Below, piece by piece: positions 1 through 64,000 of a DNA stretch of 64,000 nucleotides. A model generated the notes under the pieces. The model saw nothing but the letters and a program-made list of their open reading frames with translations, was not told where the DNA came from and ran no database searches. This stretch comes from Haloarcula laminariae (lineage in GTDB: Archaea > Halobacteriota > Halobacteria > Halobacteriales > Haloarculaceae), in contig NZ_JAMZFY010000001.1 of assembly GCF_025457605.1 (NCBI RefSeq), positions 62,001 to 126,000 of the forward strand, written 5' to 3'. How positions within the stretch are numbered: position 1 is the stretch's first letter; each line of letters opens with the position of its first letter. A program made the position numbers and the translations under genes.

Positions 1-175
1 CTGAGCCGTATTGATGGAGTCCGTAGAGTTCGCGGGTGATGGTTTTGGAGTTGACTCCCCCTCGGACGGGCTTGACTCGGATGTACTCCTGTGAAGCATC
101 GATTTCCTTGCCGTATTCTTCACCGGTTTGGTCGTCAGTGCCGGTTTCCCAATTTGATGATTCGTCACTTGCCAT
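1..175 (-). CDS. Partial hypothetical protein (N-terminal 58 residues)
   Basis: An ORF on the minus strand starts with ATG at 175 and runs off the left edge of the window. The visible residues begin MASDESSNWETGTDDQTGEE and continue to a stretch reading VKPVRGGVNSKTITRELYGL. The acidic start and Asp/Glu/Ser bias are typical of haloarchaeal proteins. It is divergent from the gene starting at 341, with about 165 bp between them. I do not recognise the family, and the rest of the protein lies outside the window. Confidence 0.6.
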   Translation of the reverse strand, partial: MASDESSNWETGTDDQTGEEYGKEIDASQEYIRVKPVRGGVNSKTITRELYGLHQYGS

Positions 176-340
176 ATGTATCGAATACCATATGCTATCG
201 TTGTACAATAGCAGGGGTGTTGAGGAAACGATCGTATTGTGCATTTCGAGTTAGGCATACGGGTGTATTGATTACTAGAAGTTATAATCAGTGAGGTATT
301 GCAAAATTTAATAAATTACTACCACCCATATAGTTTCACT

Positions 341-1033
341 ATGGTAGATCCCGATTCGACTATCCCTGAAGAAATTCGCGAGATTCTTGAGGAAGAGGGG
401 TTTGATAAAAAACGCAAACACTCTCGGTGGAACTATACTCATGCGTTCGCCCACAAGAACGCTGATACCCCCCGTAACTCACTCACCCGTAATGATGTTG
501 AGCAGGTACTCGAGCGACATTTTGACGACCTGAAATTTGAAAACACAAGATCGACGAGTAACAATGCACTAGATGATCTCGTCGAAGCTGACATCTTAGA
601 GGTCGAAAAAATGAATTCAGGACACCTCTATTGGTTAGCGCACTCGTTGAACACCGCAGATAGCCAGACATCTGAACCGACAAATGATCTCTCTGCTGGT
701 GCGGTACAACCAACTGAACATGATTCATCAGCTCCATCTACAACATCTACTAGTTCAGCGGAACCGACTGCAGCACACTCGGGCGACAACGTCGCTCGGA
801 GTTCTTCTTTACAACTCCGTGGAATGGTATCGTTACTTACGCTGACAGCCGGCATGTCCCTGACGATTGTGACCCTTGTGTTACTTCGTCTTCCAGTTGT
901 AACAGCTCCATGGCTCGAGAGTGCTGTCCTAGCGTGGATACTCATTTCGCTCGGTGTCGCTGCTGGTACCGTTACTGTCGCTCAGTGGGTCCGTAGGGAT
1001 CTCGGAGCCTCCTTTGATATTAGTAGTTGGTAG
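341..1033 (+). CDS. Winged-helix domain protein with C-terminal membrane anchor
   Basis: A 230-residue protein. Residues about 25-105 look like a winged-helix DNA-binding domain: a basic stretch, then helices around NSLTRNDVEQVLERHF and a wing-like region ending GHLYWLAH. A Ser/Thr/Pro/Ala-rich linker of about 55 residues follows. The C-terminus has two hydrophobic segments (SLLTLTAGMSLTIVTLVLLR and AVLAWILISLGVAAGTVTVA), so the protein is probably membrane-bound. An in-frame ATG lies upstream at 299, but ATG 341 fits the acidic MVDPDSTIP start better. Its target is unknown. Similar HTH-plus-two-helix proteins are common on haloarchaeal plasmids. Confidence 0.65.
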   Translation: MVDPDSTIPEEIREILEEEGFDKKRKHSRWNYTHAFAHKNADTPRNSLTRNDVEQVLERHFDDLKFENTRSTSNNALDDLVEADILEVEKMNSGHLYWLAHSLNTADSQTSEPTNDLSAGAVQPTEHDSSAPSTTSTSSAEPTAAHSGDNVARSSSLQLRGMVSLLTLTAGMSLTIVTLVLLRLPVVTAPWLESAVLAWILISLGVAAGTVTVAQWVRRDLGASFDISSW

Positions 1034-1140
1034 CGCGGTTTCTTGATTCAGTTTTGGGAGTGGGAGAAATAGAACCGCTGAGCGGCATTTGAAAAGAGTA
1101 TTACAAAGATTGATGTATTACTAATATCTACCCATTACGT

Positions 1141-1440
1141 ATGAGCGATGCAGAAGACGGAACCACCGTCACCGTTACGAGTAAGGGGCAGGCAACGATT
1201 CCCAAAGAATTTCGGGACAAGCTCCACATCGACACGCCGGGGAGAGTGCGATTCGTTGAGAACGAAGAAGGAGAAATCGTGATACGGCCAGTAAAACGTC
1301 CGTCTGAGATTCGAGGGGCCCTCGGCACGCCCGAGGCCGAGGGAGGTGACCAGACGGCTACTGAGATGCTCAGAGAGGAGCGGGAGCGGGATAAGAAGAC
1401 ACTGGACCAAAAGCACGAGCAGTCAGAAACTGACGAATGA
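1141..1440 (+). CDS. AbrB/SpoVT-type antitoxin (VapB-like)
   Basis: A 99-residue protein. Residues 8-52 match the AbrB/SpoVT swapped-hairpin DNA-binding domain: TVTVTSKGQATIPKEFRDKL, then GRVRFVENEEGEIVIRPVK. The C-terminal half is a charged, probably helical tail (EMLREERERDKKTLDQKHEQ) of the kind antitoxins use to wrap a toxin. It overlaps the following PIN gene by four bases (ATGA), the usual layout of a VapBC-type operon. By analogy with the family, it should neutralise the PIN ribonuclease and repress the operon. Confidence 0.9.
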   Translation: MSDAEDGTTVTVTSKGQATIPKEFRDKLHIDTPGRVRFVENEEGEIVIRPVKRPSEIRGALGTPEAEGGDQTATEMLREERERDKKTLDQKHEQSETDE

Positions 1441-1874
1441 AGGTCGTATTCGATGCCGAGCCGCTCATCGCTTTTGCGTTCGATGAGCCCGGAGCAGGAT
1501 ATGTTGAGGAATTCCTTGACGATGTGTACGACGGTGACATTGACGGGTACGTCACGACGATCAATCTCGCAGAATTTCGGTACATAGCGGCCCGTTTGAG
1601 TTCGCCAGAGCGGGCAGATGCCCATATCGAAGACCTCAAGCAGATGGGTGTAACCGAATACAAGATTGACAACTTGTGGGAACTCGCCTCAGACTTGAAA
1701 GCAACGTACAGTCTGTCACTCGGAGATGCGTACGCTGTCGCCGCCACCAAGGGGGAAGACAATAACGGGAACAACGTGACACTCCTTGTCGGCGCTGACG
1801 ATGATTATGATGACTTCGAAGAGGAGGAGGGGTTCAAGCACTTGATTGAACGGTTTCGAGACGAACCCGCCTAA
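1437..1874 (+). CDS. PIN-domain toxin (VapC-like ribonuclease)
   Basis: A 145-residue PIN protein. Acidic metal ligands can be placed at the N-terminus (VVFDAEPLIAF, Asp5), in the middle (TINLAEFRY, Glu about 45), at SLGDAYAVAA (Asp about 98) and at LLVGADDDYDDF. These four positions form the Mg-dependent RNase site in VapC-type toxins. It is translationally coupled to the AbrB-type antitoxin through a four-base overlap. No lesion is visible, so the pair looks intact and may help maintain this replicon. The RNA target cannot be read from sequence. Confidence 0.88.
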   Translation: MKVVFDAEPLIAFAFDEPGAGYVEEFLDDVYDGDIDGYVTTINLAEFRYIAARLSSPERADAHIEDLKQMGVTEYKIDNLWELASDLKATYSLSLGDAYAVAATKGEDNNGNNVTLLVGADDDYDDFEEEEGFKHLIERFRDEPA

Positions 1875-1940
1875 CACAAGCGTGAGTGAGACGATTTCCT
1901 TTGATACTAAACTAACTCTGAATAAAGAAACTGTATTACC

Positions 1941-2067
1941 TGCTCTGTTGAATAGCGGTGGTTGTGTAGTCCGGCTAACTCTGAGCCACCTTGTGAGCGG
2001 TTGAGGAAGTCGGTCTCAAATCGGGTGTCGTCTCATCATGGCTTAGAGGGCGCTATTCAACAGAGCA
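1941..2067. mobile_element. 127-bp MITE with 17-bp terminal inverted repeats
   Basis: The left end TGCTCTGTTGAATAGCG (1941-1957) is the exact reverse complement of the right end CGCTATTCAACAGAGCA (2051-2067). The octamer GTATTACC occurs on both sides (1933-1940 and 2068-2075) and is an apparent 8-bp target-site duplication. The interior is too short to encode a transposase. An intact duplication suggests fairly recent insertion. It lies next to a truncated hydrolase gene (2071-2304). I could not name the parent IS. Confidence 0.9.
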
Positions 2068-2070
2068 GTA

Positions 2071-2304
2071 TTACCAACTACTGATATAGATGAATTTCGA
2101 CACCTCTGGCCGGTCGTAATCCATCTGGTCGAGTGTCTCCGTGAAGTTCCGACCGACACAGTAGAGGGCTGATGGAGAGCAAGGGTAGGTTAGCGAACCG
2201 TCGCGTCCCTGGACGTATTCACCGTCATCTGTGGTCAGGATTCCATCTTCGTACTGCCCACTGACAACACCATCAGATGTCTGCATCCTAGCGAGTTTAT
2301 CCAT
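2071..2304 (-). pseudogene. N-terminal fragment of a fumarylacetoacetate hydrolase family gene
   Basis: About 70 codons resemble the start of FAA-hydrolase family proteins: MDKLARMQTSDGVVSGQYED, then PCSPSALYCVGRNFTETLDQ and MDYDRPE. The reading then breaks into KFIYISSW and stops at 2071, beside the MITE duplication. The catalytic acidic residues of the family lie further downstream and are absent, so no enzyme can be made. The MITE may have cut the gene, but no 3' part is seen on the far side of it, so an earlier deletion is also needed. Confidence 0.7.
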
Positions 2305-2310
2305 CCGTAT

Positions 2311-3013
2311 TCAGTGCAACGGGCAAAAATCCGAGGAAGTTTCGATGGATACCGGTTGAGAAAATCGTAATCTGAACGCCTGAAAACCGGAGCGGTCGAC
2401 ACGTGACCGATGAGCCGAGTCAGGGCTTCTGTTCTTGCGCGCTCGCTCGTTCATCTGAATGTCGAGCGACTTGGCCACCGCTGTCGCCGCTTGACGTATC
2501 CCGTCTTCTATGAGGACCTCGCCGTCGACCATCGTGAACTGGACGTCCTCGCCACGGGCAGCGAACACAAGATACGATAGCATCTCGTAGAGTGGCGTGC
2601 CACGAGCCGAATCAGTGGACAGTCCGATGATGTCGGCCCGCCACCCCGGAGACAGTTTCCCGAGTCGGTCGAAGCCGGCGGCTTTCGCGCCGTTTATGAT
2701 CGCCATCTCGAAGATATCCGACATCGGCGTCACCGTCGGATCTAACTGGTCGACTTTCTGCAACACACTCGCCTGTTTCATCTCCGTGAACGGGCCGAGC
2801 GTATTGTTACATGGCGACCTCGTTCCCTAAAGCGACGTTGATACCACGGTCGAGATAATCGACGATAGGCGCAATCCCCCTGGCGAGTTTCATGTTTGAG
2901 GACGGACAGTGGGTCACATGCTTGCTCGTTTCGGCCAGTAACTCTCGCTCGTTCTCATCGGTCCAGACGCAGTGTGCGAGGACGACATCCTCACTGGTCA
3001 GGCCCACCTCGGG
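2311..3013 (-). pseudogene. Fragment of an MTA/SAH deaminase-like amidohydrolase, frameshifted
   Basis: Two frames together give the second half of a cytosine-deaminase-like amidohydrolase. The first reads VGLTSEDVVLAHCVWTDENE...VTHCPSSNMKLA...GINVALGNEVAM. The second continues NNTLGPFTEMKQASVLQKVD and ends near SLDIQMNERARKN. One base is gained or lost near 2810. The N-terminal metal-binding THxH part is absent, and the upstream side joins directly to a cadherin-like fragment. An intact relative of the same superfamily is at 50290-51756. This copy should be non-functional. Confidence 0.75.
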
Positions 3014-3380
3014 AAGCTACTCGATGTTTCGTTTCCCAGTATCTGCTTCGACGGTCACGGTGAAACAGCTCTGTGCCGACTCGTCGATATCGGCGGTATC
3101 GTTCACCCTGACCGTCCCGGTGGCGCTGTCGATGGCGAACGCGCCGCCGTCGTTACCTGCGGTGATGTCGTAGCTAACGCCCTGGTCGTCGCTGCCATCG
3201 ACGTTTGCGTTCACGTCTGTGACTGTCGCGCCGGCGGAGTCACTTTCGCTGACGCTCGCCGACGTGTCCGATGTGAACTCGGGGGTCTCATTGATATCCG
3301 AGACAGACACCGAGACGCTCTGGGCGTTCGTTGCGCCCCCTCGCTGGCTTCGACGGTCAGCGAGAAACTGCTGGTTTGTG
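3014..3380 (-). pseudogene. Cadherin-like repeat fragment of a surface protein
   Basis: The reading VSVSDINETPEFTSDTSASV, then GDDGGAFAIDSATG-type sequence with GTVRVNDTADIDE and FTVTVEA, is typical of Ca-binding cadherin-like repeats of secreted haloarchaeal proteins. The upstream stretch SSFSLTVEASEG belongs to the preceding repeat but is out of frame by one base near 3340. The piece has no start codon or signal peptide. It is fused at 3013 to the amidohydrolase fragment and at about 3380 to the PIN-gene fragment, so it is a remnant. Confidence 0.65.
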
Positions 3381-3785
3381 AGTTGTCAAGAGAACGATAT
3401 CGTCTGCTTGTCCGGTGTCGAGCAGCTGAGCAGCAAGCCCAACGAGAGCCGTGTCCGCTTTCTCGATGCTGTCCTCATCGCGGTTGGTTTCGTTGGCGAT
3501 GAACCGGCGGGCTTCGTCCATCACCGTCGACACGAGCGGATTGGTGTAATCGAGTTCGTCGGCGACGACGATCTAGCCCTCTTCGAATCCATCCGGATCG
3601 GGTATATTTCTTGAAGGATACGCGTCTGCCGCCGGATCTCCGCCAAGTTCTTCGTAGACACGTCGTGGGACACGTAGTGAGATTTCTGCCTGCCGCACAG
3701 CCCGACGAAGACGTTGAAATTTGCCTTTGTTCGGTCCGCCACACCGGACGAAGACGCCCGTGTCGGCGATATATGCCGTTGTCAC
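3358..3785 (-). pseudogene. Broken PIN-domain gene, partner of the winged-helix gene at 3782-4318
   Basis: A GTG start at 3785 overlaps the stop of the winged-helix gene by four bases. The N-terminus MTTAYIADTGVF matches the PIN protein at 9253 (MYTANIADTVMF), and VYEELGGD matches VYHELSD. At FEEG the next codon is TAG where the related gene has TGG (Trp). After this stop the frame reads on as IVVADELDYTNPLVSTVMDE and DTALVGLAAQLLD to VLLTT, then leaves the homology at the cadherin junction near 3380. A nonsense mutation plus a lost 3' end make it non-functional. Confidence 0.8.
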
Positions 3786-4318
3786 GCAGCTGTGTCAGCG
3801 TACTCGGTCGCAACAGGTTCCAACGCCTGGAGTATGATTTCGGCCTCGAGCGTCGATAGGTCGAGTTCCCGAGCCGCAATCCGATGGTTGACTGTCCCGT
3901 CGACGTACTCATAGGCGTACTCAAGGGCAATAGCAAGGCCGTCGAGACCATGGCGCTCGATGTAGACGTCGATGTCCTCATCCTCGTCGCGACGAGCCAC
4001 AGCTGCGATGAGTGCTGGCGTGATTGTCTGGGTTTCGCCGTCAGTAGACAGCGTGAGTGCAATGGACTCAGCATCGTATTCGTAGGGGCGCTGGTCACGC
4101 GTTTTCTCCACTAAGCCAGCGGATTCGAGGTTCTGTACGTAGTCGTAGGCAGTCCCCTGCGGGATATCGAGCTCGTCGAGGACCTTGGATACGGTGACCG
4201 GGCCGTGTTGCAAGATGTGAGCGTATAACCGAGCAAGCGCTGGTGTTTCTAGGAGGTCGGCGACCGTCTGTAGCTGCTGAATAGGGGGTCGCCCTGAGCG
4301 GGGCGGTGATTGCGCCAT
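3782..4318 (-). CDS. Winged-helix protein of the wHTH-PIN pair (probable antitoxin)
   Basis: A 178-residue protein whose N-terminal part is a winged helix: LLETPALARLYAHILQHGPV, then VLDELDIPQGTAYDYVQNLE and a wing ending RPYEYDAES. A second helical region (residues about 110-170) ends in a second HTH-like segment. It is clearly related in layout and motifs to the 205-residue protein at 8618-9235 (TYDLVEAL and the ITPALI/ITPELIE region). Both precede a PIN gene. The start ATG at 4318 follows directly on the gene-free stretch. Its partner toxin is broken here, so it may be an orphan antitoxin. Confidence 0.75.
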   Translation of the reverse strand: MAQSPPRSGRPPIQQLQTVADLLETPALARLYAHILQHGPVTVSKVLDELDIPQGTAYDYVQNLESAGLVEKTRDQRPYEYDAESIALTLSTDGETQTITPALIAAVARRDEDEDIDVYIERHGLDGLAIALEYAYEYVDGTVNHRIAARELDLSTLEAEIILQALEPVATEYADTAA

Positions 4319-4620
4319 CTTAGTTACGAATCATTCATAATTCGTGATAAGGATTCCGACGATCGCGTAGAATCCATGCCCACTCCAACAGTCGCACAGA
4401 GGCGGCCGGCTTCAATGGCTCCACCCCGTGGAAGCGGTACCTGAGTTGCTTGTAGCATTTGTGGTGACTAACGGTGGCGGCAGGATATCTGAAACTGATT
4501 GCAATTATTGTTGGAAGCACTTCGAGATCTGCGACCACGCGGGGGCTGTCCAATCAGGAGCAGTTTGGTCAGTAACGGTGCTCAACCGAGCGGCACACGA
4601 AACGATCTCCCCGTTCCGAA
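4319..4620. other. Gene-free stretch
   Basis: This 302-bp interval lies between the orphan winged-helix gene and the TA-ended element. It holds overlapping short ORFs on both strands (for example 4335-4553 minus, 4428-4676 plus). None has a recognisable family, sensible neighbours or halophile-like composition. The promoter of the winged-helix gene should lie at its left end. I see nothing else I can support. Confidence 0.4.
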
Positions 4621-4706
4621 TAGTGCCGGTCAACGTTCAACTGCTAGATACGACTGATAGACGCCCTGTAGAGTGAATCTAGCAGATCACAACTGAAGTC
4701 CCACTA
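4621..4706. mobile_element. TA-ended 86-bp MITE, copy 1 (hosts IS630 insertion at its end)
   Basis: The ends are TAGTGCCGGTCAACGTTCAA at the left and, read inward from the right on the other strand, TAGTGGGACTTCAGTTGTGA. Each continues into (A)CTGCTAGAT, giving imperfect inverted repeats of about 29 bp. TA stands at both outer ends. A near-identical copy is at 6376-6463 and more distant copies at 41576-41663 and 45779-45865. An IS630 element begins immediately at the right TA. Confidence 0.8.
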
Positions 4707-4729
4707 GTACCGTCCCAAGTGTCGAGTGA

Positions 4730-5362
4730 CTAGTTCTCGGTCTCCTCAGTAGTCGGATAGAGCCGGTGAAGTCTCGTTCGAGCGTCTTCGTTCGTGAACT
4801 GCCAATTAACCGTAGCATCCATCTGATTGCGCTCAGTTTCCCACGCAGCGACCTCCGACTGGAGGGTCGCTGCGTCGGGAATCCGTCGGTTGAGACACTG
4901 TGTCTGAAGCGAACTCCAGACGAGTTCGGCCATGTTCAGCCAACTCCCGTGCGTGGGCGTATAGTAGAACTCGAAGCGATCGAGATACTCGCGTGCTTGT
5001 TCGGGTGGGAAGAATCGATAGAATGCAGCTGGATTGTGCGTGCTGAGGTTGTCCAAGACGACCCGGATGCAGTCAGCATCCGGGTAGTCGTCTGCAATCG
5101 CTACCATACCGTCGATCCACTCGGTTGTTCGCCGGCGATCGGTTACGTGGAGGCGACACCAGCCGGTCAACGGTTCAGTCGCCACGTGCAGCATGCACGT
5201 GCCGTTGCGTTCGTAGTGGTGATCTGTGCGAGCGACCGCTCCCGGACGGGCCGGGAGCGGGTCGCGGACGTGCTTTCGGAGTTCCTTGCTTGACTCGTCA
5301 AAGCAGATGACTGGACGGCTCTCGTCGTACGGTTCTTGATAGAGTGAGAGCAGCGTTTCCAT
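4730..5362 (-). CDS. IS630 transposase, catalytic (DDE) half
   Basis: A 210-residue frame carries the DDE catalytic core: VICFDESSKEL (first Asp), RVVLDNLSTHNP (second Asp) and PTHGSWLNMAELVWSSLQTQ (Glu). The LDNLSxH and HGSWLNxAE motifs are hallmarks of IS630 transposases. The reading is open upstream of the first Met (DLKPHRSEYWLIPPKENAEF), so it is really the continuation of the DNA-binding half at 5409-5861 after a frame change at an A7 run (5434-5440). The product acts on the element ends and possibly on the TA-ended MITEs. Confidence 0.9.
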   Translation of the reverse strand: METLLSLYQEPYDESRPVICFDESSKELRKHVRDPLPARPGAVARTDHHYERNGTCMLHVATEPLTGWCRLHVTDRRRTTEWIDGMVAIADDYPDADCIRVVLDNLSTHNPAAFYRFFPPEQAREYLDRFEFYYTPTHGSWLNMAELVWSSLQTQCLNRRIPDAATLQSEVAAWETERNQMDATVNWQFTNEDARTRLHRLYPTTEETEN

Positions 5363-5408
5363 CCGGTAGACGAACTCCGCGTTTTCTTTCGGTGGAATGA
5401 GCCAGTAT

Positions 5409-5861
5409 TCAGAGCGGTGTGGCTTCAGGTCGTTTTTTTAGCCGCTGTCTGACGGTTTCTTCGGAGATCGAGTCGAACTCGATCTCCTCAAGGGTGACAA
5501 GACGGTCGGCAAGAAGCGCATACGTCCAGCGCGTGCGTCCTTCTGGTGGCTCAGAGCAGGCGAGAGCGACGAGGTGTGCTTCGCCACGTCCGTCGAGTTT
5601 CGGTGTGTAGTCGCGGTCGGGTTTGCGGCGATGAATCGCCGCAATCCCTCGTTTTGTGTACGCTTTACGAGCGCGGTGTGGTGTTCCAACTCCACACCCG
5701 ACGTGCTCACAGATTTCCGCATCTGTGAGCCCGTCATCAGCCTTGAGGAGAATCCTCGCGCGGGTGATGTCTTCTGCTCGGTGTTCACCTTTCGAGACAA
5801 ACTCTTCGAGTTCACTGCGCTCCTCGCTCGAGAGATCGACGACGTACTTCTTTCGGCTCAT
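5409..5861 (-). CDS. IS630 transposase, N-terminal DNA-binding half
   Basis: A 150-residue frame with tandem helix-turn-helix character: ITRARILLKADDGLTDAEIC, VGCGVGTPHRARKAYTKRG, then a second HTH ending ISEETVRQRLKKRPEA. The frame ends shortly after CTAAAAAAACGACC. To continue in the catalytic frame one A must be skipped, or two added, giving LKNDLKPHR or LKKNDLKPHR as in intact IS630 transposases. Either slippage at the A7 run makes a fused protein, or this copy has suffered a one-base change. Both readings are possible. Confidence 0.85.
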   Translation of the reverse strand: MSRKKYVVDLSSEERSELEEFVSKGEHRAEDITRARILLKADDGLTDAEICEHVGCGVGTPHRARKAYTKRGIAAIHRRKPDRDYTPKLDGRGEAHLVALACSEPPEGRTRWTYALLADRLVTLEEIEFDSISEETVRQRLKKRPEATPL

Positions 5862-5965
5862 TCCTGTAGATACGTGCCCAAAGTAGATAACCTAGCCGTC
5901 CACGCTTGGGACGGTACTAGTTAGGCATCACTGTGAATATATAATCCCCTTAACATTCAGGTGTT

Positions 5966-6316
5966 ATGTACGATATCTCGGCAGATCGGAGCGCCAACCG
6001 GCTATACATCGACCTCAACGGACGGATGGATACCGAGGAGATCGACGAGGCAGTGGAGGTCTCGGTCGAAAAAGCCCGAAAGCTCCAGGAGGGATTCGAT
6101 ATCGTTAACGACCTCTCGGGATTCAAGCTGCCTTCCCCCGAAGCGGCGGAGCCGATCAAGCGCGCTCAGAAGCAACTCAAGGAGATGGGCGTTGATCGGG
6201 TTGTGCGCGTAACGGACGAGAAGACGAATCAAGTCGTCATCAACGCCTTCGAGCGACGGTCCCGAGATGTCGGCTACAGTGGCGAGACGGCTGACTCCGT
6301 CGCGGAGGCAGAATAG
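5966..6316 (+). CDS. SpoIIAA-like/STAS-fold hypothetical protein
   Basis: A 116-residue acidic protein with no signal peptide or membrane segment. The pattern LYIDLNGRMDTEEIDEAVEV, then LQEGFDIVNDLSGFKLPSPE, KQLKEMGVDRVVRVT and GYSGETADSVAEAE fits small single-domain proteins of the SpoIIAA/STAS fold, in which a beta-alpha-beta core carries a GFDIVNDLS-type turn. Its partner or ligand is unknown. The gene stands alone between the IS630 element and a MITE copy. ATG 5966 is the only sensible start. Confidence 0.6.
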   Translation: MYDISADRSANRLYIDLNGRMDTEEIDEAVEVSVEKARKLQEGFDIVNDLSGFKLPSPEAAEPIKRAQKQLKEMGVDRVVRVTDEKTNQVVINAFERRSRDVGYSGETADSVAEAE

Positions 6317-6375
6317 ATGCTCGACGAGACGGAAATCGAAGGGTACGCGGATTGAATTGATCACATCGAATCGAC

Positions 6376-6463
6376 TAGTGCCGCTCCAACGCTCAACTGC
6401 TAGATACGAGCGATAGACGCCCTATAGAGAGAATCTAGCAGATCACAACTGAAGCCCCCAATA
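6376..6463. mobile_element. TA-ended 88-bp MITE, copy 2
   Basis: It starts TAGTGCCGCTCCAACGCTCA and ends AACTGAAGCCCCCAATA. The core CTGCTAGATACGA...GATAGACGCCCT...GAATCTAGCAGATCACAACT is nearly the same as copy 1 at 4621-4706. The two lie in direct orientation about 1.75 kb apart and flank the IS630 element and the SpoIIAA-like gene. The right end is 13 bp from the integrase stop codon. Confidence 0.8.
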
Positions 6464-6475
6464 GTACTCAACGAA

Positions 6476-7780
6476 CTATTCGTCGGAGGATGTAAACGCA
6501 GTAGCGAGTTTCTCTCGCATGAACTCCCGCCGTAGTTCCCGTTTGCGCTCGTCGGTGAGATAATCTTCAAAGACGACTTTAGCACTTGCAGAGCCTTGTT
6601 CGGAGGCAATATCCTGCACGTGAGTGAGAAGTTCCTGCGTGGTCCGCGAGTAAGCATCATACCAGAAGCGTCGGCCCATGTGGGGCTTGCGTTCGACGCC
6701 GTCGATCTCCTTGGGCACACTCGCTTTGTCGGCGAGGTCGTGGAACCATGACGCGATAGTGCTGGGGTAGACATGACCAGTTTGGGACCGCTTCGACGGG
6801 AACAGGTAGCCCTCAACACGATCACAGTGTCGCTGAGCCACGTCGGCGCCGTACACAATACTGACCGTCCCCGGGCCGTTCTTTCGCTCCTCGAACTCCA
6901 CTGATGGACTCTCTCCATCGAGTACCAGCTGATCCTCGTGGAGTGCAGCGACCTCGCCAGCTCGGAGGCCCCAGCCAGCGAGAGCAACCACGAGCATTTT
7001 GTCCCGGCTGCGAACTGCCGTGTCGAACATCGCCCGGACGTGCTCTGGAGCGAGTGCGACTGGGTCAGTGTCAGACGACCGTTGCCAGCCGAACCAGTCC
7101 TCCGCACCGTTTGTCGGGTTGACGGTGGCGACACGGCGCTCGACGAGCCAGTTGTACCAGTTGCGGATCGCATCGTGAACCCTGGCAATTGTTGAGTCAG
7201 CAAACTGCTCACCCATGTAGGCGAACGTCTCGCGACACCGGTCGACGGCCTCGGTCTCTGTGATGTCGGTGTCAGCATTGACCGGGGCGAGCAGGTCATC
7301 GGTTCCGTGGCGCTCGCGGTACGAGCGGGCGTAGCGGGCGAGTCGGTAGCGGATTGTCTCGCGAGTACTGTCGGTCCAGTCGTTCGCGGCTTCGTGCTTG
7401 GCGTTGAGATACGTTGTGAGGGATTCGCGGGTCCCTTGGTGTTCGATATCCCAATCGTACGAGTCCTGTTGCTCGCCATAGTCGAGCGTCTCCTGCCAGA
7501 AGTCGCTGAAGGTCGTATCGTGGTAGGTCGAGAGGGTGTAGGTTAGTCCGCGGAACCCGTTGGCCGAGAGCCATTCGTAGCTTGGGCGATCTGTCGCTGG
7601 ATCTCGGTCCTCGCGTCGGAGCGCCGGCGCGACCACGACGTCGTAGGCGTCGGCCAGCTGGGCCTCGTTGAGCAGACTCCAGGGGACGTCGTCGGCCGTT
7701 CGCCATGGTTTCGTCCGTTCCAGACCCGGGGAAGACTTGCTCGTACCCGTTTCTGAATCTGAGTCGGCCGATTTGGGCAT
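6476..7780 (-). CDS. Tyrosine recombinase/phage-type integrase
   Basis: A 434-residue protein with an N-terminal SAM-like core-binding region (residues about 100-230) and a C-terminal catalytic domain. Active-site features are LAGWGLRAGEVAALHEDQL (first Arg), KPHMGRRFWYDAYSR (His and second Arg) and a likely nucleophile Tyr in KVVFEDYLTDERK. ATG 7780 was chosen because the acidic MPKSADSDSETG start is typical; an upstream ATG at 7864 would add a non-halophilic stretch. No tRNA or clear att site was found next to it, so its target is unknown. It may serve plasmid integration or resolution. Confidence 0.88.
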   Translation of the reverse strand: MPKSADSDSETGTSKSSPGLERTKPWRTADDVPWSLLNEAQLADAYDVVVAPALRREDRDPATDRPSYEWLSANGFRGLTYTLSTYHDTTFSDFWQETLDYGEQQDSYDWDIEHQGTRESLTTYLNAKHEAANDWTDSTRETIRYRLARYARSYRERHGTDDLLAPVNADTDITETEAVDRCRETFAYMGEQFADSTIARVHDAIRNWYNWLVERRVATVNPTNGAEDWFGWQRSSDTDPVALAPEHVRAMFDTAVRSRDKMLVVALAGWGLRAGEVAALHEDQLVLDGESPSVEFEERKNGPGTVSIVYGADVAQRHCDRVEGYLFPSKRSQTGHVYPSTIASWFHDLADKASVPKEIDGVERKPHMGRRFWYDAYSRTTQELLTHVQDIASEQGSASAKVVFEDYLTDERKRELRREFMREKLATAFTSSDE

Positions 7781-7859
7781 GTAGCGTGTTTTAGTCTGAA
7801 CTATGATAGTTTTGTCGGGACAGCAGACGTGTGCTGGACTCACAGCTCTACGGCCCAAC

Positions 7860-7872
7860 AGCAAAATTTGCT
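7860..7872. promoter_or_regulatory. Short palindrome upstream of the integrase
   Basis: AGCAAAATTTGCT is an exact inverted repeat around a central A, about 80 bp before the integrase start codon, in AT-rich DNA. It could be an operator or part of a core site for the integrase. No second copy was noticed, so this remains a suggestion. Confidence 0.3.
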
Positions 7873-8078
7873 ATAAACTTCATATCGCTACATACAATGC
7901 GACAAACTTTCTGACCTTTTAGACTCAATAGAATACAAGAAGATGATTTGCCTTCCATGAGTGTGTCGGGTATAGGTGTACGAGCGTCCCGCTCACAGCA
8001 ATCTTTTCGCCGACTAGACAGCCGGCATCTCCCGAGACCAGTGACCGAAGCGCCTGTCGGTCAGAGAGTGGAATTATT

Positions 8079-8407
8079 TTACTCCGGCGAGAGATTATCT
8101 ATGTTAATCTCGAAGTTGAGCGTCCCGTTGATCACCTCGCGGTTGACCGGGACCTGTTTACCGACCAATCGCTCAATTTCGTCCGGACCAGCCCGTAGAC
8201 GTCCAGAACCCGTTTCAGATCGCAATTGGCTCCCCAGACTGGCGGGCGGTTGAGCCACTGTTCGAAGTCGGGGCTGCCCGGCAACTGGAGGTGGAGACAC
8301 ACTTCGTGGCTCTCCTCGGTGACCTCAACGATTTCAACAGTGTCGAGGTCACCATTCGATCGCACGCTGTCCAAAGCGTCGGTGGTGTTGTCGATATCTC
8401 CGTCCAT
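8079..8407 (-). pseudogene. Frameshifted hypothetical gene
   Basis: Two overlapping frames join into one protein. The first runs from ATG 8407 (MDGDIDNTTDALDSVRSNGD, then VEVTEESHEVCLHLQLPGSP and LKRVLDVYGL). The second gives GPDEIERLVGKQVPVNREVI and ends INIDNLSPE at 8079. One base is missing near 8196. Both parts are acidic and halophile-like, which supports one original gene of about 109 codons. I do not recognise the family. It could still be intact if the missing base is an assembly error. Confidence 0.6.
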
Positions 8408-8617
8408 GTACGGCCGTGGCGTCGCCCACGTCTAATCTCTTACTGACGACACGCTCGAAGAACCCGACAATCCAATTCGGGTCGCGAACGCATTGACACA
8501 GCCATCCAGTATTGCTTGACCAGTACGAACTGAAACAGTCTGACGGGGGGAGAGGTAAGTATTTTGCCCGTAGCAGTCCCAACGCTTATTGTTTCTAGTT
8601 TCGTAACTCTATACAGG

Positions 8618-9235
8618 ATGAGCTACGATACGGAACACGTACGAAACGCTGGGGACAGCCCAGGTATGATTACTGGCGTCCCAACGTTCACCGAATTACT
8701 CGATAATTCGGAGCTTGCTGCCCTCTATACAGCGGTTCGCCACGAAAAGACAACGACAGGACCAGAACTCATCGACACGACATCCGTCTCGAAAAAGACG
8801 GTCTATGATTATCTTCACAAGTTAGAGCAAGCTGGGCTTATTACCACGGTCGGTGAGGATGCAGGAACTACCGTGTATGCTGCTGAAGAGTTCGAACTCA
8901 CGCTGACAATCCGTGAGACGCAGGTCTCGATCACACCCGAGCTTATCGAAGTCATTGCACACCAAAATGAGCATCCTGCTATTGACCGGGTTCTCAAAGA
9001 CTACGGTATCATCACGTTTGCACTGGCATACGACCTCGTGAAAGCACACAGCGACGGTGATGTCACGATTCGGCAGATTGCGGAGCTCACGGATCTCTCT
9101 CCCGGTACTACATACGACCTCGTCGAGGCTCTCTATTCGATTTTGGATCTCGGTGACGATACGAGCCCAACGACGTACACGCCTACGGATTTTGATGAGG
9201 AGGATGACCTTCTCGAGGAATTTGGTGGCGAATAG
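8618..9235 (+). CDS. Winged-helix protein of an intact wHTH-PIN pair (probable antitoxin)
   Basis: A 205-residue protein. Residues about 18-95 form a winged helix: LLDNSELAALYTAVRHEKTT, then SVSKKTVYDYLHKLEQAGLI and a wing with TVYAAEEFELTL. A second HTH-like region (VTIRQIAELTDLSPGTTYDL) follows at about 150-175, then an acidic tail (DFDEEDDLLEEFGGE). Its architecture matches the protein at 3782-4318. It ends 17 bp before a PIN gene. By analogy with other antitoxins, the HTH part would repress the operon and the tail would bind the toxin. Start ATG 8618 gives MSYDTEHV. Confidence 0.75.
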   Translation: MSYDTEHVRNAGDSPGMITGVPTFTELLDNSELAALYTAVRHEKTTTGPELIDTTSVSKKTVYDYLHKLEQAGLITTVGEDAGTTVYAAEEFELTLTIRETQVSITPELIEVIAHQNEHPAIDRVLKDYGIITFALAYDLVKAHSDGDVTIRQIAELTDLSPGTTYDLVEALYSILDLGDDTSPTTYTPTDFDEEDDLLEEFGGE

Positions 9236-9252
9236 AGCTATCTTAGCGAGAG

Positions 9253-9813
9253 ATGTACACTGCCAATATTGCAGACACGGTGATGTTTCGTAATCTGGGG
9301 AAGGAACCCAGTACACGCTTACAGGTGCTCAAGGAAGCGGTAGAGGACGCTAATACAGAAATTTGGGTGCCAGCAGCGGTCTATCACGAGCTGTCGGACA
9401 CGCGTGAAACAAACTCACCGGCAAATCCATATCTTGATACAGCGATCGAAGAAGGCTGGCTTCGGGTAGCGACACCTCTGCCAGGAGATAGAGGTGAGGA
9501 GTTCAATCAGAATGCTAGTGCAGTCGAAAAAGCACGGATTGTCGCAGATGACTTTCTCAACCAGCAAAGCAAGTACCCAGTGACAAACAACTGGCGAGAT
9601 GCTGCTCTAGTCGCATTAGCAGTTCGATTGTTCGATGAGAACACCCGTATTCGTGTGATTACCCATACCGCAGACCAAAATCTAGCGAAGGCGTGTGCTC
9701 GTATTCCGCCTGAATTTGGATACTACGAGATCAAATCCCGATACTACAATCCTCCCCAGACAGCAAAAGCTGAATTTCCAACCGTCAACAACCTCACATG
9801 GGACGGCATTTGA
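9253..9813 (+). CDS. PIN-domain protein of the wHTH-PIN pair (probable ribonuclease toxin)
   Basis: A 186-residue PIN protein, longer than classical VapC (about 130). Acidic residues sit in the expected order: IADTVMF (Asp8), VYHELSD (Glu about 42), NNWRDAALVALAV (Asp about 118) and THTADQNLAKA (Asp about 139). The last 35 residues (YYEIKSRYYNPPQTAKAEFP...) extend beyond the PIN core. The partner is a winged-helix protein rather than an AbrB or RHH antitoxin. A degenerate copy of the same pair lies at 3358-4318. It looks intact. Confidence 0.78.
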   Translation: MYTANIADTVMFRNLGKEPSTRLQVLKEAVEDANTEIWVPAAVYHELSDTRETNSPANPYLDTAIEEGWLRVATPLPGDRGEEFNQNASAVEKARIVADDFLNQQSKYPVTNNWRDAALVALAVRLFDENTRIRVITHTADQNLAKACARIPPEFGYYEIKSRYYNPPQTAKAEFPTVNNLTWDGI

Positions 9814-10061
9814 GAATCGCTTCAGACGATTATCGGTCGATATCTAAACCTCTGTGTCAGTAGGACAACGAAAGTTGTGGCTTGTCGAATTGAAAGTGGA
9901 CGTGGAATATCTCCCCCGGCAGTCCTTCGTGAGCGGCTTGTGAACCAAATCAGAACCCGATCTGTATTTGAAACGAAGACCCCTTGACTCCTGAAAAAGA
10001 GTCCCAAACTTCCACTTAGGTAACCCGGTTTCAACAACAAGCTGCGACAGAATATCCAACG

Positions 10062-10463
10062 CTATCTTCGGTTCTCGATAACTAGTTCGGCAAGCCGCTC
10101 TGGCTGCTCAATAGCCAGCTGTAGGAGAGCTTCATGATATTCTCGCTTGGGTACGTCTCGAAGCCCCTCATCTCGGAGGCGGCGTTTAACCTCGAAATCT
10201 AGTGTGTCATCAAACTCAGTTAAAGTCTCTACAGTTGGATAGATAGCCTCCTGCTTGCTGTCCTCAAACGGAAATGCTGGGTGATCTAACGAACTGGATG
10301 ATGAGTCAGATGTAGTAGTGCCCTTGGTCGGGCTATGTGATCGTTCCGAGTCACCAGCGAGATTTGTTGATCCCTGTTGACTGGCAGCTTCTGGAGCCCC
10401 CGCACTTTTTGATTCCTTGCCGTCCTGCTCACTCATTGCCTCATCCAAATCATCAAACCCCAT
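10062..10463 (-). CDS. ParA partner protein (ParB-like adaptor, haloarchaeal type)
   Basis: A 133-residue protein whose start codon overlaps the ParA stop codon (TGATG), so the two are translationally coupled. The first 70 residues are a low-complexity Ser/Gly/Asp/Glu region and look disordered. The last 60 form a compact helical domain (TLDFEVKRRLRDEGLRDVPK, REYHEALLQLAIEQPERLAE). It lacks classical ParB nuclease or HTH motifs. Position, size and architecture suggest the small DNA-binding or adaptor partner found after ParA on many plasmids. That function is inferred from context only. Confidence 0.6.
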   Translation of the reverse strand: MGFDDLDEAMSEQDGKESKSAGAPEAASQQGSTNLAGDSERSHSPTKGTTTSDSSSSSLDHPAFPFEDSKQEAIYPTVETLTEFDDTLDFEVKRRLRDEGLRDVPKREYHEALLQLAIEQPERLAELVIENRR

Positions 10464-11347
10464 CAGCGAGCCACCTCCCCGGTTTCAACGATTTGGGCGA
10501 GCTCATCATAGCATGACAATTGATCGCACTCCGGGTCATAGTCTCTGAGCGGCACTCCTTCGTCATTCGCGTTGTCTATAGCTGCTCGATGTCGAATACC
10601 TGGTAATGGGCCGTCATATCCGCCATTATCAACCCGCTCCCAGTCAGATTCGGAGAGGTACGCGAAGTTGGGGACGTGCTTAGCCACAGCTTCCCGGGTG
10701 GTCATTTCCCGCAGAAGGGCCCGATCTCGTGTATCTTGATCGATGCGAGTAGAGAGGTCGGTCGGGACAACACTGAGGATGTTCAGGTCAAAGTACTCAC
10801 GCGCGTCCATAACCAACCGCTGGACGGTATTGGTCAGTCCAGTCTCGTAGCCATTCTCAGGTCGCAGTGGGATAATGATATTCCCGGTCGCGTACATCGC
10901 ATTGTCATTGAGTTTCCCCCGATTCGCCGGGCAGTCGATGATGATATAATCATATACCTCACCGAGAAGTTCATCAACTAACTCTTGTTTCAGGCGCGTC
11001 GTCCCCATTGTCGCTTCTTTTAATCCAGATTGGACATCTTCGAGTTCGACATGTGAGGGGAAGAGGTCGAGACCTTCAGCGACGCTTGTAATGTACTGCT
11101 GGGGATCGTCGCCATCAAGAAGAACGTCAGCAACGTGGTTTGTACCCCATCGATCTCCACTGTAAGCATCATCGTGGCCAAGAATTAGCGTCATGTGACC
11201 ATTGTCGTCAAGATCAACCAGGAGTGCCCGTTCGTTTCGATGGCCGAGTTCCCGTGCGAGATTAATCGCAGTGGTGGTTTTTCCAAACCCGCCTTTTAAA
11301 ACGCCGACCGAAACTGCACGAGGTTCAATACCTTGCGTACCACTCAT
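10463..11347 (-). CDS. ParA-family partition ATPase
   Basis: A 294-residue protein with a deviant Walker A motif KGGFGKTT (residues 18-25) near the N-terminus, a switch region LLVDLDDNGHMTLILG and a Walker B-like YDYIIIDCPANRGKLNDN. These define Soj/ParA ATPases that segregate replicons. ATG 11347 is preferred over an upstream TTG at 11389, because the upstream bases lie within an ordered repeat array (11355-11455) that is probably the operator or centromere. It is followed without a gap by the small partner gene. Confidence 0.92.
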   Translation of the reverse strand: MSGTQGIEPRAVSVGVLKGGFGKTTTAINLARELGHRNERALLVDLDDNGHMTLILGHDDAYSGDRWGTNHVADVLLDGDDPQQYITSVAEGLDLFPSHVELEDVQSGLKEATMGTTRLKQELVDELLGEVYDYIIIDCPANRGKLNDNAMYATGNIIIPLRPENGYETGLTNTVQRLVMDAREYFDLNILSVVPTDLSTRIDQDTRDRALLREMTTREAVAKHVPNFAYLSESDWERVDNGGYDGPLPGIRHRAAIDNANDEGVPLRDYDPECDQLSCYDELAQIVETGEVAR

Positions 11348-11354
11348 ATCTTGC

Positions 11355-11455
11355 TTACCTACCTGAGGTGGCTTAGCTATTTTGGTCAAGGTACCTAAGG
11401 TAACTAAGGTAACTAAGGTGGCTTAGCTACACCACCTGAGCCACCTTAGGTAAAT
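11355..11455. promoter_or_regulatory. Repeat array upstream of parA (candidate parS/operator)
   Basis: The sequence AGGTGGCTTAGCTA occurs twice in direct order, 50 bp apart (11366-11379 and 11416-11429). Between them three 9-bp tandem units stand head to tail: CTAAGGTAA (11395), CTAAGGTAA (11404) and CTAAGGTGG (11413). On the far side CCACCTGAGCCACCTTAGG (11432-11450) repeats the same core in inverted order. Such arrays beside parA genes serve as partition sites and autoregulatory operators. Confidence 0.75.
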
Positions 11456-11886
11456 TAGTACCTATTGTGGAAAATGAATGAATAGTCGACCACTAGACAA
11501 TTCGTGATTGTCTGGATAGCGAGGTCAACGAAGAATGGCCACTGGCCGAGTGGTTTTGTTTATTGGACTAAACGTAAGCACTTGGATCTGAGAAGAATTT
11601 CCCTGTATTTGATGATCTGAAGCCCCCTGATGGCCTTTTGAAGCCACTACTGTTTTAGGTAAACTGTATTTCGCTATACTAATTTTGGTCGCTGGAGTTG
11701 CGAATCCCCCGCTGAGCGTTCACGGATTCACCCAGTTTCGACCGGCTACCTCCGGATTCCTACCCCGATCTCCCCACCGAAACCTATCAGAAAAAGCGAC
11801 TACTAACGAGAACCCGGGGAATCAACCGAAAAATAGCGGCGCTGCCTACTGATAGCTCTGCCGACGGGGCGAACCCGGAATGAGCA
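11456..11886. other. Gene-free stretch between parA repeats and a degenerate IS
   Basis: About 430 bp with no supportable ORF. Near its left end AGACAAT...ATTGTCT (11495-11512) is an inverted repeat with a 4-bp spacer, which might be part of the partition or replication control region. The right part runs into the 3' end of the frameshifted transposase. I could not find the terminal repeat of that IS here. Confidence 0.4.
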
Positions 11887-13646
11887 TTAAATGAGTGTGA
11901 CCAGCTCCCGATCGAGCCAGTCAAGGAACCGCGACAGGGTGATTCGCGGTTTCGTCCGTGTCTCGATCACCCCGATTCGGTCCTGCGTCAGGAAGTCAAC
12001 CAAGAGCCACATGTTGTAGATGACACACCCGAACGCGAAATGGAACCATCTCACTCCGAATTCTTTCGACGTCGTCCAAGCAGCTGCCTCCTTCACTGAA
12101 GAGTATGAATTCTCAATCGCACCACGGTCCTGGTATTGCTCCACTTGATTTCTCGCCACCCGCCGATCTAACGAGAGCTCATCACTCACATCCAAACTCG
12201 TCAAGAACGGTTGCGGGGAGTCTCGCCCATGCACGTCATCGTCATCGTCCGGAGGGAGAACAACGACGGTCGTCGTCACCTCCGTGTTTGAAACCTCGTG
12301 TTTAACCGAACCGTACATCGATAGGTCCGGTTCCACGTACAGCGGGGTATCGTCTTCAGTGTCGTACCCACTTTTCTTCCGGTCGAACCGATCACACATT
12401 CGCGCGATTCGGTCGTTTTTCGCAGCCGGAATCACGTAGTCTAACTCCTTCTGCTCGAGCGTGTGGATCACGTCCGCAGCGTGGAACTCACGGTCTGCAT
12501 ACACCATCCGGATATTCACGTACTCGTCGGCAATCGAGAGAAGTCGGCGTGCAACATCACCAACGTAATAGGATTGATCCTTACCCGCGTACGCGCCAGT
12601 GTCTGCCCACTCAGTACTTCCAAGCGGGCATACCCCAACAACATAGTGCGTGTTCTCTCCGACAATCACGACGGTGGCGAATTTGTGACACCAATCGTAG
12701 CCTTTGTCCTCTGGTGTGCCTTGCACCCACTGCATCTCGTCACGATCGCCATAATACGCGACGTACGTGATGTCCAGCGCGATTTTTGACCGCACCCCGA
12801 ACCGTGACCCATCATTATTTTCGAGTTGCTGAAGACGCGGTTTCGCGCGAGTGTACGTCTTCCGCAGCGCGAAATTCATGACCCGGCCGATTTGTTCGAC
12901 GGACATTTGCTTCATCGACTCCAGAAGAGTCTCACCAGACGGCCCAGCCTCGTAGAACGGGTCATCGAGGTCAGGATTCGGATTCTTCTTGTCACCGAGA
13001 GTATCCCCAGCCCCGTTCGCCGCCGAGTGCTTGATGGCAGCTATCGATTCTAATTCGAGCAATTCGTCGTCATCGTAGATTGCGTCATCTGAGCGCGGTA
13101 ACGATATCGATGGGATAATCGCGTCATTCAGCTCATCCAGTACGTCACGACCTTTCTTCCGAAGGAGCCGCTGAACCGTTCGGTTCGACGGCTCTGAGTC
13201 ATCCTCATCAGCACGGTCTGCACCACACTGAGTGAGTTGACACCCAATGGTGAGCCGCGCTCAATAGCCACGTCTCGAATCGCTTCAGCCCCGCGCGTGA
13301 CGGTGTGCTCTAAGGTTTCAAATCGGTCTTCGACCCGACACGGGCGAAACGTTGCCGGAGACGGAAGGTCAGCCGGGTCAAATCCGAATGCTGCTGCGAG
13401 CTCGGGATCATCGCTCAATCGTGTCCGTAATCCACCGAGTGGTTCATCCTCGACCTCTGTCCACAGGTGCGACAGGAACATCGGCCGGAACGGTGTCCCA
13501 GTGGTCCACTCGGGGTGGGAGTCACCGTACTGATAGCGACTCACATCAAGCTCCTGTGCAAGCTCGACCCAGTCCGTCTCTTCATCGATGATGTCAGCCG
13601 CATTCTCAGCTAACGAATTGTGGTACTGGTTGGTGTCGTCGGTCAC
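11887..13646 (-). pseudogene. Frameshifted DDE transposase (IS4/IS5-like superfamily)
   Basis: The N-terminal part (from a GTG near 13646 with GGAGG eight bases upstream) reads FRPMFLSHLWTEVEDEPLGG and LSDDPELAAAFGFDP, typical of the N-terminal domain of IS5/IS1182-like transposases. The frame breaks near 13242, where one base is missing, and resumes as CQLTQCGADRADEDDSEPSN. The C-terminal part has ALDITYVAYYGDRDEM (Asp), MVYADREFHAADVIHTLEQK (Asp) and QYQDRGAIENSYSSVKEA (Glu). Without the lesion it would be about 580 residues. No inverted ends were identified, so the element limits are unknown. Confidence 0.8.
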
Positions 13647-13913
13647 CAGTACCCCCTCCAAGTGTAGGTGTTACTACGCGCTCTGCGGGTGGCGATCGTT
13701 TGGCGCGTAGCGGCGAGAGGCATTGCTTTCTCGCCGTGTACCACTCCAGACTGGAGTGTATGCATCTGGGTGTGATTACCGAAAGAGTCGGGATAAATGG
13801 CTGAAAGCAGCAGCTGATGTGCTATTCTCGGTCACCGTCAAAATCCGAACTAGAGCGAATCTGGAGTTAGGTCGGGTTCCTATGTCGTTCCAAATTAGAG
13901 CGGTACGCAACGG

Positions 13914-14504
13914 ATGAGTACGACGGTTGAGGAGTTCCTACAGCGAAAAGGCGGCGTCGGGCTGCTATCGGTGTTGAACGAAGCCGGAAAGACATATTCG
14001 GAAGTTGAATCGGAAGTGGCGATTACTTCTGACACGATTAGCAAACGGAAAGATGAGGCGCTGGACATCGGACCGATCGAAATCCAGCCTGCACGTCGGC
14101 ATGGTCGTACCCTGAACGAATACCATTTGACTGACTTCGGTGAAGCAGTCGCAGAACGATTGGCGGTCGAGGGTGTGGTGAGTAACTATCATTCTATGCG
14201 GATGCATCAACGGAAAGTCGAAGAAGGAACAGAGGAGGTAGCGGAGTGGTTAACCGAGAATCCGAATCACTTCCAGCATTTCCCAGAAGTCACCGAAGAA
14301 ACTCTCATTAATCGCACTGAGGAGAATGAATCAGTATCGGCGTCCGGCGGTCGGGACGATGTTGACCTCCCGGAGGAGGTTCCAGAATCGACTGATGGTG
14401 AGGATGCTGAAGATGAAAATGGGGATGGTCGGGTTCAGCACGAAATTTCTGATGTGGCGGAGTACGCGAAGGCCGATGAAGCCAGCAAATCTGACAAGGA
14501 ATAA
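13914..14504 (+). CDS. Winged-helix transcriptional regulator-like protein
   Basis: A 196-residue protein. Residues 1-90 look like a winged helix: RKGGVGLLSVLNEAGKTYSE, VAITSDTISKRKDEALDIG, then a wing containing RTLNEYHLTDFGEAVAERL. A helical segment follows, and the last 70 residues are a very acidic tail (VDLPEEVPESTDGEDAEDEN...). Haloarchaeal relatives are common near IS elements and on plasmids, and their target is unknown. It stands alone between IS relics. ATG 13914 is the likely start. Confidence 0.65.
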   Translation: MSTTVEEFLQRKGGVGLLSVLNEAGKTYSEVESEVAITSDTISKRKDEALDIGPIEIQPARRHGRTLNEYHLTDFGEAVAERLAVEGVVSNYHSMRMHQRKVEEGTEEVAEWLTENPNHFQHFPEVTEETLINRTEENESVSASGGRDDVDLPEEVPESTDGEDAEDENGDGRVQHEISDVAEYAKADEASKSDKE

Positions 14505-14563
14505 ATCCCGTAAATTACCAGGAACAGGTATGCTGAGGAGAAATCCTGTATACCGTTATTCTG

Positions 14564-14629
14564 GCTCTATTGAAACCCTATTCTTCAGATATATTTCTGC
14601 CTGAAGCAACCGTTCGATGAGAGCTGCGT
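14564..14629. repeat. 66-bp repeat, copy A (inverted relative to copy B at 25753-25818)
   Basis: This stretch starts GGCTCTATTGAAACCCTATT and ends CGTTCGATGAGAGCTGCG. It matches the reverse complement of 25753-25818 over 66 bp with about five mismatches and no gaps. The GGCTCT(G/A)TTGAA end resembles a terminal repeat of an insertion sequence. Similarity ends abruptly on both sides, so it may be a left-over IS end or a short MITE. Confidence 0.7.
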
Positions 14630-14789
14630 ATTGATCACCTGGATTCCTACCAATTCCAGATGATGTTCAGAACGCCTTGCAAGATCCAGGGCGCGAATAC
14701 GACACTCCAAATAACCGAACCAGTCAGAATTAGTGTTGGCGCCCTACAGACGAGGTATTTGATTTCATTACGTCACAGACAGGAAATGT

Positions 14790-15095
14790 TCAGTCCTCAA
14801 GGTAGGCATAGAGTTCTTCTTGGCCTTGTCCACAGTTCGGACATTGGTTCGGGATCTCGTCGATGTCGCCTACCTCTCCACAATTTGAACACCGCCAAAT
14901 AAGATAGCCTTCACCGTAGTTCTCGTTCGGAGCGTGTTCTAGGGAGAGTTTCGAGAAGTCGTCGTGTACATTTACCTCAACTCCGATGTCAGTAATTCCC
15001 TGAATTACACCAATTTCCACACCGTCACTGGTGTACAGCTTTTGTCCGGGTTTGAGCCTGACGTCGCTAGGTTGACTCTGTTCGTCGTGAGGCAT
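14790..15095 (-). CDS. Small rubredoxin-like zinc-ribbon protein
   Basis: A 101-residue protein in two parts. Residues about 15-50 look like a PRC-barrel-like beta segment (KLYTSDGVEIGVIQGITDIG). The second half is a rubredoxin-like knuckle: WRCSNCGEVGDIDEIP and NQCPNCGQG, with two CxxC pairs that would bind Zn or Fe. Proteins of this kind occur throughout haloarchaea, often near redox or copper genes. The electron-carrier or Zn-structural role is not settled by sequence. It precedes the CopB-type ATPase gene, with 186 bp between the two coding regions. Confidence 0.7.
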   Translation of the reverse strand: MPHDEQSQPSDVRLKPGQKLYTSDGVEIGVIQGITDIGVEVNVHDDFSKLSLEHAPNENYGEGYLIWRCSNCGEVGDIDEIPNQCPNCGQGQEELYAYLED

Positions 15096-15281
15096 AGGTT
15101 AGCTTGCACTCGATTTTACATAACTTCTGGGTGCGTACTGGCTTCCTTACTAAACAAACGCTGGGGTATCTCAAGATCCAATTCCACTGAGGCCATCACG
15201 CCAATTCGGACGTCTCCTGTAGCTCATCCCGCAGCCTACACAAGTTCATTTTGGGAGTATAATAGAGCCATTTAGAACAAA

Positions 15282-17537
15282 CTAGTCTGCTGGTCGTGTT
15301 TCCACCGGAGCGGAGCCTCCCGGTAGGCTTGGCAGGCTGAGGTCACTCCGACGGAGGAACTGTGCGTTGATAGCTACGATAATCGTCGATAGTGACATCA
15401 GAACTGCGCCAATCGCTGGCGAGAGGAGAATCCCAATCGGTGCGAGTACCCCCGCTGCTAACGGGATAGCGAAAATATTGTACCCCGCAGCCCATACGAG
15501 GTTTTCTTGCATCTTCCTGTAGCTTTTCCGGGAAAGAGAAATGAGACGCACCACGTCAACCGGATTGTTCTGGACCAGTACAATATCAGCGGCTTCCACC
15601 GCAACATCTGTCCCGCTTCCGATTGCGATGCCGATATCTGCCCGAGTCAGAGCAGGTGCATCATTCACACCGTCGCCAACCATTGCCACCTTTTTCCCTT
15701 GCTCCTGAAGCTCGATGATTTTCTTGTCTTTGTCCTCCGGTAAGACCTCAGCAAAATAGGTATCGATTCCCAAGTCGTCGGCGACGGCCTTGGCAACATC
15801 CTCGGAGTCACCCGTTAGCATCGCTACTTCGACACCCATGTCGTGAAGCGCTTCCACGGCCTGCCGGCTTTCCTCACGGATGACGTCCGCGAGAGCTATT
15901 GCTGCGACAGCTTGGCCGACACGAACCAGATAGACAACCGTCTGGGCGTTCGAACCTGCCTCTTCGGCAAACTCCTTGAGTTCGGTAGATGGTTCAATTG
16001 AAAGGTGGGTTAAAAGATTCGGCCCGCCGACGTGGACAGTGTCGCCGTTGGAAGTAGCACGAACCCCGCGTCCTTTGATGGCCTCGAAATCCCGTATTTC
16101 GGGAAGGGAAAGGTCTCGCTCTGTTGCCGCCTCACGGATCGCTTGAGCGATGATATGCTCAGAATCCCCTTCGATTGCAGCCGTTAACGCGAGTGCCTCA
16201 TCTTCGTCTACTCCTGAGAGGGTTTCTACCTCAACAACACCTTGCTCTCCCTTCGTGAGCGTCCCGGTTTTGTCAAAGACGACCATGTCCACGTTCCTGG
16301 CTTCCTCCATCGCAATACGATCGCGGATGAGCATTCCATTACGGGCCGCCAGCGACGTATTGATCGCAACGACGAGTGGAATTGCGAGTCCGAGTGCGTG
16401 CGGGCAGGCAATGACGAGGACGGTCACTACCCGGGCGATGACCTCAACATCGAATCCGACAGCGATGATCCAACCGACGGCAGTGATAGCAGCAGCAGCG
16501 ACGGCAACGTAGAACAACCAGCCCGCAGCTTTGTCCGCGAGCATCTGGGTTCGAGACTTACTCGTCTGTGCTTCTTCCACTAACCGCATAATCCCGGACA
16601 AGGTAGATTCGTCGCCCGTTGCCGTGACGCGCACCCGAAGGCTGCCCTCTCCATTGATCGTCCCACCGATGACTTCGTCACCCGGTTCTTTCGAAACGGG
16701 ACGGGATTCCCCCGTAATCATCGCCTCGCTTACGTCCGAATCCCCCTCCTCAACGACACCGTCTGCGGGAATATTGGCTCCGGGGCGAACGAGAACCAGG
16801 TCGCCCTCTTTGAGGTTTCCGACAGGCACTTCCTCGGTCTTTCCGCTTTCGGTGATTCGTTCGGCAGTATCCGGCAGGAGTTTCGCAAGTTCATTGAGTG
16901 CCCCCGAAGCCTGGCGCACTGAACGCATTTCGATCCAGTGGCCCAGTAGCATGATGTCGATGAGGGTCACTAGCTCCCAGAAGAAATCCATCCCAATCGG
17001 GGCAACCACGGTTGCGAGACTGTAGACGAATGCGACAGAGATCGCCATCGAGATCAGCGTCATCATGCCGGGCACCCGGTCACGGAGTTCCGGGAGAGCC
17101 ATCTGAATGAAGGGAACACCCCCGTAGGCGAAGACAACGACCGACAGCACGGGGCTGACCCAGACACTTCCCGGGAAGGCTGGCACAGAGAAGCTCAGTA
17201 GTTCTTGTAGCCCTTCGCTGTAGAGAAGGACAGGTATAGAGATAATGAGACTGACGAAGAATCGCTTCTTGAACATCTGCTCATGGCCGACGTGACTCCC
17301 GCCATGGCCACCATGTCCTCTGTGTTCAGTATCTCGGTCACCACCGTGTCTTTGACCCATTCCGTGTCCCTCATGCGTTGATGCAGTAGCGTGGTCTTCT
17401 AGCAACGATTGCTCGACAGGCGCCTCTGGATGAGATGAACCGTTCTGGATGTGATGTGCTTCATCTGAATTTTCTTCTGACGGGCGAGCAGTCTCACTAC
17501 TTTTATCATGAGTTTGGTGGTCGTTGTGATTTGGCAT
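15282..17537 (-). CDS. copB: CopB-type copper P1B-ATPase (CPH motif)
   Basis: A 751-residue heavy-metal P-type ATPase. The first 90 residues are His-rich ([31 protein letters not shown]) and there is no CxxC HMA domain. The transmembrane metal motif is C378-P-H ([12 protein letters not shown]), which defines the P1B-3 group. Members are described as exporters of Cu(II) or Cu(I). Other hallmarks are TGES, phosphorylated Asp422 in DKTGTLTKG and [10 protein letters not shown]. It sits alone on its strand, divergent from the His-rich gene at 17749. A TGTCCCACAA half-site lies about 60 bp upstream of the start. A close relative is at 57210-59540. Confidence 0.93.
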
Positions 17538-17599
17538 AGATGGAGTTCCCTGTAGCGGATTGCTGATGCGCTATCACCGTTAGCATAAGTATATTGTTT

Positions 17600-17609
17600 T
17601 GTCCCACAA
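17600..17609. promoter_or_regulatory. TGTCCCACAA half-site upstream of copB
   Basis: TGTCCCACAA lies in the divergent region between copB and the His-rich gene at 17749. It equals one arm of the perfect 19-bp palindrome at 37404-37422 in front of a cupredoxin gene. A weaker GTGGG-containing arm follows about 12 bp downstream (TTCGTGGGTGG). A shared metal-responsive regulator is a reasonable guess. Confidence 0.45.
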
Positions 17610-17748
17610 CTTAGTATTCGTGGGTGGTGATACTATGGGTTGCGCTGAATTCCCATCGTTTAGAGCCCAAATCCCGTCAAATATGTATTTATCTTCTCAC
17701 ACCGCACCCAGAAGAGTCCCCTAGTTTGTAGAGCTTCGGTGTACATGT

Positions 17749-18546
17749 ATGCGTATGGAAGGGAACTCTGGTCACGGCAACCACGGCACCTCTCACGAAG
17801 CGCCCCAGGGACATTCGCCGGGAGAACACACGATACCCGGCGGGTTAGCTCTCGACGCAAACGGGCTCCGATTCGACCCATCGGAGACGCGCTTTGAAGC
17901 GGGAACTGCTATAGAGTGGACGTTCAGCATCGTGAACAACGATGGCGAGCCAGTGACAGACTTCGACTACGCACACGGCCAGCGTAGTCATCTCATAATT
18001 GTGCGCCGTGATTTAACCCGGTTCCAGCACCTTCATCCGAAGCTTGACTCGGATGGAACCTGGCATGTCGAAAACTTCCCACTTCCAGATCCCGGAGTAT
18101 ATCGAGCGTTCGTTGATATCGTCGTCGACGGCCAACCGGCAACTCTGGGCTTCGATCTGTTCGCGTCAGGTTCGGGAACAATCGATGCACGACCGAGCTC
18201 GTCCCTTCAGGCGACAGCAGATGGATACGAGGTGGAGCTGATTACAGACGGAACCACTCCCGGCGAAGCAAGTCAACTGCAGTTCGAGGTTTGTCAGGAT
18301 GAAGCACCGGTGGCAAACCTCGATGAATATCTCGGAGCTCGTGGACACCTCGTAGCAATCCGCGAAGGCGATTTAGCATACCTCCATGTCCATCCTAAGG
18401 AAACCGATCCTGACAGCGGAGTCATCCAGTTCATAGCTCGGTTTCCAACGGTAGGCCGGTATCGGCTCTTTTTGCAGGCAAAGCCCAATGGAACCCTGAT
18501 TACAACATCTTTTGACATTCATCTTGAGAATAAGACAACGCCATAA
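17749..18546 (+). CDS. His-rich protein with two copies of a probable metal-binding beta-domain
   Basis: A 265-residue protein. After a Gly/His-rich start (GNSGHGNHGTSHEAPQGHSP) come two related domains. The first has RSHLIIVRRDLTRFQHLHPK and DPGVYRAFVDIVVDG; the second RGHLVAIREGDLAYLHVHPK and VGRYRLFLQAKPNG. The repeated (R)H-L-x(7-8)-L-x(3)-H-x-HP pattern suggests a metal site formed by three His in each domain. No signal peptide or lipobox is visible, so export is not evident. It is divergent from copB, which suggests a copper-binding role. I know no established function for the family. Confidence 0.7.
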   Translation: MRMEGNSGHGNHGTSHEAPQGHSPGEHTIPGGLALDANGLRFDPSETRFEAGTAIEWTFSIVNNDGEPVTDFDYAHGQRSHLIIVRRDLTRFQHLHPKLDSDGTWHVENFPLPDPGVYRAFVDIVVDGQPATLGFDLFASGSGTIDARPSSSLQATADGYEVELITDGTTPGEASQLQFEVCQDEAPVANLDEYLGARGHLVAIREGDLAYLHVHPKETDPDSGVIQFIARFPTVGRYRLFLQAKPNGTLITTSFDIHLENKTTP

Positions 18547-19155
18547 CAGAGATGCGGGGTTTATTGAAACTCAAACATGGGGCAATTTCAGTCCCGTGTT
18601 GACTACACTCTCTATATCTTGTACGGTGTTCCTGCCAAGAATGAGATCGATTTCGATCTTTCGTGTTACATCGCTCACCTCGGCCGAGCGATGGCCGACG
18701 GGTCGGATATGGTCGGGGATTCGGGGAAGGTCGTCAAATCCATCCACCACGTCGGCGGCGACCTGTTCGAGTTTTCGGTGTAGGGCTGCCGAACACCGAA
18801 TTGCTGTAGCAAAGATTTGAGTTATAGCGGCATTCACAGCCGATTTGCCGCGATACAACCCGGATATGAATTGTTGGTGTATGTGAAATTACAAAAGTCG
18901 GTGTATAATATAGAGACTGAGTTCGGCACGAGAGTACTTTTTGCAGGCTGGATTCAGCGAACCAGCTGTTCAGTAGGCCTGCGAACTAATCGCTAGTCTC
19001 CCTCCAAACAGCAATGATGTTCTGACCAGCGTGCAAGATACAGAGTTCTATCTTGTATCAGGGAAGTCAGCCGACCGATTGCAACCGTTGTGTCTGTGCT
19101 ATCTTGTCTTGTTCCCAACACTATCTCTTTCTGACTCGAAGCAGAACAAGCAGCT
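18547..19155. other. Intergenic region with an unassigned ORF
   Basis: The left part holds a minus-strand frame 18571-18858 (95 codons, MYRGKSAVNAAITQIFATAI...). Its codon use is acceptable, but I see no family or genetic context. An overlapping plus-strand frame 18577-18783 is equally unsupported. One of them may be a remnant. The right part (about 18890-19155) is AT-rich and should carry the promoter of the gene at 19156. Nothing else stands out. Confidence 0.35.
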
Positions 19156-19443
19156 ATGTCAAGCAATTCTGACCTGAACGATGTCCGCGTCTGGCTTGTA
19201 GAGCGAACGTACTCCGACGACGAGCAGAACCTTATCATCCTCACCTACGCAACACCCGACGGTGAGCAGTACTACCGGAAGGAACGGGCACTCACCTCCT
19301 TCACCGACATCAGAGATACCACCGCCGCCGTCGACGCTGATCCAAATAACCTCGGCGCAGTCGACGACGCTGACCTCCAAGAACAGTACGCCGCCGAGGC
19401 ACAGCGAATGCGGGACGTGCACGACCCCGACGACGTGATCTGA
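19156..19443 (+). CDS. Small hypothetical protein
   Basis: A 95-residue acidic soluble protein: VRVWLVERTYSDDEQNLIIL, YRKERALTSF, then a D/A-rich helical tail (DDADLQEQYAAEAQRMRDVH). The N-terminal half looks like a small beta-sheet domain. No metal ligands cluster in it. It precedes the HTH regulator gene by about 50 bp in the same direction and may be transcribed with it. I do not recognise the family; its composition and placement support a real gene. Confidence 0.65.
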   Translation: MSSNSDLNDVRVWLVERTYSDDEQNLIILTYATPDGEQYYRKERALTSFTDIRDTTAAVDADPNNLGAVDDADLQEQYAAEAQRMRDVHDPDDVI

Positions 19444-19497
19444 CCACTCGCAGCATCGGGCAGACGTGTTATGTCCACGCGACGCCTACAGGCAGCT

Positions 19498-20244
19498 ATG
19501 CGCGAACTTGTCTTCGCCCTCAAATACGAGCCGGGGTGTAACAGGGTTGCCGACGCCCTCGCCGACCACCCCGACGCTCGGATCCGTTCGCTCTCGCTGC
19601 ACGCCACCGCCGAGCAGCTCTGGCGGGTCGACCACGCCATCGGTACCCCGGAGGCGCTCGACGCAATCGAGGACGCGTTCCTCACCAGCGACTACTATGC
19701 CGACTGCCTCGCGACCGAGGACTGCAGCGCTACCCAAACCACGCGCGTCCTCGACCGCGCAGACGACACGCTCGTTCTCTATTCCGATTGGCAGCGCACC
19801 CCGACGTGCGCGTCCGTCCCCCACATCGCCCGTGACCACCTCGGCGACAGCGTGCTGTTCGAGACCCGCCACAAGGGTCGCCACTACACGTGGCGGCTCA
19901 TCCACTCCGGTGAGGGCGACGTGAGCGCGTTCTTCGACGACCTCGCGGCAGCCGTCGGGGACTGTGCCCAGACGGAAATGCTCCGAACCGCAGATACCGC
20001 GACACCGGCCAGTGGTGGCGACGAGAATCGGGACGGACTGTCACCCGAGCAGGAGGCCGCGCTCCAAGCGGCCGTCGAACACGGCTACTACGAGTCGCCA
20101 CGCGAGGTCGATGTCGGTGAACTGGCCGATCATCTCGATGTCCCGCGTTCCACGCTCACGTACCGACTCAGGCGGGCCGAGGAGGTGCTGGCGAAGCAGT
20201 ACATCGGGAATAGACCAGTGGCCGAGAAGCCACGCTCGCTCTGA
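19498..20244 (+). CDS. Bat-type HTH regulator next to the zinc/cadmium ATPase
   Basis: A 248-residue protein. The N-terminal 150 residues form a sensor-like region with conserved-looking Cys (DYYADCLATEDC, TPTCASVPHI) that could bind metal. The C-terminus is a bacterioopsin-activator-type HTH: LSPEQEAALQAAVEHGYYES, PREVDVGELADHLDVPRSTL, TYRLRRAEEVLAK. I chose ATG 19498 (MRELVFALKYEPGCNRVADA) over 19471, since homologous proteins start this way as far as I recall. It directly precedes a ZntA-type ATPase gene with a perfect palindrome between them, so metal-dependent control of that gene is likely. Confidence 0.8.
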   Translation: MRELVFALKYEPGCNRVADALADHPDARIRSLSLHATAEQLWRVDHAIGTPEALDAIEDAFLTSDYYADCLATEDCSATQTTRVLDRADDTLVLYSDWQRTPTCASVPHIARDHLGDSVLFETRHKGRHYTWRLIHSGEGDVSAFFDDLAAAVGDCAQTEMLRTADTATPASGGDENRDGLSPEQEAALQAAVEHGYYESPREVDVGELADHLDVPRSTLTYRLRRAEEVLAKQYIGNRPVAEKPRSL

Positions 20245-20258
20245 CCACCGCTTCTAGT

Positions 20259-20272
20259 TTGGAATATTCCAA
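20259..20272. promoter_or_regulatory. Perfect 14-bp palindrome TTGGAATATTCCAA before the ZntA-type gene
   Basis: TTGGAATATTCCAA is fully self-complementary and lies 37 bp upstream of the ATPase start codon (20310), just after the regulator stop codon. A related site TTGGAATATGTTCCAA is at 60232-60247. Position and symmetry suggest an operator or upstream activating sequence for the Bat-type regulator. Confidence 0.6.
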
Positions 20273-20309
20273 TCAAGCCTTATCGAGCTGACGCCCCTAC
20301 CAGCAGGTA

Positions 20310-22661
20310 ATGACAAGCGAACCGAGCGGGGCAGAGCGGGCGAGCGATGACGGACAGCAACGGGAGTTGACTGTCCGACTCACCGTTCCCGAGATGGACT
20401 GCCCGTCCTGCGCCCAGAAGGTCGACAAGAGCCTCCAGCGCGTCGACGGCGTCGTCGATACGATGCTCCAACCGACGACCGGCACGGCGACGGTTACGTA
20501 CGACTCCGGCCGCATCGACGAAAGCGATGTGGTGCAGGCCATCGAGAATGCGGGGTACGAGGTCGTCGGTGGTGGTGACGATGGTGAGGACGGAGCGGAC
20601 AGTGGCATGGACATCGCGCCGCCGTCGGAGGTGTGGACGAGTCCCCGCGCCATCAAGACGTGGATTGGGGCAGTGCTCCTCGTTGGCGGGCTTCTCTTCG
20701 AGTTCCTCCTTACTGGCCAAAACGCAACCATCGCGAGCGTCCTCGACTACCCGCTCCACGTCGCGGACGTGCTGTTCCTCGGCGCGGTCGTCGCCAGCGG
20801 GATTCCGGTCATCCGCGGTGGCTACTACTCGGCAAAGAATCTGAGTCTCGACATCGACCTGCTGATGGGGACGGCGATCATCGCCGCGACCGGTATCGGC
20901 TACTTCGTCGAGGCCGCCACGTTGGCCGTCCTGTTCAGCGTCGCTGAGATGCTGGAGGACTACGCGATGGACAGAGCCCGCGACTCCCTGCGCGAGCTGA
21001 TGGAACTCTCTCCCGACGAGGCGACTGTCCGGCGCGACGGCGAGGAAGTGACGGTGCCCGCCGACCAGGTGGAGGTGGGCGAGACCGTGATCGTCCGACC
21101 CGGCGACAAGATCCCCCTCGACGGGACGGTCATCGAGGGCGAGAGCGCCGTCGACCAGTCGCCGATCACCGGCGAAAGCGTCCCCGTCGACAAGACCGCC
21201 GGCGACGAGGTGTACGCCGGCGCGATCAACGAGGAGGGCTACCTTGAAGTCGAGGTCACGTCGACGGCGGGTGACTCCACGCTCTCACGCATCATCGAGA
21301 TGGTACAGGGCGCACAGGCGAAGAAGACCGAGAGGGAGCAGTTTGTCGACCGGTTCTCAGGCTACTACACGCCGATCGTGGTCGTGCTGGCGATCCTGAC
21401 CGCCGTCATCCCACCGCTGCTCATCGCCGATCCCGTATCGGTGAACGTGGCCGGGTATGGGGTCAGCTTCGCCGGCGACTGGCAGACGTGGTTCATCCGT
21501 GGACTCACTCTGCTGGTGATCGCCTGCCCGTGCGCGTTCGTCATCTCGACGCCTGTCTCCGTGGTGTCGGGCATCACCAGCGCCGCGAAGAACGGTGTCC
21601 TGATCAAGGGTGGCAACTACCTCGAGGCGATGGGCGAGGTAGACGCCGTCGCCATCGACAAGACGGGCACGCTCACGAAGGGCGAACTTGCCGTCACCAA
21701 CGTCGTTCCGGTCGGCGACGCCGACGAGGCAACGCTGCTCCGGTACGCCGCCGGACTGGAGCGACGTAGCGAGCATCCTATCGCCGAGGCGATTCTCGCC
21801 CGCGCCGACGAAGCAGGCGTCGGCGACCTCCCCGAACCCGAGGGCTTCGAGAGCCTGACGGGAAAGGGTATCCGCGGGAAGATCGACGGCGAGACGTACT
21901 ACGCGGGCAAGCCCGCGCTCTTCGAGGAGATGGGCTTCGACCTCTTTCGGGCTCGCCGCGAGACGGACGGGGGTGTCGTGGCAGGGGAGACGGACGAGTC
22001 CGACGATGGGGCGTTCGCCGAGGATGTGCTTGCCGCGCTGGAGCAGGAGGGCAAGACGGTCGTGATTGTCGGCACGGAGTCGGAGCTTCTGGGTGCCATC
22101 GCCATCGCCGATGAGGTGCGCCCCGCCTCGAAGCGGGCCGTCGAGCGCCTGCACGAGTTGGGCGTCGAACGCGTCGTGATGCTGACCGGCGACAACGAGG
22201 GCACCGCGCGGGCAATCGCCGAGGAGGTCGGCGTTGACGAGTACCGCGCCGAACTCCTGCCCGACGAGAAGGTCGAAGCGGTCGAGGAACTGCAGGTGGA
22301 GTACGGCGACGTGGCGATGGTCGGAGACGGTATCAACGACGCACCCGCGCTCGCCACCGCCGAGGTCGGCATCGCGATGGGCGCGGCCGGCACCGACACC
22401 GCGCTCGAAACTGCAGACATCGCACTGATGGGCGACGACATCGGGAAGCTGCCGTACCTCTACGAGCTGTCGCACACGGCTAACGGCGTGATCCAGCAGA
22501 ACATCTGGGCGAGCCTCGGCGTGAAGTTCCTGCTCGCGCTGGGCGTGCCGCTGGGGCTGGTGAGCGTCGCGCTCGCAGTCGTCGTCGGCGATATGGGGAT
22601 GAGCCTCGGCGTCACGGGCAACGCGATGCGACTGTCGCGGATCGAGCCCGACGACACCTAA
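20310..22661 (+). CDS. zntA: ZntA-type Zn/Cd/Pb-exporting P1B-ATPase
   Basis: A 783-residue P-type ATPase with one N-terminal HMA domain (EMDCPSCAQKVDKSLQRVDG, residues about 28-95), an intramembrane C406-P-C motif in ACPCAFVISTPVSVVSG, TGES, phosphorylated Asp450 ([10 protein letters not shown]) and GDGINDAPALATA. The CPC motif with the following SxP sequence places it in P1B-2, exporters of Zn(II), Cd(II) and Pb(II). No stop or frame problem is visible. The HTH gene before it and the palindrome at 20259 point to metal-induced expression. A related enzyme is encoded at 29696-32329. Confidence 0.94.
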   Translation: MTSEPSGAERASDDGQQRELTVRLTVPEMDCPSCAQKVDKSLQRVDGVVDTMLQPTTGTATVTYDSGRIDESDVVQAIENAGYEVVGGGDDGEDGADSGMDIAPPSEVWTSPRAIKTWIGAVLLVGGLLFEFLLTGQNATIASVLDYPLHVADVLFLGAVVASGIPVIRGGYYSAKNLSLDIDLLMGTAIIAATGIGYFVEAATLAVLFSVAEMLEDYAMDRARDSLRELMELSPDEATVRRDGEEVTVPADQVEVGETVIVRPGDKIPLDGTVIEGESAVDQSPITGESVPVDKTAGDEVYAGAINEEGYLEVEVTSTAGDSTLSRIIEMVQGAQAKKTEREQFVDRFSGYYTPIVVVLAILTAVIPPLLIADPVSVNVAGYGVSFAGDWQTWFIRGLTLLVIACPCAFVISTPVSVVSGITSAAKNGVLIKGGNYLEAMGEVDAVAIDKTGTLTKGELAVTNVVPVGDADEATLLRYAAGLERRSEHPIAEAILARADEAGVGDLPEPEGFESLTGKGIRGKIDGETYYAGKPALFEEMGFDLFRARRETDGGVVAGETDESDDGAFAEDVLAALEQEGKTVVIVGTESELLGAIAIADEVRPASKRAVERLHELGVERVVMLTGDNEGTARAIAEEVGVDEYRAELLPDEKVEAVEELQVEYGDVAMVGDGINDAPALATAEVGIAMGAAGTDTALETADIALMGDDIGKLPYLYELSHTANGVIQQNIWASLGVKFLLALGVPLGLVSVALAVVVGDMGMSLGVTGNAMRLSRIEPDDT

Positions 22662-22690
22662 CGGGCCCGTTCACTCTCCAAGCGGGTGGA

Positions 22691-23698
22691 TCAGTCATTC
22701 CGGCCAACATCGAGATCGAGCATCTGATCGGGGGCATCTGGGACCAACCATGCGGGCACGATCCTGGTGAGGACGACCATCCCCACCAGTTCGACGAGCG
22801 TTTGGGTGACAACGACCGCCGGCGCGAGCGCGTAGCCCGACGGGAGCGCGAGCGCCAGCGGGAGAATAACGAGCGAATTTCGCGTGACGGACGTGAACAC
22901 GAGCGCTCGGCTCGCACCGGAATCCATGCCCAAGAGCCCAGCCACCAGCCGGCCGAGCAGTGGCATAATGATGAGGAACGCCACGTACACGGGGACAACC
23001 GACGCAATCTGGCCGATCGAATCCTGGACGCGCGGTAACTGGGAGGCGATGACGACGAACAGCGTCACCCCCATCATCGGCACCGGTAACCAACCCATCG
23101 TGTCCTGCCACTGTGCGGCCCGACTGGAACGCTCTGCCAAGTGTTGGGTCGCCCACGCGAACGTCAGCGGGAGTGCGATGATGACGACGAACGCCTCGAT
23201 GAACGGCCAGGCCTCGATAAACTCGGCGACCTGCTGGCCGATAAACAGCCAGAGATACAGCGGGAGCAACAGCAGCTGGACGAGCATCAGCGCCGGCGTG
23301 GCAGCAGTGATCTGCTCTGCGTCACCGCCTGCGAGTTCAGTGAACGTGATGACGTAGTCGATACACGGTGTCAACAACACCATGAACGCCCCCACGAGGA
23401 TGACTGGTTCCTGCGGGAGGAACCGCGTGAGGCCGAACACGACGACCGGGACGACCACAAAGTTCATTCCGAGCGCCGCGGCCATGAACCGACTGTTCCG
23501 GAACGCCCGCCGAATCCGGACGAACGGGATCTCGAGGAACGTCACGTACAACAACACCGCAAGGACGGGATTGATGAGCGGTTCCAGCACCGAACTGGCG
23601 CTCGGGAGGCCGAGACCGATACCAATCGCGAGGATGACTCCAATGGCGTATATGCCTACTTGATTGTGCTGAATCCACTGTTTCGAGAGGCGTGCCAT
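22691..23698 (-). CDS. ACR3-like arsenite permease
   Basis: A 335-residue protein with about ten hydrophobic helices, in the bile acid/arsenite/riboflavin transporter superfamily. VLLTPCIDYVITFTELAGGD in the fourth helix contains the Cys and acidic residues of the ACR3 arsenite pathway, and SVTRNSLVILPLALALPSGY lies in the second broken-helix region. ACR3 proteins export arsenite using the proton gradient. No ArsR, ArsC or ArsA gene adjoins it. It converges with the ZntA-type gene (30 bp between stops). The substrate is inferred from the family. Confidence 0.85.
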   Translation of the reverse strand: MARLSKQWIQHNQVGIYAIGVILAIGIGLGLPSASSVLEPLINPVLAVLLYVTFLEIPFVRIRRAFRNSRFMAAALGMNFVVVPVVVFGLTRFLPQEPVILVGAFMVLLTPCIDYVITFTELAGGDAEQITAATPALMLVQLLLLPLYLWLFIGQQVAEFIEAWPFIEAFVVIIALPLTFAWATQHLAERSSRAAQWQDTMGWLPVPMMGVTLFVVIASQLPRVQDSIGQIASVVPVYVAFLIIMPLLGRLVAGLLGMDSGASRALVFTSVTRNSLVILPLALALPSGYALAPAVVVTQTLVELVGMVVLTRIVPAWLVPDAPDQMLDLDVGRND

Positions 23699-23714
23699 GA
23701 ATTGAATCGAACCG

Positions 23715-23891
23715 TTAGGGAATCGTAATTCCGAGCGCGATCAATACTACGAGGACAACTAACGTCGGTGCGGCGACGAATCGAACGAACCGCTCGGCGC
23801 TGGCTGAACCGTCGAGATATCGAGCAGCGGCACTCGGGCGACGGACAAAAAAGAGCCCGGCGCCGATGAAGACATACCCGATGCCATTCAT
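23715..23891 (-). CDS. Small two-helix membrane protein or DoxX-like C-terminal remnant
   Basis: A 58-codon frame from ATG 23891: MNGIGYVFIGAGLFFVRRPS, then AERFVRFVAAPTLVVLVVLI ending LGITIP. Two hydrophobic segments are obvious. It ends 16 bp before the permease start codon in the same direction, so it could be cotranscribed. The upstream DNA holds pieces of a DoxX-like gene, and this may be its surviving tail rather than a complete gene. Confidence 0.4.
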   Translation of the reverse strand: MNGIGYVFIGAGLFFVRRPSAAARYLDGSASAERFVRFVAAPTLVVLVVLIALGITIP

Positions 23892-23934
23892 ATACGCATA
23901 TATCAGGACGACGACCGTAAGTTTGCATCGATAG

Positions 23935-24180
23935 CTACCTCACGACCGCCAGTACGTGCGTGCTCGTCCCGAGAACGGTGCTACTCGCGAAGAGGATACC
24001 GAGATTCTGTCACGAGTGGCCCGCGGTAGCTATCGCGACTGCCATAATCGGGACCCCGACCACGAGTACCAACAGCTCAGGTGCCGGAAGTCCGAGCGTG
24101 GTGAAGAAGCTGACCGATTGGTCGTAGGAAGCAACTTGCTAGCGCCCGGCCCTAACAGGAGCGCAGCGGCGCCGGAATGA
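23935..24180 (-). pseudogene. Decayed DoxX-like membrane protein gene
   Basis: Read on the minus strand, SGAAALLLGPGASKLL is followed, one base out of frame, by YDQSVSFFTTLGLPAPELLV, LVVGVPIMAVAIATAGHS and a stop. A further stretch reads LGILFASSTVLGTSTHVLAV. The YDQSVSFFTTLGLP pattern and hydrophobic helices resemble the DoxX family of small membrane proteins. A frameshift and an internal stop prevent a full product. It precedes the arsenite permease. Confidence 0.55.
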
Positions 24181-24401
24181 GGTTTAACGAGCGTAACTCG
24201 GCGTCATGTTTTGTACACCCCTAAGGAGCTCGGGGCGTCTCGACCTGATTTAGCTGACACAATTCAGATCCAATGAATCTATTACTCTACAACCGGCGAG
24301 ATGCCAGTCTATTTGAACAAGATCAGCACGCGACTCGAGGAAGTGAACAGTACAGATGAAGCACATAGCGAGTGCACCTCTCAAAGGGTTCTGGTAGCTC
24401 G

Positions 24402-24797
24402 TCACTCTTTGCCGTCGCGGATGATCATCACCTTGACCCGGTTTACGCCGTCAAAATCGCGGAGTCGGTAGGTGAGAGTACGTACCTGCTCGGCTGGCCC
24501 CCGACAAAACAGCGATTCGAGGCACCACTCTCCTTGGTGGATATGACTCGTGTTGAGGATCGCGTCTTGATACTCGTGTTGGATTGCGTGGAGTTCCTGA
24601 ATCACCTCGTGGTGGCGATAATCGAACGCGATGAGCGCGACGATTTCCCCACTTGTCGCTTCGAGGCGGGAGTGTGACTCGATGTACTCCAGCATCGCTT
24701 CTCGGACCGCCCGCGATCTGTTTTCGAGATCCTGCTCTTGCCAGACTCGGTCGAACTCTTCGACGACTTCGTCTGGAATATTGAAACTCGTTCGCAT
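24402..24797 (-). CDS. nikR: NikR-type nickel-responsive repressor
   Basis: A 131-residue protein. Residues 1-45 form a ribbon-helix-helix domain (MRTSFNIPDEVVEEFDRVWQ, SRAVREAMLEYI). The rest is an ACT-like metal-sensing domain with the NikR ligand pattern: His in DYRHHEVIQELHAIQHEYQD, His-x-His in SHIHQGEWC, and the Cys of that segment, matching the high-affinity Ni site (3 His, 1 Cys). Ni-bound NikR dimers of dimers repress nickel transport genes. It is divergent from a NicO-type transporter gene, an ideal target. The 103-bp gap contains an inverted repeat. Confidence 0.9.
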   Translation of the reverse strand: MRTSFNIPDEVVEEFDRVWQEQDLENRSRAVREAMLEYIESHSRLEATSGEIVALIAFDYRHHEVIQELHAIQHEYQDAILNTSHIHQGEWCLESLFCRGPAEQVRTLTYRLRDFDGVNRVKVMIIRDGKE

Positions 24798-24854
24798 AGG
24801 TACTGGCTCGTCGGGGTTCTACAAGAGGGTCTCGTATGACAATCGGCCCATTTC

Positions 24855-24877
24855 GGTATTAACAACCGTTATTCACC
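24855..24877. promoter_or_regulatory. Inverted repeat between nikR and the NicO-type gene
   Basis: GGTATTAAC-AACC-GTTATTCACC is an imperfect inverted repeat, 24 bp upstream of the transporter start codon and 58 bp from the nikR start. It differs from the E. coli NikR site (GTATGA-N16-TCATAC), although one GTATGA is present at 24833. It is a candidate operator for this pair. Confidence 0.4.
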
Positions 24878-24900
24878 TCGGTAGCAGAATCTCGCACAGG

Positions 24901-25737
24901 ATGTTACACGGTGAAGCACTCGGCCTTTTGATCGGTGCAATCGCTCTCGGTGCCGTTCACGGCATCGAACCGGGTCATGGGTGGCCAATTGCTGCCTCAT
25001 ATGCGCTCGACCAGACAAACAAGTGGGTTTACGGGTTCGCGGCGAGTCTCATAATCGGCGTCGGTCACCTTATTAGCAGTATTGCGATGGTAGGGGTGTT
25101 CTTCTACGCGAAAGACTACTTCAATCTCACGCAGGTCAACGAGCCGATGACAATACTTGGTGGGATCCAAATCGGCGGGCCAGTCAGTCTTGTTGCCGGT
25201 GGCTTGCTCATCGCGCTTGGAATTCGTGAATACTTCCACGGGCACTCTCATGGCAGTCAGGGTGATGCCGGCCATTCCGCCCATCACAGCCAGGACCATC
25301 ACCACGATATGGACGAGCATTCAAGCCATTCGCCCGATCCTGATCGTGGCCATTTACACGACCACAACGCTGGACTGATCACCCGTATGAAAGGCTTCCT
25401 TCCCTTCGTCGGTGGGCACTCTCACTCACACGATGCTTCCGAAGAAGCTGCTGATCGTGGACTCCTCGGGATCGCGTGGTTCGCGTTTGTTCTCGGATTC
25501 GCCCACGAAGAAGAGTTCGAGATTATTGCGCTCTGCGCCGGGTCAAATCACTGCCTCGAACTGATGAGTGCGTACGCACTCACCGTCATCGTGGGTATTG
25601 TCGGACTGACAATGTTGTTGATTGCAGGCTACCAGCATTCTAAGGAGAAAGTTGAGCAGTACACGCCGTACCTGCCAGTGTTTTCCGCAGCCGTCCTCAT
25701 TATCATGGGATTTGGTTTCATCACCGGAGTCTTCTGA
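24901..25737 (+). CDS. NicO/RcnA-type nickel-cobalt transporter with His-rich loop
   Basis: A 278-residue protein with about seven membrane helices. The first carries ALGAVHGIEPGHGWPIAASY, the HxxxxGH-type signature of NicO/RcnA transporters. A cytoplasmic loop (residues about 115-185) is very His-rich (HGHSHGSQGDAGHSAHHSQD and HHHDMDEHSSH, then GGHSHSHD) and should bind metal. A second signature, LGFAHEEEFEIIALCAGSNH, is in helix 5. The family moves Ni and Co, in most cases outwards. Divergent transcription with nikR supports nickel as substrate. Start ATG 24901 is clear. Confidence 0.85.
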   Translation: MLHGEALGLLIGAIALGAVHGIEPGHGWPIAASYALDQTNKWVYGFAASLIIGVGHLISSIAMVGVFFYAKDYFNLTQVNEPMTILGGIQIGGPVSLVAGGLLIALGIREYFHGHSHGSQGDAGHSAHHSQDHHHDMDEHSSHSPDPDRGHLHDHNAGLITRMKGFLPFVGGHSHSHDASEEAADRGLLGIAWFAFVLGFAHEEEFEIIALCAGSNHCLELMSAYALTVIVGIVGLTMLLIAGYQHSKEKVEQYTPYLPVFSAAVLIIMGFGFITGVF

Positions 25738-25752
25738 CTTGTCTCTTCAATT

Positions 25753-25818
25753 CGCAGCTCTCATCGAACGGCTGCTTCAGGCAAAAATATGTCTGAAGAA
25801 TAGTGTTTCAACAGAGCC
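25753..25818. repeat. 66-bp repeat, copy B (inverted relative to 14564-14629)
   Basis: The reverse complement reads GGCTCTGTTGAAACACTATT...GATGAGAGCTGCG and aligns without gaps to 14564-14629 with about five mismatches. It fills nearly the whole gap between the NicO-type gene and the convergent YdjM-like gene. The two copies are 11 kb apart in opposite orientation, so recombination between them could invert the 14.6-25.8 kb segment. Confidence 0.7.
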
Positions 25819-25825
25819 ACGCTGT

Positions 25826-26875
25826 TCAAACAATCAGATATGCAACAGTGTACCCAAGTACGGCCAATGTTACCGCCGAAAGGCCAGTCAGTAGTGCTGT
25901 CGGTACCTCAGCGATCGTGACAGGCCGAGAGCGAGGCAAGTCTGTGGACTTAGAGAGTGATATCCAGCCAGCGGTACGGAGCGACATCTTAAGTCGGTAA
26001 ATTAGGTCCCGTTCGATATTACTCACACCGATGAATCCAACCGCCAATACAGAGAACACGAACGGAGCGGACGTAGCTAAGGTCGGTACTGGCAACACAA
26101 ATACGGCTCCAGCGTAACTCAGACCGATTACCGCACGTGGACTGACGTAGTCGCGTAGGGGCATACCACGAAATTGTGCGTACACTAATACAGCAAGCCA
26201 GATTATTCCGAGTTCAAACAGGAAGGCGCCAATGAGGTGTAGGGTCGGATCTGAATGAAGTACCACCCGCTCGGAAACAACGACTACATCGAACGGATAC
26301 AACAGATCGGGTGGCGAACCAGTGAACATATCGCCGAACGGATGACTCATCAGACCCACGAGCGCAACTCCAAGCATCTCCCGGGCTCCAATACCATGAC
26401 GAGCGGCGACTGTCGCAAGGAGTATACCCCCAGCGATGAATACCGCCATGATGAATCCGGCGAGAGCGCCTGTTACCAGCGTAGTAATGCCGACGAGACC
26501 GCCGCTGAGTAGGAGTGCAGCGACGCAAGCCAGAATAGGTCCACGGGTCGGCCAATCTTTGTGGGTGAACGATTCCCGATTAAGCGCGGCTGTCCAGCAA
26601 CCAAAGGCTAACGCAGCAAAGCCACTGATAACTACCGAATGTGTCATCGCACGGTGAACAATATTCCCTGTCTCCCAAAACGACTCAGCGGCAGCCGACA
26701 TCCCGCTGACACCGCCTAACAGACCCACAGGCGCATAAATCATATCAATATCCGGAAGTGTGGCGAACACACCGGCGAGGACGCCGAGCCACAGCAGGCG
26801 CTTGCTGGGGAATCCGAAGTAACGCCCAACAAGAACTACCAGCGTGAACGCCAGCAGTCCGTGACCTATAAACAT
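25826..26875 (-). CDS. YdjM-like membrane-bound metal-dependent hydrolase family protein
   Basis: A 349-residue polytopic protein. The N-terminus MFIGHGLLAFTLVVLVGRYF, then TLPDIDMIYAPVG and HRAMTHSVVISGF, gives the conserved H...PDID...H(R)xxTHS pattern of the YdjM/DUF457 family, whose His and Asp residues are thought to bind metal. Further conserved residues are in LVGLMSHPFGDMFTGSPP. About eight hydrophobic helices follow. ATG 26875 starts the protein at the family's usual N-terminus. Its biochemical role is unknown. It converges with the NicO-type gene. Confidence 0.8.
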   Translation of the reverse strand: MFIGHGLLAFTLVVLVGRYFGFPSKRLLWLGVLAGVFATLPDIDMIYAPVGLLGGVSGMSAAAESFWETGNIVHRAMTHSVVISGFAALAFGCWTAALNRESFTHKDWPTRGPILACVAALLLSGGLVGITTLVTGALAGFIMAVFIAGGILLATVAARHGIGAREMLGVALVGLMSHPFGDMFTGSPPDLLYPFDVVVVSERVVLHSDPTLHLIGAFLFELGIIWLAVLVYAQFRGMPLRDYVSPRAVIGLSYAGAVFVLPVPTLATSAPFVFSVLAVGFIGVSNIERDLIYRLKMSLRTAGWISLSKSTDLPRSRPVTIAEVPTALLTGLSAVTLAVLGYTVAYLIV

Positions 26876-27207
26876 TGGTGCTGATACGATTTTCACGAAT
26901 ATAAGTTGTTCGTGGCAGCTGTTGCCGCGGTTCACGCGTCTCCATATGTTAACAGCCATCGAAGAGTAAATTTCCGTATCCGACCCCTCCGATGGAGCGT
27001 CGCTCTATTGAGGCCTCGAAAAGATTCGATGTGGGACTCGCCTTCAGTTGTCGCAGGAGAGGAAGGTCGTTCCTCGCCCATACCGAACGACCTTCGCAGT
27101 TGGCGTCCCACTAATCGGGGCCGGGTTACTGCAGACCGTGATACCGGCGATGTGTGCAATGGTATCACTACCTTGGAATACGACGGCCTTTTCAAGGCAC
27201 AAGTAGC
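26876..27207. other. Intergenic stretch with a possible gene remnant
   Basis: Read on the plus strand, a frame near 27015-27200 without a start codon contains TFAVGVPLIGAGLLQTVIPA, which looks like one membrane helix, followed by a stop. It may be a leftover of a membrane protein gene. Overlapping longer frames on either strand have arginine-rich, non-halophilic composition and are not supported. Promoter sequences for the leftward gene at 26875 should lie at the left end. Confidence 0.3.
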
Positions 27208-27936
27208 TTACAAGCCGCCTGTCGCGGTGATATAGGCTCCTGCAAATTGGACGGCGTTATACGCCCCGTGAACTACTGCGGGGACAGCAAGATTATCTGT
27301 GTACTCATAAATCACACCCAATACTAAGGCCAGTATAAATGCGATACCGATGTATACCATTTTTCCCTCCCCTGTCAGCGAAAAGAGATGAATTGATGCG
27401 AAGAGAGCGCTGGCAAGGACGATTGCACGGGCTGGATGGAGAGTTTCCCGTAGCGTTCCCTGAACAAGACCACGAAATAGCAACTCTTCGCCGGGGCCGA
27501 CTAACAAAAATGATAGTGGAATGAGAATAAGGAAGACATTGGGGTTTTGCTGCCCGACTGTGACAATTTGATTCTGTGCCGATTGAATGCCGAGTGCAGA
27601 GATAATTTGTGATCCAACGAAGAGCAGAGACAAGAGAGCAAGGACTCCGCCGATTACGACAGCCACGTCAGTTCTATCCGGGACAGTGACGGGAACAAAG
27701 TCGAAGCTCCGGTCACGAACTTTGAGATAGAGTAGTGCGAGCCCACCGAACGTTACCCCTTGTAGCATAACTGTGCTCAGCAAGAGTCGCAACGATGGAC
27801 TTGAATTAAGATTGATGCCAACAGATATGAGCATTGTTGACGCTAGCAAAACGGTGACGCTCCCAAGGATGGTGGAACCATAAGTTAGTCCCACTGCGAT
27901 AGCGACGGACTGCAGTCGTGAGATTTGTTGAGTCAT
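27208..27936 (-). CDS. CPBP family intramembrane metalloprotease
   Basis: A 242-residue protein with about eight hydrophobic helices. The conserved CPBP (Abi/CAAX-protease-like) motifs are present: EELLFRGLVQGTLRE (Glu-Glu and Arg), ALFASIHLFS (His), and a downstream NLAVPAVVHGAYNA (His, Asn). These residues form the intramembrane Glu/His site of CAAX-type proteases. Its start codon overlaps the stop of the SpoIIAA-like gene by four bases, so it is the last gene of the zinc operon 32329-27208. The substrate is unknown; maturation of a membrane partner is one possibility. Confidence 0.85.
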   Translation of the reverse strand: MTQQISRLQSVAIAVGLTYGSTILGSVTVLLASTMLISVGINLNSSPSLRLLLSTVMLQGVTFGGLALLYLKVRDRSFDFVPVTVPDRTDVAVVIGGVLALLSLLFVGSQIISALGIQSAQNQIVTVGQQNPNVFLILIPLSFLLVGPGEELLFRGLVQGTLRETLHPARAIVLASALFASIHLFSLTGEGKMVYIGIAFILALVLGVIYEYTDNLAVPAVVHGAYNAVQFAGAYITATGGL

Positions 27937-28349
27937 TGATTGACTATACCCCCTTTAGCCCAGTTAAGAGCAGCATCTTTCTCTTCCATCTCGAAATAGC
28001 GCATTGTATTCGGTGCAACCGGCCATATTGGTTGGATGGTATCCCACAAATCGAAGAGAAGCTCTGCCCATATTGAATCACCCACTGCCGCATACCGGTC
28101 AATATTGAAATTCGGCCCCCGCCGGAGATCGGGGAGGATTCCATTAAGGTGCGTAAGGAATGTCCAGAATGTCCAGTTTGGGACTTCTTCGTAGACATTG
28201 ACCTGACCGTAAGCATCGGTCTTTTCTTCGAGAAGCGTATACAATTCTTGATACCCATCGGAGGTTCCTTTCCCAACCCGGATTGCGACAAAGTTCTTTT
28301 CGGTTGTATCTAGTACGTCGAACATTGGAGTCCTCATAGTGGATGACAT
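27933..28349 (-). CDS. SpoIIAA-like (STAS-superfamily) protein in the zinc operon
   Basis: A 138-residue soluble protein. The pattern FVAIRVGKGTSDGYQELYTL, VNVYEEVPNWTFWTFLTHLN and KDAALNWAKGG resembles SpoIIAA-like/DUF3478 proteins, which read (..F.l..G.it..d...l...l) and end with an EEAxxW helix. Such proteins are thought to bind small ligands or membranes, and their function is not settled. The gene lies 3 bp after the CDF gene and overlaps the CPBP gene, so all are coexpressed. An internal Met (28334) could also be the start. Confidence 0.65.
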   Translation of the reverse strand: MSSTMRTPMFDVLDTTEKNFVAIRVGKGTSDGYQELYTLLEEKTDAYGQVNVYEEVPNWTFWTFLTHLNGILPDLRRGPNFNIDRYAAVGDSIWAELLFDLWDTIQPIWPVAPNTMRYFEMEEKDAALNWAKGGIVNQ

Positions 28350-28352
28350 TTG

Positions 28353-29279
28353 TCAGTGAGCGTGAGTGGTCGAACTAGTTGTGTTACTTCCGGAATCGAT
28401 GGTCTCGACTAATTCGACAGTCGCATGGTCGATTCCGCTCTCGGAGAGCTGTTCGTGAACTCTGCGTTGAATTTCCTGCTGTGCTTCGAGTGATGTTGAA
28501 CGGTCACTCGCGCGAACCGTAGCGACAGTCAATTGGCTGCAGACTTGCCATACGTGTAAATCATCGATACGTTCAATACCCTCGATAGTCGTGAGTTCCG
28601 CTTCGAGGTCGCTAGTCTGGATCGGGCTCCGCTGAAGGAGAATCGATGTGCTTTCTCTGAGTACCCGACCGGCAGACCACAGCACCAAGACAGCAATTAG
28701 GATTGCGGCAGCAGGGTCGGCGACGGGGAGATCGAAAACGGCGACGGCAACAGTCGAGACGATGACTGCGATGGACCCACCAGCATCACCGAGCAGGTGG
28801 TAGAACGCCCCTCGCTCGTTGAGGCTCATTTGGTCACCCTGGAGGATGTACACGGAGCCGAGGTTGACTAATAGACCACCAACAGCGATGAGGAGTGTCT
28901 GTCCAATGTCGATAGTGACGGAACTGAGAAATCGCTGATACGCCTCCCAAACGATATACGCGACCATTGGAACGAGAAGAACACCGTTGAGGAAGGCCGC
29001 AACTGGTTCGAGTCGATGCAGTCCATAAGACCATGACTCACCACCCTCAAACCGTTCGGCCGTGTAGCCGGCGCTGAACGCCATCACGTACGCTAACATA
29101 TCGAACAACATATGCATGGCATCGCTGATAAGCGCCACAGACCCGAACAGAAGGCCGCCGGCCAGTTCGACGACGAAGCCGACAAAGTTGATGACCGCGA
29201 CTAGCGCAAGTTTGCGCGTGCTCCGGCCCGTTTGTTCGGACATTCCTTCGGAATCATGGGTGTGTACCTCACTCGACAT
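28353..29279 (-). CDS. CDF-family Zn/Cd efflux transporter (CzcD-like)
   Basis: A 308-residue cation diffusion facilitator with six helices. Metal-site residues fall in LISDAMHMLFDMLAYVMAF (helix 2) and FYHLLGDAGGSIAVIVSTVA (helix 5), giving the paired His/Asp sites. The C-terminal domain has IEGIERIDDLHVWQVCSQ, a typical CDF regulatory domain segment, and the tail ends in TTHAH. These proteins exchange Zn(II) or Cd(II) for protons. It is the third gene of an operon beginning with a ZntA-type ATPase and starts 3 bp after the preceding stop. Confidence 0.92.
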   Translation of the reverse strand: MSSEVHTHDSEGMSEQTGRSTRKLALVAVINFVGFVVELAGGLLFGSVALISDAMHMLFDMLAYVMAFSAGYTAERFEGGESWSYGLHRLEPVAAFLNGVLLVPMVAYIVWEAYQRFLSSVTIDIGQTLLIAVGGLLVNLGSVYILQGDQMSLNERGAFYHLLGDAGGSIAVIVSTVAVAVFDLPVADPAAAILIAVLVLWSAGRVLRESTSILLQRSPIQTSDLEAELTTIEGIERIDDLHVWQVCSQLTVATVRASDRSTSLEAQQEIQRRVHEQLSESGIDHATVELVETIDSGSNTTSSTTHAH

Positions 29280-29282
29280 CAG

Positions 29283-29681
29283 TTAGGATTCCTCCGAAGA
29301 GTGGTCAGGAGCAGCACCGCTCGTATCAGCGGTCGAATCGTTTGTTGCCTGGTGTGAGTTACCCGACTTGGCTTGCTGATCATCATCCAGTGTATCATGA
29401 TCGCTCTCTCCGCTTTCAGACTCGGAAGTCAGCGTCTGACCAGTCGGACCGACCAAGTCAACGGGCCGGAACCAGATGAACCAGACGAGAAAGATTCCAG
29501 TTCCATACCCGACAATCCAGACCAGGTCTGCAAGTATTGGTAGACTCGCCTGCTCCAGAGAGTATACCGCTAACCCTGGCCCAATAATCCCGACAAGGAC
29601 CAAGAGTATCATTATCTGTGGGGCTGCAAGTCCCACTGGATAGCGACCACGATTTGTATCGTCATCTGATGTTCCACTCAT
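29283..29681 (-). CDS. Small two-helix membrane protein between zinc ATPase and CDF genes
   Basis: A 132-residue protein with two hydrophobic helices (MILLVLVGIIGPGLAVYSLE and LVWIVGYGTGIFLVWFIWFR) and a 60-residue acidic Ser/Asp/Glu tail. The core LxWVxGYGTxxxxxWFIWxxPxxxxGPxGQ is shared with the protein at 40970-41404. Its spacing in the operon (14 bp after ZntA, 3 bp before the CDF gene) argues for a role with those transporters, such as an accessory subunit or metal buffer. I do not recognise a named family. Confidence 0.7.
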   Translation of the reverse strand: MSGTSDDDTNRGRYPVGLAAPQIMILLVLVGIIGPGLAVYSLEQASLPILADLVWIVGYGTGIFLVWFIWFRPVDLVGPTGQTLTSESESGESDHDTLDDDQQAKSGNSHQATNDSTADTSGAAPDHSSEES

Positions 29682-29695
29682 GACTTGTAAACGAT

Positions 29696-32329
29696 TTATT
29701 CAGCTGAAGGAGTGATGTTCTCAGGCCGAATCCGTGACAATCGCATCGCGTTTCCGGTCACAGCTGTTGTCATCCCGGCGTCTCCCGCGAGAACAGCGAG
29801 CCAGATTGGAACGTAACCGAAGGGGACGGCGATAGCGAGTGCCGCCTTGACGCCGAGGCTGGCCCAGATGTTCTGCCGGATAACACCGTTGGCGTCGTTG
29901 GCTAGCTCGTAGAGATACGGGAGCTTCGAGAGATCATCGCTCATCAACGCGATATCGGCTGTTTCGAGGGCGGTATCGGTCCCTGCGGCCCCCATCGCGA
30001 CGCCGATTGTGGCGGTGGCGAGCGCGGGCGCGTCGTTGACCCCATCGCCAACCATCGCGACGCCGTCGTATTGTTCGTCGAGTTCCTCGATAGCAGCGAC
30101 CTTCTCGTCTGGCAGGAGTTCAGCACGAAATTCGTCGACTCCGACCTCGTTGGCAATCGCTCGGGCAGTCCGCTCGTTGTCCCCGGTTAGCATGATGATG
30201 TGCTTGACGCCGAGGTCATGGAGGCGCTGGATCGTCTGTGCCGACTCTGGGCGGATTTCATCAGCCACAGCGATGACACCTTCGAGCTCGTCTTCGGTGC
30301 CGACAAGTACGACAGTCTTGCCCTGTGACTGTAACTCAGGCACTGTCTCTTCGAGCAGGTCGAGACAGTCGTTGCGCTCACACATCTGACGGCTCTTCGT
30401 CGTGACGACCCCGCCATCAGTTGTCGCGTGGACGTGTCCCAAGTCGAAACCGAGTTCCTCGAACAGTCCCGGCTTGCCGGCGTAGTGCGGTGTCTCATCG
30501 AGCGTCGCTCTGACGCCTTTCCCGGTGATGCTCTCGAACTCGTTGACCTCACGGTCCCCGACAGCGGCCTGCTCTGCGTGGTCGACGATGGCCTCGCCGA
30601 TTGGATGTTCCGAGCGGGATTCGAGTCCACGCGCACAGCGGAGGACATCCGCCTCGGTATTGTCGTTCAGCGGGACGACGTCAGTAACGGTGAGTTCCCC
30701 TTTGGTGAGCGTCCCGGTCTTGTCCATTGCCACAGCTTCGACAGCGCCCATCGCTTCGAGGTGATTGCCCCCCTTGATGAGGACGCCGTTCTTCGCTGCA
30801 CTCGTAATACCCGAGACGACTGACACCGGCGTTGAGATGACGAACGCGCACGGACACGCGAGCACGAGGAGCGTGAGCCCGTATACAATGTACGTTGGCC
30901 ATGATGCTCCGAGCACGAGCGGTGGGACCAGCGCGATAATAACGGCAAAGCCGACAACTGCTGGCGTGTAGTAGCCCGCGAAGCTATCGACGAACTGCTC
31001 ACGTTCGGTCTTGTTCGACTGTGCGTCCTCGACCATCTGGACGATGCGTGAGAGTGTGTTGTCGCCAGACTCAGATGTTACCCTGATTTCGAGATATCCC
31101 TCCTCGTTGATCGTCCCGGCATACACTTCCTCGCCTGGGGTCTTATCCACAGGGACCGATTCACCCGTGATGGGGGCTTGGTTGACGGCGCTCTCGCCAT
31201 CGAGTACCTCTCCGTCCATCGGGATTTTCTCACCTGGACGCACAACGACTATATCGCCGACTTCGACATTGTCGACCGGAATCGTGACTTCCTCGCCGTC
31301 ACGTTTGACCGTTGCTTCGTCCGGTGAGAGATCCATGAGTTCACGCAACGAGTTTCGAGCGCGGTCCATCGAATAGCGTTCGAGCAGCTCGGCGATGCTA
31401 AACAGAAACGCAAGCGTCGCGGCCTCGAAATAAAGCGACTCGCCGAAGACGAGGCCAGCGACGACCGCACCAGCGATTGCGATGCTCATCAACAAGTCGA
31501 TATCGAGATTTAGATTTCGAGCCGAATAGTACCCGTTGCGAAAGATGACTTGGCCGGCGACCCCGATAGCGACCAGAAAGAGCACGTCAGCAAGAAGTAT
31601 CTCGCGGCCGAGGATCGTAGCCACGAGACTGTTCTGGCTGGTGAGTAGAAACTCAAAGAGCAGTCCGAACGCGACGAAGCCTCCGCTGAGCCACGTTTTG
31701 AGCGCTCTTGTACTGGTCCAGACGTTCGTGCGGTCGTCGGCGATGCCGGCTTCATCATCGCCTTTTGCCGCCGTCGAATCCACCACCTCGTAGCCTGCAC
31801 TCTCTATAGTCTCTTCTATCTGTGATGGTGAAAGGGACGACTGGTCGTAGGTAACGGTCACCGTGCCGGTAGTGGGCTGGGTTTCGTAGGTCTGGACTCC
31901 GGCGTGCCGTTCGAGGGCGTTCTCGATTTTCTCCGCGCAGGACGGACAATCCATCTCTGGGACGGTGAACGTCACCGTTGTTCCACTTTGCCCCTCAATC
32001 GTGTATCCAGCCTTTTCGATCCGGCTAGCTATCTCGTCCGATGTCGTTTGGTCGCGGTCGTAGGAAACAGTCAGCGTGCCGGTCGTGACCTGTGGGTCAA
32101 TGGCGGTTATGCCATCGAGCTTTCGGACGCTGTTCTCGACTTTTCCCGCGCAGGACGGACAATCCATCTCGGGGATGGAGTACTCGACGGTGTCACTTTT
32201 CACGCCGGTTGGTTCAGATATCTCTTCGTGACCGTTGCCATCGGAATCGTGATTGTGAGTATGGTCGTGGCCATGCTCGTGATCGTGGGATTCTCCAGCG
32301 TCCGGTGAATCCCGGCCGGAGGAGGTCAT
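29696..32329 (-). CDS. zntA: ZntA-type Zn/Cd/Pb P1B-ATPase with two HMA domains
   Basis: An 877-residue P1B-2 ATPase. After a His-rich start (DHEHGHDHTHNHDSDGNG) two HMA domains follow, each with MDCPSCAxK (EMDCPSCAGKVENSVRKLDG and EMDCPSCAEKIENALERHAG). The core has C492-P-C in ACPCAFVISTP, phosphorylated Asp536 in DKTGTLTKG and [11 protein letters not shown] Cys-containing insertion near residue 655 (SRQMCERNDCLDLLEE) is absent from the homologue at 20310. The ATG at 32329 (MTSSGRD) is chosen over an upstream TTG. It is the first gene of a five-gene operon, with a large imperfect hairpin upstream. Confidence 0.94.
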   Translation of the reverse strand: MTSSGRDSPDAGESHDHEHGHDHTHNHDSDGNGHEEISEPTGVKSDTVEYSIPEMDCPSCAGKVENSVRKLDGITAIDPQVTTGTLTVSYDRDQTTSDEIASRIEKAGYTIEGQSGTTVTFTVPEMDCPSCAEKIENALERHAGVQTYETQPTTGTVTVTYDQSSLSPSQIEETIESAGYEVVDSTAAKGDDEAGIADDRTNVWTSTRALKTWLSGGFVAFGLLFEFLLTSQNSLVATILGREILLADVLFLVAIGVAGQVIFRNGYYSARNLNLDIDLLMSIAIAGAVVAGLVFGESLYFEAATLAFLFSIAELLERYSMDRARNSLRELMDLSPDEATVKRDGEEVTIPVDNVEVGDIVVVRPGEKIPMDGEVLDGESAVNQAPITGESVPVDKTPGEEVYAGTINEEGYLEIRVTSESGDNTLSRIVQMVEDAQSNKTEREQFVDSFAGYYTPAVVGFAVIIALVPPLVLGASWPTYIVYGLTLLVLACPCAFVISTPVSVVSGITSAAKNGVLIKGGNHLEAMGAVEAVAMDKTGTLTKGELTVTDVVPLNDNTEADVLRCARGLESRSEHPIGEAIVDHAEQAAVGDREVNEFESITGKGVRATLDETPHYAGKPGLFEELGFDLGHVHATTDGGVVTTKSRQMCERNDCLDLLEETVPELQSQGKTVVLVGTEDELEGVIAVADEIRPESAQTIQRLHDLGVKHIIMLTGDNERTARAIANEVGVDEFRAELLPDEKVAAIEELDEQYDGVAMVGDGVNDAPALATATIGVAMGAAGTDTALETADIALMSDDLSKLPYLYELANDANGVIRQNIWASLGVKAALAIAVPFGYVPIWLAVLAGDAGMTTAVTGNAMRLSRIRPENITPSAE

Positions 32330-32352
32330 ATATCGATGTGTCCACTCCAATG

Positions 32353-32399
32353 TTAATAAATCAGCTGTTACAAAAGCGGCTTTTGCTGCTGTTTATTAA
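32353..32399. promoter_or_regulatory. 47-bp imperfect palindrome upstream of the zinc operon
   Basis: Nested arms match: TTAATAAA (32353) with TTTATTAA (32392), CAGC (32362) with GCTG (32388), and CAAAAGC (32371) with GCTTTTG (32379), around a single central G. It begins 24 bp before the ATPase start codon, in the AT-rich core promoter zone. It may be an operator for a dimeric metal regulator, or a structured 5' leader. Confidence 0.6.
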
Positions 32400-32533
32400 T
32401 AAATATTGGGCCCTATGTTATTAAAAAGACGTATCACTTCTGTCTTCGCAAAACGTCCGTCAGTACATTCGACTGGTGAACCACAACGGTTTCAAATCCG
32501 AGTTCGCTAACTGTTCGTAACTACAGAAATCTG

Positions 32534-32800
32534 ATGCCACAGATAGAAACCGCCATTCCAGAGAGTGAGAGCTCGGCCAGTGTCTGTGAGTATTGTGGGC
32601 ATCCATTTCCAACACACGACCGACTGGTACTCCATAGGGGAGTCGAGCACCCAGGGCAACTGGACGCAGCAGAAGAAGAAGCGTTCACGGAAGCGTACGC
32701 TGTCGAAAACGATGAACTGGAAACATTCCGGTTGAAAGCGCTCGTGGTGTTGGTCCTGCTGTACTTCGCGTTCATTATGCTCTATGCCATCTTCGCCTGA
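32534..32800 (+). CDS. C2H2 zinc-finger protein with C-terminal membrane helix
   Basis: An 88-residue protein. VCEYCGHPFPTHDRLVLHRG followed by VEHPG is a classical C2H2 finger (CxxC-x(12)-HxxxxH). An acidic linker leads to one hydrophobic helix (ALVVLVLLYFAFIMLYAIFA) at the C-terminus. Such proteins are widespread in haloarchaea, often in front of membrane protein genes. Its stop overlaps the start of the polytopic protein at 32784, so the two are translated together. It may act as a small subunit or metal sensor for that protein. Confidence 0.8.
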   Translation: MPQIETAIPESESSASVCEYCGHPFPTHDRLVLHRGVEHPGQLDAAEEEAFTEAYAVENDELETFRLKALVVLVLLYFAFIMLYAIFA

Positions 32801-34292
32801 TTCAGACGGTGACCGGACAGCCTTCATGGATAGGGATGACTCTCGACAAAAAATACAAGCAGCAGTGAAACGCATACCCGCGACTCGCCCCCAACGAATC
32901 TGTATACAGTTTCTGGTATGGCTCGCACTGTTACTATTCTTCGTCGACACTGTGGCTGCTGCGAACGGATTGACGCTCGCAAAAGGATCCCGTGACACGC
33001 TTGCAGTCCCGCAGTGGCTGTATCTCACCACTGGCGGGGCCACTATCGGCGCATCCGCACTGCTCGCGAGTTTCGTTACTGACCGGGTATTTATTCGGTC
33101 AGTACATGAGTGGTCACAGACCGTCCCAGCAGTAGATAGCTGGTGGCAACCGCTCGTATGGGCCGGTCGCGCCGTCGGCGTCATCGGACTGGGACTCGCT
33201 GTGTACGTGGGACTTACCGGACCGCCGCTCCCAACGTCGAGTCTCACGATTCTGCTTGCTTTTGCTGGCATTCGAGCCGGGTTGCCCATAGTGACCTATC
33301 TCTTCGGAAATGTTTGGCCTGTGCTCAACCCGTGGCGAACGCTCGCGACTGTGTGTCCGTCCGGATTCCGTACGTACCCCGAGACGCTGCACCGCTGGCC
33401 AGCCGTGGTCGGTTGGCTGAGTCTCATCTGGGTCGAGATGGTCTTCCCAGTAAGTACTGTCCCGAGTGTCCTCACGAGGGTCCTACTGGTCTACTCGACA
33501 GTGACACTCGCTGGCGCCATACTATTTGGACCGGAGCCCTGGTTCGAAAACGCGGATCCACTCGCCGTTCTCTTCCGTTTCTACGGAGCGGTTGCAGCTG
33601 TCTCTCGTTCTCAGGGACACCTCAACGTGAAACTGCCTGGCAGCAGATTATCGGACTCCGACACCGTAACCCATGTTTCCGATATCGCGTTCATTATCGC
33701 ACTTGTCTGGGAACTCACATACAGCGGTTTCATCACGACCAGTGCCGGCGCGGCGACCATTGAGGCACTTGTTGGCGCCCTGGCTGGCTTGGCTGGGCCA
33801 GAAACGCTCGCCGTCCCCATGTACACACTCTTGTTCCTTGTCGGATACGGTCTCTTTTTTGCTGCGTACTGGTACGCGAGCCATCTTTCACGACGCAGTA
33901 CAAACACGTACATAACCGCACGAACGATAGCACTCCAGTTCGCTGCACCACTCCTTGCCATTGCAGCTGGATATCATCTAGCACATTACGCGGGGCTATT
34001 CGTGTCACTCAGTCCGGCCCTCGTGATGGCGCTCACCTCTCCCCTGTCACCCCCAGCAAATCCATTAGTTCTCTCTCCGCCACCGTGGTTCGAAGGCCTT
34101 GGTATTGCAGCTATCCTACTCGGCCATCTCCTCGCGATTTGGGCGGCGCATGCGGTTGCGTATGACCTCTTTTCCAGTCGACTCGTCGCGGTTCGGAGCC
34201 AGTATCCGTTTATCGCGGTGATGGTGGGGTACACAGTAATAAGCCTCTGGATTGTTTCTCTTCCCAGTGCGACGCCACCGTTTCTGGCTTAA
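32784..34292 (+). CDS. Polytopic membrane protein of unknown function
   Basis: A 502-residue protein with about twelve hydrophobic helices. A conspicuous motif is YLFGNVWPVLNPWRTLATVC (residues about 170-190). NPWRTL resembles a motif I recall from bacterial membrane proteins annotated as fenitrothion hydrolase-like, but I cannot confirm this. No transporter signature is evident. It overlaps the zinc-finger protein gene by 17 bp. Its neighbours are a P19-like lipoprotein, a Cys-rich membrane protein and a cupredoxin, which suggests copper or redox biology. The function is open. Confidence 0.65.
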   Translation: MPSSPDSDGDRTAFMDRDDSRQKIQAAVKRIPATRPQRICIQFLVWLALLLFFVDTVAAANGLTLAKGSRDTLAVPQWLYLTTGGATIGASALLASFVTDRVFIRSVHEWSQTVPAVDSWWQPLVWAGRAVGVIGLGLAVYVGLTGPPLPTSSLTILLAFAGIRAGLPIVTYLFGNVWPVLNPWRTLATVCPSGFRTYPETLHRWPAVVGWLSLIWVEMVFPVSTVPSVLTRVLLVYSTVTLAGAILFGPEPWFENADPLAVLFRFYGAVAAVSRSQGHLNVKLPGSRLSDSDTVTHVSDIAFIIALVWELTYSGFITTSAGAATIEALVGALAGLAGPETLAVPMYTLLFLVGYGLFFAAYWYASHLSRRSTNTYITARTIALQFAAPLLAIAAGYHLAHYAGLFVSLSPALVMALTSPLSPPANPLVLSPPPWFEGLGIAAILLGHLLAIWAAHAVAYDLFSSRLVAVRSQYPFIAVMVGYTVISLWIVSLPSATPPFLA

Positions 34293-34318
34293 TCACCCTG
34301 AAAAACGGACAACAGGGC

Positions 34319-35386
34319 TCAGACGGTGAACTCGATTGGCGGCATATCGATGAATGCTGTCTCGTATCCGTCGTGTCGAGCGAGTTGTGGTGGGGCCTGG
34401 GGAGTTATTGAAATGATATCACCTGATTGGATATCGGGGATTTGTTCCCCGTAGAAACAGCTAATTTCGGGGTCAACTGTGGCCCGGAGCGATTCATCGA
34501 ATATGGTCTCTTGTCCTCGATCTATGGTTGCAGAAAGCGACATTCGCGGGAGAATAACGCGATTGTACGGTGTTCGAGGTGAGACAATCAAATAGGAATT
34601 CGAGGCTTCACTGAAACGGGTGTTCCCCGCAACAACGGAAGCGATGAAAGTCGCATCGCCGGAGGAGCCGTCACCGACCACTCGGCCAGGAAGAGCGGAT
34701 CGCACCGGCGCAGTCGGTTCCGGTAGCATGTCCATATCCAGCAGGTCGACAGTTCCGCTTGAACCTGCCTTGTCTCCCACACGCCGGTATTCGAGATTGT
34801 ACGTCTCGTTCGTATCGAACGTAAAGCTCATTGAAGCGGACTGTGACTCCGTGAATCTGCCCTCGAATGGAGTGGTCCGGTCGGCGCTGAGTGGGCCGAT
34901 GCTGAGAGTTACATCGTACTCTCCTTCACCGGAGAGAGCGACGTTATCTCCGTGATGGAAGCCCATGGTCGGTGAAATCATCGGCCAGAAATTCGTCGTA
35001 GTCACCCGGCCATCGGCGTTGCTAATCTCTGCAGAGACATCGAGTGGCAGGACAGTGTTCGTCTCTGTATCCCAGACGCTCGCCATCAAATGAAGTGAAT
35101 CACTAGATTGAACGACGACCTTGTTCTTGTCCGACCCGGCGAGGTTCCAGAATCGGTGGGGGAACGAATGCATCAACGCAAATCTCACATCATTAGCCGT
35201 CGTCGTTCCGTACATTCCCATCCCTTCGATAACTGCAGGGTAATAGACGGTATCTGGTCGGTTCTCTACGAGTGGAGGGTCCCGCCAAGCGGATTGTGTT
35301 TCAAATCCAAGCCTGCTGAGACAGCCAGCCAGAGTCACAGATCCAACGAAGCTAGTACTCTGTGCGAGAAATCGGCGTCGCCTCAT
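34319..35386 (-). CDS. P19-like periplasmic iron/copper-binding lipoprotein
   Basis: A 355-residue lipoprotein with a Tat signal (MRRRRFLAQS) and lipobox VTLAGC. The mature part has VRFALMHSFPHRFWNLAGSD and NFWPMISPTMGFHHGDNVAL, where Met and His cluster as in P19/Tp34-type Fe-transport-associated proteins, whose metal site uses Met and His for Cu and Fe. A repeat-like second half follows (ATFIASVVAGNTRFSEASNS...). In bacteria the P19 family works with FTR1-type iron permeases. Here the neighbours are unassigned membrane proteins. It converges with the 502-residue protein gene. Confidence 0.6.
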   Translation of the reverse strand: MRRRRFLAQSTSFVGSVTLAGCLSRLGFETQSAWRDPPLVENRPDTVYYPAVIEGMGMYGTTTANDVRFALMHSFPHRFWNLAGSDKNKVVVQSSDSLHLMASVWDTETNTVLPLDVSAEISNADGRVTTTNFWPMISPTMGFHHGDNVALSGEGEYDVTLSIGPLSADRTTPFEGRFTESQSASMSFTFDTNETYNLEYRRVGDKAGSSGTVDLLDMDMLPEPTAPVRSALPGRVVGDGSSGDATFIASVVAGNTRFSEASNSYLIVSPRTPYNRVILPRMSLSATIDRGQETIFDESLRATVDPEISCFYGEQIPDIQSGDIISITPQAPPQLARHDGYETAFIDMPPIEFTV

Positions 35387-35523
35387 TGCCTATTGATACG
35401 GTCTCGTGCAGAATCATGCTTCTGGTTCAGTATTCAAACGGTCACGTCAGCGCCAACCAACCGGCATGTTTTGGAGCGGAAAGGTTCCTAGCTCGGAGTA
35501 TATCGACAAACGGGCGACAATAC

Positions 35524-36855
35524 TCAGTCAGATTGAAGGAACTCCTCCGCTCGGTCCGAACCCACTGCCGATTCGATAGAGTTGATGAGACTTCCGGTGA
35601 ACAGCGCGATGGTCCCGACGATAAACAGTACGGTCAATGGTGAGGCCGGATCGACGAACACCCAGTACAGCGGCGCCGCCACCGAGGGACCAAGAGCCAA
35701 GAGACCGATTTTAGCGACGAGGGGTCCACAGCACCCACAGGTGCACGAACCGACAACAGTCGCAGTCCCTGTGGTTCCCTCAGTCAGTCCTGCATGTTCC
35801 TCTATGCGCCAATAGCGGGCAATAATCGCTGCGTTGAGGCCAATAAGCGAACTCAGAAGACCAACGATGATAACGAGTCCGGGTGAGAGCGCGAGGAAAA
35901 ACGGAATGTGTGGACGAACGATTTCGAGCGTTGGCCACGAGACGAGTTGATATATTATAGGTAGCACGACTGTAGTGCTTTGATGTGGTAGCCCCTCTTC
36001 GGGAAACACCGACAGGTACCCCGTAATGAAGAGGAAGAAGAGGCCCGCAACGAGTCCAACCCCGAGACCGAACCGGCGGGCAACCGAATCGCGCAAAACA
36101 TCTCGGATGACATGCGCCGCGTCTTTCTTCAGAATATAGCCGACAGCAATCGGCAGACTCAGGACGAGTACATAGCCGAGCGGGTGGGAATTGCTTGCAG
36201 GACCGGGAATGAGATACGGATAGATGACCCACAATCCCAACAGAAACCCGAGTCCTGTGTACCGAGGACGAGTGGGCCACCGAAACAATCCGGCCGCCAG
36301 ACTCCCTATCATAATCGTAATCCCGGTAATGAACGCTATGAGAGGATACAGTGACCGTGAAAAGGGTATAGATGCGGCTACATACTGCGGGTCTGCCGAC
36401 AGTCCATCAAATAGCACTGCTCCTGCTGTCGCCAAGACGAGACCGATGAAGACGGCAGCGAGGGCCACAGTGGGTCTCACCCGATTGCGCCGTTCAAACC
36501 CGACGGCACCACCGACAATAGCGACCCCTATGAGAGACAGCCCGATACCATGCATTTCTGTGAGACCGGCAGCTCCAGTCACACTGTGTGCTGATGCGGT
36601 CGGGACCTGTGACAGTGACACCAGCACTGAAAGAAGCACCGTCACACCCCGAATGCTATGAACCGTGGAACACGTGCGCTCCGGCGTCGAAGGTTTCGCC
36701 CGAGAGGACTGTATTCCTGCGTCCATTATACCCAAAACGAGGTCCGTGATTGATTTGTCACTACCGGTGCAGTGTTCCCGTGCTCTGTTCGTCTGGAGCC
36801 GTACCAACTTTTGCCAATCAGATATTTTGTCGGCTGAGTTGCTTCTGTTCTTCAT
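35524..36855 (-). CDS. Polytopic membrane protein with Cys-rich CTCGCC motif
   Basis: A 443-residue protein with about nine helices after a 60-residue N-terminal region. The signature VVGSCTCGCCGPLVAKIGLL (residues about 370-390) holds four Cys in CxCxCC and probably binds a soft metal such as Cu(I). ATG 36855 overlaps the stop of the preceding gene (ATGA), so the two are cotranscribed. An internal ATG near 36726 is possible but less consistent with that coupling. I do not know the family. Its setting with P19-like and cupredoxin genes suggests copper-dependent transport or electron transfer. Confidence 0.65.
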   Translation of the reverse strand: MKNRSNSADKISDWQKLVRLQTNRAREHCTGSDKSITDLVLGIMDAGIQSSRAKPSTPERTCSTVHSIRGVTVLLSVLVSLSQVPTASAHSVTGAAGLTEMHGIGLSLIGVAIVGGAVGFERRNRVRPTVALAAVFIGLVLATAGAVLFDGLSADPQYVAASIPFSRSLYPLIAFITGITIMIGSLAAGLFRWPTRPRYTGLGFLLGLWVIYPYLIPGPASNSHPLGYVLVLSLPIAVGYILKKDAAHVIRDVLRDSVARRFGLGVGLVAGLFFLFITGYLSVFPEEGLPHQSTTVVLPIIYQLVSWPTLEIVRPHIPFFLALSPGLVIIVGLLSSLIGLNAAIIARYWRIEEHAGLTEGTTGTATVVGSCTCGCCGPLVAKIGLLALGPSVAAPLYWVFVDPASPLTVLFIVGTIALFTGSLINSIESAVGSDRAEEFLQSD

Positions 36856-37304
36856 TCTGAGTCGATGAACACGATGAATTGGATGTGTTTAAGAAACCAG
36901 GTCGGGAGCAGGGCTGCGCCCAACACAGAGAAGAGCGCACTTGCTGTGATACGCCAAACGACCTCTGCAACGATGGTTCCAAGCAGCAATACACCATTGA
37001 ATCCGATGGCGTTGATTAGCAAATCGCCGCCGTGGTCGGGTCGAGGCCAATCTAGGACAGCGAATGGAACTCTGTTAGTCCGGCCGGATACGATAGCGAG
37101 CCCGAGACCTGCTATGCCGCACGAAAACCAGACGATAATCGATGGTGGGAACCCCAGTACTGCTGTTATGAAGAGGGACAAGAAGACTGAAGGACTGGCC
37201 GTAACAATGAGTTCAACGCCAGTGTAGGTTGCGCAATATGGCGCGTTAGTGTTGTTCAACCGAACCACGTTTATCTCAGATATCCTCCTAAATTTTTGAC
37301 GCAC
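36852..37304 (-). CDS. Small polytopic membrane protein
   Basis: A protein of up to 150 residues with about four hydrophobic helices (PSVFLSLFITAVLGFPPSII, VWFSCGIAGLGLAIV, LINAIGFNGVLLLGTIVAEV and a C-terminal helix). The first in-frame start is GTG 37304; GTG 37268 is a possible alternative, 15 bp after AGGAGG. It is divergent from the cupredoxin gene at 37462, and the intergenic region contains a perfect 19-bp palindrome. It overlaps the 443-residue protein gene. No family is recognised. Confidence 0.6.
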   Translation of the reverse strand: MRQKFRRISEINVVRLNNTNAPYCATYTGVELIVTASPSVFLSLFITAVLGFPPSIIVWFSCGIAGLGLAIVSGRTNRVPFAVLDWPRPDHGGDLLINAIGFNGVLLLGTIVAEVVWRITASALFSVLGAALLPTWFLKHIQFIVFIDSE

Positions 37305-37403
37305 ACGGAGAAGCTTCCTGCGACAAGGTGAAACTTTGAGCTTTCATATTCTGATTGCGCTCCGGTAACGGCTAGATGAGTGGGGATAATCAATACACGG
37401 TGG

Positions 37404-37422
37404 TGTCCCACATTGTGGGACA
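37404..37422. promoter_or_regulatory. Perfect 19-bp palindrome TGTCCCACATTGTGGGACA
   Basis: The two arms TGTCCCACA/TGTGGGACA are exact reverse complements around one central T. It lies 39 bp before the cupredoxin start codon and about 100 bp before the divergent membrane protein gene. One arm recurs at 17600 in front of copB. This looks like a dimeric repressor or activator site, probably responding to copper. Confidence 0.65.
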
Positions 37423-37461
37423 GCGCATTTGATTTTTCCGATGATAATTCATAGGCACTGT

Positions 37462-37989
37462 ATGAAACGTAGAGATATTCTCAAGACAGCAGGCGTACTC
37501 TCCACAGGCGGGGCAGTCGGTCTCGCTGGTTGTAGTAGTTCAGGAGATGGTGAGGGGAGCACTGATTCACCACCACCAAATACTGTTCTGATGATTACTG
37601 AGGGTGGAGATTATTATTTCGATCCGATAGGACAATTCGTCGAGACTGGCGAGACCATAACTTTTGAAATTCAAAGTGGCCGACACTCCGCGACTGCATA
37701 CCATGAAGAAATTACTTCGGCATCAGTGACACGTATCCCAGAGGGCGCTAGTACGTTCAACAGCGGCACAATGAGCAATGCAGGTGCCACATACAAGCAT
37801 ACATTTGACACAGCTGGGACATATGATTACTTTTGTATACCCCATAAATCGGTTGGGATGGTCGGTCGGATCGTGGTTGGTGAGCCCGGCGGTCCGGCCG
37901 AAGGAAGTATGCCTCCCGATGGTTCTGTGCCAGAGGGGCAATCCATAGTCGACCAAGGCTCTATTTCGTATAACCAGTTTACCGAATGA
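37462..37989 (+). CDS. Halocyanin-like blue copper lipoprotein
   Basis: A 175-residue cupredoxin. The N-terminus MKRRDILKTAGVLSTGG is a Tat signal with lipobox GLAGC, so the mature protein is lipid-anchored outside. Type 1 copper ligands can be assigned: His in SGRHSATAYHEE, then Cys, His and Met in TYDYFCIPHKSVGMVGRI. Such proteins carry electrons to or from membrane complexes. An unusual Gly/Pro-rich tail follows the domain. The palindrome at 37404 sits in its promoter. A second cupredoxin is at 45241-45663. Confidence 0.88.
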   Translation: MKRRDILKTAGVLSTGGAVGLAGCSSSGDGEGSTDSPPPNTVLMITEGGDYYFDPIGQFVETGETITFEIQSGRHSATAYHEEITSASVTRIPEGASTFNSGTMSNAGATYKHTFDTAGTYDYFCIPHKSVGMVGRIVVGEPGGPAEGSMPPDGSVPEGQSIVDQGSISYNQFTE

Positions 37990-38149
37990 AAACACCTCTA
38001 CTTGCTCCTTCGTTTTTGAGCAAAATCGAGAAACAACTATACCTCGATATACATAAGCGAACGTCAGTATCCTATCAGGTGGGAAAGTACAATCAGGTCA
38101 TTCCTATACGGTCGGTAAGAACAGTAGTGGCTCTCGGAGGTGACTCAAG

Positions 38150-39133
38150 TTGACGGATGATTTGCAAACACAAGACACAGACACTGCTGAGAGCAGTATC
38201 GAGGAATCTGACGATGTCAACACAACGCCCCCGTCCGACCTTTGTCCCGAGTGCAACGGTCAGATTGTACAAGATGAATCCCACGGTGAGAAAACATGCA
38301 ATGCTTGTGGGTTAGTCTTGGACGACGAGATAGTTGACCGTGGACCAGAGTGGCGGACGTTCGAATCAGACGAACGGAATAAAAAGAGTCGAGTTGGTGC
38401 ACCTACATCCGACTTAATGCACGACAAGGGCTTGAGCACGCTCATTGGGTGGCAAAATAAAGACGCCAACGGCGAAGTGATAGCGGCGAATAAACGTTCC
38501 CGGTTAAAACGACTGCGAACGTGGGACGAACGCTTTCGGACAAAAGACGCATCCGAACGAAACCTCAAGCAAGCCTTCGGTGAAATTAACAGAATGGCGT
38601 CGGCTTTAGGACTTACCGAGCCCGTGCGTGAGACTGGCGGTGTAATATATAAACGGGCAGTGGAAGAGGAGCTGCTACCAGGGCGGTCCATAGAGGGGAT
38701 GACGACTGCATCGTTGTATGTCGCTGCCCGCCAGCATGGGGTACCGCGTCCGATGGGGGCGTTTGCAGACGTGAGCCGTGTCAAACAGATACGAATCGAA
38801 CGAGCGTTTCGGTATCTATCACGGGAACTCAGTCTCCCAATTAAACCAGAGGAGCCAACAGAGTATATTCCGCAGTTTGCCTCCTCGCTCGAGGTGAGTG
38901 AAGAAGCAAAGCGAGTAGCCAATGAGATACTCGATGTCGCAGTTCAAAATGGCGTTCACAGCGGCAAGAGTCCAGACGGACTGGCCGCTGCATCACTCTA
39001 TGCCGCGACGCATATCACGAACGAAAAGTTGACTCAGGAGGCGGTGAGTGAGGTTTCACACAAGTGTGTGACAACAATTCGCACTCGATACCAAGAGCTG
39101 CTTGAAGTTTATGCAGAGCATGAACACCTGTGA
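38150..39133 (+). CDS. tfb: TFIIB-like general transcription factor (TFB)
   Basis: A 327-residue TFB. The N-terminal zinc ribbon is LCPECNGQIVQDESHGEKTC plus NACG, followed by a B-finger-like region (GPEWRTFESDERNKKSRVGA) and two cyclin folds of about 85 residues each (NRMASALGLTEPVRETGGVI... and SSLEVSEEAKRVANEILDVA...), with a basic HTH near the end. It begins at TTG 38150, preceded by GGAGGTGA seven bases earlier. Haloarchaea have many TFBs, some dedicated to stress genes. Its place between metal genes suggests it may help transcribe this island. Confidence 0.93.
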   Translation: MTDDLQTQDTDTAESSIEESDDVNTTPPSDLCPECNGQIVQDESHGEKTCNACGLVLDDEIVDRGPEWRTFESDERNKKSRVGAPTSDLMHDKGLSTLIGWQNKDANGEVIAANKRSRLKRLRTWDERFRTKDASERNLKQAFGEINRMASALGLTEPVRETGGVIYKRAVEEELLPGRSIEGMTTASLYVAARQHGVPRPMGAFADVSRVKQIRIERAFRYLSRELSLPIKPEEPTEYIPQFASSLEVSEEAKRVANEILDVAVQNGVHSGKSPDGLAAASLYAATHITNEKLTQEAVSEVSHKCVTTIRTRYQELLEVYAEHEHL

Positions 39134-39282
39134 CAGTCTATTTAGCACCTCGTCCAGCCGATGGGACACTGCTGAGATACTTCGAACAGAGACCTATCAA
39201 TCATCACATTGGCAGGACAACTACCGACACCGGATACAAACAACTCATATGGCCCGATGCCACGATATACGACAGGACACTG

Positions 39283-39660
39283 ATGGGAGATAATTCGGGG
39301 CCGTCAACAGACAAACCATCTTTTCAAGCGGTCTTTGAGGCGCTGGATGACCCCGACTGTCGTGCTATTCTCCGTGAAACCAGTAATACCATGACTGCAA
39401 ACGAGCTCATCGACGCGTGTGATATTCCCAGATCGACCCTGTATCGGAAATTAGACCTTCTGAGTTCGGCATCGCTTATTTCTGAGCGGGACAAGATCAA
39501 TCCGGGCGGTGGTCGTGTCACACTATACGAACGGGATTTCGATGACGTAACCATCTCAATGAGCGAGTCGGGAGAATTCTCGGTGACTGTCAAACGGAGT
39601 GAACAGACGACCGACGAACGGTTAGCTGACATTTGGTCGAAGATGGGAGACGAGATATGA
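39283..39660 (+). CDS. ArsR-like winged-helix regulator
   Basis: A 125-residue protein with a winged helix: FEALDDPDCRAILRETSNTM, TANELIDACDIPRSTLYRKL, DLLSSASLISERDK and a wing with GGRVTLYERDFDDV. No metal-binding Cys pair of the classical ArsR type is visible. ATG 39283 is preferred over an earlier GTG at 39130, which overlaps the TFB gene and would add a non-halophilic stretch. Its stop overlaps the next gene (ATGA), making a regulator plus small membrane protein pair, common in haloarchaea. The inducer is unknown. Confidence 0.75.
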   Translation: MGDNSGPSTDKPSFQAVFEALDDPDCRAILRETSNTMTANELIDACDIPRSTLYRKLDLLSSASLISERDKINPGGGRVTLYERDFDDVTISMSESGEFSVTVKRSEQTTDERLADIWSKMGDEI

Positions 39661-39935
39661 ATGGGGTACTGACTGCCATTGCGGTGGTGAAGTTGACTAT
39701 TCTGCTCCTCGGGGGTGGAATTACATACATCGGGTTCAAGGCGTATCGACGAACAGGAGCACGTTCCCTCAGAGTGATGGGGGTCGGATTCGGTATTATT
39801 ACACTTGGTGCACTGCTTTCTGGTATCGCTAATCAGATTTTCTCTGTCTCGCTCGAACTCGGTGTCTTGGCAAACAGTGTCTTCGTGGCGGTTGGACTAG
39901 CAGTTATTATGTATTCACTGTACATTCAAGAGTGA
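39657..39935 (+). CDS. Small three-helix membrane protein paired with HTH regulator
   Basis: A 92-residue protein with three hydrophobic segments (MNGVLTAIAVVKLTILLLGG, MGVGFGIITLGALLSGIANQ, LGVLANSVFVAVGLAVIMYS). A short basic loop YIGFKAYRRTGARSLRVM separates the first two. It is coupled to the ArsR-like gene by a four-base overlap. Proteins of this size and pattern following ArsR-like regulators are frequent in haloarchaea and may form the membrane-sensing half of the pair. Its function is unknown. Confidence 0.75.
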   Translation: MNGVLTAIAVVKLTILLLGGGITYIGFKAYRRTGARSLRVMGVGFGIITLGALLSGIANQIFSVSLELGVLANSVFVAVGLAVIMYSLYIQE

Positions 39936-39975
39936 CGGTTAAGCGAGCCACCCTTTGCCCTATGAACGGGACCTA

Positions 39976-40581
39976 TTATCCAGTTCTACTGTCTTCCTGA
40001 TCCGTTACACGTTCGGCTGTGGTTGCAGAACGCTGCAGTGTCACAGTGAATCGACGACTTGCGAGTGCAGCACTTCCAATGGCTTCGACAGAATCATCGT
40101 GCTTTGTGCCCGCTTCAAGATCCAGCATTTCACCGAGCGCATACACTTGAAAGCGATGTTCATAGGACTGTCCAGGCGGTGTACACGGTGGTTTATATCC
40201 AACTTCACCACCGCGCTGTCGACCCTGACGGGCGCCCCCAAGATTCGCCACAGTCGGAGTACGTGGGATACCGCTTGGAATATCAGTCGTTTCAGGTGGC
40301 ACATTCCAGATGGACCAAAAAACCGGCTCATTGAGCGGTCCTCGGTCGTATTCACTGACGATAGCCAGTGACGCTGTTGGTCCTGGCGTTTGTTCGATAC
40401 GGAAGGGAGGGGAGTCGCCCGCTCCATCACAGGTGAATCGAGTCGGAAGCGATCCACCTGATTGTAGAGCCGAGCTTGTGACAACTAAGGACGGCTTCCC
40501 TCCCTCGCTTCGACTCGTACACCCCGCAAAGAGTGTCGAGAGCGAGCCACCAGCCGCCTGTAGAACACGACGCCTGTTCAT
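39976..40581 (-). CDS. PEBP/YbhB-like Tat lipoprotein
   Basis: A 201-residue protein. MNRRRVLQAAGGSLSTLFAGC is a Tat signal with lipobox FAGC. The mature domain fits the bacterial/archaeal YbhB/YbcL branch of phosphatidylethanolamine-binding proteins: LPTRFTCDGAGDSPPFRIEQ, ASLAIVSEYDRGPLNEPVFW, WNVPPETTDIPSGIP, then VGYKPPCTPPGQSYEHRFQV and YALGEMLDL. Its ligand is unknown. The central Gly/Gln/Arg stretch (ARQGRQRGGE) is slightly unusual. It converges with the small membrane protein gene at 39657. Confidence 0.85.
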   Translation of the reverse strand: MNRRRVLQAAGGSLSTLFAGCTSRSEGGKPSLVVTSSALQSGGSLPTRFTCDGAGDSPPFRIEQTPGPTASLAIVSEYDRGPLNEPVFWSIWNVPPETTDIPSGIPRTPTVANLGGARQGRQRGGEVGYKPPCTPPGQSYEHRFQVYALGEMLDLEAGTKHDDSVEAIGSAALASRRFTVTLQRSATTAERVTDQEDSRTG

Positions 40582-40969
40582 ATTTTAATTGTTGTTAGTC
40601 CTAAGTGAGGAAGTGGTGTTTCAGGGACATCCAGAGGCTGGTCAGTGTATAAAATACCATATCGGTGTGGATGCACGACGACATATTCCTTCTGTGGTTT
40701 CATACACCGCATGCGGCTTCCCACCCAATGAGAGGCCGCGCTACATCTATATGTCTCCTGTAGAATACCGCAAATACAATGGCCAATGGGAGAGGACCCA
40801 CAACTAAGTTATCCGGTGGTAACACCGCCAGATTCAGACTTATAAGTCAAGGAATTGATATTCGGCACAGAAGACTACATAATTCTGTCTTTGTGACCGC
40901 TAATTTGAATTGTCATCAGTGAGAGTATCTCGAAAAATGAACTCCCCACTTGCTTTATCGGCTTAATTT
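40582..40969. other. Intergenic region, AT-rich
   Basis: About 390 bp between a Tat lipoprotein gene and the small membrane protein gene at 40970. A TTG-started frame 40589-40807 (72 codons) contains YIYMSPVEYRKYNGQW but has no family, context or halophilic composition, so I did not annotate it. TTATAAGTC-like AT-rich sequence near 40840 could serve the downstream promoter. Confidence 0.35.
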
Positions 40970-41404
40970 ATGAAAAAAGGACAAGAGAACCCTCGTACGC
41001 AAGGACAAAACGACCGAAAATCAGGGATTACTTACACACCGTTAGCGATCTTCCTCGCAGCCAGCTTCATTGCTGGAACTGGTATATTAATATATATACT
41101 TGAACAAAATGGCCAGCCCATCGCTTCTGACCTCATCTGGGTTGTTGGCTATGGCACGACAGTTTGTATTCTCTGGTTCATATGGCTTCAACCACTTGAG
41201 TTCAGAGGGCCATCTGGCCAACAAGAGCGTGCTGACGATGTTCAGGGACAAAGTGGAGATGGGTTACAAAACCACAATCAAATTCAGTGGGAGATCTCCG
41301 GGTGGTCGGAGTCACCAATGACTCTTGACGATGATTCTGACGCACAAGAGAAAGATACACCCACTACTGATTCAGCTACTACTCAAGAAGAGAAAGAAGA
41401 CTAG
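40970..41404 (+). CDS. Paralogue of the small two-helix protein in the zinc operon
   Basis: A 144-residue protein with two helices: FLAASFIAGTGILIYILEQN and LIWVVGYGTTVCILWFIWLQ, followed by PLEFRGPSGQ and a long acidic tail. The second helix and GPSGQ motif align closely with 29283-29681 (LVWIVGYGTGIFLVWFIWFR, GPTGQ). Here it is not next to a transporter gene. The shared polar WVxGYGT motif inside a helix suggests a specific function such as ion coordination or oligomerisation. GC content is low for the window. Confidence 0.65.
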   Translation: MKKGQENPRTQGQNDRKSGITYTPLAIFLAASFIAGTGILIYILEQNGQPIASDLIWVVGYGTTVCILWFIWLQPLEFRGPSGQQERADDVQGQSGDGLQNHNQIQWEISGWSESPMTLDDDSDAQEKDTPTTDSATTQEEKED

Positions 41405-41575
41405 CTTTCCCCTGCGGTCAGTGATATGTATTGAGATTGGGTTTCAGGCCACCTACCCCCGGATACCACTATTCATTTTTTCCGCAGAACATATCGGACT
41501 TTCCCGACGAGTCTGAACTCTTGCCCCGTTCATTGGTAAAAGTGGTTCACAGGCTACTGACCGAAACCCATATAC

Positions 41576-41663
41576 TAGTGCAGGCTTCCGCCGTGGACTG
41601 ATAGATATGAACGATAGACCGTCTGGAGTGAGAATCTAGCAAACTTCGATTGAAGGCCCACTA
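41576..41663. mobile_element. TA-ended 88-bp MITE, copy 3
   Basis: Ends: TAGTGCAGGCTTCCGCCGTG at the left and TAGTGGGCCTTCAATCGAAG read inward from the right, each followed by an inner segment close to the inverted CTAGAT arms. The core GATATGAACGATAGACCGTC and GGAGTGAGAATCTAGCAAAC is shared with copy 4 at 45779. Relative to copies 1 and 2 it is diverged but has the same length and TA ends. The surrounding 41405-41908 stretch holds no other supported gene. Confidence 0.75.
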
Positions 41664-41872
41664 CGTACATGGGACGAACTGCAAATGGAAATCGTGGGTG
41701 TATCCCGGAAGCCGAATTGTCTGGTTCCTCTACGCAAGTGTCGCTCTCAACGAACTTCGACAAGACTTGTCGTCCAAGTGTACACGCTTCGTCACAAATT
41801 CGACTCACGGATGAAGAGTACGAACAGCGGAAGAATGCTCTCGAACGAGATATATAAGTGGATTGGACGTGA
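41664..41872. other. Intergenic stretch with a short unassigned ORF
   Basis: A frame at 41669-41857 (62 codons) starts right after the MITE and contains RLTDEEYEQRKNALERDI, a plausible helical end. The first half is Ser/Asn-rich and unlike known families. It may be the tail of a gene disrupted by the MITE. I see no stronger case. Confidence 0.3.
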
Positions 41873-41887
41873 CAAATTATAAATTTG
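41873..41887. promoter_or_regulatory. Palindrome CAAATT-ATA-AATTTG before the DtxR-family gene
   Basis: The arms CAAATT and AATTTG are exact inverted repeats with a 3-bp spacer, ending 21 bp upstream of the regulator start codon. GTCTAAT follows at once (41894), and the same GTCTAAT occurs in the oxidase gene promoter (42633). This fits an autoregulatory operator overlapping the core promoter. Confidence 0.45.
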
Positions 41888-41908
41888 CTCGTGTCTAATC
41901 CATTTCCA

Positions 41909-42574
41909 ATGTTGAGCGCGATCATGGAAGATTATCTCAAAGCGATCTATTATCTGCAGAGCAAAACCGCTGAGCGGGTACGGACGTCGGATCTTGCGGA
42001 GTATATGGGCGTAGAACAATCGTCGGTTACCAGTATGATGAAAAAATTGGCGGAGCGTGATCTCGTGCAGTACGAACCCTATCAGGGAGTCAGAGTCACC
42101 GAAAATGGAGTTCCTATTGCTCTCGAAATCATTCGCCATCACCGGCTGTTGGAACGATATCTGACGGACCACCTCGAATATGATTGGACGGAGGTACACG
42201 ACGAAGCAGATCGCCTCGAACACCATATCAGCAGTCAGTTCGCCGACCGGATTGCAGAGCAACTGGGGGATCCCACAGTTGACCCACACGGCGACCCGAT
42301 TCCCACCGCGGATCTGGATGTTTCGGGAGAGAAAAATGGTGACACGCTTGCTGATCATCAGGTAGGTGACCGCGTTCAAATCGAACGGGTCCCGGACAGA
42401 GATCCGGATTTACTACGATACTTGTCTGAACACGGGATTCAACCAGGAACGGTAGTGGAAGTTGTCGAAACTACATCATTTGGAATGGTCACGGTTGATC
42501 CAGAGAGTAGGGACGAACCTGTTTCACTACCCGAAGAAGTGGTACGTTCTGTATCGACCCGGTCCCTCACGTAG
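41909..42574 (+). CDS. DtxR/MntR-family metal-dependent regulator
   Basis: A 221-residue protein with the DtxR architecture. The N-terminal HTH is MEDYLKAIYYLQSKTAERVR, TSDLAEYMGVEQSSVTSMMK. The dimerisation and metal domain contains HHRLLERYLTDHLEYDWTEV, HDEADRLEHHISSQFADRIA with His/Asp/Glu ligands. A C-terminal SH3-like FeoA domain (residues 155-220) includes DRVQIERVPDRDPDLLRYLS and IQPGTVVEVVETTSFGMVTV. Such regulators repress uptake genes when Fe or Mn is plentiful. ATG 41909 matches the usual start. It precedes the oxidase-ZIP-cupredoxin genes. Confidence 0.88.
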   Translation: MLSAIMEDYLKAIYYLQSKTAERVRTSDLAEYMGVEQSSVTSMMKKLAERDLVQYEPYQGVRVTENGVPIALEIIRHHRLLERYLTDHLEYDWTEVHDEADRLEHHISSQFADRIAEQLGDPTVDPHGDPIPTADLDVSGEKNGDTLADHQVGDRVQIERVPDRDPDLLRYLSEHGIQPGTVVEVVETTSFGMVTVDPESRDEPVSLPEEVVRSVSTRSLT

Positions 42575-42605
42575 AGTGCGAATCAATCGCCCACTATTGG
42601 CTTTT

Positions 42606-42641
42606 TAGTTTAGACTCACTCAAAGTTTAGATGGGTCTAAT
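42606..42641. promoter_or_regulatory. Putative operator/promoter of the oxidase-ZIP operon
   Basis: TTTAGTTTAGACTCACTCAAAG is followed by TTTAGATGGGTCTAATTTA. TTTAGAC and GTCTAA are inverted arms, and AGTTTAGA occurs twice. GTCTAAT also stands in front of the DtxR-family gene (41894). The AT-rich end may be the TATA region for the gene starting at 42706. Confidence 0.4.
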
Positions 42642-42705
42642 TTATATGTTGGGTAGGTCAACTACCGCATATGAGTATCCGAAGGCTCACGCAGCGGAGG
42701 AGATC

Positions 42706-43965
42706 ATGCCATCGATAGATTACGACAGTGCAGCGGACGTCACAGAACGGCTCGAACAGCGACTGGTGGACTCACTCACCGGTGGAGCGAGCGTCAGTCG
42801 TCGTACAGTACTTGGCAGTCTCGGTGTTGCCGGGAGTGCTGCAATCGGACTCGGCAGTACGCGAGCAGGTGCTTCGACCGACCACGAGGACGAAGACGCA
42901 CACGGTAACTTCGGTGCGGTGGGCGAATACCAAGATCTGGATTTCGATCCACACGAGTTCCTCACCGCATTCAACACCGGAGACAGCGGGCAGGACAACG
43001 TTCCCCAGCAGGTCTACGAGGAGGGTGGCCGAACCGTTCGGGAGTTCGAATTCACTGCCGTCGATACAACGATTACCATCGCCCCTAGTGTTGAGTTCCA
43101 AGCGTGGGCATACAATGGCCAAGTGCCGGGCCCGACGATCCGCGCCGTCGAGGGCGACTTGATTCGCGTCAGATTCACGAACTTGGGGCGGCACGCGCAC
43201 ACGATTCATCCGCACCTGAAGAATCTCAACCCGCGAATGGATGGAATCCCCCAGAACGGACCGGGCGTCCTCGATACGGGAGAGTCCTTCACCTACGAGT
43301 GGATCGCCCAGCCCGCCGGCACGCACTTCTATCACTGCCATTCGCTCCCGCTGAAAGAACACATCCACCGGGGACTCTACGGGACGATCATCGTCGATCC
43401 GGACCCCGAACGGGTCAGGGAGAACCCACGCGACTACGTCAACTACCCCGGCCCGATCACCGACGACCTCCGGACGCAGCTCGTCGAAGAGGCGAAGAGT
43501 CGGAACCACGAGTACGCCGAAAACGACGCCGTCAACGAGATGGTGATGGTGATGAACTCGTTCGACACCAACTTCGACGGCGGCAACGAGGTCTACGCGG
43601 TGAACACGCGGGCATTCGCGTACGGGGTCGGTAGCACCGACGGCAACGGCAACTGGACGGCGGGCGAGACGAAACGTCCCATCCAGATTGACAAGAACGA
43701 ACGCCAGCGCGTGTATCTCGCCAACGCCACGGAGTTCGACCTCATCAATTCGTTCCACACGCACTCGCAGTTCTTCGACTACTACGACCATGGGACCATG
43801 CTGACGCCGACGCGCAAGACCGTGGACACGATCATGCAGACACAGGCCCAGCGTGGGATCATCGAGATCGACTACTCGGACCACGACCCCGGTCTGTACA
43901 TGTTCCACGCCCACCAGTCGGAATTCGCGGAACTCGGCTGGATGAGTTTCTTCGAGGCGGTTTAA
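42706..43965 (+). CDS. Two-domain multicopper oxidase (Tat-exported)
   Basis: A 419-residue oxidase with a Tat signal near residue 30 (SRRTVLGSLGVAGSAAIGLG). Copper-binding blocks are HAHTIHPHLKNLNPRMDG, GTHFYHCHSLPLKEHIHRGL (type 1 and trinuclear ligands HCH), NSFHTHSQFFDYYDHGTM and LYMFHAHQSEFAELGWMSFF. This follows the NirK/two-domain laccase pattern. It lacks a clear lipobox. Substrate could be Fe(II), Mn(II), Cu(I) or nitrite. Its stop codon is directly followed by the ZIP start, which favours metal oxidation over nitrite reduction. ATG 42706 is the likely start; 42631 would add a non-signal extension. Confidence 0.85.
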   Translation: MPSIDYDSAADVTERLEQRLVDSLTGGASVSRRTVLGSLGVAGSAAIGLGSTRAGASTDHEDEDAHGNFGAVGEYQDLDFDPHEFLTAFNTGDSGQDNVPQQVYEEGGRTVREFEFTAVDTTITIAPSVEFQAWAYNGQVPGPTIRAVEGDLIRVRFTNLGRHAHTIHPHLKNLNPRMDGIPQNGPGVLDTGESFTYEWIAQPAGTHFYHCHSLPLKEHIHRGLYGTIIVDPDPERVRENPRDYVNYPGPITDDLRTQLVEEAKSRNHEYAENDAVNEMVMVMNSFDTNFDGGNEVYAVNTRAFAYGVGSTDGNGNWTAGETKRPIQIDKNERQRVYLANATEFDLINSFHTHSQFFDYYDHGTMLTPTRKTVDTIMQTQAQRGIIEIDYSDHDPGLYMFHAHQSEFAELGWMSFFEAV

Positions 43966-45216
43966 ATGACGGATACCCCACATGATACGACGACGGACGG
44001 CGGTGTAACGACTGACGAAGAGATCGCACAGCCCCTCGGCCTCCCGCGATGGGTTTTCGCGTTGCTCCCGATCGTGTTGCTCGTGTTAGTCTTGGGGGTG
44101 TACGCGTTCACGTCACCGCTTGCCGGTGTTCAAAGCGGTGAACCCCTCCCCGACGTGACGGTCACGCACACGACGCTGCCAAGCGACGAAACGGTCGTCC
44201 TGCACGTGACGAATAACGGGCCCGAATCCGTGACGATATCACAGGTCCTCGTCGATGAGGCTTACTGGAATTTCCGGGTCGAAGGAGCTGGTGGCGACCA
44301 GACGCTCGCCCCAATGGAAAGCGCACAGATCGTGGTCCCGTATCACTGGAATCCGGGGTGGGATCTCGAGGTCGCTCTCGTACTCTCTGACGGATCGACG
44401 TTCCATAACACGATCGTCGCACCGAGTCAGTCACCCGGATTTAGCCTCAGTCTGCTCGGGACGCTTGCAGTTATCGGGCTGTTCGTTGGGGTGATTCCGG
44501 TTGCACTCGGGATGCTGTGGTTCCCCTACATCAAGACGATGAGCGACCGATGGCTGCACGCCGTGCTCGTGTTCGCGGCCGGTGTCCTGGGATTCCTCGC
44601 GTTCGATGCCGGGTTCGAGGCGTTCGAACTCGCCGAGCGAATTCCCGGCGCCTACGAGGGCAACCTCTTGGTCGTCTTCGGAATCTTTGGCGCCCTCCTC
44701 CTGGTCCAAGCGATCAGTGCGTGGCGTGAGGGCCGTGTCGCCGCCGGTAATAGTCGGGCGAGCAGCGGTCTCTGGATCGCCTATCTGGTAGCGGTGGGGA
44801 TCGGCCTGCACAACCTCGCGGAGGGACTTGCTATCGGGAGCTCATTTGCACTCGGACATGTGTCGCTCGGCGCGTTCCTCGTGATCGGGTTCATGCTCCA
44901 TAACGTGACGGAAGGCCCGGCAGTCGTCGCGCCGGTCGCCCGCGGAGAACGCCCATCGCTCAAACACTTCGCCGCGCTCGGCGTCATCGCCGGCGCACCC
45001 GTCATCTTCGGTGGCTGGATCGGGAGTCTGGCGTACTCACCGACGATCGGTGCCTTCTTCCTCGCGATCGGCGTTGGTGCAATCCTCCAGGTCAACTGGG
45101 AGATCGCGCGAATGGTTCGGGACGCAGGCGGTCGCGTGGCCAGCGCCACGAATCTGCTCGCGTTCCTGCTCGGTCTCGGTGTCATGTATGTGACCGACCT
45201 CTTCGTGGTGCTCTAA
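43966..45216 (+). CDS. ZIP-family metal transporter with N-terminal extracytoplasmic domain
   Basis: A 416-residue protein. After one membrane helix (VFALLPIVLLVLVLGVYAF), residues about 55-150 form a beta-rich outside domain (VTVTHTTLPSDETVVLHVTN, VLVDEAYWNFRVEGAG) of the kind seen in metal-binding or cupredoxin-partner proteins. Then come eight ZIP helices with the metal motifs GLHNLAEGLAIGSSFALG (helix 4) and FMLHNVTEGPAVVAPVARGE (helix 5). ZIP proteins carry divalent metal into the cytoplasm. The start abuts the oxidase stop codon. An N-terminal fusion of this sort is uncommon in ZIP proteins I know. Confidence 0.88.
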   Translation: MTDTPHDTTTDGGVTTDEEIAQPLGLPRWVFALLPIVLLVLVLGVYAFTSPLAGVQSGEPLPDVTVTHTTLPSDETVVLHVTNNGPESVTISQVLVDEAYWNFRVEGAGGDQTLAPMESAQIVVPYHWNPGWDLEVALVLSDGSTFHNTIVAPSQSPGFSLSLLGTLAVIGLFVGVIPVALGMLWFPYIKTMSDRWLHAVLVFAAGVLGFLAFDAGFEAFELAERIPGAYEGNLLVVFGIFGALLLVQAISAWREGRVAAGNSRASSGLWIAYLVAVGIGLHNLAEGLAIGSSFALGHVSLGAFLVIGFMLHNVTEGPAVVAPVARGERPSLKHFAALGVIAGAPVIFGGWIGSLAYSPTIGAFFLAIGVGAILQVNWEIARMVRDAGGRVASATNLLAFLLGLGVMYVTDLFVVL

Positions 45217-45240
45217 TAGGCACCGCCCGATCCTGGTACA

Positions 45241-45663
45241 ATGTCACGTAAGCTCTACAATCGGCGAATAGTATTGCGACTCGGCGCTGCGACTCTGGCG
45301 ACGCTCAGCACCGCTGGCTGTTTGAGCGGGGAGACATCGTCGACCCAGACCGTCACGATGCCCGACAACCACATCTTCGAGCCGAAGACCGCAACGGTCG
45401 AGTCTGGGGAGACGGTAATGTGGACGAACGAGAGCAACATTCAGCACACGGTCACAGCGTATGAAGACGAGGTTCCAAACGAGGCCACGTACTTCGCCAG
45501 TGGCGGCTTCGGGTCAGAGCGTGCTGCGAGAAACCGGATCAGCGAGGGACTCATCGCTCCCGGCAAGTACTACGAGCACACGTTCAATCAACCTGGAACG
45601 TACAGATACTACTGTATCCCACATGAGAGCTCTGGGATGGTCGGGACAATTCAAGTGGGTTAA
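45241..45663 (+). CDS. Halocyanin-like cupredoxin lipoprotein of the oxidase operon
   Basis: A 140-residue protein with a Tat-like signal and lipobox (STAGC) and a single plastocyanin-like domain. Copper ligands are His in NIQHTVTAYEDEVP, and Cys, His, Met in TYRYYCIPHESSGMVGTIQV. VTMPDNHIFEPKTATVESGE is the usual first strand. It starts 24 bp after the ZIP stop and would pass electrons to the oxidase or take them from it. It resembles the cupredoxin at 37462, but without the Gly/Pro tail. Confidence 0.9.
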   Translation: MSRKLYNRRIVLRLGAATLATLSTAGCLSGETSSTQTVTMPDNHIFEPKTATVESGETVMWTNESNIQHTVTAYEDEVPNEATYFASGGFGSERAARNRISEGLIAPGKYYEHTFNQPGTYRYYCIPHESSGMVGTIQVG

Positions 45664-45705
45664 TATTGCGACTGCAGGTTCAGAACCGAAGCATTACTCC
45701 GATGG

Positions 45706-45778
45706 ATGAGCAATCCCACTCACGTCGGCGAGCGCTTCAGTCGCAACGTCTCCGAGTTCACCGGCCTCGATATGCGAG
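45706..45778 (+). pseudogene. Short ORF interrupted by a MITE
   Basis: The reading MSNPTHVGERFSRNVSEFTG, then LDMRV, is followed immediately by the TA-ended element at 45779. If the element is removed, leaving one TA, the frame continues VTLVAIAA and stops after 33 codons. The start has an acceptable halophilic composition. I do not know whether this is a small gene, or the start of a longer one that has lost its 3' end. Confidence 0.35.
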
Positions 45779-45865
45779 TAGTGGGCCTACAATCGAAAGT
45801 TGCTAGATATGAACGACAGATGGTCTGGAGTGAGAATCTAGCAGTTCACGGCTGGAGCTGCACTA
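45779..45865. mobile_element. TA-ended 87-bp MITE, copy 4
   Basis: Left end TAGTGGGCCTACAATCGAAA(GTTGCTAGAT), right end read inward TAGTGCAGCTCCAGCCGTGA(ACTGCTAGAT): these are imperfect inverted repeats. The core matches copy 3 (GATATGAACGA, GGTCTGGAGTGAGAATCTAG). TA at both ends fits target choice by an IS630-type transposase. It lies within the short ORF above. Confidence 0.8.
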
Positions 45866-45896
45866 GTGACACTCGTAGCTATCGCGGCGTAGTCGG

Positions 45897-46511
45897 TCAC
45901 TCTTTGCCTATTTCTTGACGCATCTCACGTACCACCGCTGCGGTCCGGTTGTACTCGTAGACACCGACGCCCTCATTTCGGTACACCTGGGTGAACTGCT
46001 CGCTGGCCAGCAATGATTCGTGAAGCGCAGGTGAGATAGTCGCGCTGCTTCGGCCGGACATGAAGGCTCCGTACGGAACATAGAGATAATCCACTTCCGA
46101 AGCAAAGTCGTGCCTGACAAGTGTCGCGTTCATACAGGTAGCGTTCCAGCACTCCCTGAGTTGCTCTTGGGCCAACTCATGTCTCCGGAATGTCTCTTGG
46201 CCCAGCCACTCGGTGCCGTACTTTACAATTACCGGCGTGCGGTTCGTCAGATACGGAAACCACTCACCAGCCCCACCGACAACAGCGAACTGCGCGTCGG
46301 CAGCAGTCTCGCTCTTGGTCCACTCCATCGCCGACCGATCCTCGGCGTCAACGTATACCGGCAACGGGCTGTACGTGTTCGTCCCCGACGCAGCGACCGC
46401 ATTCTGTCCAATAAATTCCAGTTCTGGTTCCGACACTCTGGAGGGATATAACACAATTACAGCGGTGGTTGACGCCACTGATACCGGGAATCTAACGAAG
46501 TAGGCCATCAT
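45897..46511 (-). pseudogene. C-terminal part of a large membrane protein (glycosyltransferase-like)
   Basis: A 204-codon frame. After a hydrophobic start (FVRFPVSVASTTAVIVLYPS) comes an extracytoplasmic domain with EWTKSETAADAQFAVVGGAG, EWFPYLTNRTPVIVKYGTEW and YEYNRTAAVVREM. The pattern matches, from memory, the outside C-terminal domain of large polytopic haloarchaeal proteins related to PMT/ArnT-type glycosyltransferases. The expected ten or more upstream helices are missing, so it is probably the tail of a truncated gene. Some N-glycosylation-like NxT sites are present. Confidence 0.55.
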
Positions 46512-46553
46512 CAGAGAATCCTGCTACAGTGCACAGAGAGATTTGCTGGCGGG

Positions 46554-46922
46554 CTAGTTCGACCCCTGGCGACTGAGTTTCGAACGACGCTCTTCGAATT
46601 CCTCTTCGGTGAGGTCGCCACGAGCGTAGGCTATCCGGAGTTCCCGGAGGGCAGGGTCAGTGGTGGTCAACGATTCAGTCCGACCGGCAAAGGCGCGATA
46701 TAGGAGGTACCCAATCCCACCGAGAACGAGCACCCAGACGAGCATCATCCCGATGCCCCATAGTGGTGAGAAACCGCCGGCCATCCCGCCGTTCCACCAC
46801 CAGCCCATCATCCCCATCATCGGCATCGCGAACACCATCATCAATACCGGCAACAGGACGATAACTGCAAGGACCAGCAAGACGGCGCGGAGCAGGCCAT
46901 CAGAGGTGGGGTCGGCGGACAT
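46554..46922 (-). CDS. SHOCT-domain membrane protein
   Basis: A 122-residue protein. Two hydrophobic helices (LLRAVLLVLAVIVLLPVLMM, and LWGIGMMLVWVLVLGGIGYL) enclose a Met/Trp/Gly-rich loop (MMGMMGWWWNGGMAGG) that might bind Cu(I) through Met. The C-terminus is a SHOCT motif (ALRELRIAYARGDLTEEEFE). It starts 4 bp after the DUF302 gene stop, so the two form one transcription unit. SHOCT domains help oligomerisation of short membrane proteins. A metal role is an inference from context. Confidence 0.75.
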   Translation of the reverse strand: MSADPTSDGLLRAVLLVLAVIVLLPVLMMVFAMPMMGMMGWWWNGGMAGGFSPLWGIGMMLVWVLVLGGIGYLLYRAFAGRTESLTTTDPALRELRIAYARGDLTEEEFEERRSKLSRQGSN

Positions 46923-46926
46923 GCGA

Positions 46927-47328
46927 CTATCGAGTCCCGTTGCCGACTGTCGATAACACCCGTTCAAATCGGTTGCGGACATCTGTGGCAATCGAGTCGA
47001 GTGCGTCGTTGTCCGCGATGCCGACAAGCTGTTGTGGGTCGACAGCGCTCACGGTAACATCGCCATCATCGGTTTCGTAGACGATGACGTTACATGGGAG
47101 GAGAGCCCCGAGTTCCCGCTCAGCGGTCAGCCCCTCGTGTGCGAGCGCTGGAGTACAGGCGCCGAGGATGCGGTACTGTTGAAAATCCTCACCGAGTTTC
47201 TCCTCAAACGTACTCCGGATGTCGATATCACAGAGGACACCAAATCCCTCGTCTTCGAGCGCATCAACGGCCAGCTCAACCACCTGGTCGAAGTCACCAG
47301 CCACTGACGTTTCCATCGTGTAGCTCAT
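46927..47328 (-). CDS. DUF302 family protein
   Basis: A 133-residue protein matching DUF302: MSYTMETSVAGDFDQVVELA, VDALEDEGFGVLCDIDIRST, FQQYRILGACTPALAHEGLT, ERELGALLPCNVIVYETDDG, VSAVDPQQLVG. The conserved ILGACxPxLA and LLPCNVxVYE cysteines are present. The fold is a small alpha-beta domain that may bind a ligand or metal through these Cys; its function is unknown. ATG 47328 gives the usual N-terminus. It is cotranscribed with the SHOCT protein at 46554. DUF302 genes are frequent near copper and sulfur redox genes. Confidence 0.88.
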   Translation of the reverse strand: MSYTMETSVAGDFDQVVELAVDALEDEGFGVLCDIDIRSTFEEKLGEDFQQYRILGACTPALAHEGLTAERELGALLPCNVIVYETDDGDVTVSAVDPQQLVGIADNDALDSIATDVRNRFERVLSTVGNGTR

Positions 47329-47419
47329 ACGCCATGGTACAATTATTGGATATTTAATAGTAGTGTCCAGATGAAGCACGCGCGGGTACTGTGTCTGCGT
47401 TATCAGTAGGAAGCCCGTT

Positions 47420-47776
47420 TCACGCGGACCGTTCTAACTTTTCTCGCCGTCGTTCGAACTCCTCGTCCGAGAGCTCACCACGGGCGTAGCGTTCGCGTAG
47501 GACCTCCATCGAGTGCTCGCCACGCTCATCGTCTCGACGTGCCCAGAGCTTCCAGACGATATACAATGGGAGAGCGACCAGCATCGCCATCCAGAGGAGT
47601 CCCCAAAGCCCCATTGCGCCGCCAAAGAGGCCCCAGCCGCCCCCACCCATCATGCCGCCGCCATAGCTCCCGCCACCGTGGCCAGCCGCCGTTCCAGTCG
47701 TCGCGACCAGCAGCGGGATGGCGAGTATCGCGAGTCGACGAGCAGTTCGTCCGATGTAAGTGTTGAGTTGCGTCAT
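47420..47776 (-). CDS. Exported SHOCT-domain protein, Gly/Met-rich
   Basis: A 118-residue protein with an N-terminal signal helix (RLAILAIPLLVATTGTAAGH), a Gly/Met-rich stretch (GGGSYGGGMMGGGGWGLFGG), one membrane helix (LLWMAMLVALPLYIVWKLWA) and a SHOCT tail (VLRERYARGELSDEEFERRR). It parallels the SHOCT protein at 46554-46922, including the Met-rich part in front of the helix. Met and His in the exported segment could bind Cu(I). Its promoter lies in the 55-bp gap to the next upstream gene. Confidence 0.7.
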   Translation of the reverse strand: MTQLNTYIGRTARRLAILAIPLLVATTGTAAGHGGGSYGGGMMGGGGWGLFGGAMGLWGLLWMAMLVALPLYIVWKLWARRDDERGEHSMEVLRERYARGELSDEEFERRREKLERSA

Positions 47777-47831
47777 TGTCTTGCATTGGTCGGTGTGGTG
47801 TTCGGTAGGAACGCTCGAAGCGGAGAACCCC

Positions 47832-48131
47832 TTAGCAGTGGCCTTGTCTGTACGTCCTGCTATCGTGGCGGTCGTCGTCAGCGTGGTCCTGGGTCATCTC
47901 GTCGACAGTCACACCCATGTTGGCCTCCATCCACTCGACGGTACCGGAACCCATGTGGCCAGTCATTTGGCCGTCCATCCAGGTCGCCCAGTCGTCGGTG
48001 GTCTCGTCGTACGGGGGCGCGTCATCTGCCGTCGTGTCGTTGCCGTGTGCGCTCCCCAGTCCCGGGGCCAGCGCGAGCCCGACGATTACTAGCGCCACGA
48101 GTAGCCAGCGGCCGATGGTGAAGTTGGTCAT
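47832..48131 (-). CDS. Small exported acidic protein with Met/His clusters
   Basis: A 99-residue protein with a signal peptide (FTIGRWLLVALVIVGLALAP, cleavage near GSAHG). The mature part is acidic with Met, His and Trp in a regular pattern (DWATWMDGQMTGHMGSGTVE, WMEANMGVTVDEMTQDHADD) and ends in GHC. This fits a periplasmic metal-binding peptide, perhaps for copper, although no family is known to me. It is the first of four small genes on the minus strand (48131-46554). ATG 48131 was chosen because it gives a proper signal peptide. Confidence 0.65.
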   Translation of the reverse strand: MTNFTIGRWLLVALVIVGLALAPGLGSAHGNDTTADDAPPYDETTDDWATWMDGQMTGHMGSGTVEWMEANMGVTVDEMTQDHADDDRHDSRTYRQGHC

Positions 48132-48440
48132 TGTCTTTCGCCTCAGGTAGTCGTAGGACCCTTCAGGGGTTATCACGATGGGTGTGAACCGGCACAGGAG
48201 ACCGTTCGAGAAGGTATATAGAGTGTTCTAATCGTTTCTCAGAGATAGGACCGTTCATACGCACCGAATTCGGCTGTGTAGTGAATCCTGTTACGCTAGA
48301 CGTGTCCGGAAGCATGCACCTGTATGCGATCACATCCGCAAGCTGGTGGTTCAATGACCAAGAAATCCGGTTAGCTATGTACTGAAGGGTGTCCCTCTCT
48401 CAGACGAACCGTTTTCAGTAGAAAGCCACTTCGCAAATGT
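48132..48440. other. Intergenic region without supported genes
   Basis: About 309 bp between the divergent small genes at 48131 and 48441. The only frame of note (48163-48354, minus) has no family or halophilic composition. Promoters for both directions must lie here. I see no clear palindrome. Confidence 0.35.
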
Positions 48441-48662
48441 ATGTCAACGACCATCGAGACACCCGACGTGGACGAAGCATGTACGTACTGCGGATCACAT
48501 ATTTTCGACCATGAGCCCATCTGTGTCCGAGACTGCACCGATGACTGTGGGTCACCCGAGTACTTTTGTAATCACGCCTGTCTCTCCGCCTATATCGGCG
48601 ATAACAAACTTGTGACGGGCGATGCATGTGAGTGGAACCCCGACGAAAGCAGCCGCAGCTAA
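48441..48662 (+). CDS. Small Cys-rich zinc-binding protein
   Basis: A 73-residue protein with nine Cys, including CTYCGSHIFDHEPICVRDCT, DDCGSPEYFCNHACLSAYIG and the final DACEWNPDE. The spacing CxxC...C...FCNxxC is like a TRASH/YHS or MYM-type zinc finger, in which Cys pairs bind Zn or Cu. The protein is soluble and has no HTH. Small proteins of this sort are common in haloarchaea. In this setting a copper or zinc buffer role is possible. Confidence 0.7.
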   Translation: MSTTIETPDVDEACTYCGSHIFDHEPICVRDCTDDCGSPEYFCNHACLSAYIGDNKLVTGDACEWNPDESSRS

Positions 48663-48701
48663 CCTCAGCGGTCAGGGGAAGGAGGTATTACCCGAGACGT
48701 T

Positions 48702-49337
48702 TCAGTTCAAGAGACTATCGTTATGATCACGGTCACGGAGGCCATACCAGACGGCTGGCACGCCTAGTGGCAGCGAAAGAACGCCGAACGGTATCGCGAG
48801 CAGCCAGTTCAACTGCCATTCTCGGCTGGCCGCGACCCACGTAATCAATCCCAGGCCAGCCGTGCCGAGGGCGAGGTTACTCCAGATACTTATCCCGGTC
48901 GCACAGTATGCCCAACACAGAGCAGTTGCGGCTGGTCCCAGCGGCGTCGGGGTGACGTTCGGGACATAGACAACTCGGCAGTACAACGACAGCACGAGCA
49001 TGTACACGGCCGGAATAGCTAGAAGCCACCGCCGGCTCGCTGTCTTCGAGTCAGCCCACCGGTTGTAGCCTGCCAGCAGTGCTAGTGGAAAGGTAAACTC
49101 CAGCATCCACATCCCGATCATGTAGCTCGCGACAGAGTGGCCCCATCGTGGCTGGGACACAGGCAACGTTACCGGAAGGCCCCACCCTAGCAGGTCTTGC
49201 GTCGGCGATGGGTTCGTCAGAAAGGCCAATACCACCAGTCCAACGGCGACAATCGTCAGTTTTTCGCCGACAGTGGCAATTCGATTCAGCGGTTCCGGGA
49301 GTCGATGCGCATCAAGCGAACGGCTGCCAACGTGCAT
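48702..49337 (-). CDS. Polytopic membrane protein of unknown function
   Basis: A 211-residue protein with five or six hydrophobic helices (TIVAVGLVVLAFLTNPSPTQ, SYMIGMWMLEFTFPLALLAG, WLLAIPAVYMLVLSLYCRVV, GTAGLGLITWVAASREWQLN, WLLAIPFGVLSLPLGVPAVW). I see no transporter or enzyme motif. The N-terminal RSLDAHRLPEPLNRIA is cytoplasmic. It converges with the small Cys-rich protein gene (39 bp between stops). The AT-rich stretch 49338-49400 upstream should hold its promoter. Confidence 0.55.
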   Translation of the reverse strand: MHVGSRSLDAHRLPEPLNRIATVGEKLTIVAVGLVVLAFLTNPSPTQDLLGWGLPVTLPVSQPRWGHSVASYMIGMWMLEFTFPLALLAGYNRWADSKTASRRWLLAIPAVYMLVLSLYCRVVYVPNVTPTPLGPAATALCWAYCATGISIWSNLALGTAGLGLITWVAASREWQLNWLLAIPFGVLSLPLGVPAVWYGLRDRDHNDSLLN

Positions 49338-49622
49338 GTATGAGTCTATACGTTACCATATTTTTCCTCGATTTCGATTATTGTATATTTGAGCGGTATA
49401 GCGGTCCCTACGGCCGATTTCGTTCAATTCAGAGAGTGATCAGTTCGGAGGGTTTGGAATCACAACGGAGCCTTCTCCGAGAATTCGTTACCGAAACTAA
49501 TTGAACTTAAAGACCCGACAACAGGTCGACGGGAATGGGCGGGCACATTTAGAGAAACGCGACATCGGAGGACGACGAGCGACAGCGCTGTAACGGTGGC
49601 CACCGACCGTTCGTATCCGTCG

Positions 49623-50216
49623 TTAGCCCGCTTGACTCTCCGCTAGCTCGTCACTCGGATAGACACGATACGTTCGCCCCTGCCGCTCGCGGTACAACAG
49701 ACCACGCTTTTCCAGGGCACTGACCGTCTGGCTCACCTTGCTCTTCGAAAAGTCCGAACGGTCTCGCAAGTCAATTTGCGTAAGGCCGGGTGAGGACAGT
49801 ACCGGTTCGAGAATTCGGCGCTCGTCTTCCGGCAGGAGATCTAACACACGAGCTTCTGATTGGGTATCTTGAGGTGTCTCGCTATCCGGTTGTTCCTCCG
49901 ATGACGCAGCGCTCTCAGAGCTATCCGCACTCGCTGCTGTGGCCTGCGAACGGGTGCCTGCATCTGGGTTGGTAAACTCATCTCGAACTAAGAGATACCC
50001 GCCACCAACGACAGCGGAGAGAAAAAGCGTCCCGAAGACGTACCAGAGTGGGCTTGTTCCGTGAGTAGCACCCATCGACGACCCCATCTCCATCATCGAG
50101 CCCATCTGTTCGAAAGCCCGCTGTCGCTGGTATGCCTGCCAGCTGAGCGCTCCGCCAAAGAGAAAAATAGCCGCGATGAGGAGGCTGGCAGCCGTATCTG
50201 CACGCTGGCGATTCAT
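49623..50216 (-). CDS. Membrane-anchored MarR-like winged-helix regulator
   Basis: A 197-residue protein. Two hydrophobic helices near the N-terminus (ASLLIAAIFLFGGALSWQAY and PLWYVFGTLFLSAVVGGGYL) enclose a Met-rich loop (EQMGSMMEMGSSMGATHGTS) that would face outside and could bind Cu(I) or Ag(I). A disordered acidic linker leads to a winged helix (LPEDERRILEPVLSSPGLTQ, DFSKSKVSQTVSALEKRGLL, GRTYRVYP). A sensor loop outside coupled to a cytoplasmic HTH suggests a one-component membrane regulator. It is upstream of nothing on its own strand and lies next to copper genes. Confidence 0.75.
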   Translation of the reverse strand: MNRQRADTAASLLIAAIFLFGGALSWQAYQRQRAFEQMGSMMEMGSSMGATHGTSPLWYVFGTLFLSAVVGGGYLLVRDEFTNPDAGTRSQATAASADSSESAASSEEQPDSETPQDTQSEARVLDLLPEDERRILEPVLSSPGLTQIDLRDRSDFSKSKVSQTVSALEKRGLLYRERQGRTYRVYPSDELAESQAG

Positions 50217-50289
50217 CTCTCACACCTCCCTCTGGTGTGTCCCATGGTCATGTGTAAACGTCTGTGAGACGGCGGTGTACCAGTTTTGA

Positions 50290-51756
50290 TTACCATTTGA
50301 ACGTTTCCCGAACTGACTGAAACGCAAGCCGCGACAACAGCCTTGTCGGCCCCCGCTTCGGAACCTCCCGAAGGGTATCAATCGTCCCTGGCGGTTCAGC
50401 CCCACCAATGTCCAGCTCCCAGCCCGTCTCGTTTGCAAAGCGGTCGACAGCTTCCTCCGCCTGCCGTCGCACCTTGTCTACGTTCATCGTTACCGGGTTC
50501 CCGTCTCTTAGGACTACATCTCCGTCGACGATGACCGTCTCTACGTCGGCCGGGGCAGCGTTGTTCACAATGTGGGCGGGGATGTTGGTCAGGGGCGTGA
50601 ATTTCGGTTTCTCCATATCCAAGAGAATCAGGTCAGCTCGTTTGCCGGATTCGACACTCCCGATTTCGTCACCAACACCGAGAGCCCGTGCTCCATCGAC
50701 AGTGAGCATTCGGACGAGTTCCATCGAACTATACTGTCCCGCGGTCCGCTTGAGGTTGGCTGCGAGGCGAGCCTGTCGAGCTTCGCCGAACAGACTGTAC
50801 GAATCGTGCCAGTAGTGGTCGTCAATTCCCAACCCGACATCGACGCCCGCCGCTCGCAACTCGGGGACTGGTGTCCACTGCATCTCCGCGTCGGGATTCC
50901 AGTACGAGAAGACAGAGGGACAGTGTGCGACAGACGCGCCCGTCGCGGCCGTTCGCTCGATATCAACCTCGTCAGCGACACGGAAATGTGCAGCCACGAG
51001 ACGGTCGTTGAGGAGCCCAACATCGTCGAGCAACGCAAGAGAGTCTGTGGCGCCGTTAGCTCGTGCCATCGTGTTGCCCTCCTCAAGTTCAAGCAAATGT
51101 GTATGCACGAGTAGGTCGGGATACTTCGCAGTGAGGTCTGCTGTACGCTCCCAGAGCTCCCGTGTGCAGGACCAGTCGTCGTGCGGGCAGATAGTCGCTC
51201 GAATGCGACCGCCGTAGGTATCATGGTACTCCTCGATGAAACGGCGAGCGCGGTCGAACTGTTCGTCAACAGGCTCGTCCCAGAAGAGGTCCGTAATTAC
51301 CGGGCCGAAGAACCCACGAAGCCCAGCCTCGCCAAACGCCTCTGCACCGGTATCGGGCTGAACGTCCATCGAGTTACTCGTCGTAACACCGGCAAGCGCG
51401 AAGTTCAGCGCAGCTAATTCGTATCCCGCATCGACGAGATAGTCGAACTCGTCGTCGGCTAGGCGACCAAAGATAGCGGTCATGCTTCCCATCATCTCCT
51501 GCAGGCTGAGGTCGCTGAACGCCCCGATCAGTGGCGTAAGTTCGAGATGGGTGTGGGCGTTGACGAGTCCCGGCATCACGAGCTTCCCATCGCCGTCGAT
51601 GACTTCCGTGGCTGCCATGGCCGCATCGTTGTTTTTGGACTCATGGACGTCCACGATATGTCCGTCGTCGACAACGACCGTCCCACGCTCGTAGAGCCGG
51701 TTGCGATCGTCGACAGTCAAGACGAGTGCATCGTGGACGACCAAGTCAGCGGACAC
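50290..51756 (-). CDS. Amidohydrolase of the MTA/SAH deaminase-chlorohydrolase group
   Basis: A 488-residue metal-dependent hydrolase. Metal-binding motifs are VNAHTHLELTP (two His), LLVHTHLLELEEGNTMARAN (His), RLVAAHFRVADEVDIERTAA (His) and LGIDDHYWHDSYSLFGEA (Asp). The N-terminal beta-domain reads LVLTVDDRNRLYERGTVVVD. The family deaminates nucleosides such as methylthioadenosine or guanine, or dechlorinates triazines. The GIDDHYWHDSYSLF segment differs from the usual GTDxxxSNNxLD, so its substrate may be different. It has no obvious partner genes. A fragment of a relative is at 2311-3013. Confidence 0.85.
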   Translation of the reverse strand: MSADLVVHDALVLTVDDRNRLYERGTVVVDDGHIVDVHESKNNDAAMAATEVIDGDGKLVMPGLVNAHTHLELTPLIGAFSDLSLQEMMGSMTAIFGRLADDEFDYLVDAGYELAALNFALAGVTTSNSMDVQPDTGAEAFGEAGLRGFFGPVITDLFWDEPVDEQFDRARRFIEEYHDTYGGRIRATICPHDDWSCTRELWERTADLTAKYPDLLVHTHLLELEEGNTMARANGATDSLALLDDVGLLNDRLVAAHFRVADEVDIERTAATGASVAHCPSVFSYWNPDAEMQWTPVPELRAAGVDVGLGIDDHYWHDSYSLFGEARQARLAANLKRTAGQYSSMELVRMLTVDGARALGVGDEIGSVESGKRADLILLDMEKPKFTPLTNIPAHIVNNAAPADVETVIVDGDVVLRDGNPVTMNVDKVRRQAEEAVDRFANETGWELDIGGAEPPGTIDTLREVPKRGPTRLLSRLAFQSVRETFKW

Positions 51757-51884
51757 GCTCAGTCACCCCCGAAGTGAATTCGCTAGGGCATCGTGTCCCT
51801 GATAAGAGGGGGTGAACGCAGAACTCTAACAGGTGTGCCGATACGGAGTGCTGCCTCTCGTTGACCCGGTGTGACGAGATTCTG

Positions 51885-53285
51885 TTAGTGGTCATGGCTG
51901 CCGGCCCCACCTCCTTCAGAAACGTGTGGGTGTTTGTCTGAGAAATCAGTCGGATGTTCCTCGAAGGACTGCTTGCAGCGTTCCGAACAGAAGTAGTACG
52001 TCTCACCGTCGTGGGAGAGACTCGGCCCGCTGTCGTCAGTCCGCATCCCACAGACGGGGTCGCGGTACTGACCGGGCGCCCCAAGCCCTCGACGGTAGAC
52101 GTAGAGTAGGAATCCTGAGAGGGCAAACGCGATGACGTTGAGGTAGAACGTGTAGTTAAGTTCGAAATACGTCTGCTCGGTCGCGGTCTCTCCGCCCGCG
52201 AGGTCTGGGACGATACCGAGCGCGTTGAACAGTTCCTCCATGAGAAAGCCCGTGAACGCCATCGTCACGAAGAACACGCCGAGGATGTACAGCATCACCT
52301 TCCAGCCGTAGTACTTCCGGTAGACGTTCAGTACAGGAATCGTGATGAGGTCGGCGTAGACGAAAGCGATGACGCCGGCGAAGCTGATACCCCCGCCCCA
52401 GAGGGCAACGGCAAATGGCACGTTGCCCATGCTCCCGACGAAGCTGATGACGGCGATAGCGACGCCCATAATAGCGTTCTCGGCGCTTACGAGGACACCC
52501 TCGCCCTGGAGGAACAGCTTGTTCCACACTGATTGTGGGACGAATACGATGACGAATCCCGAGATTAGGAAGCCTGCGACGACATCTTTCCATATCATCG
52601 ACCACTCCTTGCGGTACTGATTGCCGACCTTGTACCAACCGCCCCACGACAGGAGTTCTTCGCGCCAGCCCCCGCTGCTGGCGGCTTCCTGCTCGTAGGT
52701 CTCCATACAACCTTCCGAGCAGAACTTCAACGTCTCGCCGCCATCGGTCACCAGTGAGAACTCGTCTTTACCCTCCATCCCACAGGTTGGGTCCTCGGTA
52801 ATCCCGTGGTCGTGGTCACGGTCGTTGAGCTCCTGTCTGACTTCGTCGAAGAGATTCTCCGGTAGCGTTAGATGGACAAGGACTGCCATCACCCCGATGA
52901 GGATGACGCCACCCAGCAGCTCTGCAACCAGGAACTCCCACCCAAGCAGGATGAGAATCATCAACCCCAGTTCGACGATAAGGTTCGTTGAGGCGAACAT
53001 GAAGGCGAGAACGTTCACCACGTGTGCCCCCTTCTTGAACAGTCCCTTCCCAATAGCAATCGCACCGAAGCTACACCCGCTACTTGCAGCGCCAAACAAC
53101 GTCGCTTTCGTGACACCAACTATAGTTTCCTCGCCCAGTACTCTTGCCATACGTTCTTTCGAGACGTAGACCTGTACGAGACTCGTGATAATGAGCCCCA
53201 TGATAATGGCCCAGGCCGCTGTCCAAAGGAAGCCGAACCCGATCCGTAAGGATTCGAAGGTTCCATCGACGATGGCACCTTGCAT
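51885..53285 (-). CDS. ArsP/DUF318-type permease with two YHS/TRASH metal-binding domains
   Basis: A 466-residue permease with two bundles of helices. The first bundle carries TKATLFGAASSGCSFGAIAI with the Cys typical of ArsP_1-like permeases; the second has GVAIAVISFVGSMGNVPFAV. Between them lies a YHS-type domain (EDPTCGMEGKDEFSLVTDGG, KFCSEGCMETYEQE) and at the C-terminus another (RDPVCGMRTDDSGPSLSHDG, YYFCSERCKQSFEEH), followed by a His-rich tail. The family includes organoarsenical and metal permeases. Start ATG 53285 gives MQGAIVDGTFES. It lies downstream of copA on the same strand. Confidence 0.82.
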   Translation of the reverse strand: MQGAIVDGTFESLRIGFGFLWTAAWAIIMGLIITSLVQVYVSKERMARVLGEETIVGVTKATLFGAASSGCSFGAIAIGKGLFKKGAHVVNVLAFMFASTNLIVELGLMILILLGWEFLVAELLGGVILIGVMAVLVHLTLPENLFDEVRQELNDRDHDHGITEDPTCGMEGKDEFSLVTDGGETLKFCSEGCMETYEQEAASSGGWREELLSWGGWYKVGNQYRKEWSMIWKDVVAGFLISGFVIVFVPQSVWNKLFLQGEGVLVSAENAIMGVAIAVISFVGSMGNVPFAVALWGGGISFAGVIAFVYADLITIPVLNVYRKYYGWKVMLYILGVFFVTMAFTGFLMEELFNALGIVPDLAGGETATEQTYFELNYTFYLNVIAFALSGFLLYVYRRGLGAPGQYRDPVCGMRTDDSGPSLSHDGETYYFCSERCKQSFEEHPTDFSDKHPHVSEGGGAGSHDH

Positions 53286-53456
53286 ATCTAATACATCGGG
53301 GGTATGATTTTTTGCTGTTGTTCTTAACAAACCAAGATCGAAGCGGAGCGATTCCGAATATCCGAAAGCGAGACTGAGTTTCAGTCGTCAGTCCAGTCGA
53401 CGCTACTATCCAGTCACAGCAGCGAAGTTGGGACCAAAAATCCAGATTCGTTCGGT

Positions 53457-56063
53457 CTATCGGAACCAGCCCAACAGTTCGTAGTCGTGGTCGGGGGTGT
53501 ACCGGCGGAACAGCAGGCTGTTCGACAGCACCGACACGCTAGAGAAGGCCATTGCGCCGGCGGCGAGGACGGGCTGTAGCAGGCCGAGCGAGGCCAGTGG
53601 AATCATCGCCGTGTTGTAGCCCAGCGCCCACACGAGGTTCTGCTTGATCTTCATGAGCGTCGCGTCCGAGATGCGGATCGCTTTCACGACATCCACCGGA
53701 TCGTCGCGCATCAGCGTGACATCCGCGGCTTCGATGGCGACGTCCGTCCCGCTACCGATAGCCGTGCCAACGTAGGCAACCGCGAGTGCCGGGGCATCGT
53801 TGACGCCGTCACCAACCATCATCGCCTTGCGCCCATCGTCTTGAATCGTCTCGACGGCATCGGACTTGTCTTCGGGCAGGACCTCAGCGCGGACGTTGTC
53901 CGGGTCGATGCCGACCTGCTGGGCGACCGCCCGAGCAGTACGCTCGTTGTCGCCGGTGATCATCATTACGTCGGCACCACGCTCCCGGAGCTGACTCACT
54001 GCGTCTTTCGCGCTCTCCTTGATGGTGTCGGCGTCAGCGACGACACCTGCGAGTTTACCCTCGTACGCGACGAGCATCGCCGTCTTTCCCTCCTTTTCCA
54101 GCCGTTCCATCGTCTCCTGGGCGGGCGAGGGGTCAATATCGTTGTCCCGCAGCAGTTTCCGGTTGCCGACCAGCACTTCACTGCCGTCGACTGTCGCTCG
54201 AATTCCGTGACCGGGGACGTTCTCAAAGTCCTCGGGGTCGGAGACATCGAGGGCGCGGTCTTTTGCGCCCTCGACAATAGCACGGGCCAGCGGGTGTTCG
54301 CTGCCACTCTCGGCGGTCGCCGCGAGTCGGAGTACGTCGTCCTCGCCGAGACGGTCACGCGCCGTCAGTTGCCCACCGTCGGCTGCAGCGCCACTACCGT
54401 CGGTGACTGGCTGGCCGTTGTCGAAGACGACGACGTCGGTCAGCTCCATTGCACCTTTCGTGAGTGTCCCGGTCTTGTCGAACACGACCGTGTCGACGTC
54501 CTTCGCGCGTTCGAGAATGTCGCCGCCCTTGAACAGGACACCGTTCTGAGCGCCGATAGTCGTCCCGACCATTGTGGCGGCGGGCGTCGCCAGCCCCAAC
54601 GCGCAAGGACAGGCGATGAGCACCGCGGAGGCGAACACGACGACGGCAAACTCGAACACTGAGACGCCGCCTGCGGCGACGGGGCCGCCAGCGACGAGAT
54701 CCCACAGCGGGAGCCAGTCGACGAAGCCGGCCAGCGCCTGGGGGAACAGGAACCAGACGGCCCCCCAGAGCACAGCGTTGGCGATGACCGCCGGCACGAA
54801 GTACGCCGAGATTCGGTCAGCGAGGTTCTGTATATCGGGCTGGCGGGACTGGGCCTCCTTGACCGTCTGGACGATCTGCTGGAGGGCAGTGTCTTTTCCG
54901 ACCTTTGTCGCCTCGATAACGAGGACGCCGTTCTCGTTGATCGTCGAGCCGACAACCTCGTCGCCTTCGCCCTTCTCGACGGGAACGGACTCGCCCGTAA
55001 CCATCGATTCGTCGACCGCGCTCTGTCCGTCAACGACGACCCCATCAGTGGGAATCTGCTCGCCGGGGCGAACCTTCATCCCGTCACCGACCTCGACATC
55101 TTCGAGCGGAATCTCCTCCTCATTCCCGTCCTCGTCGAGGATGGTAGCCGTGTCAGCCTCCATCTCCAGCAGCTTACGTAGCGCCTCGCCGGCCTGGCCC
55201 TTCGAGCGGGCTTCGAGGTAGTTCCCGAGCGTGATGAACACGAGGATAAGCGCTGCCGTGTCGAAGTACATCCCACCGGCGATGGCACCGAGTAGGACAG
55301 CAACGGAGTAGACGTATGCCGTGGTCGAACCCAAGGCGATGAGCACGTCCATATTGGCGCGCCCGTTCTTGACCAAGGCCTTGTAGGAGTTCTTGTAGAA
55401 GGGCCAACCCAGCACAAGCTGGACGGGCGTCGCCAGCAGGAACTCCACCCAGCCGAACTCGACACCGAGAACCGTCTCCGGTAGGACGCCACCGCCCAGC
55501 AGGAACTTCTCGGCGAGGAAAAACAGCATGGGCGCCGACAGCGCTGCACCGAACAGGGTCAGCCTGAACTGCCGCCGAATCTCTTCCTGTCGGGCGGCCT
55601 CCCGCGCGTCGCCGCCCGACTCGTCCTCGCTGGCCCCGTCTTCCCGGACGGGTGCGTAGCCGGCGTCCTCGATAGCGTCGTAGAAGTCCCCGTGGCCCGC
55701 TTCTGCTGGGTTGTACCGGACCTGTGCCTCGTCGGTCGCGTAGTTGACATCGGCTTCGATGACACCCGGCGTCCGTTCGAGTGCGTCTTGCACCGTCTCC
55801 GAGCAGTTCGCACACGACATGTCGGTGATGCCGATTGTCGCCGAGTCAGACACGGGCGAGTAGCCCGCGTCCTCGATGGCGTCGTATATCCGCCCGAGTG
55901 TGACTTCCTCGGGATCGTACTCGACACTCCCTTCGTCGGTAGCGAAGTTGATGTTCGCCGTCCGTACGCCGTTTAGCGACTCGACTGCGTCGGAGATGGT
56001 TTGCGAGCAGTTCGCGCAACTCATCCCCTGAATATCGATGTGGGTCGTTCGCTCACTCATCAT
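53457..56063 (-). CDS. copA: CopA-type Cu(I) P1B-ATPase with two HMA domains
   Basis: An 868-residue P1B-1 ATPase. Two N-terminal HMA domains each have MSCANCS ([20 protein letters not shown] and [20 protein letters not shown]). The core has C485-P-C in [20 protein letters not shown], phosphorylated Asp529 ([11 protein letters not shown]), EHPLARAI (HP locus), [12 protein letters not shown] and [16 protein letters not shown] with a following ALGLATP marks Cu(I)/Ag(I) exporters. Met-Met start at 56063 or 56060. The upstream gene is the Lrp-TRASH copper regulator, on the same strand, 101 bp away. Confidence 0.95.
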
Positions 56064-56164
56064 CTGTACAAAGGGGTTCCTTATTCAATCGGATTTCTCT
56101 TTCAGAACCACAGCTTTCCGTCTCCAAAATTTTTGATTGTAAGACGAACGTGAGGCACACCTTC

Positions 56165-56764
56165 TCAATCTGCATCCTCTCGGAGCTGTTCATATTTCTC
56201 CTCGAAGCGACTCTCACAGGAGGGGCAACAGAACTGATACAGCGACCCGTCGATTCGGGTCGCCGTTCCCTCGCTGTCGACCGTATTGCCACACTGGGCA
56301 CAGGTGAGAGCGAACTCCGTTCCACCGAGGTCCGGTGACCAGTCCGCACCCGCGAGAAGTTCCACATCGAAGTCCGCGACAGCATCGTCCTCGACGTGGT
56401 CTGCGAGCCAACTCGCGATGTCGTTGTCAGGGACTCTAGCGAAGACGACTACGTCCGCTTCAGCCGTGACAAACACATGCTCGACGACGCCCGATTGCAG
56501 GAGCGTTCCTTTGACAGACTCGACCGACGGCCCCGACGGAGCGATATCGAGTGTCAGCAACACCGGGATGCCCTTCCGAAGTTGCGAGCGGTCCACATCA
56601 AGCGTGAACCGCCGGATAACGCCCATCTCCTGTAATCGTTCGACTCTATCCGATACCGCTGGTGCCGACAGCCCGACCACGTCTGCAATGTCACTGTACG
56701 GTCGCCGGGCGTTGGCCAGCAGGAGTTGCAAGATTTCGAGGTCGGTCTCATCGAGTTCGCGCAT
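56165..56764 (-). CDS. Lrp/AsnC-type copper regulator with TRASH domain
   Basis: A 199-residue protein. An AsnC-type HTH (RELDETDLEILQLLLANARR, PYSDIADVVGLSAPAVSDRV, ERLQEMGVIRRFTL) is followed by a RAM-like beta-alpha domain and a C-terminal TRASH metal-binding domain (LTCAQCGNTVDSEGTATRID, YQFCCPSCESRFEEKY). Regulators with this layout control copper exporter genes in archaea: CopT in Sulfolobus, VNG1179C in Halobacterium. It lies between copA (same strand, downstream) and the divergent copZ-copB genes and probably governs both. Confidence 0.9.
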   Translation of the reverse strand: MRELDETDLEILQLLLANARRPYSDIADVVGLSAPAVSDRVERLQEMGVIRRFTLDVDRSQLRKGIPVLLTLDIAPSGPSVESVKGTLLQSGVVEHVFVTAEADVVVFARVPDNDIASWLADHVEDDAVADFDVELLAGADWSPDLGGTEFALTCAQCGNTVDSEGTATRIDGSLYQFCCPSCESRFEEKYEQLREDAD

Positions 56765-56895
56765 ACAGAAACAATAATCGCATACAGACTAAAGTACCAC
56801 GACAAGATTGGTTTCGGTTCGAAATATTCACCGTCGTTTTGCACTAGTTCCAAAGGAGAAACCCCCATAAAAGGAGAGGGCGTATATCCTCATGT
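56765..56895. promoter_or_regulatory. Divergent promoter region of copper regulator and copZ
   Basis: A 131-bp gap separates the Lrp-TRASH gene and copZ. It contains GGTTTCGGTTCGAAATATTC (56811-56830) with a TTCGAA centre, and AGGAGA-type purine stretches ahead of copZ (56855 and 56871). The regulator could bind here to control both directions. I found no strong palindrome longer than six bases. Confidence 0.4.
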
Positions 56896-57093
56896 ATGAC
56901 GACAACCATCACCGTCGAGGGGATGACCTGCGGCCACTGTGAACAGACAGTCGAAGAAGCGCTCGAAGCAGTATCAGGCGTTAACGACGCCACGGCCGAC
57001 CGGGAAGTTGAGCAGGCCGACGTCGAGGGCGACGTCGAGGTTCAGGCCCTCGTGGATGCCGTCGAAGACGCCGGCTACACCGCCCACGCCTGA
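56896..57093 (+). CDS. copZ: CopZ-type copper chaperone
   Basis: A 65-residue single HMA domain: MTTTITVEGMTCGHCEQTVE, with the MTCGHC copper motif at residues 10-15, then EALEAVSGVNDATADREVEQ and ALVDAVEDAGYTAHA. Such proteins carry Cu(I) to CopA-type ATPases and to regulators. It lies upstream of a CopB-type ATPase with a gap of 116 bp and is divergent from the Lrp-TRASH gene. This matches the haloarchaeal copper set of exporter, chaperone and TRASH regulator. Confidence 0.93.
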   Translation: MTTTITVEGMTCGHCEQTVEEALEAVSGVNDATADREVEQADVEGDVEVQALVDAVEDAGYTAHA

Positions 57094-57209
57094 AGGGGCG
57101 TCACACTGACCACCAAACCCGTCACTCTCGTTCGAGTCGTCCCGTTGGCTTTCCCCGGTAGGGTCTGCGTGTGGGCACTACAGTGGGTGACGGTACCATT
57201 AGACAAGCA

Positions 57210-59540
57210 ATGACTGACCATACAGACCACGACCCACCGGAGGAACAGTCGCCGGACCGCTCATCTACAGCGCAGTCCGAGGACTCGGTTGCCTGTTGTC
57301 GCATCTGTCAACTCCAGGCAGCCAGCGACGGCGACTGGACGGGCCAGAACCCGCAAGAACGCACGGCAGACGCGTCCGAGAAACAGGTACCAACAGAGGC
57401 TAAAGAGCATCAGCACGATCACTCGACCCACGCCGACAGTCAAGAGCGGGATACGCACCGGGCCGAACAGGAGATACACGAGCGAACGGAACACGGCGAG
57501 AGCCACGAGCAACACAAACACGACGGCCACGAGGAACATGGTGGCCACGGTGAGCAGGACGGGCACGCCGGGATGCACACCGGCCACGAACAGATGTTCC
57601 GCCGGCGGTTCTTCGTCTCGACGGCGCTGTCTTTTCCGGTACTCCTGTATAGTCCGTTCATTCAGGGCGCGCTCGGATTCTCCGCGCCGGCGTTCCCAGG
57701 GAGCGCTTGGGTAACACCCGTCTTCGCGGTGATCGTCTTCGCCTACGGTGGGATTCCGTTCCTGCAGATGGCCAGTCCCGAACTGAAAGACCGGTCGCCG
57801 GGGATGATGACGCTCATCTCAATGGCGATCACTGTGGCGTTCGTCTATTCTGTCGCGAGCCTGTTCCTGCCGGGTACGACACCCTTTTTCTGGGAACTGG
57901 TCACGCTGATCGACATCATGCTGCTCGGTCACTGGATAGAGATGCGGTCGGTCCGAGCGGCCTCTGGTGCGCTGGACGAACTGGCGAAGCTCATGCCCGA
58001 CACGGCCGAGCGCGTTACCGAGAGCGGCGACACCGAGGAGGTGCCCGTCTCTGAACTCGAAGAGGGAGATGTCCTGCTCGTTCGTCCTGGGGCGAGCGTC
58101 CCCGCCGATGGCGAAGTCGTCGAGGGGAACTCTTCAGTCGACGAGTCGATGATTACGGGCGAGTCGCTCCCAGTCGATAAGGAGCCGGGCGTAGAGGTCG
58201 TCGCTGGCACCGTCAACCAGGACGGTAGTCTGCGAGTCCGTGTGACGAAGACCGGCGACGAGACGGCGCTCGCTGGCATCATGCGGCTCGTCGAGGACGC
58301 CCAGCAGTCGAAGTCGAAGACACAGCTGCTTGCCGACCGGGCGTCAGGCTGGCTGTTCTACGGCGCCCTCGGTGTCGCGACCATCACAGCCATCGCGTGG
58401 GTCCTCGCGGTGGGGCTGAACATCGCCGTCCTTGAACGCGTTGTGACCGTCCTCGTCATCGCCTGTCCTCACGCACTCGGCCTTGCCGTCCCGCTCGTTG
58501 TCGCCATCAACACGTCGACGGCCGCCCAAAATGGGATCCTCATCCGCGACCGTATCGCCATGGAGGAAGCCCGGAATCTAGATACGGTGATGTTCGACAA
58601 GACCGGGACACTCACCAAAGGGGAACAGGGTGTCGTTAGCGTCGAGACGGCGGACGGCTGGTCCGAGGAGGAAGCGTTCGAGGTGGCCGCTGGCGTCGAA
58701 GGTGACTCCGAACACATGATTGCCCGCGCGATTCGGACTGCCGCCAAGGAACGCGGCGTTCAGCGGGCGAGCGTCTCGAACTTCCAGAACCTTCGTGGGC
58801 TCGGGGTCAAAGCTACAGCTGGCGGCGAGACAGTCCACCTTGGCGGTCCGAATCTCCTCGAAAAGCTCGGCATCGAACTCCAGGCAGAGATTACGTCGTT
58901 CGCCGAGGAAGCCGGCTCGAACGCCCAGACGGTCATCTATCTCGTGCAGGACGAGTCCAACGTCGTCGCGGCGTTCGCGCTGGCGGACGTCATCCGCGAG
59001 GAGAGCAGACAGACCATCGACGCCCTCCACGCGATGGACATCGAGGTGGCGATGTTGACCGGTGACTCCGAAGACGTCGCGAGGGCCGTCTCCGAAGAAC
59101 TGGGTATCGACCAGTACTTCGCCGAAGTGCTCCCCGAGGAGAAGGACACGAAAGTCGAACAGCTCCAGTCCGAGGGGAAACTGGTCGCGATGGTCGGCGA
59201 CGGCGTCAACGACGCGCCAGCGCTGACGAGAGCAGACGTCGGGATTGCGATTGGCTCGGGTACCGACGTGGCAATCGAGTCGGGCGACATCATCCTCGTT
59301 GAGAACAACCCCAGTGACGTGGTTCGACTCATCAAGCTCTCGAAGGCGAGCTACCGGAAGATGCAGGAGAACCTCGTCTGGGCGACCGGATACAACGTGT
59401 TCGCACTTCCCCTCGCGGCTGGCGTCCTCGCACCGATTGGGATTCTTCTCTCGCCGGCCATCGGCGCGGTGTTCATGTCGCTGTCGACGGTCATCGTTGC
59501 TATCAACGCCCGCAGACTCCGTGGGGTCGACCTCTCGTGA
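57210..59540 (+). CDS. copB: Second CopB-type copper P1B-ATPase (CPH motif)
   Basis: A 776-residue P1B-3 ATPase related to that at 15282-17537. The N-terminus begins [20 protein letters not shown], has a Cys cluster ([10 protein letters not shown]) not seen in the other copy, then a His-rich region ([20 protein letters not shown]). Core motifs: C419-P-H in [13 protein letters not shown], phosphorylated Asp463 in [32 protein letters not shown]. The family handles Cu(II)/Cu(I) export. ATG 57210 is preferred to a GTG further up. Its stop overlaps the start of the methyltransferase gene (TGATG). Confidence 0.93.
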
Positions 59541-60217
59541 TGGATGCGTTTCGCCAATGGGCTTTCGACCGTCGCGACCACGCACATAGCCAGCGCGTCT
59601 ACGACTGGTGGAGCCGACACGACCGTGTGTACGCCGGCTTCGTCACAGCCTTTCTATTGGGTCGGACAGGTGAATTTCGGGACCGGACGGTGGCCGCCCT
59701 CTCGCTGGAGCGAGGTGATACCGTCCTCGATGTCGGCTGTGGGCCAGGGCCCAACTTCGAGCGCCTTGCTGGCGCTGTCGGTCCGACTGGCACTATCGTC
59801 GGCGTCGACGCGAGCCCCGGCATGGTCAAGCGGGCGAGAGAACGCGGCGAGGAACTCGACTGTGAAACTGAAGTGCTTCGAGCCGACGCCGGACGATTAC
59901 CAGTAGCGAACGAACGCTTCGACGGGGTGTGTGCGACACTTTCTCTGAGTGCAATGGGCGATGTTGGGACAGTCGTAGAAGAGATATCTGACGTTCTGCG
60001 GCCCGGTGGACGAATCGCGGTGCTCGACGCGCAATCCTTCCAGACTGCACCGCTTCGCTGGCTCAATCCGCTCATCGAAGGCGTCTCAGCTTACATGACC
60101 AACTGGTATCCCGACGCCCCCATCATCAAATCGGTCGAAGAGACGTTCACATCGATTTCCATAGAGACATTTCACGGTGAGACGGTCTATGTCGTAACTG
60201 CGGTTGAGGGAAGGTGA
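59540..60217 (+). CDS. Class I SAM-dependent methyltransferase coupled to copB
   Basis: A 225-residue methyltransferase of the UbiE/ArsM-like group. Motif I is VLDVGCGPGPNFERLAGAVG, then IVGVDASPGMVKRARERGEE (motif post-I), LRADAGRLPVANERFDGVCA and LRPGGRIAVLDAQSFQTAPL. The ArsM cysteines needed for arsenite methylation are not all present, so arsenic methylation is doubtful. The start codon overlaps the copB stop, so it is made with the copper pump. A lipid, quinone or small-molecule substrate is possible. GTG 59537 is an alternative start. Confidence 0.82.
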   Translation: MDAFRQWAFDRRDHAHSQRVYDWWSRHDRVYAGFVTAFLLGRTGEFRDRTVAALSLERGDTVLDVGCGPGPNFERLAGAVGPTGTIVGVDASPGMVKRARERGEELDCETEVLRADAGRLPVANERFDGVCATLSLSAMGDVGTVVEEISDVLRPGGRIAVLDAQSFQTAPLRWLNPLIEGVSAYMTNWYPDAPIIKSVEETFTSISIETFHGETVYVVTAVEGR

Positions 60218-60231
60218 CACGTGCTGGTCCG

Positions 60232-60247
60232 TTGGAATATGTTCCAA
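60232..60247. promoter_or_regulatory. Inverted repeat TTGGAATATGTTCCAA
   Basis: TTGGAA and TTCCAA are exact inverted arms with a TATG spacer. It resembles the perfect palindrome at 20259-20272 in front of the ZntA-type gene, with two extra bases in the centre. It lies between the methyltransferase stop and an IS6 element, so any gene it controlled may have been displaced. Confidence 0.5.
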
Positions 60248-60279
60248 TAGCTCAGGCTGATTGTTGTCAATATCGTAGT

Positions 60280-60967
60280 GTTCAGATAAGGATTGAAGAG
60301 TGAGGCGTAGCGTTTTCTGAGTGCTCTATGCCCGAAAACGCTAGCCTCAGCGGAAGTCTCGACCAAATCGACTTAGATTTTGTGGAGCGAGAAGCGACAC
60401 CGCGACTGCTGATGAAGCTGAGTATTCAGCTGCATCTGTCTGGACTATCACTTTCGAATACTGTTTCTATTCTTGAGGTATTCGGTGTCCAACGCGCTCG
60501 TTCAACTGTACATAATTGGGTTCACAAGGCAGATTTACAGCCTGAAGATGGACGGTCACCGGATCACGTTGCGGTCGACGAGACCGTGATCCAACTCAAT
60601 GACGAGCAGTATTGGCTGTATGCCGCTGTTGATCCAGAAACGAACAAATTGCTCCATACAAAGCTGAGACCGACCACCACGAAGGTTCTCGCTCATTCGT
60701 TTCTAGCCGAACTCAGCGAGAAACACGACGTTGACGAAGCTGTGTTTCTTGTTGATGGGTCGCACTCATTACAAGATGCGTGTCATCGACATGGATTCGA
60801 TTTCAGATATGCAAAACATGGAAATCGGAATGCTGTCGAACGTGTCTTTAGAGAAGTAAAACGTCGAACTATCTGTTTCTCAAACTGTTTCAGCAACGCC
60901 GAAGCAGAAACCGTCGACGATTGGCTCCAGTCGTTCAGCTTCGCATGGAATCAGCTTATCTGAACAC
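60280..60967 (+). mobile_element. IS6-family insertion sequence (688 bp)
   Basis: GTGTTCAGATAAG at 60280-60292 and CTTATCTGAACAC at 60955-60967 are perfect 13-bp inverted ends. The length and single transposase gene fit the IS6 family. The flanking octamers differ (ATATCGTA and GATGGTCA), so no 8-bp target duplication is seen. This is expected after a cointegrate or deletion event. Confidence 0.88.
60328..60963 (+). CDS. IS6-family DDE transposase
   Basis: A 211-residue transposase. An N-terminal HTH-like region (HLSGLSLSNTVSILEVFGVQ, RARSTVHNWVHKADLQPEDG) precedes the DDE core: PDHVAVDETVIQLNDEQYWL (Asp), EAVFLVDGSHSLQDACHRHG (Asp) and HGNRNAVERVFREVKRRTIC (Glu). It looks intact. The stop codon lies inside the right inverted repeat. 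Replicative transposition by this family fuses replicons, a possible route for assembling this island. Confidence 0.92.
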   Translation: MPENASLSGSLDQIDLDFVEREATPRLLMKLSIQLHLSGLSLSNTVSILEVFGVQRARSTVHNWVHKADLQPEDGRSPDHVAVDETVIQLNDEQYWLYAAVDPETNKLLHTKLRPTTTKVLAHSFLAELSEKHDVDEAVFLVDGSHSLQDACHRHGFDFRYAKHGNRNAVERVFREVKRRTICFSNCFSNAEAETVDDWLQSFSFAWNQLI

Positions 60968-61016
60968 GATGGTCAATATAGAGAAAACACTTACCAATAC
61001 GCACTTAGATTCGAGT

Positions 61017-61382
61017 ATGCGACGTCGGCAGGTTCTTGCACTGTTCGGGACTGCCTCTCTCGCTGGCTGTACCGGAATGGCAAGCGATGGTACGATAAAG
61101 ACGGAGCAAAAGTCGCCCTCCGGAGAGAGCGTCATAGTCTTGTTTGATGAATTGCCGGCTGAGGAGCAGAATATCGTCCAGACAGCCATAGACGAGAACT
61201 TCTATCATGCTTGTCCGGAACTTCCAGATGCGATGCATTCTTTTGCAGAAAGAATGGGTAGCGAAGACACTTATCTGACGTACCAAGGGAATCAGTACGG
61301 ATTGTGGGTTCGTATAGCGGATCAAGTGTATGCGATGTCTGCTTCACCCCCGGAAAACACTCCTAACTGTGGGATTATATAA
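61017..61382 (+). CDS. Small lipoprotein, related to the broken gene at 61494-62023
   Basis: A 121-residue protein with a Tat-like signal (MRRRQVLALFGTASLAGC), so it is probably exported and lipid-anchored. The mature part has VIVLFDELPAEEQNIVQTAI, FYHACPELPDAMHSFAERMG and DTYLTYQGNQYGLWVRIADQ. The last piece resembles TGYVTYQNTTYTLQMVKIA in the neighbouring frameshifted lipoprotein, with the same layout. Its function is unknown. The IS6 element ends 49 bp upstream, so its promoter may have been replaced. ATG 61017 is chosen for the signal peptide. Confidence 0.7.
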   Translation: MRRRQVLALFGTASLAGCTGMASDGTIKTEQKSPSGESVIVLFDELPAEEQNIVQTAIDENFYHACPELPDAMHSFAERMGSEDTYLTYQGNQYGLWVRIADQVYAMSASPPENTPNCGII

Positions 61383-61493
61383 TCTAGCCGGTAGACGAAC
61401 TGACTACTGAGCCTCTTCAGAGATACTACTGTTCTCAGAACCGCGCAAGATACAGCGCGCGAGTCGGTCACTGATTGTCAGATGAGGATTCTA

Positions 61494-62023
61494 TCACGAT
61501 GCTATTTTCACCATCTGGAGTGTGTACGTCGTATTTTGATAGGTGACGTAGCCTGTCGTCTCACGGGCGACTCGCCACGCCTCTGCTGGGTCACGCTCGA
61601 AGACTGATGGTGGGAGGCGGTCGGAGGCTGCGACTAATGTCCGAAGGTTGGCCGGTGGGGTCTCGTCACTTTGCCCACTCCATGTGGCGGATTCATTTGC
61701 TGAGATAGCAGTACTCACCGCCGTCCGTTGCTCCTGTGTAAGATTTGCCTCAGTGAGTGTTGGAATCTCAACGTCAACAGTTGATAGGTTGCTGGTCACA
61801 CTGGCGGACACTTCAATGTAGACTGGGTACGTGGTACCGTGGACGCCCTGTGTTGTCGGTGAGGGTGTTGCAGTTGGAGGGGTTCAGTAGTCAGTGATGC
61901 AGTCGAGGTGGTCTCGGCAGTCGGTGTTCCAGATGATGAAACAAAGGACCCACAACCGGCGAGGGCCACCGCAAGACAAACAAGAAGAAGGCAAGAGCAG
62001 GACTTGCTATGGAGTGAAGCCAT
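61494..62023 (-). pseudogene. Frameshifted lipoprotein gene
   Basis: The first frame (ATG 62023) reads a lipoprotein signal (CSCLLLVCLAVALAGCGSFV) and a Ser/Thr linker, then becomes out of frame near 61885 at a run of C. The other frame continues PPTATPSPTTQGVHGTTYPV, then VSASVTSNLSTVDVEIPTLT and RTLVAASDRLPPSVFERDPA to TGYVTYQNTTYTLQMVKIAS at 61494. Adding or removing one C would restore about 176 codons. It may be a sequencing error in a homopolymer, slippage, or true decay. Confidence 0.75.
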
Positions 62024-62287
62024 ATTAAAAATATGCTCAGTCTTGGTAAGTGCTTTCTATAACACTGGCACATGTTGCATCAACTGTTACACTCGCAGAC
62101 CTATTGAGGGAATTACTCTCTTTTGTCGGTCCTGGAATTATGTGGTCTGAGAACTAGCAGGTTACGTCCGAGTGACAATAGACTGTCGGCTATTGCCATT
62201 CCAGGGGAACAAAGCTCCTCAAACTTACAATCGAGAATTAAAATCCATCATACTGGGAACAGAGCAGGTCCACCGCTGATTAGACAT

Positions 62288-63094
62288 CTACTGCTGATGA
62301 CGGTGAATCTCATCGCGAACGATAGTCCGGATTTCCTGCTCAGGAAGACTCGTACCAGCTGGGATATTCGGTTCCTCGAGTGGCTCGAGTTCTTGGGCGG
62401 CAGCTTTGAGCCGCTCGTCTTCAGCTTCGGCGTAGAAATAGAGGTCACGACGATCATCATACAGGGCCCGCAACGTTGACTCGGCAACGGGCGTTCCATC
62501 AGCTGCCTCAGCGTACGTGTATCCTTGCCCGACCCTTTCGAGTGCCCGTCGAACAGTCAGGAATTCGTCGGTATTGACCTGGAGGTAGCCGTCTTCGACG
62601 TCGAACCCGGCTGGAGGCCGTCCAGTCCATCGGCCGGCCTCTTTGGCTGCATCGATGCCGGACTGAATCCGGCGAAGCTTCTGTTTGTGCTCGATACGAG
62701 CGAGGTCGCCCATGACCCCGGCAATGAGTTGGCTTACTGCTCTGTCGACGAGATCATCGTCGAGACTGATTTCGAGTCCGACTTCCATATCCCGAATTCC
62801 GGTTTCTTGACTGAGACAGAATTCGAGAAATTCGTGGATTTCGCCGGCGCCAAGTCGGGAGAGGCGAGAGAGTTCGTGGACGATGACGATGTCCAGATTA
62901 CCGTCTTCAATATCTGTCCGGAGCCGCTGGTACTCTTCACCGCGCTCGGTATCGGTTCCACTGATAATGTCCGCGTAGGTGTGAATCTCCGGCTCGTCGT
63001 ACGTGTCCTGGGCAAACTCTCGAAGTTCGCTGAGTTGACGGTGTGGGTCTTGGTCTGTTGTCGAGACACGGGCGTAGATCCCAATCACAGGCAT
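62288..63094 (-). CDS. Serine recombinase/resolvase
   Basis: A 268-residue protein. The N-terminal catalytic domain begins IGIYARVSTTDQDPHRQLSE (catalytic Ser in RVSTTDQ) and has DIVIVHELSRLSRLGAGEIH. A helix E-like region and HTH follow (ARIEHKQKLRRIQSGIDAAK, EAGRWTGRPPAGFDV). A further 100 residues with a second small domain (FLTVRRALERVGQGYTYAEA, PVAESTLRALYDDR) are found in many haloarchaeal resolvases. It may resolve plasmid multimers or transposon cointegrates. It has no TnpA neighbour. Confidence 0.9.
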   Translation of the reverse strand: MPVIGIYARVSTTDQDPHRQLSELREFAQDTYDEPEIHTYADIISGTDTERGEEYQRLRTDIEDGNLDIVIVHELSRLSRLGAGEIHEFLEFCLSQETGIRDMEVGLEISLDDDLVDRAVSQLIAGVMGDLARIEHKQKLRRIQSGIDAAKEAGRWTGRPPAGFDVEDGYLQVNTDEFLTVRRALERVGQGYTYAEAADGTPVAESTLRALYDDRRDLYFYAEAEDERLKAAAQELEPLEEPNIPAGTSLPEQEIRTIVRDEIHRHQQ

Positions 63095-63167
63095 ACTTTC
63101 TGCGGTGTCAATCCAGTGTATAAGTTATTCACCGGTGAATATACCCTAAAAGACTGCACCAGACACC

Positions 63168-63575
63168 CTACGGAGCTACTGGGGTATCACTGTCGGTGTC
63201 GAGCCCTTGAACCGGAACAGCGCCGGAGAACTCGAGCTCGTCGTACCAGACCGTCGGGCGCTTGGCTCGGCTTTCGTCTTCCAGTTCGATGAGGCCATAG
63301 TCGGCGAGTTCGTGTACGTTCTCAGTGACTTCCGGTGGATGACGATCGACGAGACGAGCGAGCTCTCGGATACTCGAAGGGTTGTGTTGGACGATGGCTT
63401 CGAGCAGTTCGAGATTTGTCGGCCCGAAGATGCGGCCGAAGGTTGTGAGACTCTCGATGCTCAGTCGGGATGGATTGGGATATACGCCGTCACCAGCGTC
63501 GATAGCCCCGAGCGTGTCTTCGAGGCTATTGCGTTCTGGACGAGTTCCAATCGTGATGCGAAGTGTTCGAGTCAG
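63168..63575 (-). CDS. Winged-helix protein lacking a normal start codon
   Basis: A frame of about 135 codons ending at 63168. It contains a winged helix: TFGRIFGPTNLELLEAIVQH, NPSSIRELARLVDRHPPEVT, ENVHELADYGLIELEDES, preceded by LRITIGTRPERNSLEDTLGA. It is a second copy of the family at 63599-64000. Upstream, the frame is open only to a TAA near 63621 with no ATG, GTG or TTG; CTG 63575 (LTRTLRITIG) is the best place for a start. It may be a gene with an unusual start, or one that lost its first codons. Confidence 0.55.
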   Translation of the reverse strand: MTRTLRITIGTRPERNSLEDTLGAIDAGDGVYPNPSRLSIESLTTFGRIFGPTNLELLEAIVQHNPSSIRELARLVDRHPPEVTENVHELADYGLIELEDESRAKRPTVWYDELEFSGAVPVQGLDTDSDTPVAP

Positions 63576-63598
63576 GAGTGGAAAGACCCCAGTGAATG

Positions 63599-64000
63599 TC
63601 AGGGCGCAGCAGCACCAATATTATCACTTGATCCAGCGAACGGGATATCGATTTCAAGCCCATCGTAGGTCAATAGCGGTTTCTTTGCCTGCCCGGAACC
63701 ACCTCCCTCGAATTCGATAACACCGATCGACTCGAGTTCAGTGAGATTCCGATGAACTTGTTTGTAGTCCCGGTCGACGAGTTCAGCGGCCTCGCGAATA
63801 CTTTCAGGACCGTGATCCGAGATCGACTCTAACAGTTCCAGATTCTTTGGGCTGAGGAGCCGACTGAGTTCGGTGTACGAGTCGAAGTTCAATACCGGTT
63901 GGACGTCTTCAAGATCCTGACCCTCCTGTGCAGCTTTGATACGACTGCGGGTACGCTGATCGAGACGGTCGCGTTCACCGACTGTGACTTTGAGCGTTGG
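63599..64000 (-). CDS. Winged-helix regulator, partial (5' end outside the window)
   Basis: The visible 133 codons run from the right edge (PTLKVTVGERDRLDQRTRSR) to a stop at 63599. A winged helix is clear: SYTELSRLLSPKNLELLESI, SDHGPESIREAAELVDRDYK, VHRNLTELESIGVIEFEGGG. The family resembles the MarR-like HTH proteins linked to plasmid and toxin-antitoxin loci in haloarchaea (HVO_A0114 type). The stop lies 23 bp before the likely start of the second copy at 63575. The first residues are outside the window. Confidence 0.75.
   Translation of the reverse strand, partial: PTLKVTVGERDRLDQRTRSRIKAAQEGQDLEDVQPVLNFDSYTELSRLLSPKNLELLESISDHGPESIREAAELVDRDYKQVHRNLTELESIGVIEFEGGGSGQAKKPLLTYDGLEIDIPFAGSSDNIGAAAP

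Follow-up and report, generated by a model that had tools for sequence, protein, structure and literature searches.

A multicopper oxidase (MCO) and a ZIP transporter with an Ig-like ectodomain are encoded side by side in the window, i.e., the whole stretch of 64,000 nucleotides of the Haloarcula laminariae genome that was analysed, between a gene for a DtxR-type regulator and a gene for a cupredoxin. With roughly even confidence, this set can be read as a DtxR/MntR-controlled module for the acquisition of a divalent metal, most probably Mn(II), in which the MCO is the dedicated partner of the ZIP ectodomain. Oxidase and importer are almost never found apart in Archaea and Bacteria, which points to a common and uncharacterised way of handling redox metals outside the cell.

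Organization of the operon

All four genes are located on the + strand between 41909 and 45663, and the order given by the initial annotation, i.e., a DtxR/MntR-family gene, an MCO gene, an abutting ZIP gene and then a cupredoxin gene, was borne out by coordinates and Pfam searches. The first gene (41909..42574) encodes a DtxR/MntR-type metalloregulator including the Fe_dep_repress (PF01325), Fe_dep_repr_C (PF02742) and FeoA (PF04023) domains, each above its Pfam cut-off; its score with the NCBIfam MntR model, 218 bits, is below the equivalog cut-off. The reading frame is open from 41885, and ATG 41909 is a more likely start than 41873 or 41885.

The second gene (42706..43965) encodes a two-domain MCO with a Tat-type signal. 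Its frame is open from 42631, and the annotated start, ATG 42631, falls within an operator; homologous MCOs begin with MPS(I/L)DY, which corresponds to ATG 42706 in the window MCO. The TAA of this gene (43963-43965) directly abuts the ATG (43966) of the ZIP gene (43966..45216), in which the Ig-like domain is encoded at 44155..44415. The cupredoxin gene (45241..45663) begins 24 nt after the ZIP stop and encodes a halocyanin-like lipoprotein (Pfam PF00127, Copper-bind, 2.7e-18). The same genome carries a second copy of the operon, 93% identical, on a 121-kb contig.

Imperfect inverted repeats of about 81 nt bracket the operon, the left arm (41584..41664) being 74% complementary to the right arm (45778..45858) and including a 43-nt stretch that is also directly repeated. 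A third, partial copy is found at 6396-6458 of the window. In the host genome, matches to these repeats occur solely inside the window, and none were found in 59 relatives; the repeats may delimit a small mobile element with the operon as its cargo. Adjoining the operon on the - strand (46554-47776) is a cluster of genes for small SHOCT-domain membrane proteins and a DUF302 protein.

Pairing of the oxidase with the ectodomain-bearing ZIP

Across 391 haloarchaeal genomes, an MCO gene lies directly 5' of the ZIP gene, within 93 bp, in all 70 cases where the ZIP bears the domain, and accompanies none of the 62 domain-less ZIPs. Of the haloarchaeal MCOs, 70 out of 71 are paired with a ZIP, the lone exception being a partial MCO match on a stretch that contains a DtxR gene and no ZIP. 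The conserved adjacency in haloarchaea that had been proposed as a check was thus recovered, and the linkage proved wider than anticipated. Indeed, in the best 80 loci among 85,000 species genomes, the MCO is encoded directly 5' of a domain-bearing ZIP on the same strand in 80 cases out of 80. These loci belong to named genomes spanning about 15 bacterial and archaeal phyla, including Actinomycetota, Bacillota, Chloroflexota, Gemmatimonadota, Acidobacteriota, Deinococcota, Planctomycetota, Armatimonadota, Woesearchaeota, Thaumarchaeota, and others. The initial view of an archaeal system is therefore too narrow, as both domains of life are concerned.

The pairing is also present on 11 of the 11 inspected bacterial plasmids carrying the domain. 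In Nitrososphaeria, the MCO accompanies all 34 fetched domain-bearing ZIPs, a set that does not include NVIE_000590/000600, versus none of 16 domain-less ones, one of which was scored as such by eye, its domain match being separate and weak. The MCO and ZIP genes overlap or lie at most 20 nt apart in 90 out of 106 pairs. Such counts indicate that the four-gene arrangement is not due to chance, and the dependence between MCO and ectodomain is near-perfect.

The domain-less haloarchaeal ZIPs retain the first helix and the "SPFGD" joint, about 15 residues replacing the beta-domain. In the tree, they fall into a single clade (support 100), which clusters with the domain-bearing ZIPs of haloarchaea (98). 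Independent losses of the domain were therefore rejected, and the absence of MCO beside these 62 ZIPs probably reflects one evolutionary event, the cases not being independent; most simply, ectodomain and MCO would have been lost jointly and once. Distances among MCOs correlate with those among ZIPs (r 0.81) and, once the membrane part is accounted for, with those among ectodomains (partial r 0.46, permutation p 0.001), although Mantel-type tests give inflated significance when the sequences are related. The best reading of these sequence comparisons is that the Ig-like ectodomain would be dedicated to the MCO. A special role of this outer domain had been suspected from the window, and its occurrence only together with an MCO strengthens that suspicion.

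The genes surrounding the pair are more variable. A cupredoxin gene is found downstream in many, not all, haloarchaeal loci, and in three bacterial loci a gene for a Rieske protein, a redox partner of another kind, occupies a similar slot soon after the ZIP gene. P-type ATPase genes (19 loci) and other heavy-metal genes stand beside many MCO-ZIP loci, and Nramp-like genes are found near the pair in four loci, one of them recognised by Pfam. In four loci from large Nitrososphaeria genomes, the ZIP has an insertion near model position 250, an MCO gene preceding it and a DtxR gene following it. On a plasmid of Paroceanicella profunda, the MCO and ZIP genes are separated by a Tn7-like gene set (TniQ, TniB, Mu-type transposase). 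Apparent MCO-ZIP gene fusions were discarded, as the long frames (up to 910 aa) are stop-to-stop frames 5' of the ZIP. One alphaproteobacterial ZIP turned out to be only a transposon-split copy.

Predicted structure of the ZIP and its ectodomain

In the AlphaFold2 model of the ZIP (mean pLDDT 88), an extra N-terminal helix (residues 28-49) precedes a beta-domain (64-150), behind which come eight membrane helices; this agrees with the extra outer beta-domain initially noticed ahead of these helices. In Foldseek searches, the membrane part matches BbZIP, a solved bacterial ZIP (TM up to 0.68 by target), so that model and search both place it in the eight-helix ZIP fold; the Pfam PF02535 score is 21.5 bits, under the curated cut-off of 35.1. 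The M1 ligands H282/E286/H312/E316 are kept in 107 of 107 sequences and correspond to H177, E181, Q207 and E211 of BbZIP, Q207 being replaced by His. In place of the BbZIP M2 ligand E240, all 107 have V, T, A or I, and the full binuclear centre is accordingly absent. In this mapping, every BbZIP residue that the literature names fell on the letter expected.

The ectodomain weakly resembles Ig-like proteins, such as the ArlF/ArlG stator proteins, and PCuAC copper chaperones. Copper ligands, considered because of the latter similarity, were rejected, as no His, Met or Cys is conserved in the domain, which is therefore treated as an Ig-like fold. A fused MCO-ZIP model, folded from an in-frame read-through of both genes with 17 paired rows plus separate rows, reached a pTM of 0.51 and displayed no confident interface with the MCO modelled as a monomer; in reality, the MCO probably forms oligomers.

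Copper sites of the oxidase

The MCO consists of the Pfam domains Cu-oxidase_3 and Cu-oxidase_2. The T1 copper site is present in domain 1 only (H190, C236, H244) and is kept in 104-107 of 107 MCOs, the remainder being gaps; the HAH motif of domain 2 has no Cys. All eight histidines of the trinuclear cluster are present (H193, H195, H235, H237, H376, H378, H426, H428), seven being fully conserved among the 107 MCOs where letters exist, while H426 is changed once, to Gln. In 98 of 107 MCOs, Leu serves as the T1 axial residue, and Leu also occupies this position in Fet3p.

The HCH motif, i.e., a T3 histidine following the T1 Cys, occurs in 107 of 107 MCOs in place of the HCA of NirK, and the window MCO reaches 74.5 bits against 296.3 with the NCBIfam NirK model. 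An ordinary NirK nitrite reductase, the outcome that would have undone the initial proposal, was rejected, as the HCH and HxH histidines of the trinuclear centre are without counterpart in NirK. The copper sites are thus intact, as is the M1 site of the ZIP, and this conservation suggests that the MCO is likely a functional O2-reducing oxidase and that the ZIP likely transports metal via one main site.

Regulator and operator

A DtxR/MntR gene is found within 3 kb in 32 of 66 non-haloarchaeal loci, 23 of 41 haloarchaeal loci and near 17 of 24 domain-less ZIPs; for comparison, the host genome has just four DtxR domains in 3.7 Mb. In alphaproteobacteria, regulators annotated as MntR adjoin the pair. 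Promoter comparison revealed that nearly every haloarchaeal locus has a palindrome, WTTAGAYNNRTCTAAW, either exact or with 1-2 mismatches, 5' of the MCO gene, of its DtxR gene or of both. In the window, the exact copy TTTAGATGGGTCTAAT lies 5' of the MCO gene (42626..42641), a position conserved in haloarchaeal loci, and is followed by a TATA-like TTTATAT at about 42640-42646. A degenerate copy, TTTGCTCGTGTCTAAT, is located just 5' of dtxR (41884..41899) with 3 mismatches to the operator pattern, versus 0-2 at the matching place in homologous loci. Control by a DtxR-type protein, as first proposed, is supported by the operator and by the regulator genes neighbouring about half of the loci, bacterial and archaeal alike; we infer that it takes the form of repression. 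In three loci, the operator is immediately followed by a short leader ORF, the stop codon of which shares bases with the start of the MCO gene (TGATG); the two are possibly translationally coupled.

Exact operators number three in the host genome, namely those of the two MCO operons and one of a DtxR-GDT1 operon. A scan of 59 genomes yielded 71 exact operators, whereas a reversed control yielded almost none. The genes behind these sites encode ZnuA-type ABC importers (24), GDT1 proteins (15, of which 13 with DtxR), MCOs (15), ArsP_2 proteins (5) and short ZIPs (2); a further 8 sites belong to an RNA-binding/RNase P region and nothing was recognised behind the last 2. The operator is therefore common to genes for Mn transport, GDT1 being a Mn/Ca transporter family. 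The DtxR-GDT1 operon of the host genome (C1:1083162), widespread in the genus under the same operator, is probably the core Mn-export unit. In eight loci, the operator, often doubled, lies about 420 bp upstream of an RNA_binding (PF01877) gene, behind which RNase P p30 is encoded.

The regulon controlled by SirR in Halobacterium offers a parallel. On pNRC200, the operator, with one mismatch, is found 71 nt 5' of ycdH-zurA-zurM, at the promoter place matching that of other ZnuA operons, and published work reports that, in the presence of Mn, loss of sirR raises the mRNAs of these genes (PMC1779511). Unlike the window operon, ycdH-zurA-zurM includes no MCO.

The operator is upstream of the TATA-like element in ZnuA and ArsP_2 promoters, and between this element and the start in those of DtxR-GDT1 and the short ZIPs. 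Owing to this mixed placement, promoter layout does not settle the sign of regulation. Five ArsP_2 genes, annotated as "putative 10TM heavy-metal exporter", display the layout of the ZnuA importers, which calls their exporter label into question.

Proposed function and alternatives

Manganese is favoured by the operator common to Mn-type transporters, by the sirR data, by GDT1 and by the neighbouring Nramp-like genes. The ZIP would import the metal through its conserved M1 site, and the secreted type-C two-domain MCO would act in the same outer space, partnering the Ig-like ectodomain. With enough Mn in the cytoplasm, the regulator would bind the palindromes at the core promoters and turn the operon off. 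As a guess, the MCO could use O2 as acceptor to oxidise Fe(II) or Cu(I) that would otherwise compete at the mouth of the ZIP, leading to selective Mn(II) uptake, and cupredoxin or Rieske proteins could serve as its electron partners; such removal of competitors would explain why a divalent-metal importer needs an oxidase. In its boldest version, which we regard as doubtful, an oxidase-gated Mn importer would exist in both prokaryotic domains: the ectodomain would dock an oligomeric MCO above the entrance of the ZIP, and Fe(II) and Cu(I) would be oxidised there instead of competing with Mn(II), which would enter selectively. The heavy-metal gene neighbours, the missing M2 E240, the single clade of domain-less haloarchaeal ZIPs, the fused fold devoid of a confident interface and the induction seen under Cu limitation count against the favoured reading. 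The regulon mixes importers with an exporter family, so that uptake is a probable and not a certain direction of transport.

Copper acquisition, in which the MCO would oxidise Cu(I) to Cu(II) for import by the ZIP as proposed for ammonia-oxidising archaea, is unlikely here. This hypothesis is published and the copper response has been measured: under Cu limitation, MCO1 and ZIP are modestly induced in Nitrososphaera viennensis (log2 0.81 and 1.33, respectively; Reyes 2020, PMC7785015), and MCO1 rises in Nitrosopumilus maritimus (PMC12448741). The cupredoxin gene of haloarchaeal loci would also fit, but the neighbouring regulators are of the DtxR/MntR type and not Cu sensors, and in haloarchaea the operator is shared with genes for Mn transport.

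The initial annotation drew an analogy with iron acquisition by Fet3/Ftr1, in which ferroxidation is coupled to iron import. Iron sensing is possible for DtxR-type proteins, the regulator bears a FeoA domain and the T1 axial Leu is shared with Fet3p; however, a ZIP with an M1 site for divalent metals takes the place of Ftr1 as permease, the operator accompanies Mn-type transporters and alphaproteobacterial pairs adjoin MntR-annotated regulators. Because of the shared operator, iron is less likely than manganese, and we consider it quite improbable. A comparably low probability is attached to detoxification, in which the MCO would oxidise excess Mn, Cu or Fe outside the cell and the ZIP would act in efflux or salvage. 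The operator 5' of the GDT1 exporter family and of ArsP_2 "putative exporter" genes, the frequent P-type ATPase, CDF and CopC neighbours and the many plasmid copies are compatible with such a role, whereas ZIPs are importers and the MCO operator overlaps or adjoins the TATA-like element, a placement suggestive of metal-dependent repression. Finally, a NirK nitrite reductase or phenol oxidase merely co-transcribed with an unrelated transporter is highly improbable, as the distant NirK similarity is outweighed by the HCH motif, the eight conserved cluster histidines and a pairing near-invariant across phyla.

Comparison with known systems

Two relatives of the window MCO have been solved as isolated enzymes, and their entry titles name no ZIP partner: the dodecameric MCO of M. 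hydrothermalis (PDB 7rab/7rac; 54% identity, TM 0.96 in the structure search) and 3gdc (41-42% identity, TM 0.90). The MCO has a close relative of solved structure, and the isolated ectodomain is a clear target for interaction work. Compared with BbZIP and the ZIP family (SLC39), the window ZIP has the same eight-helix fold and M1 site but an extra helix and an Ig-like domain, lacks M2 E240 and scores below the Pfam cut-off. The fungal Fet3-Ftr1 system likewise joins an outer multicopper oxidase to a metal permease; it differs in its permease, Ftr1 instead of a ZIP, and likely in its metal, and the window oxidase is two-domain.

The closest known system is the MCO1-ZIP pair of ammonia-oxidising archaea, made of the same two families in the same order (Kerou 2016, through later citation; PMC7785015; Herbold 2017, PMC5767755), for which a Fet3-like copper-uptake hypothesis was put forward (PMC7785015; PMC5767755; PMC7819960). 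The combination, initially thought to be undescribed, is thus already published for these organisms. The A1/A2 models match both genes, adjacent to each other, in 34 of 34 fetched Nitrososphaeria loci, the Ig-like domain being present and a DtxR gene sometimes so. In the open-access literature that was searched, no paper was found on the bacterial or haloarchaeal MCO-ZIP, its regulator or its ectodomain. Whereas the MCO1-ZIP literature is thaumarchaeal and copper-related, the system analysed here extends to Bacteria and haloarchaea, with an ectodomain that depends on the MCO and a Mn-type operator; the wide distribution, this dependence and the Mn regulon seem to be novel, and the operator makes the copper-uptake idea for ammonia-oxidising archaea directly testable against manganese.
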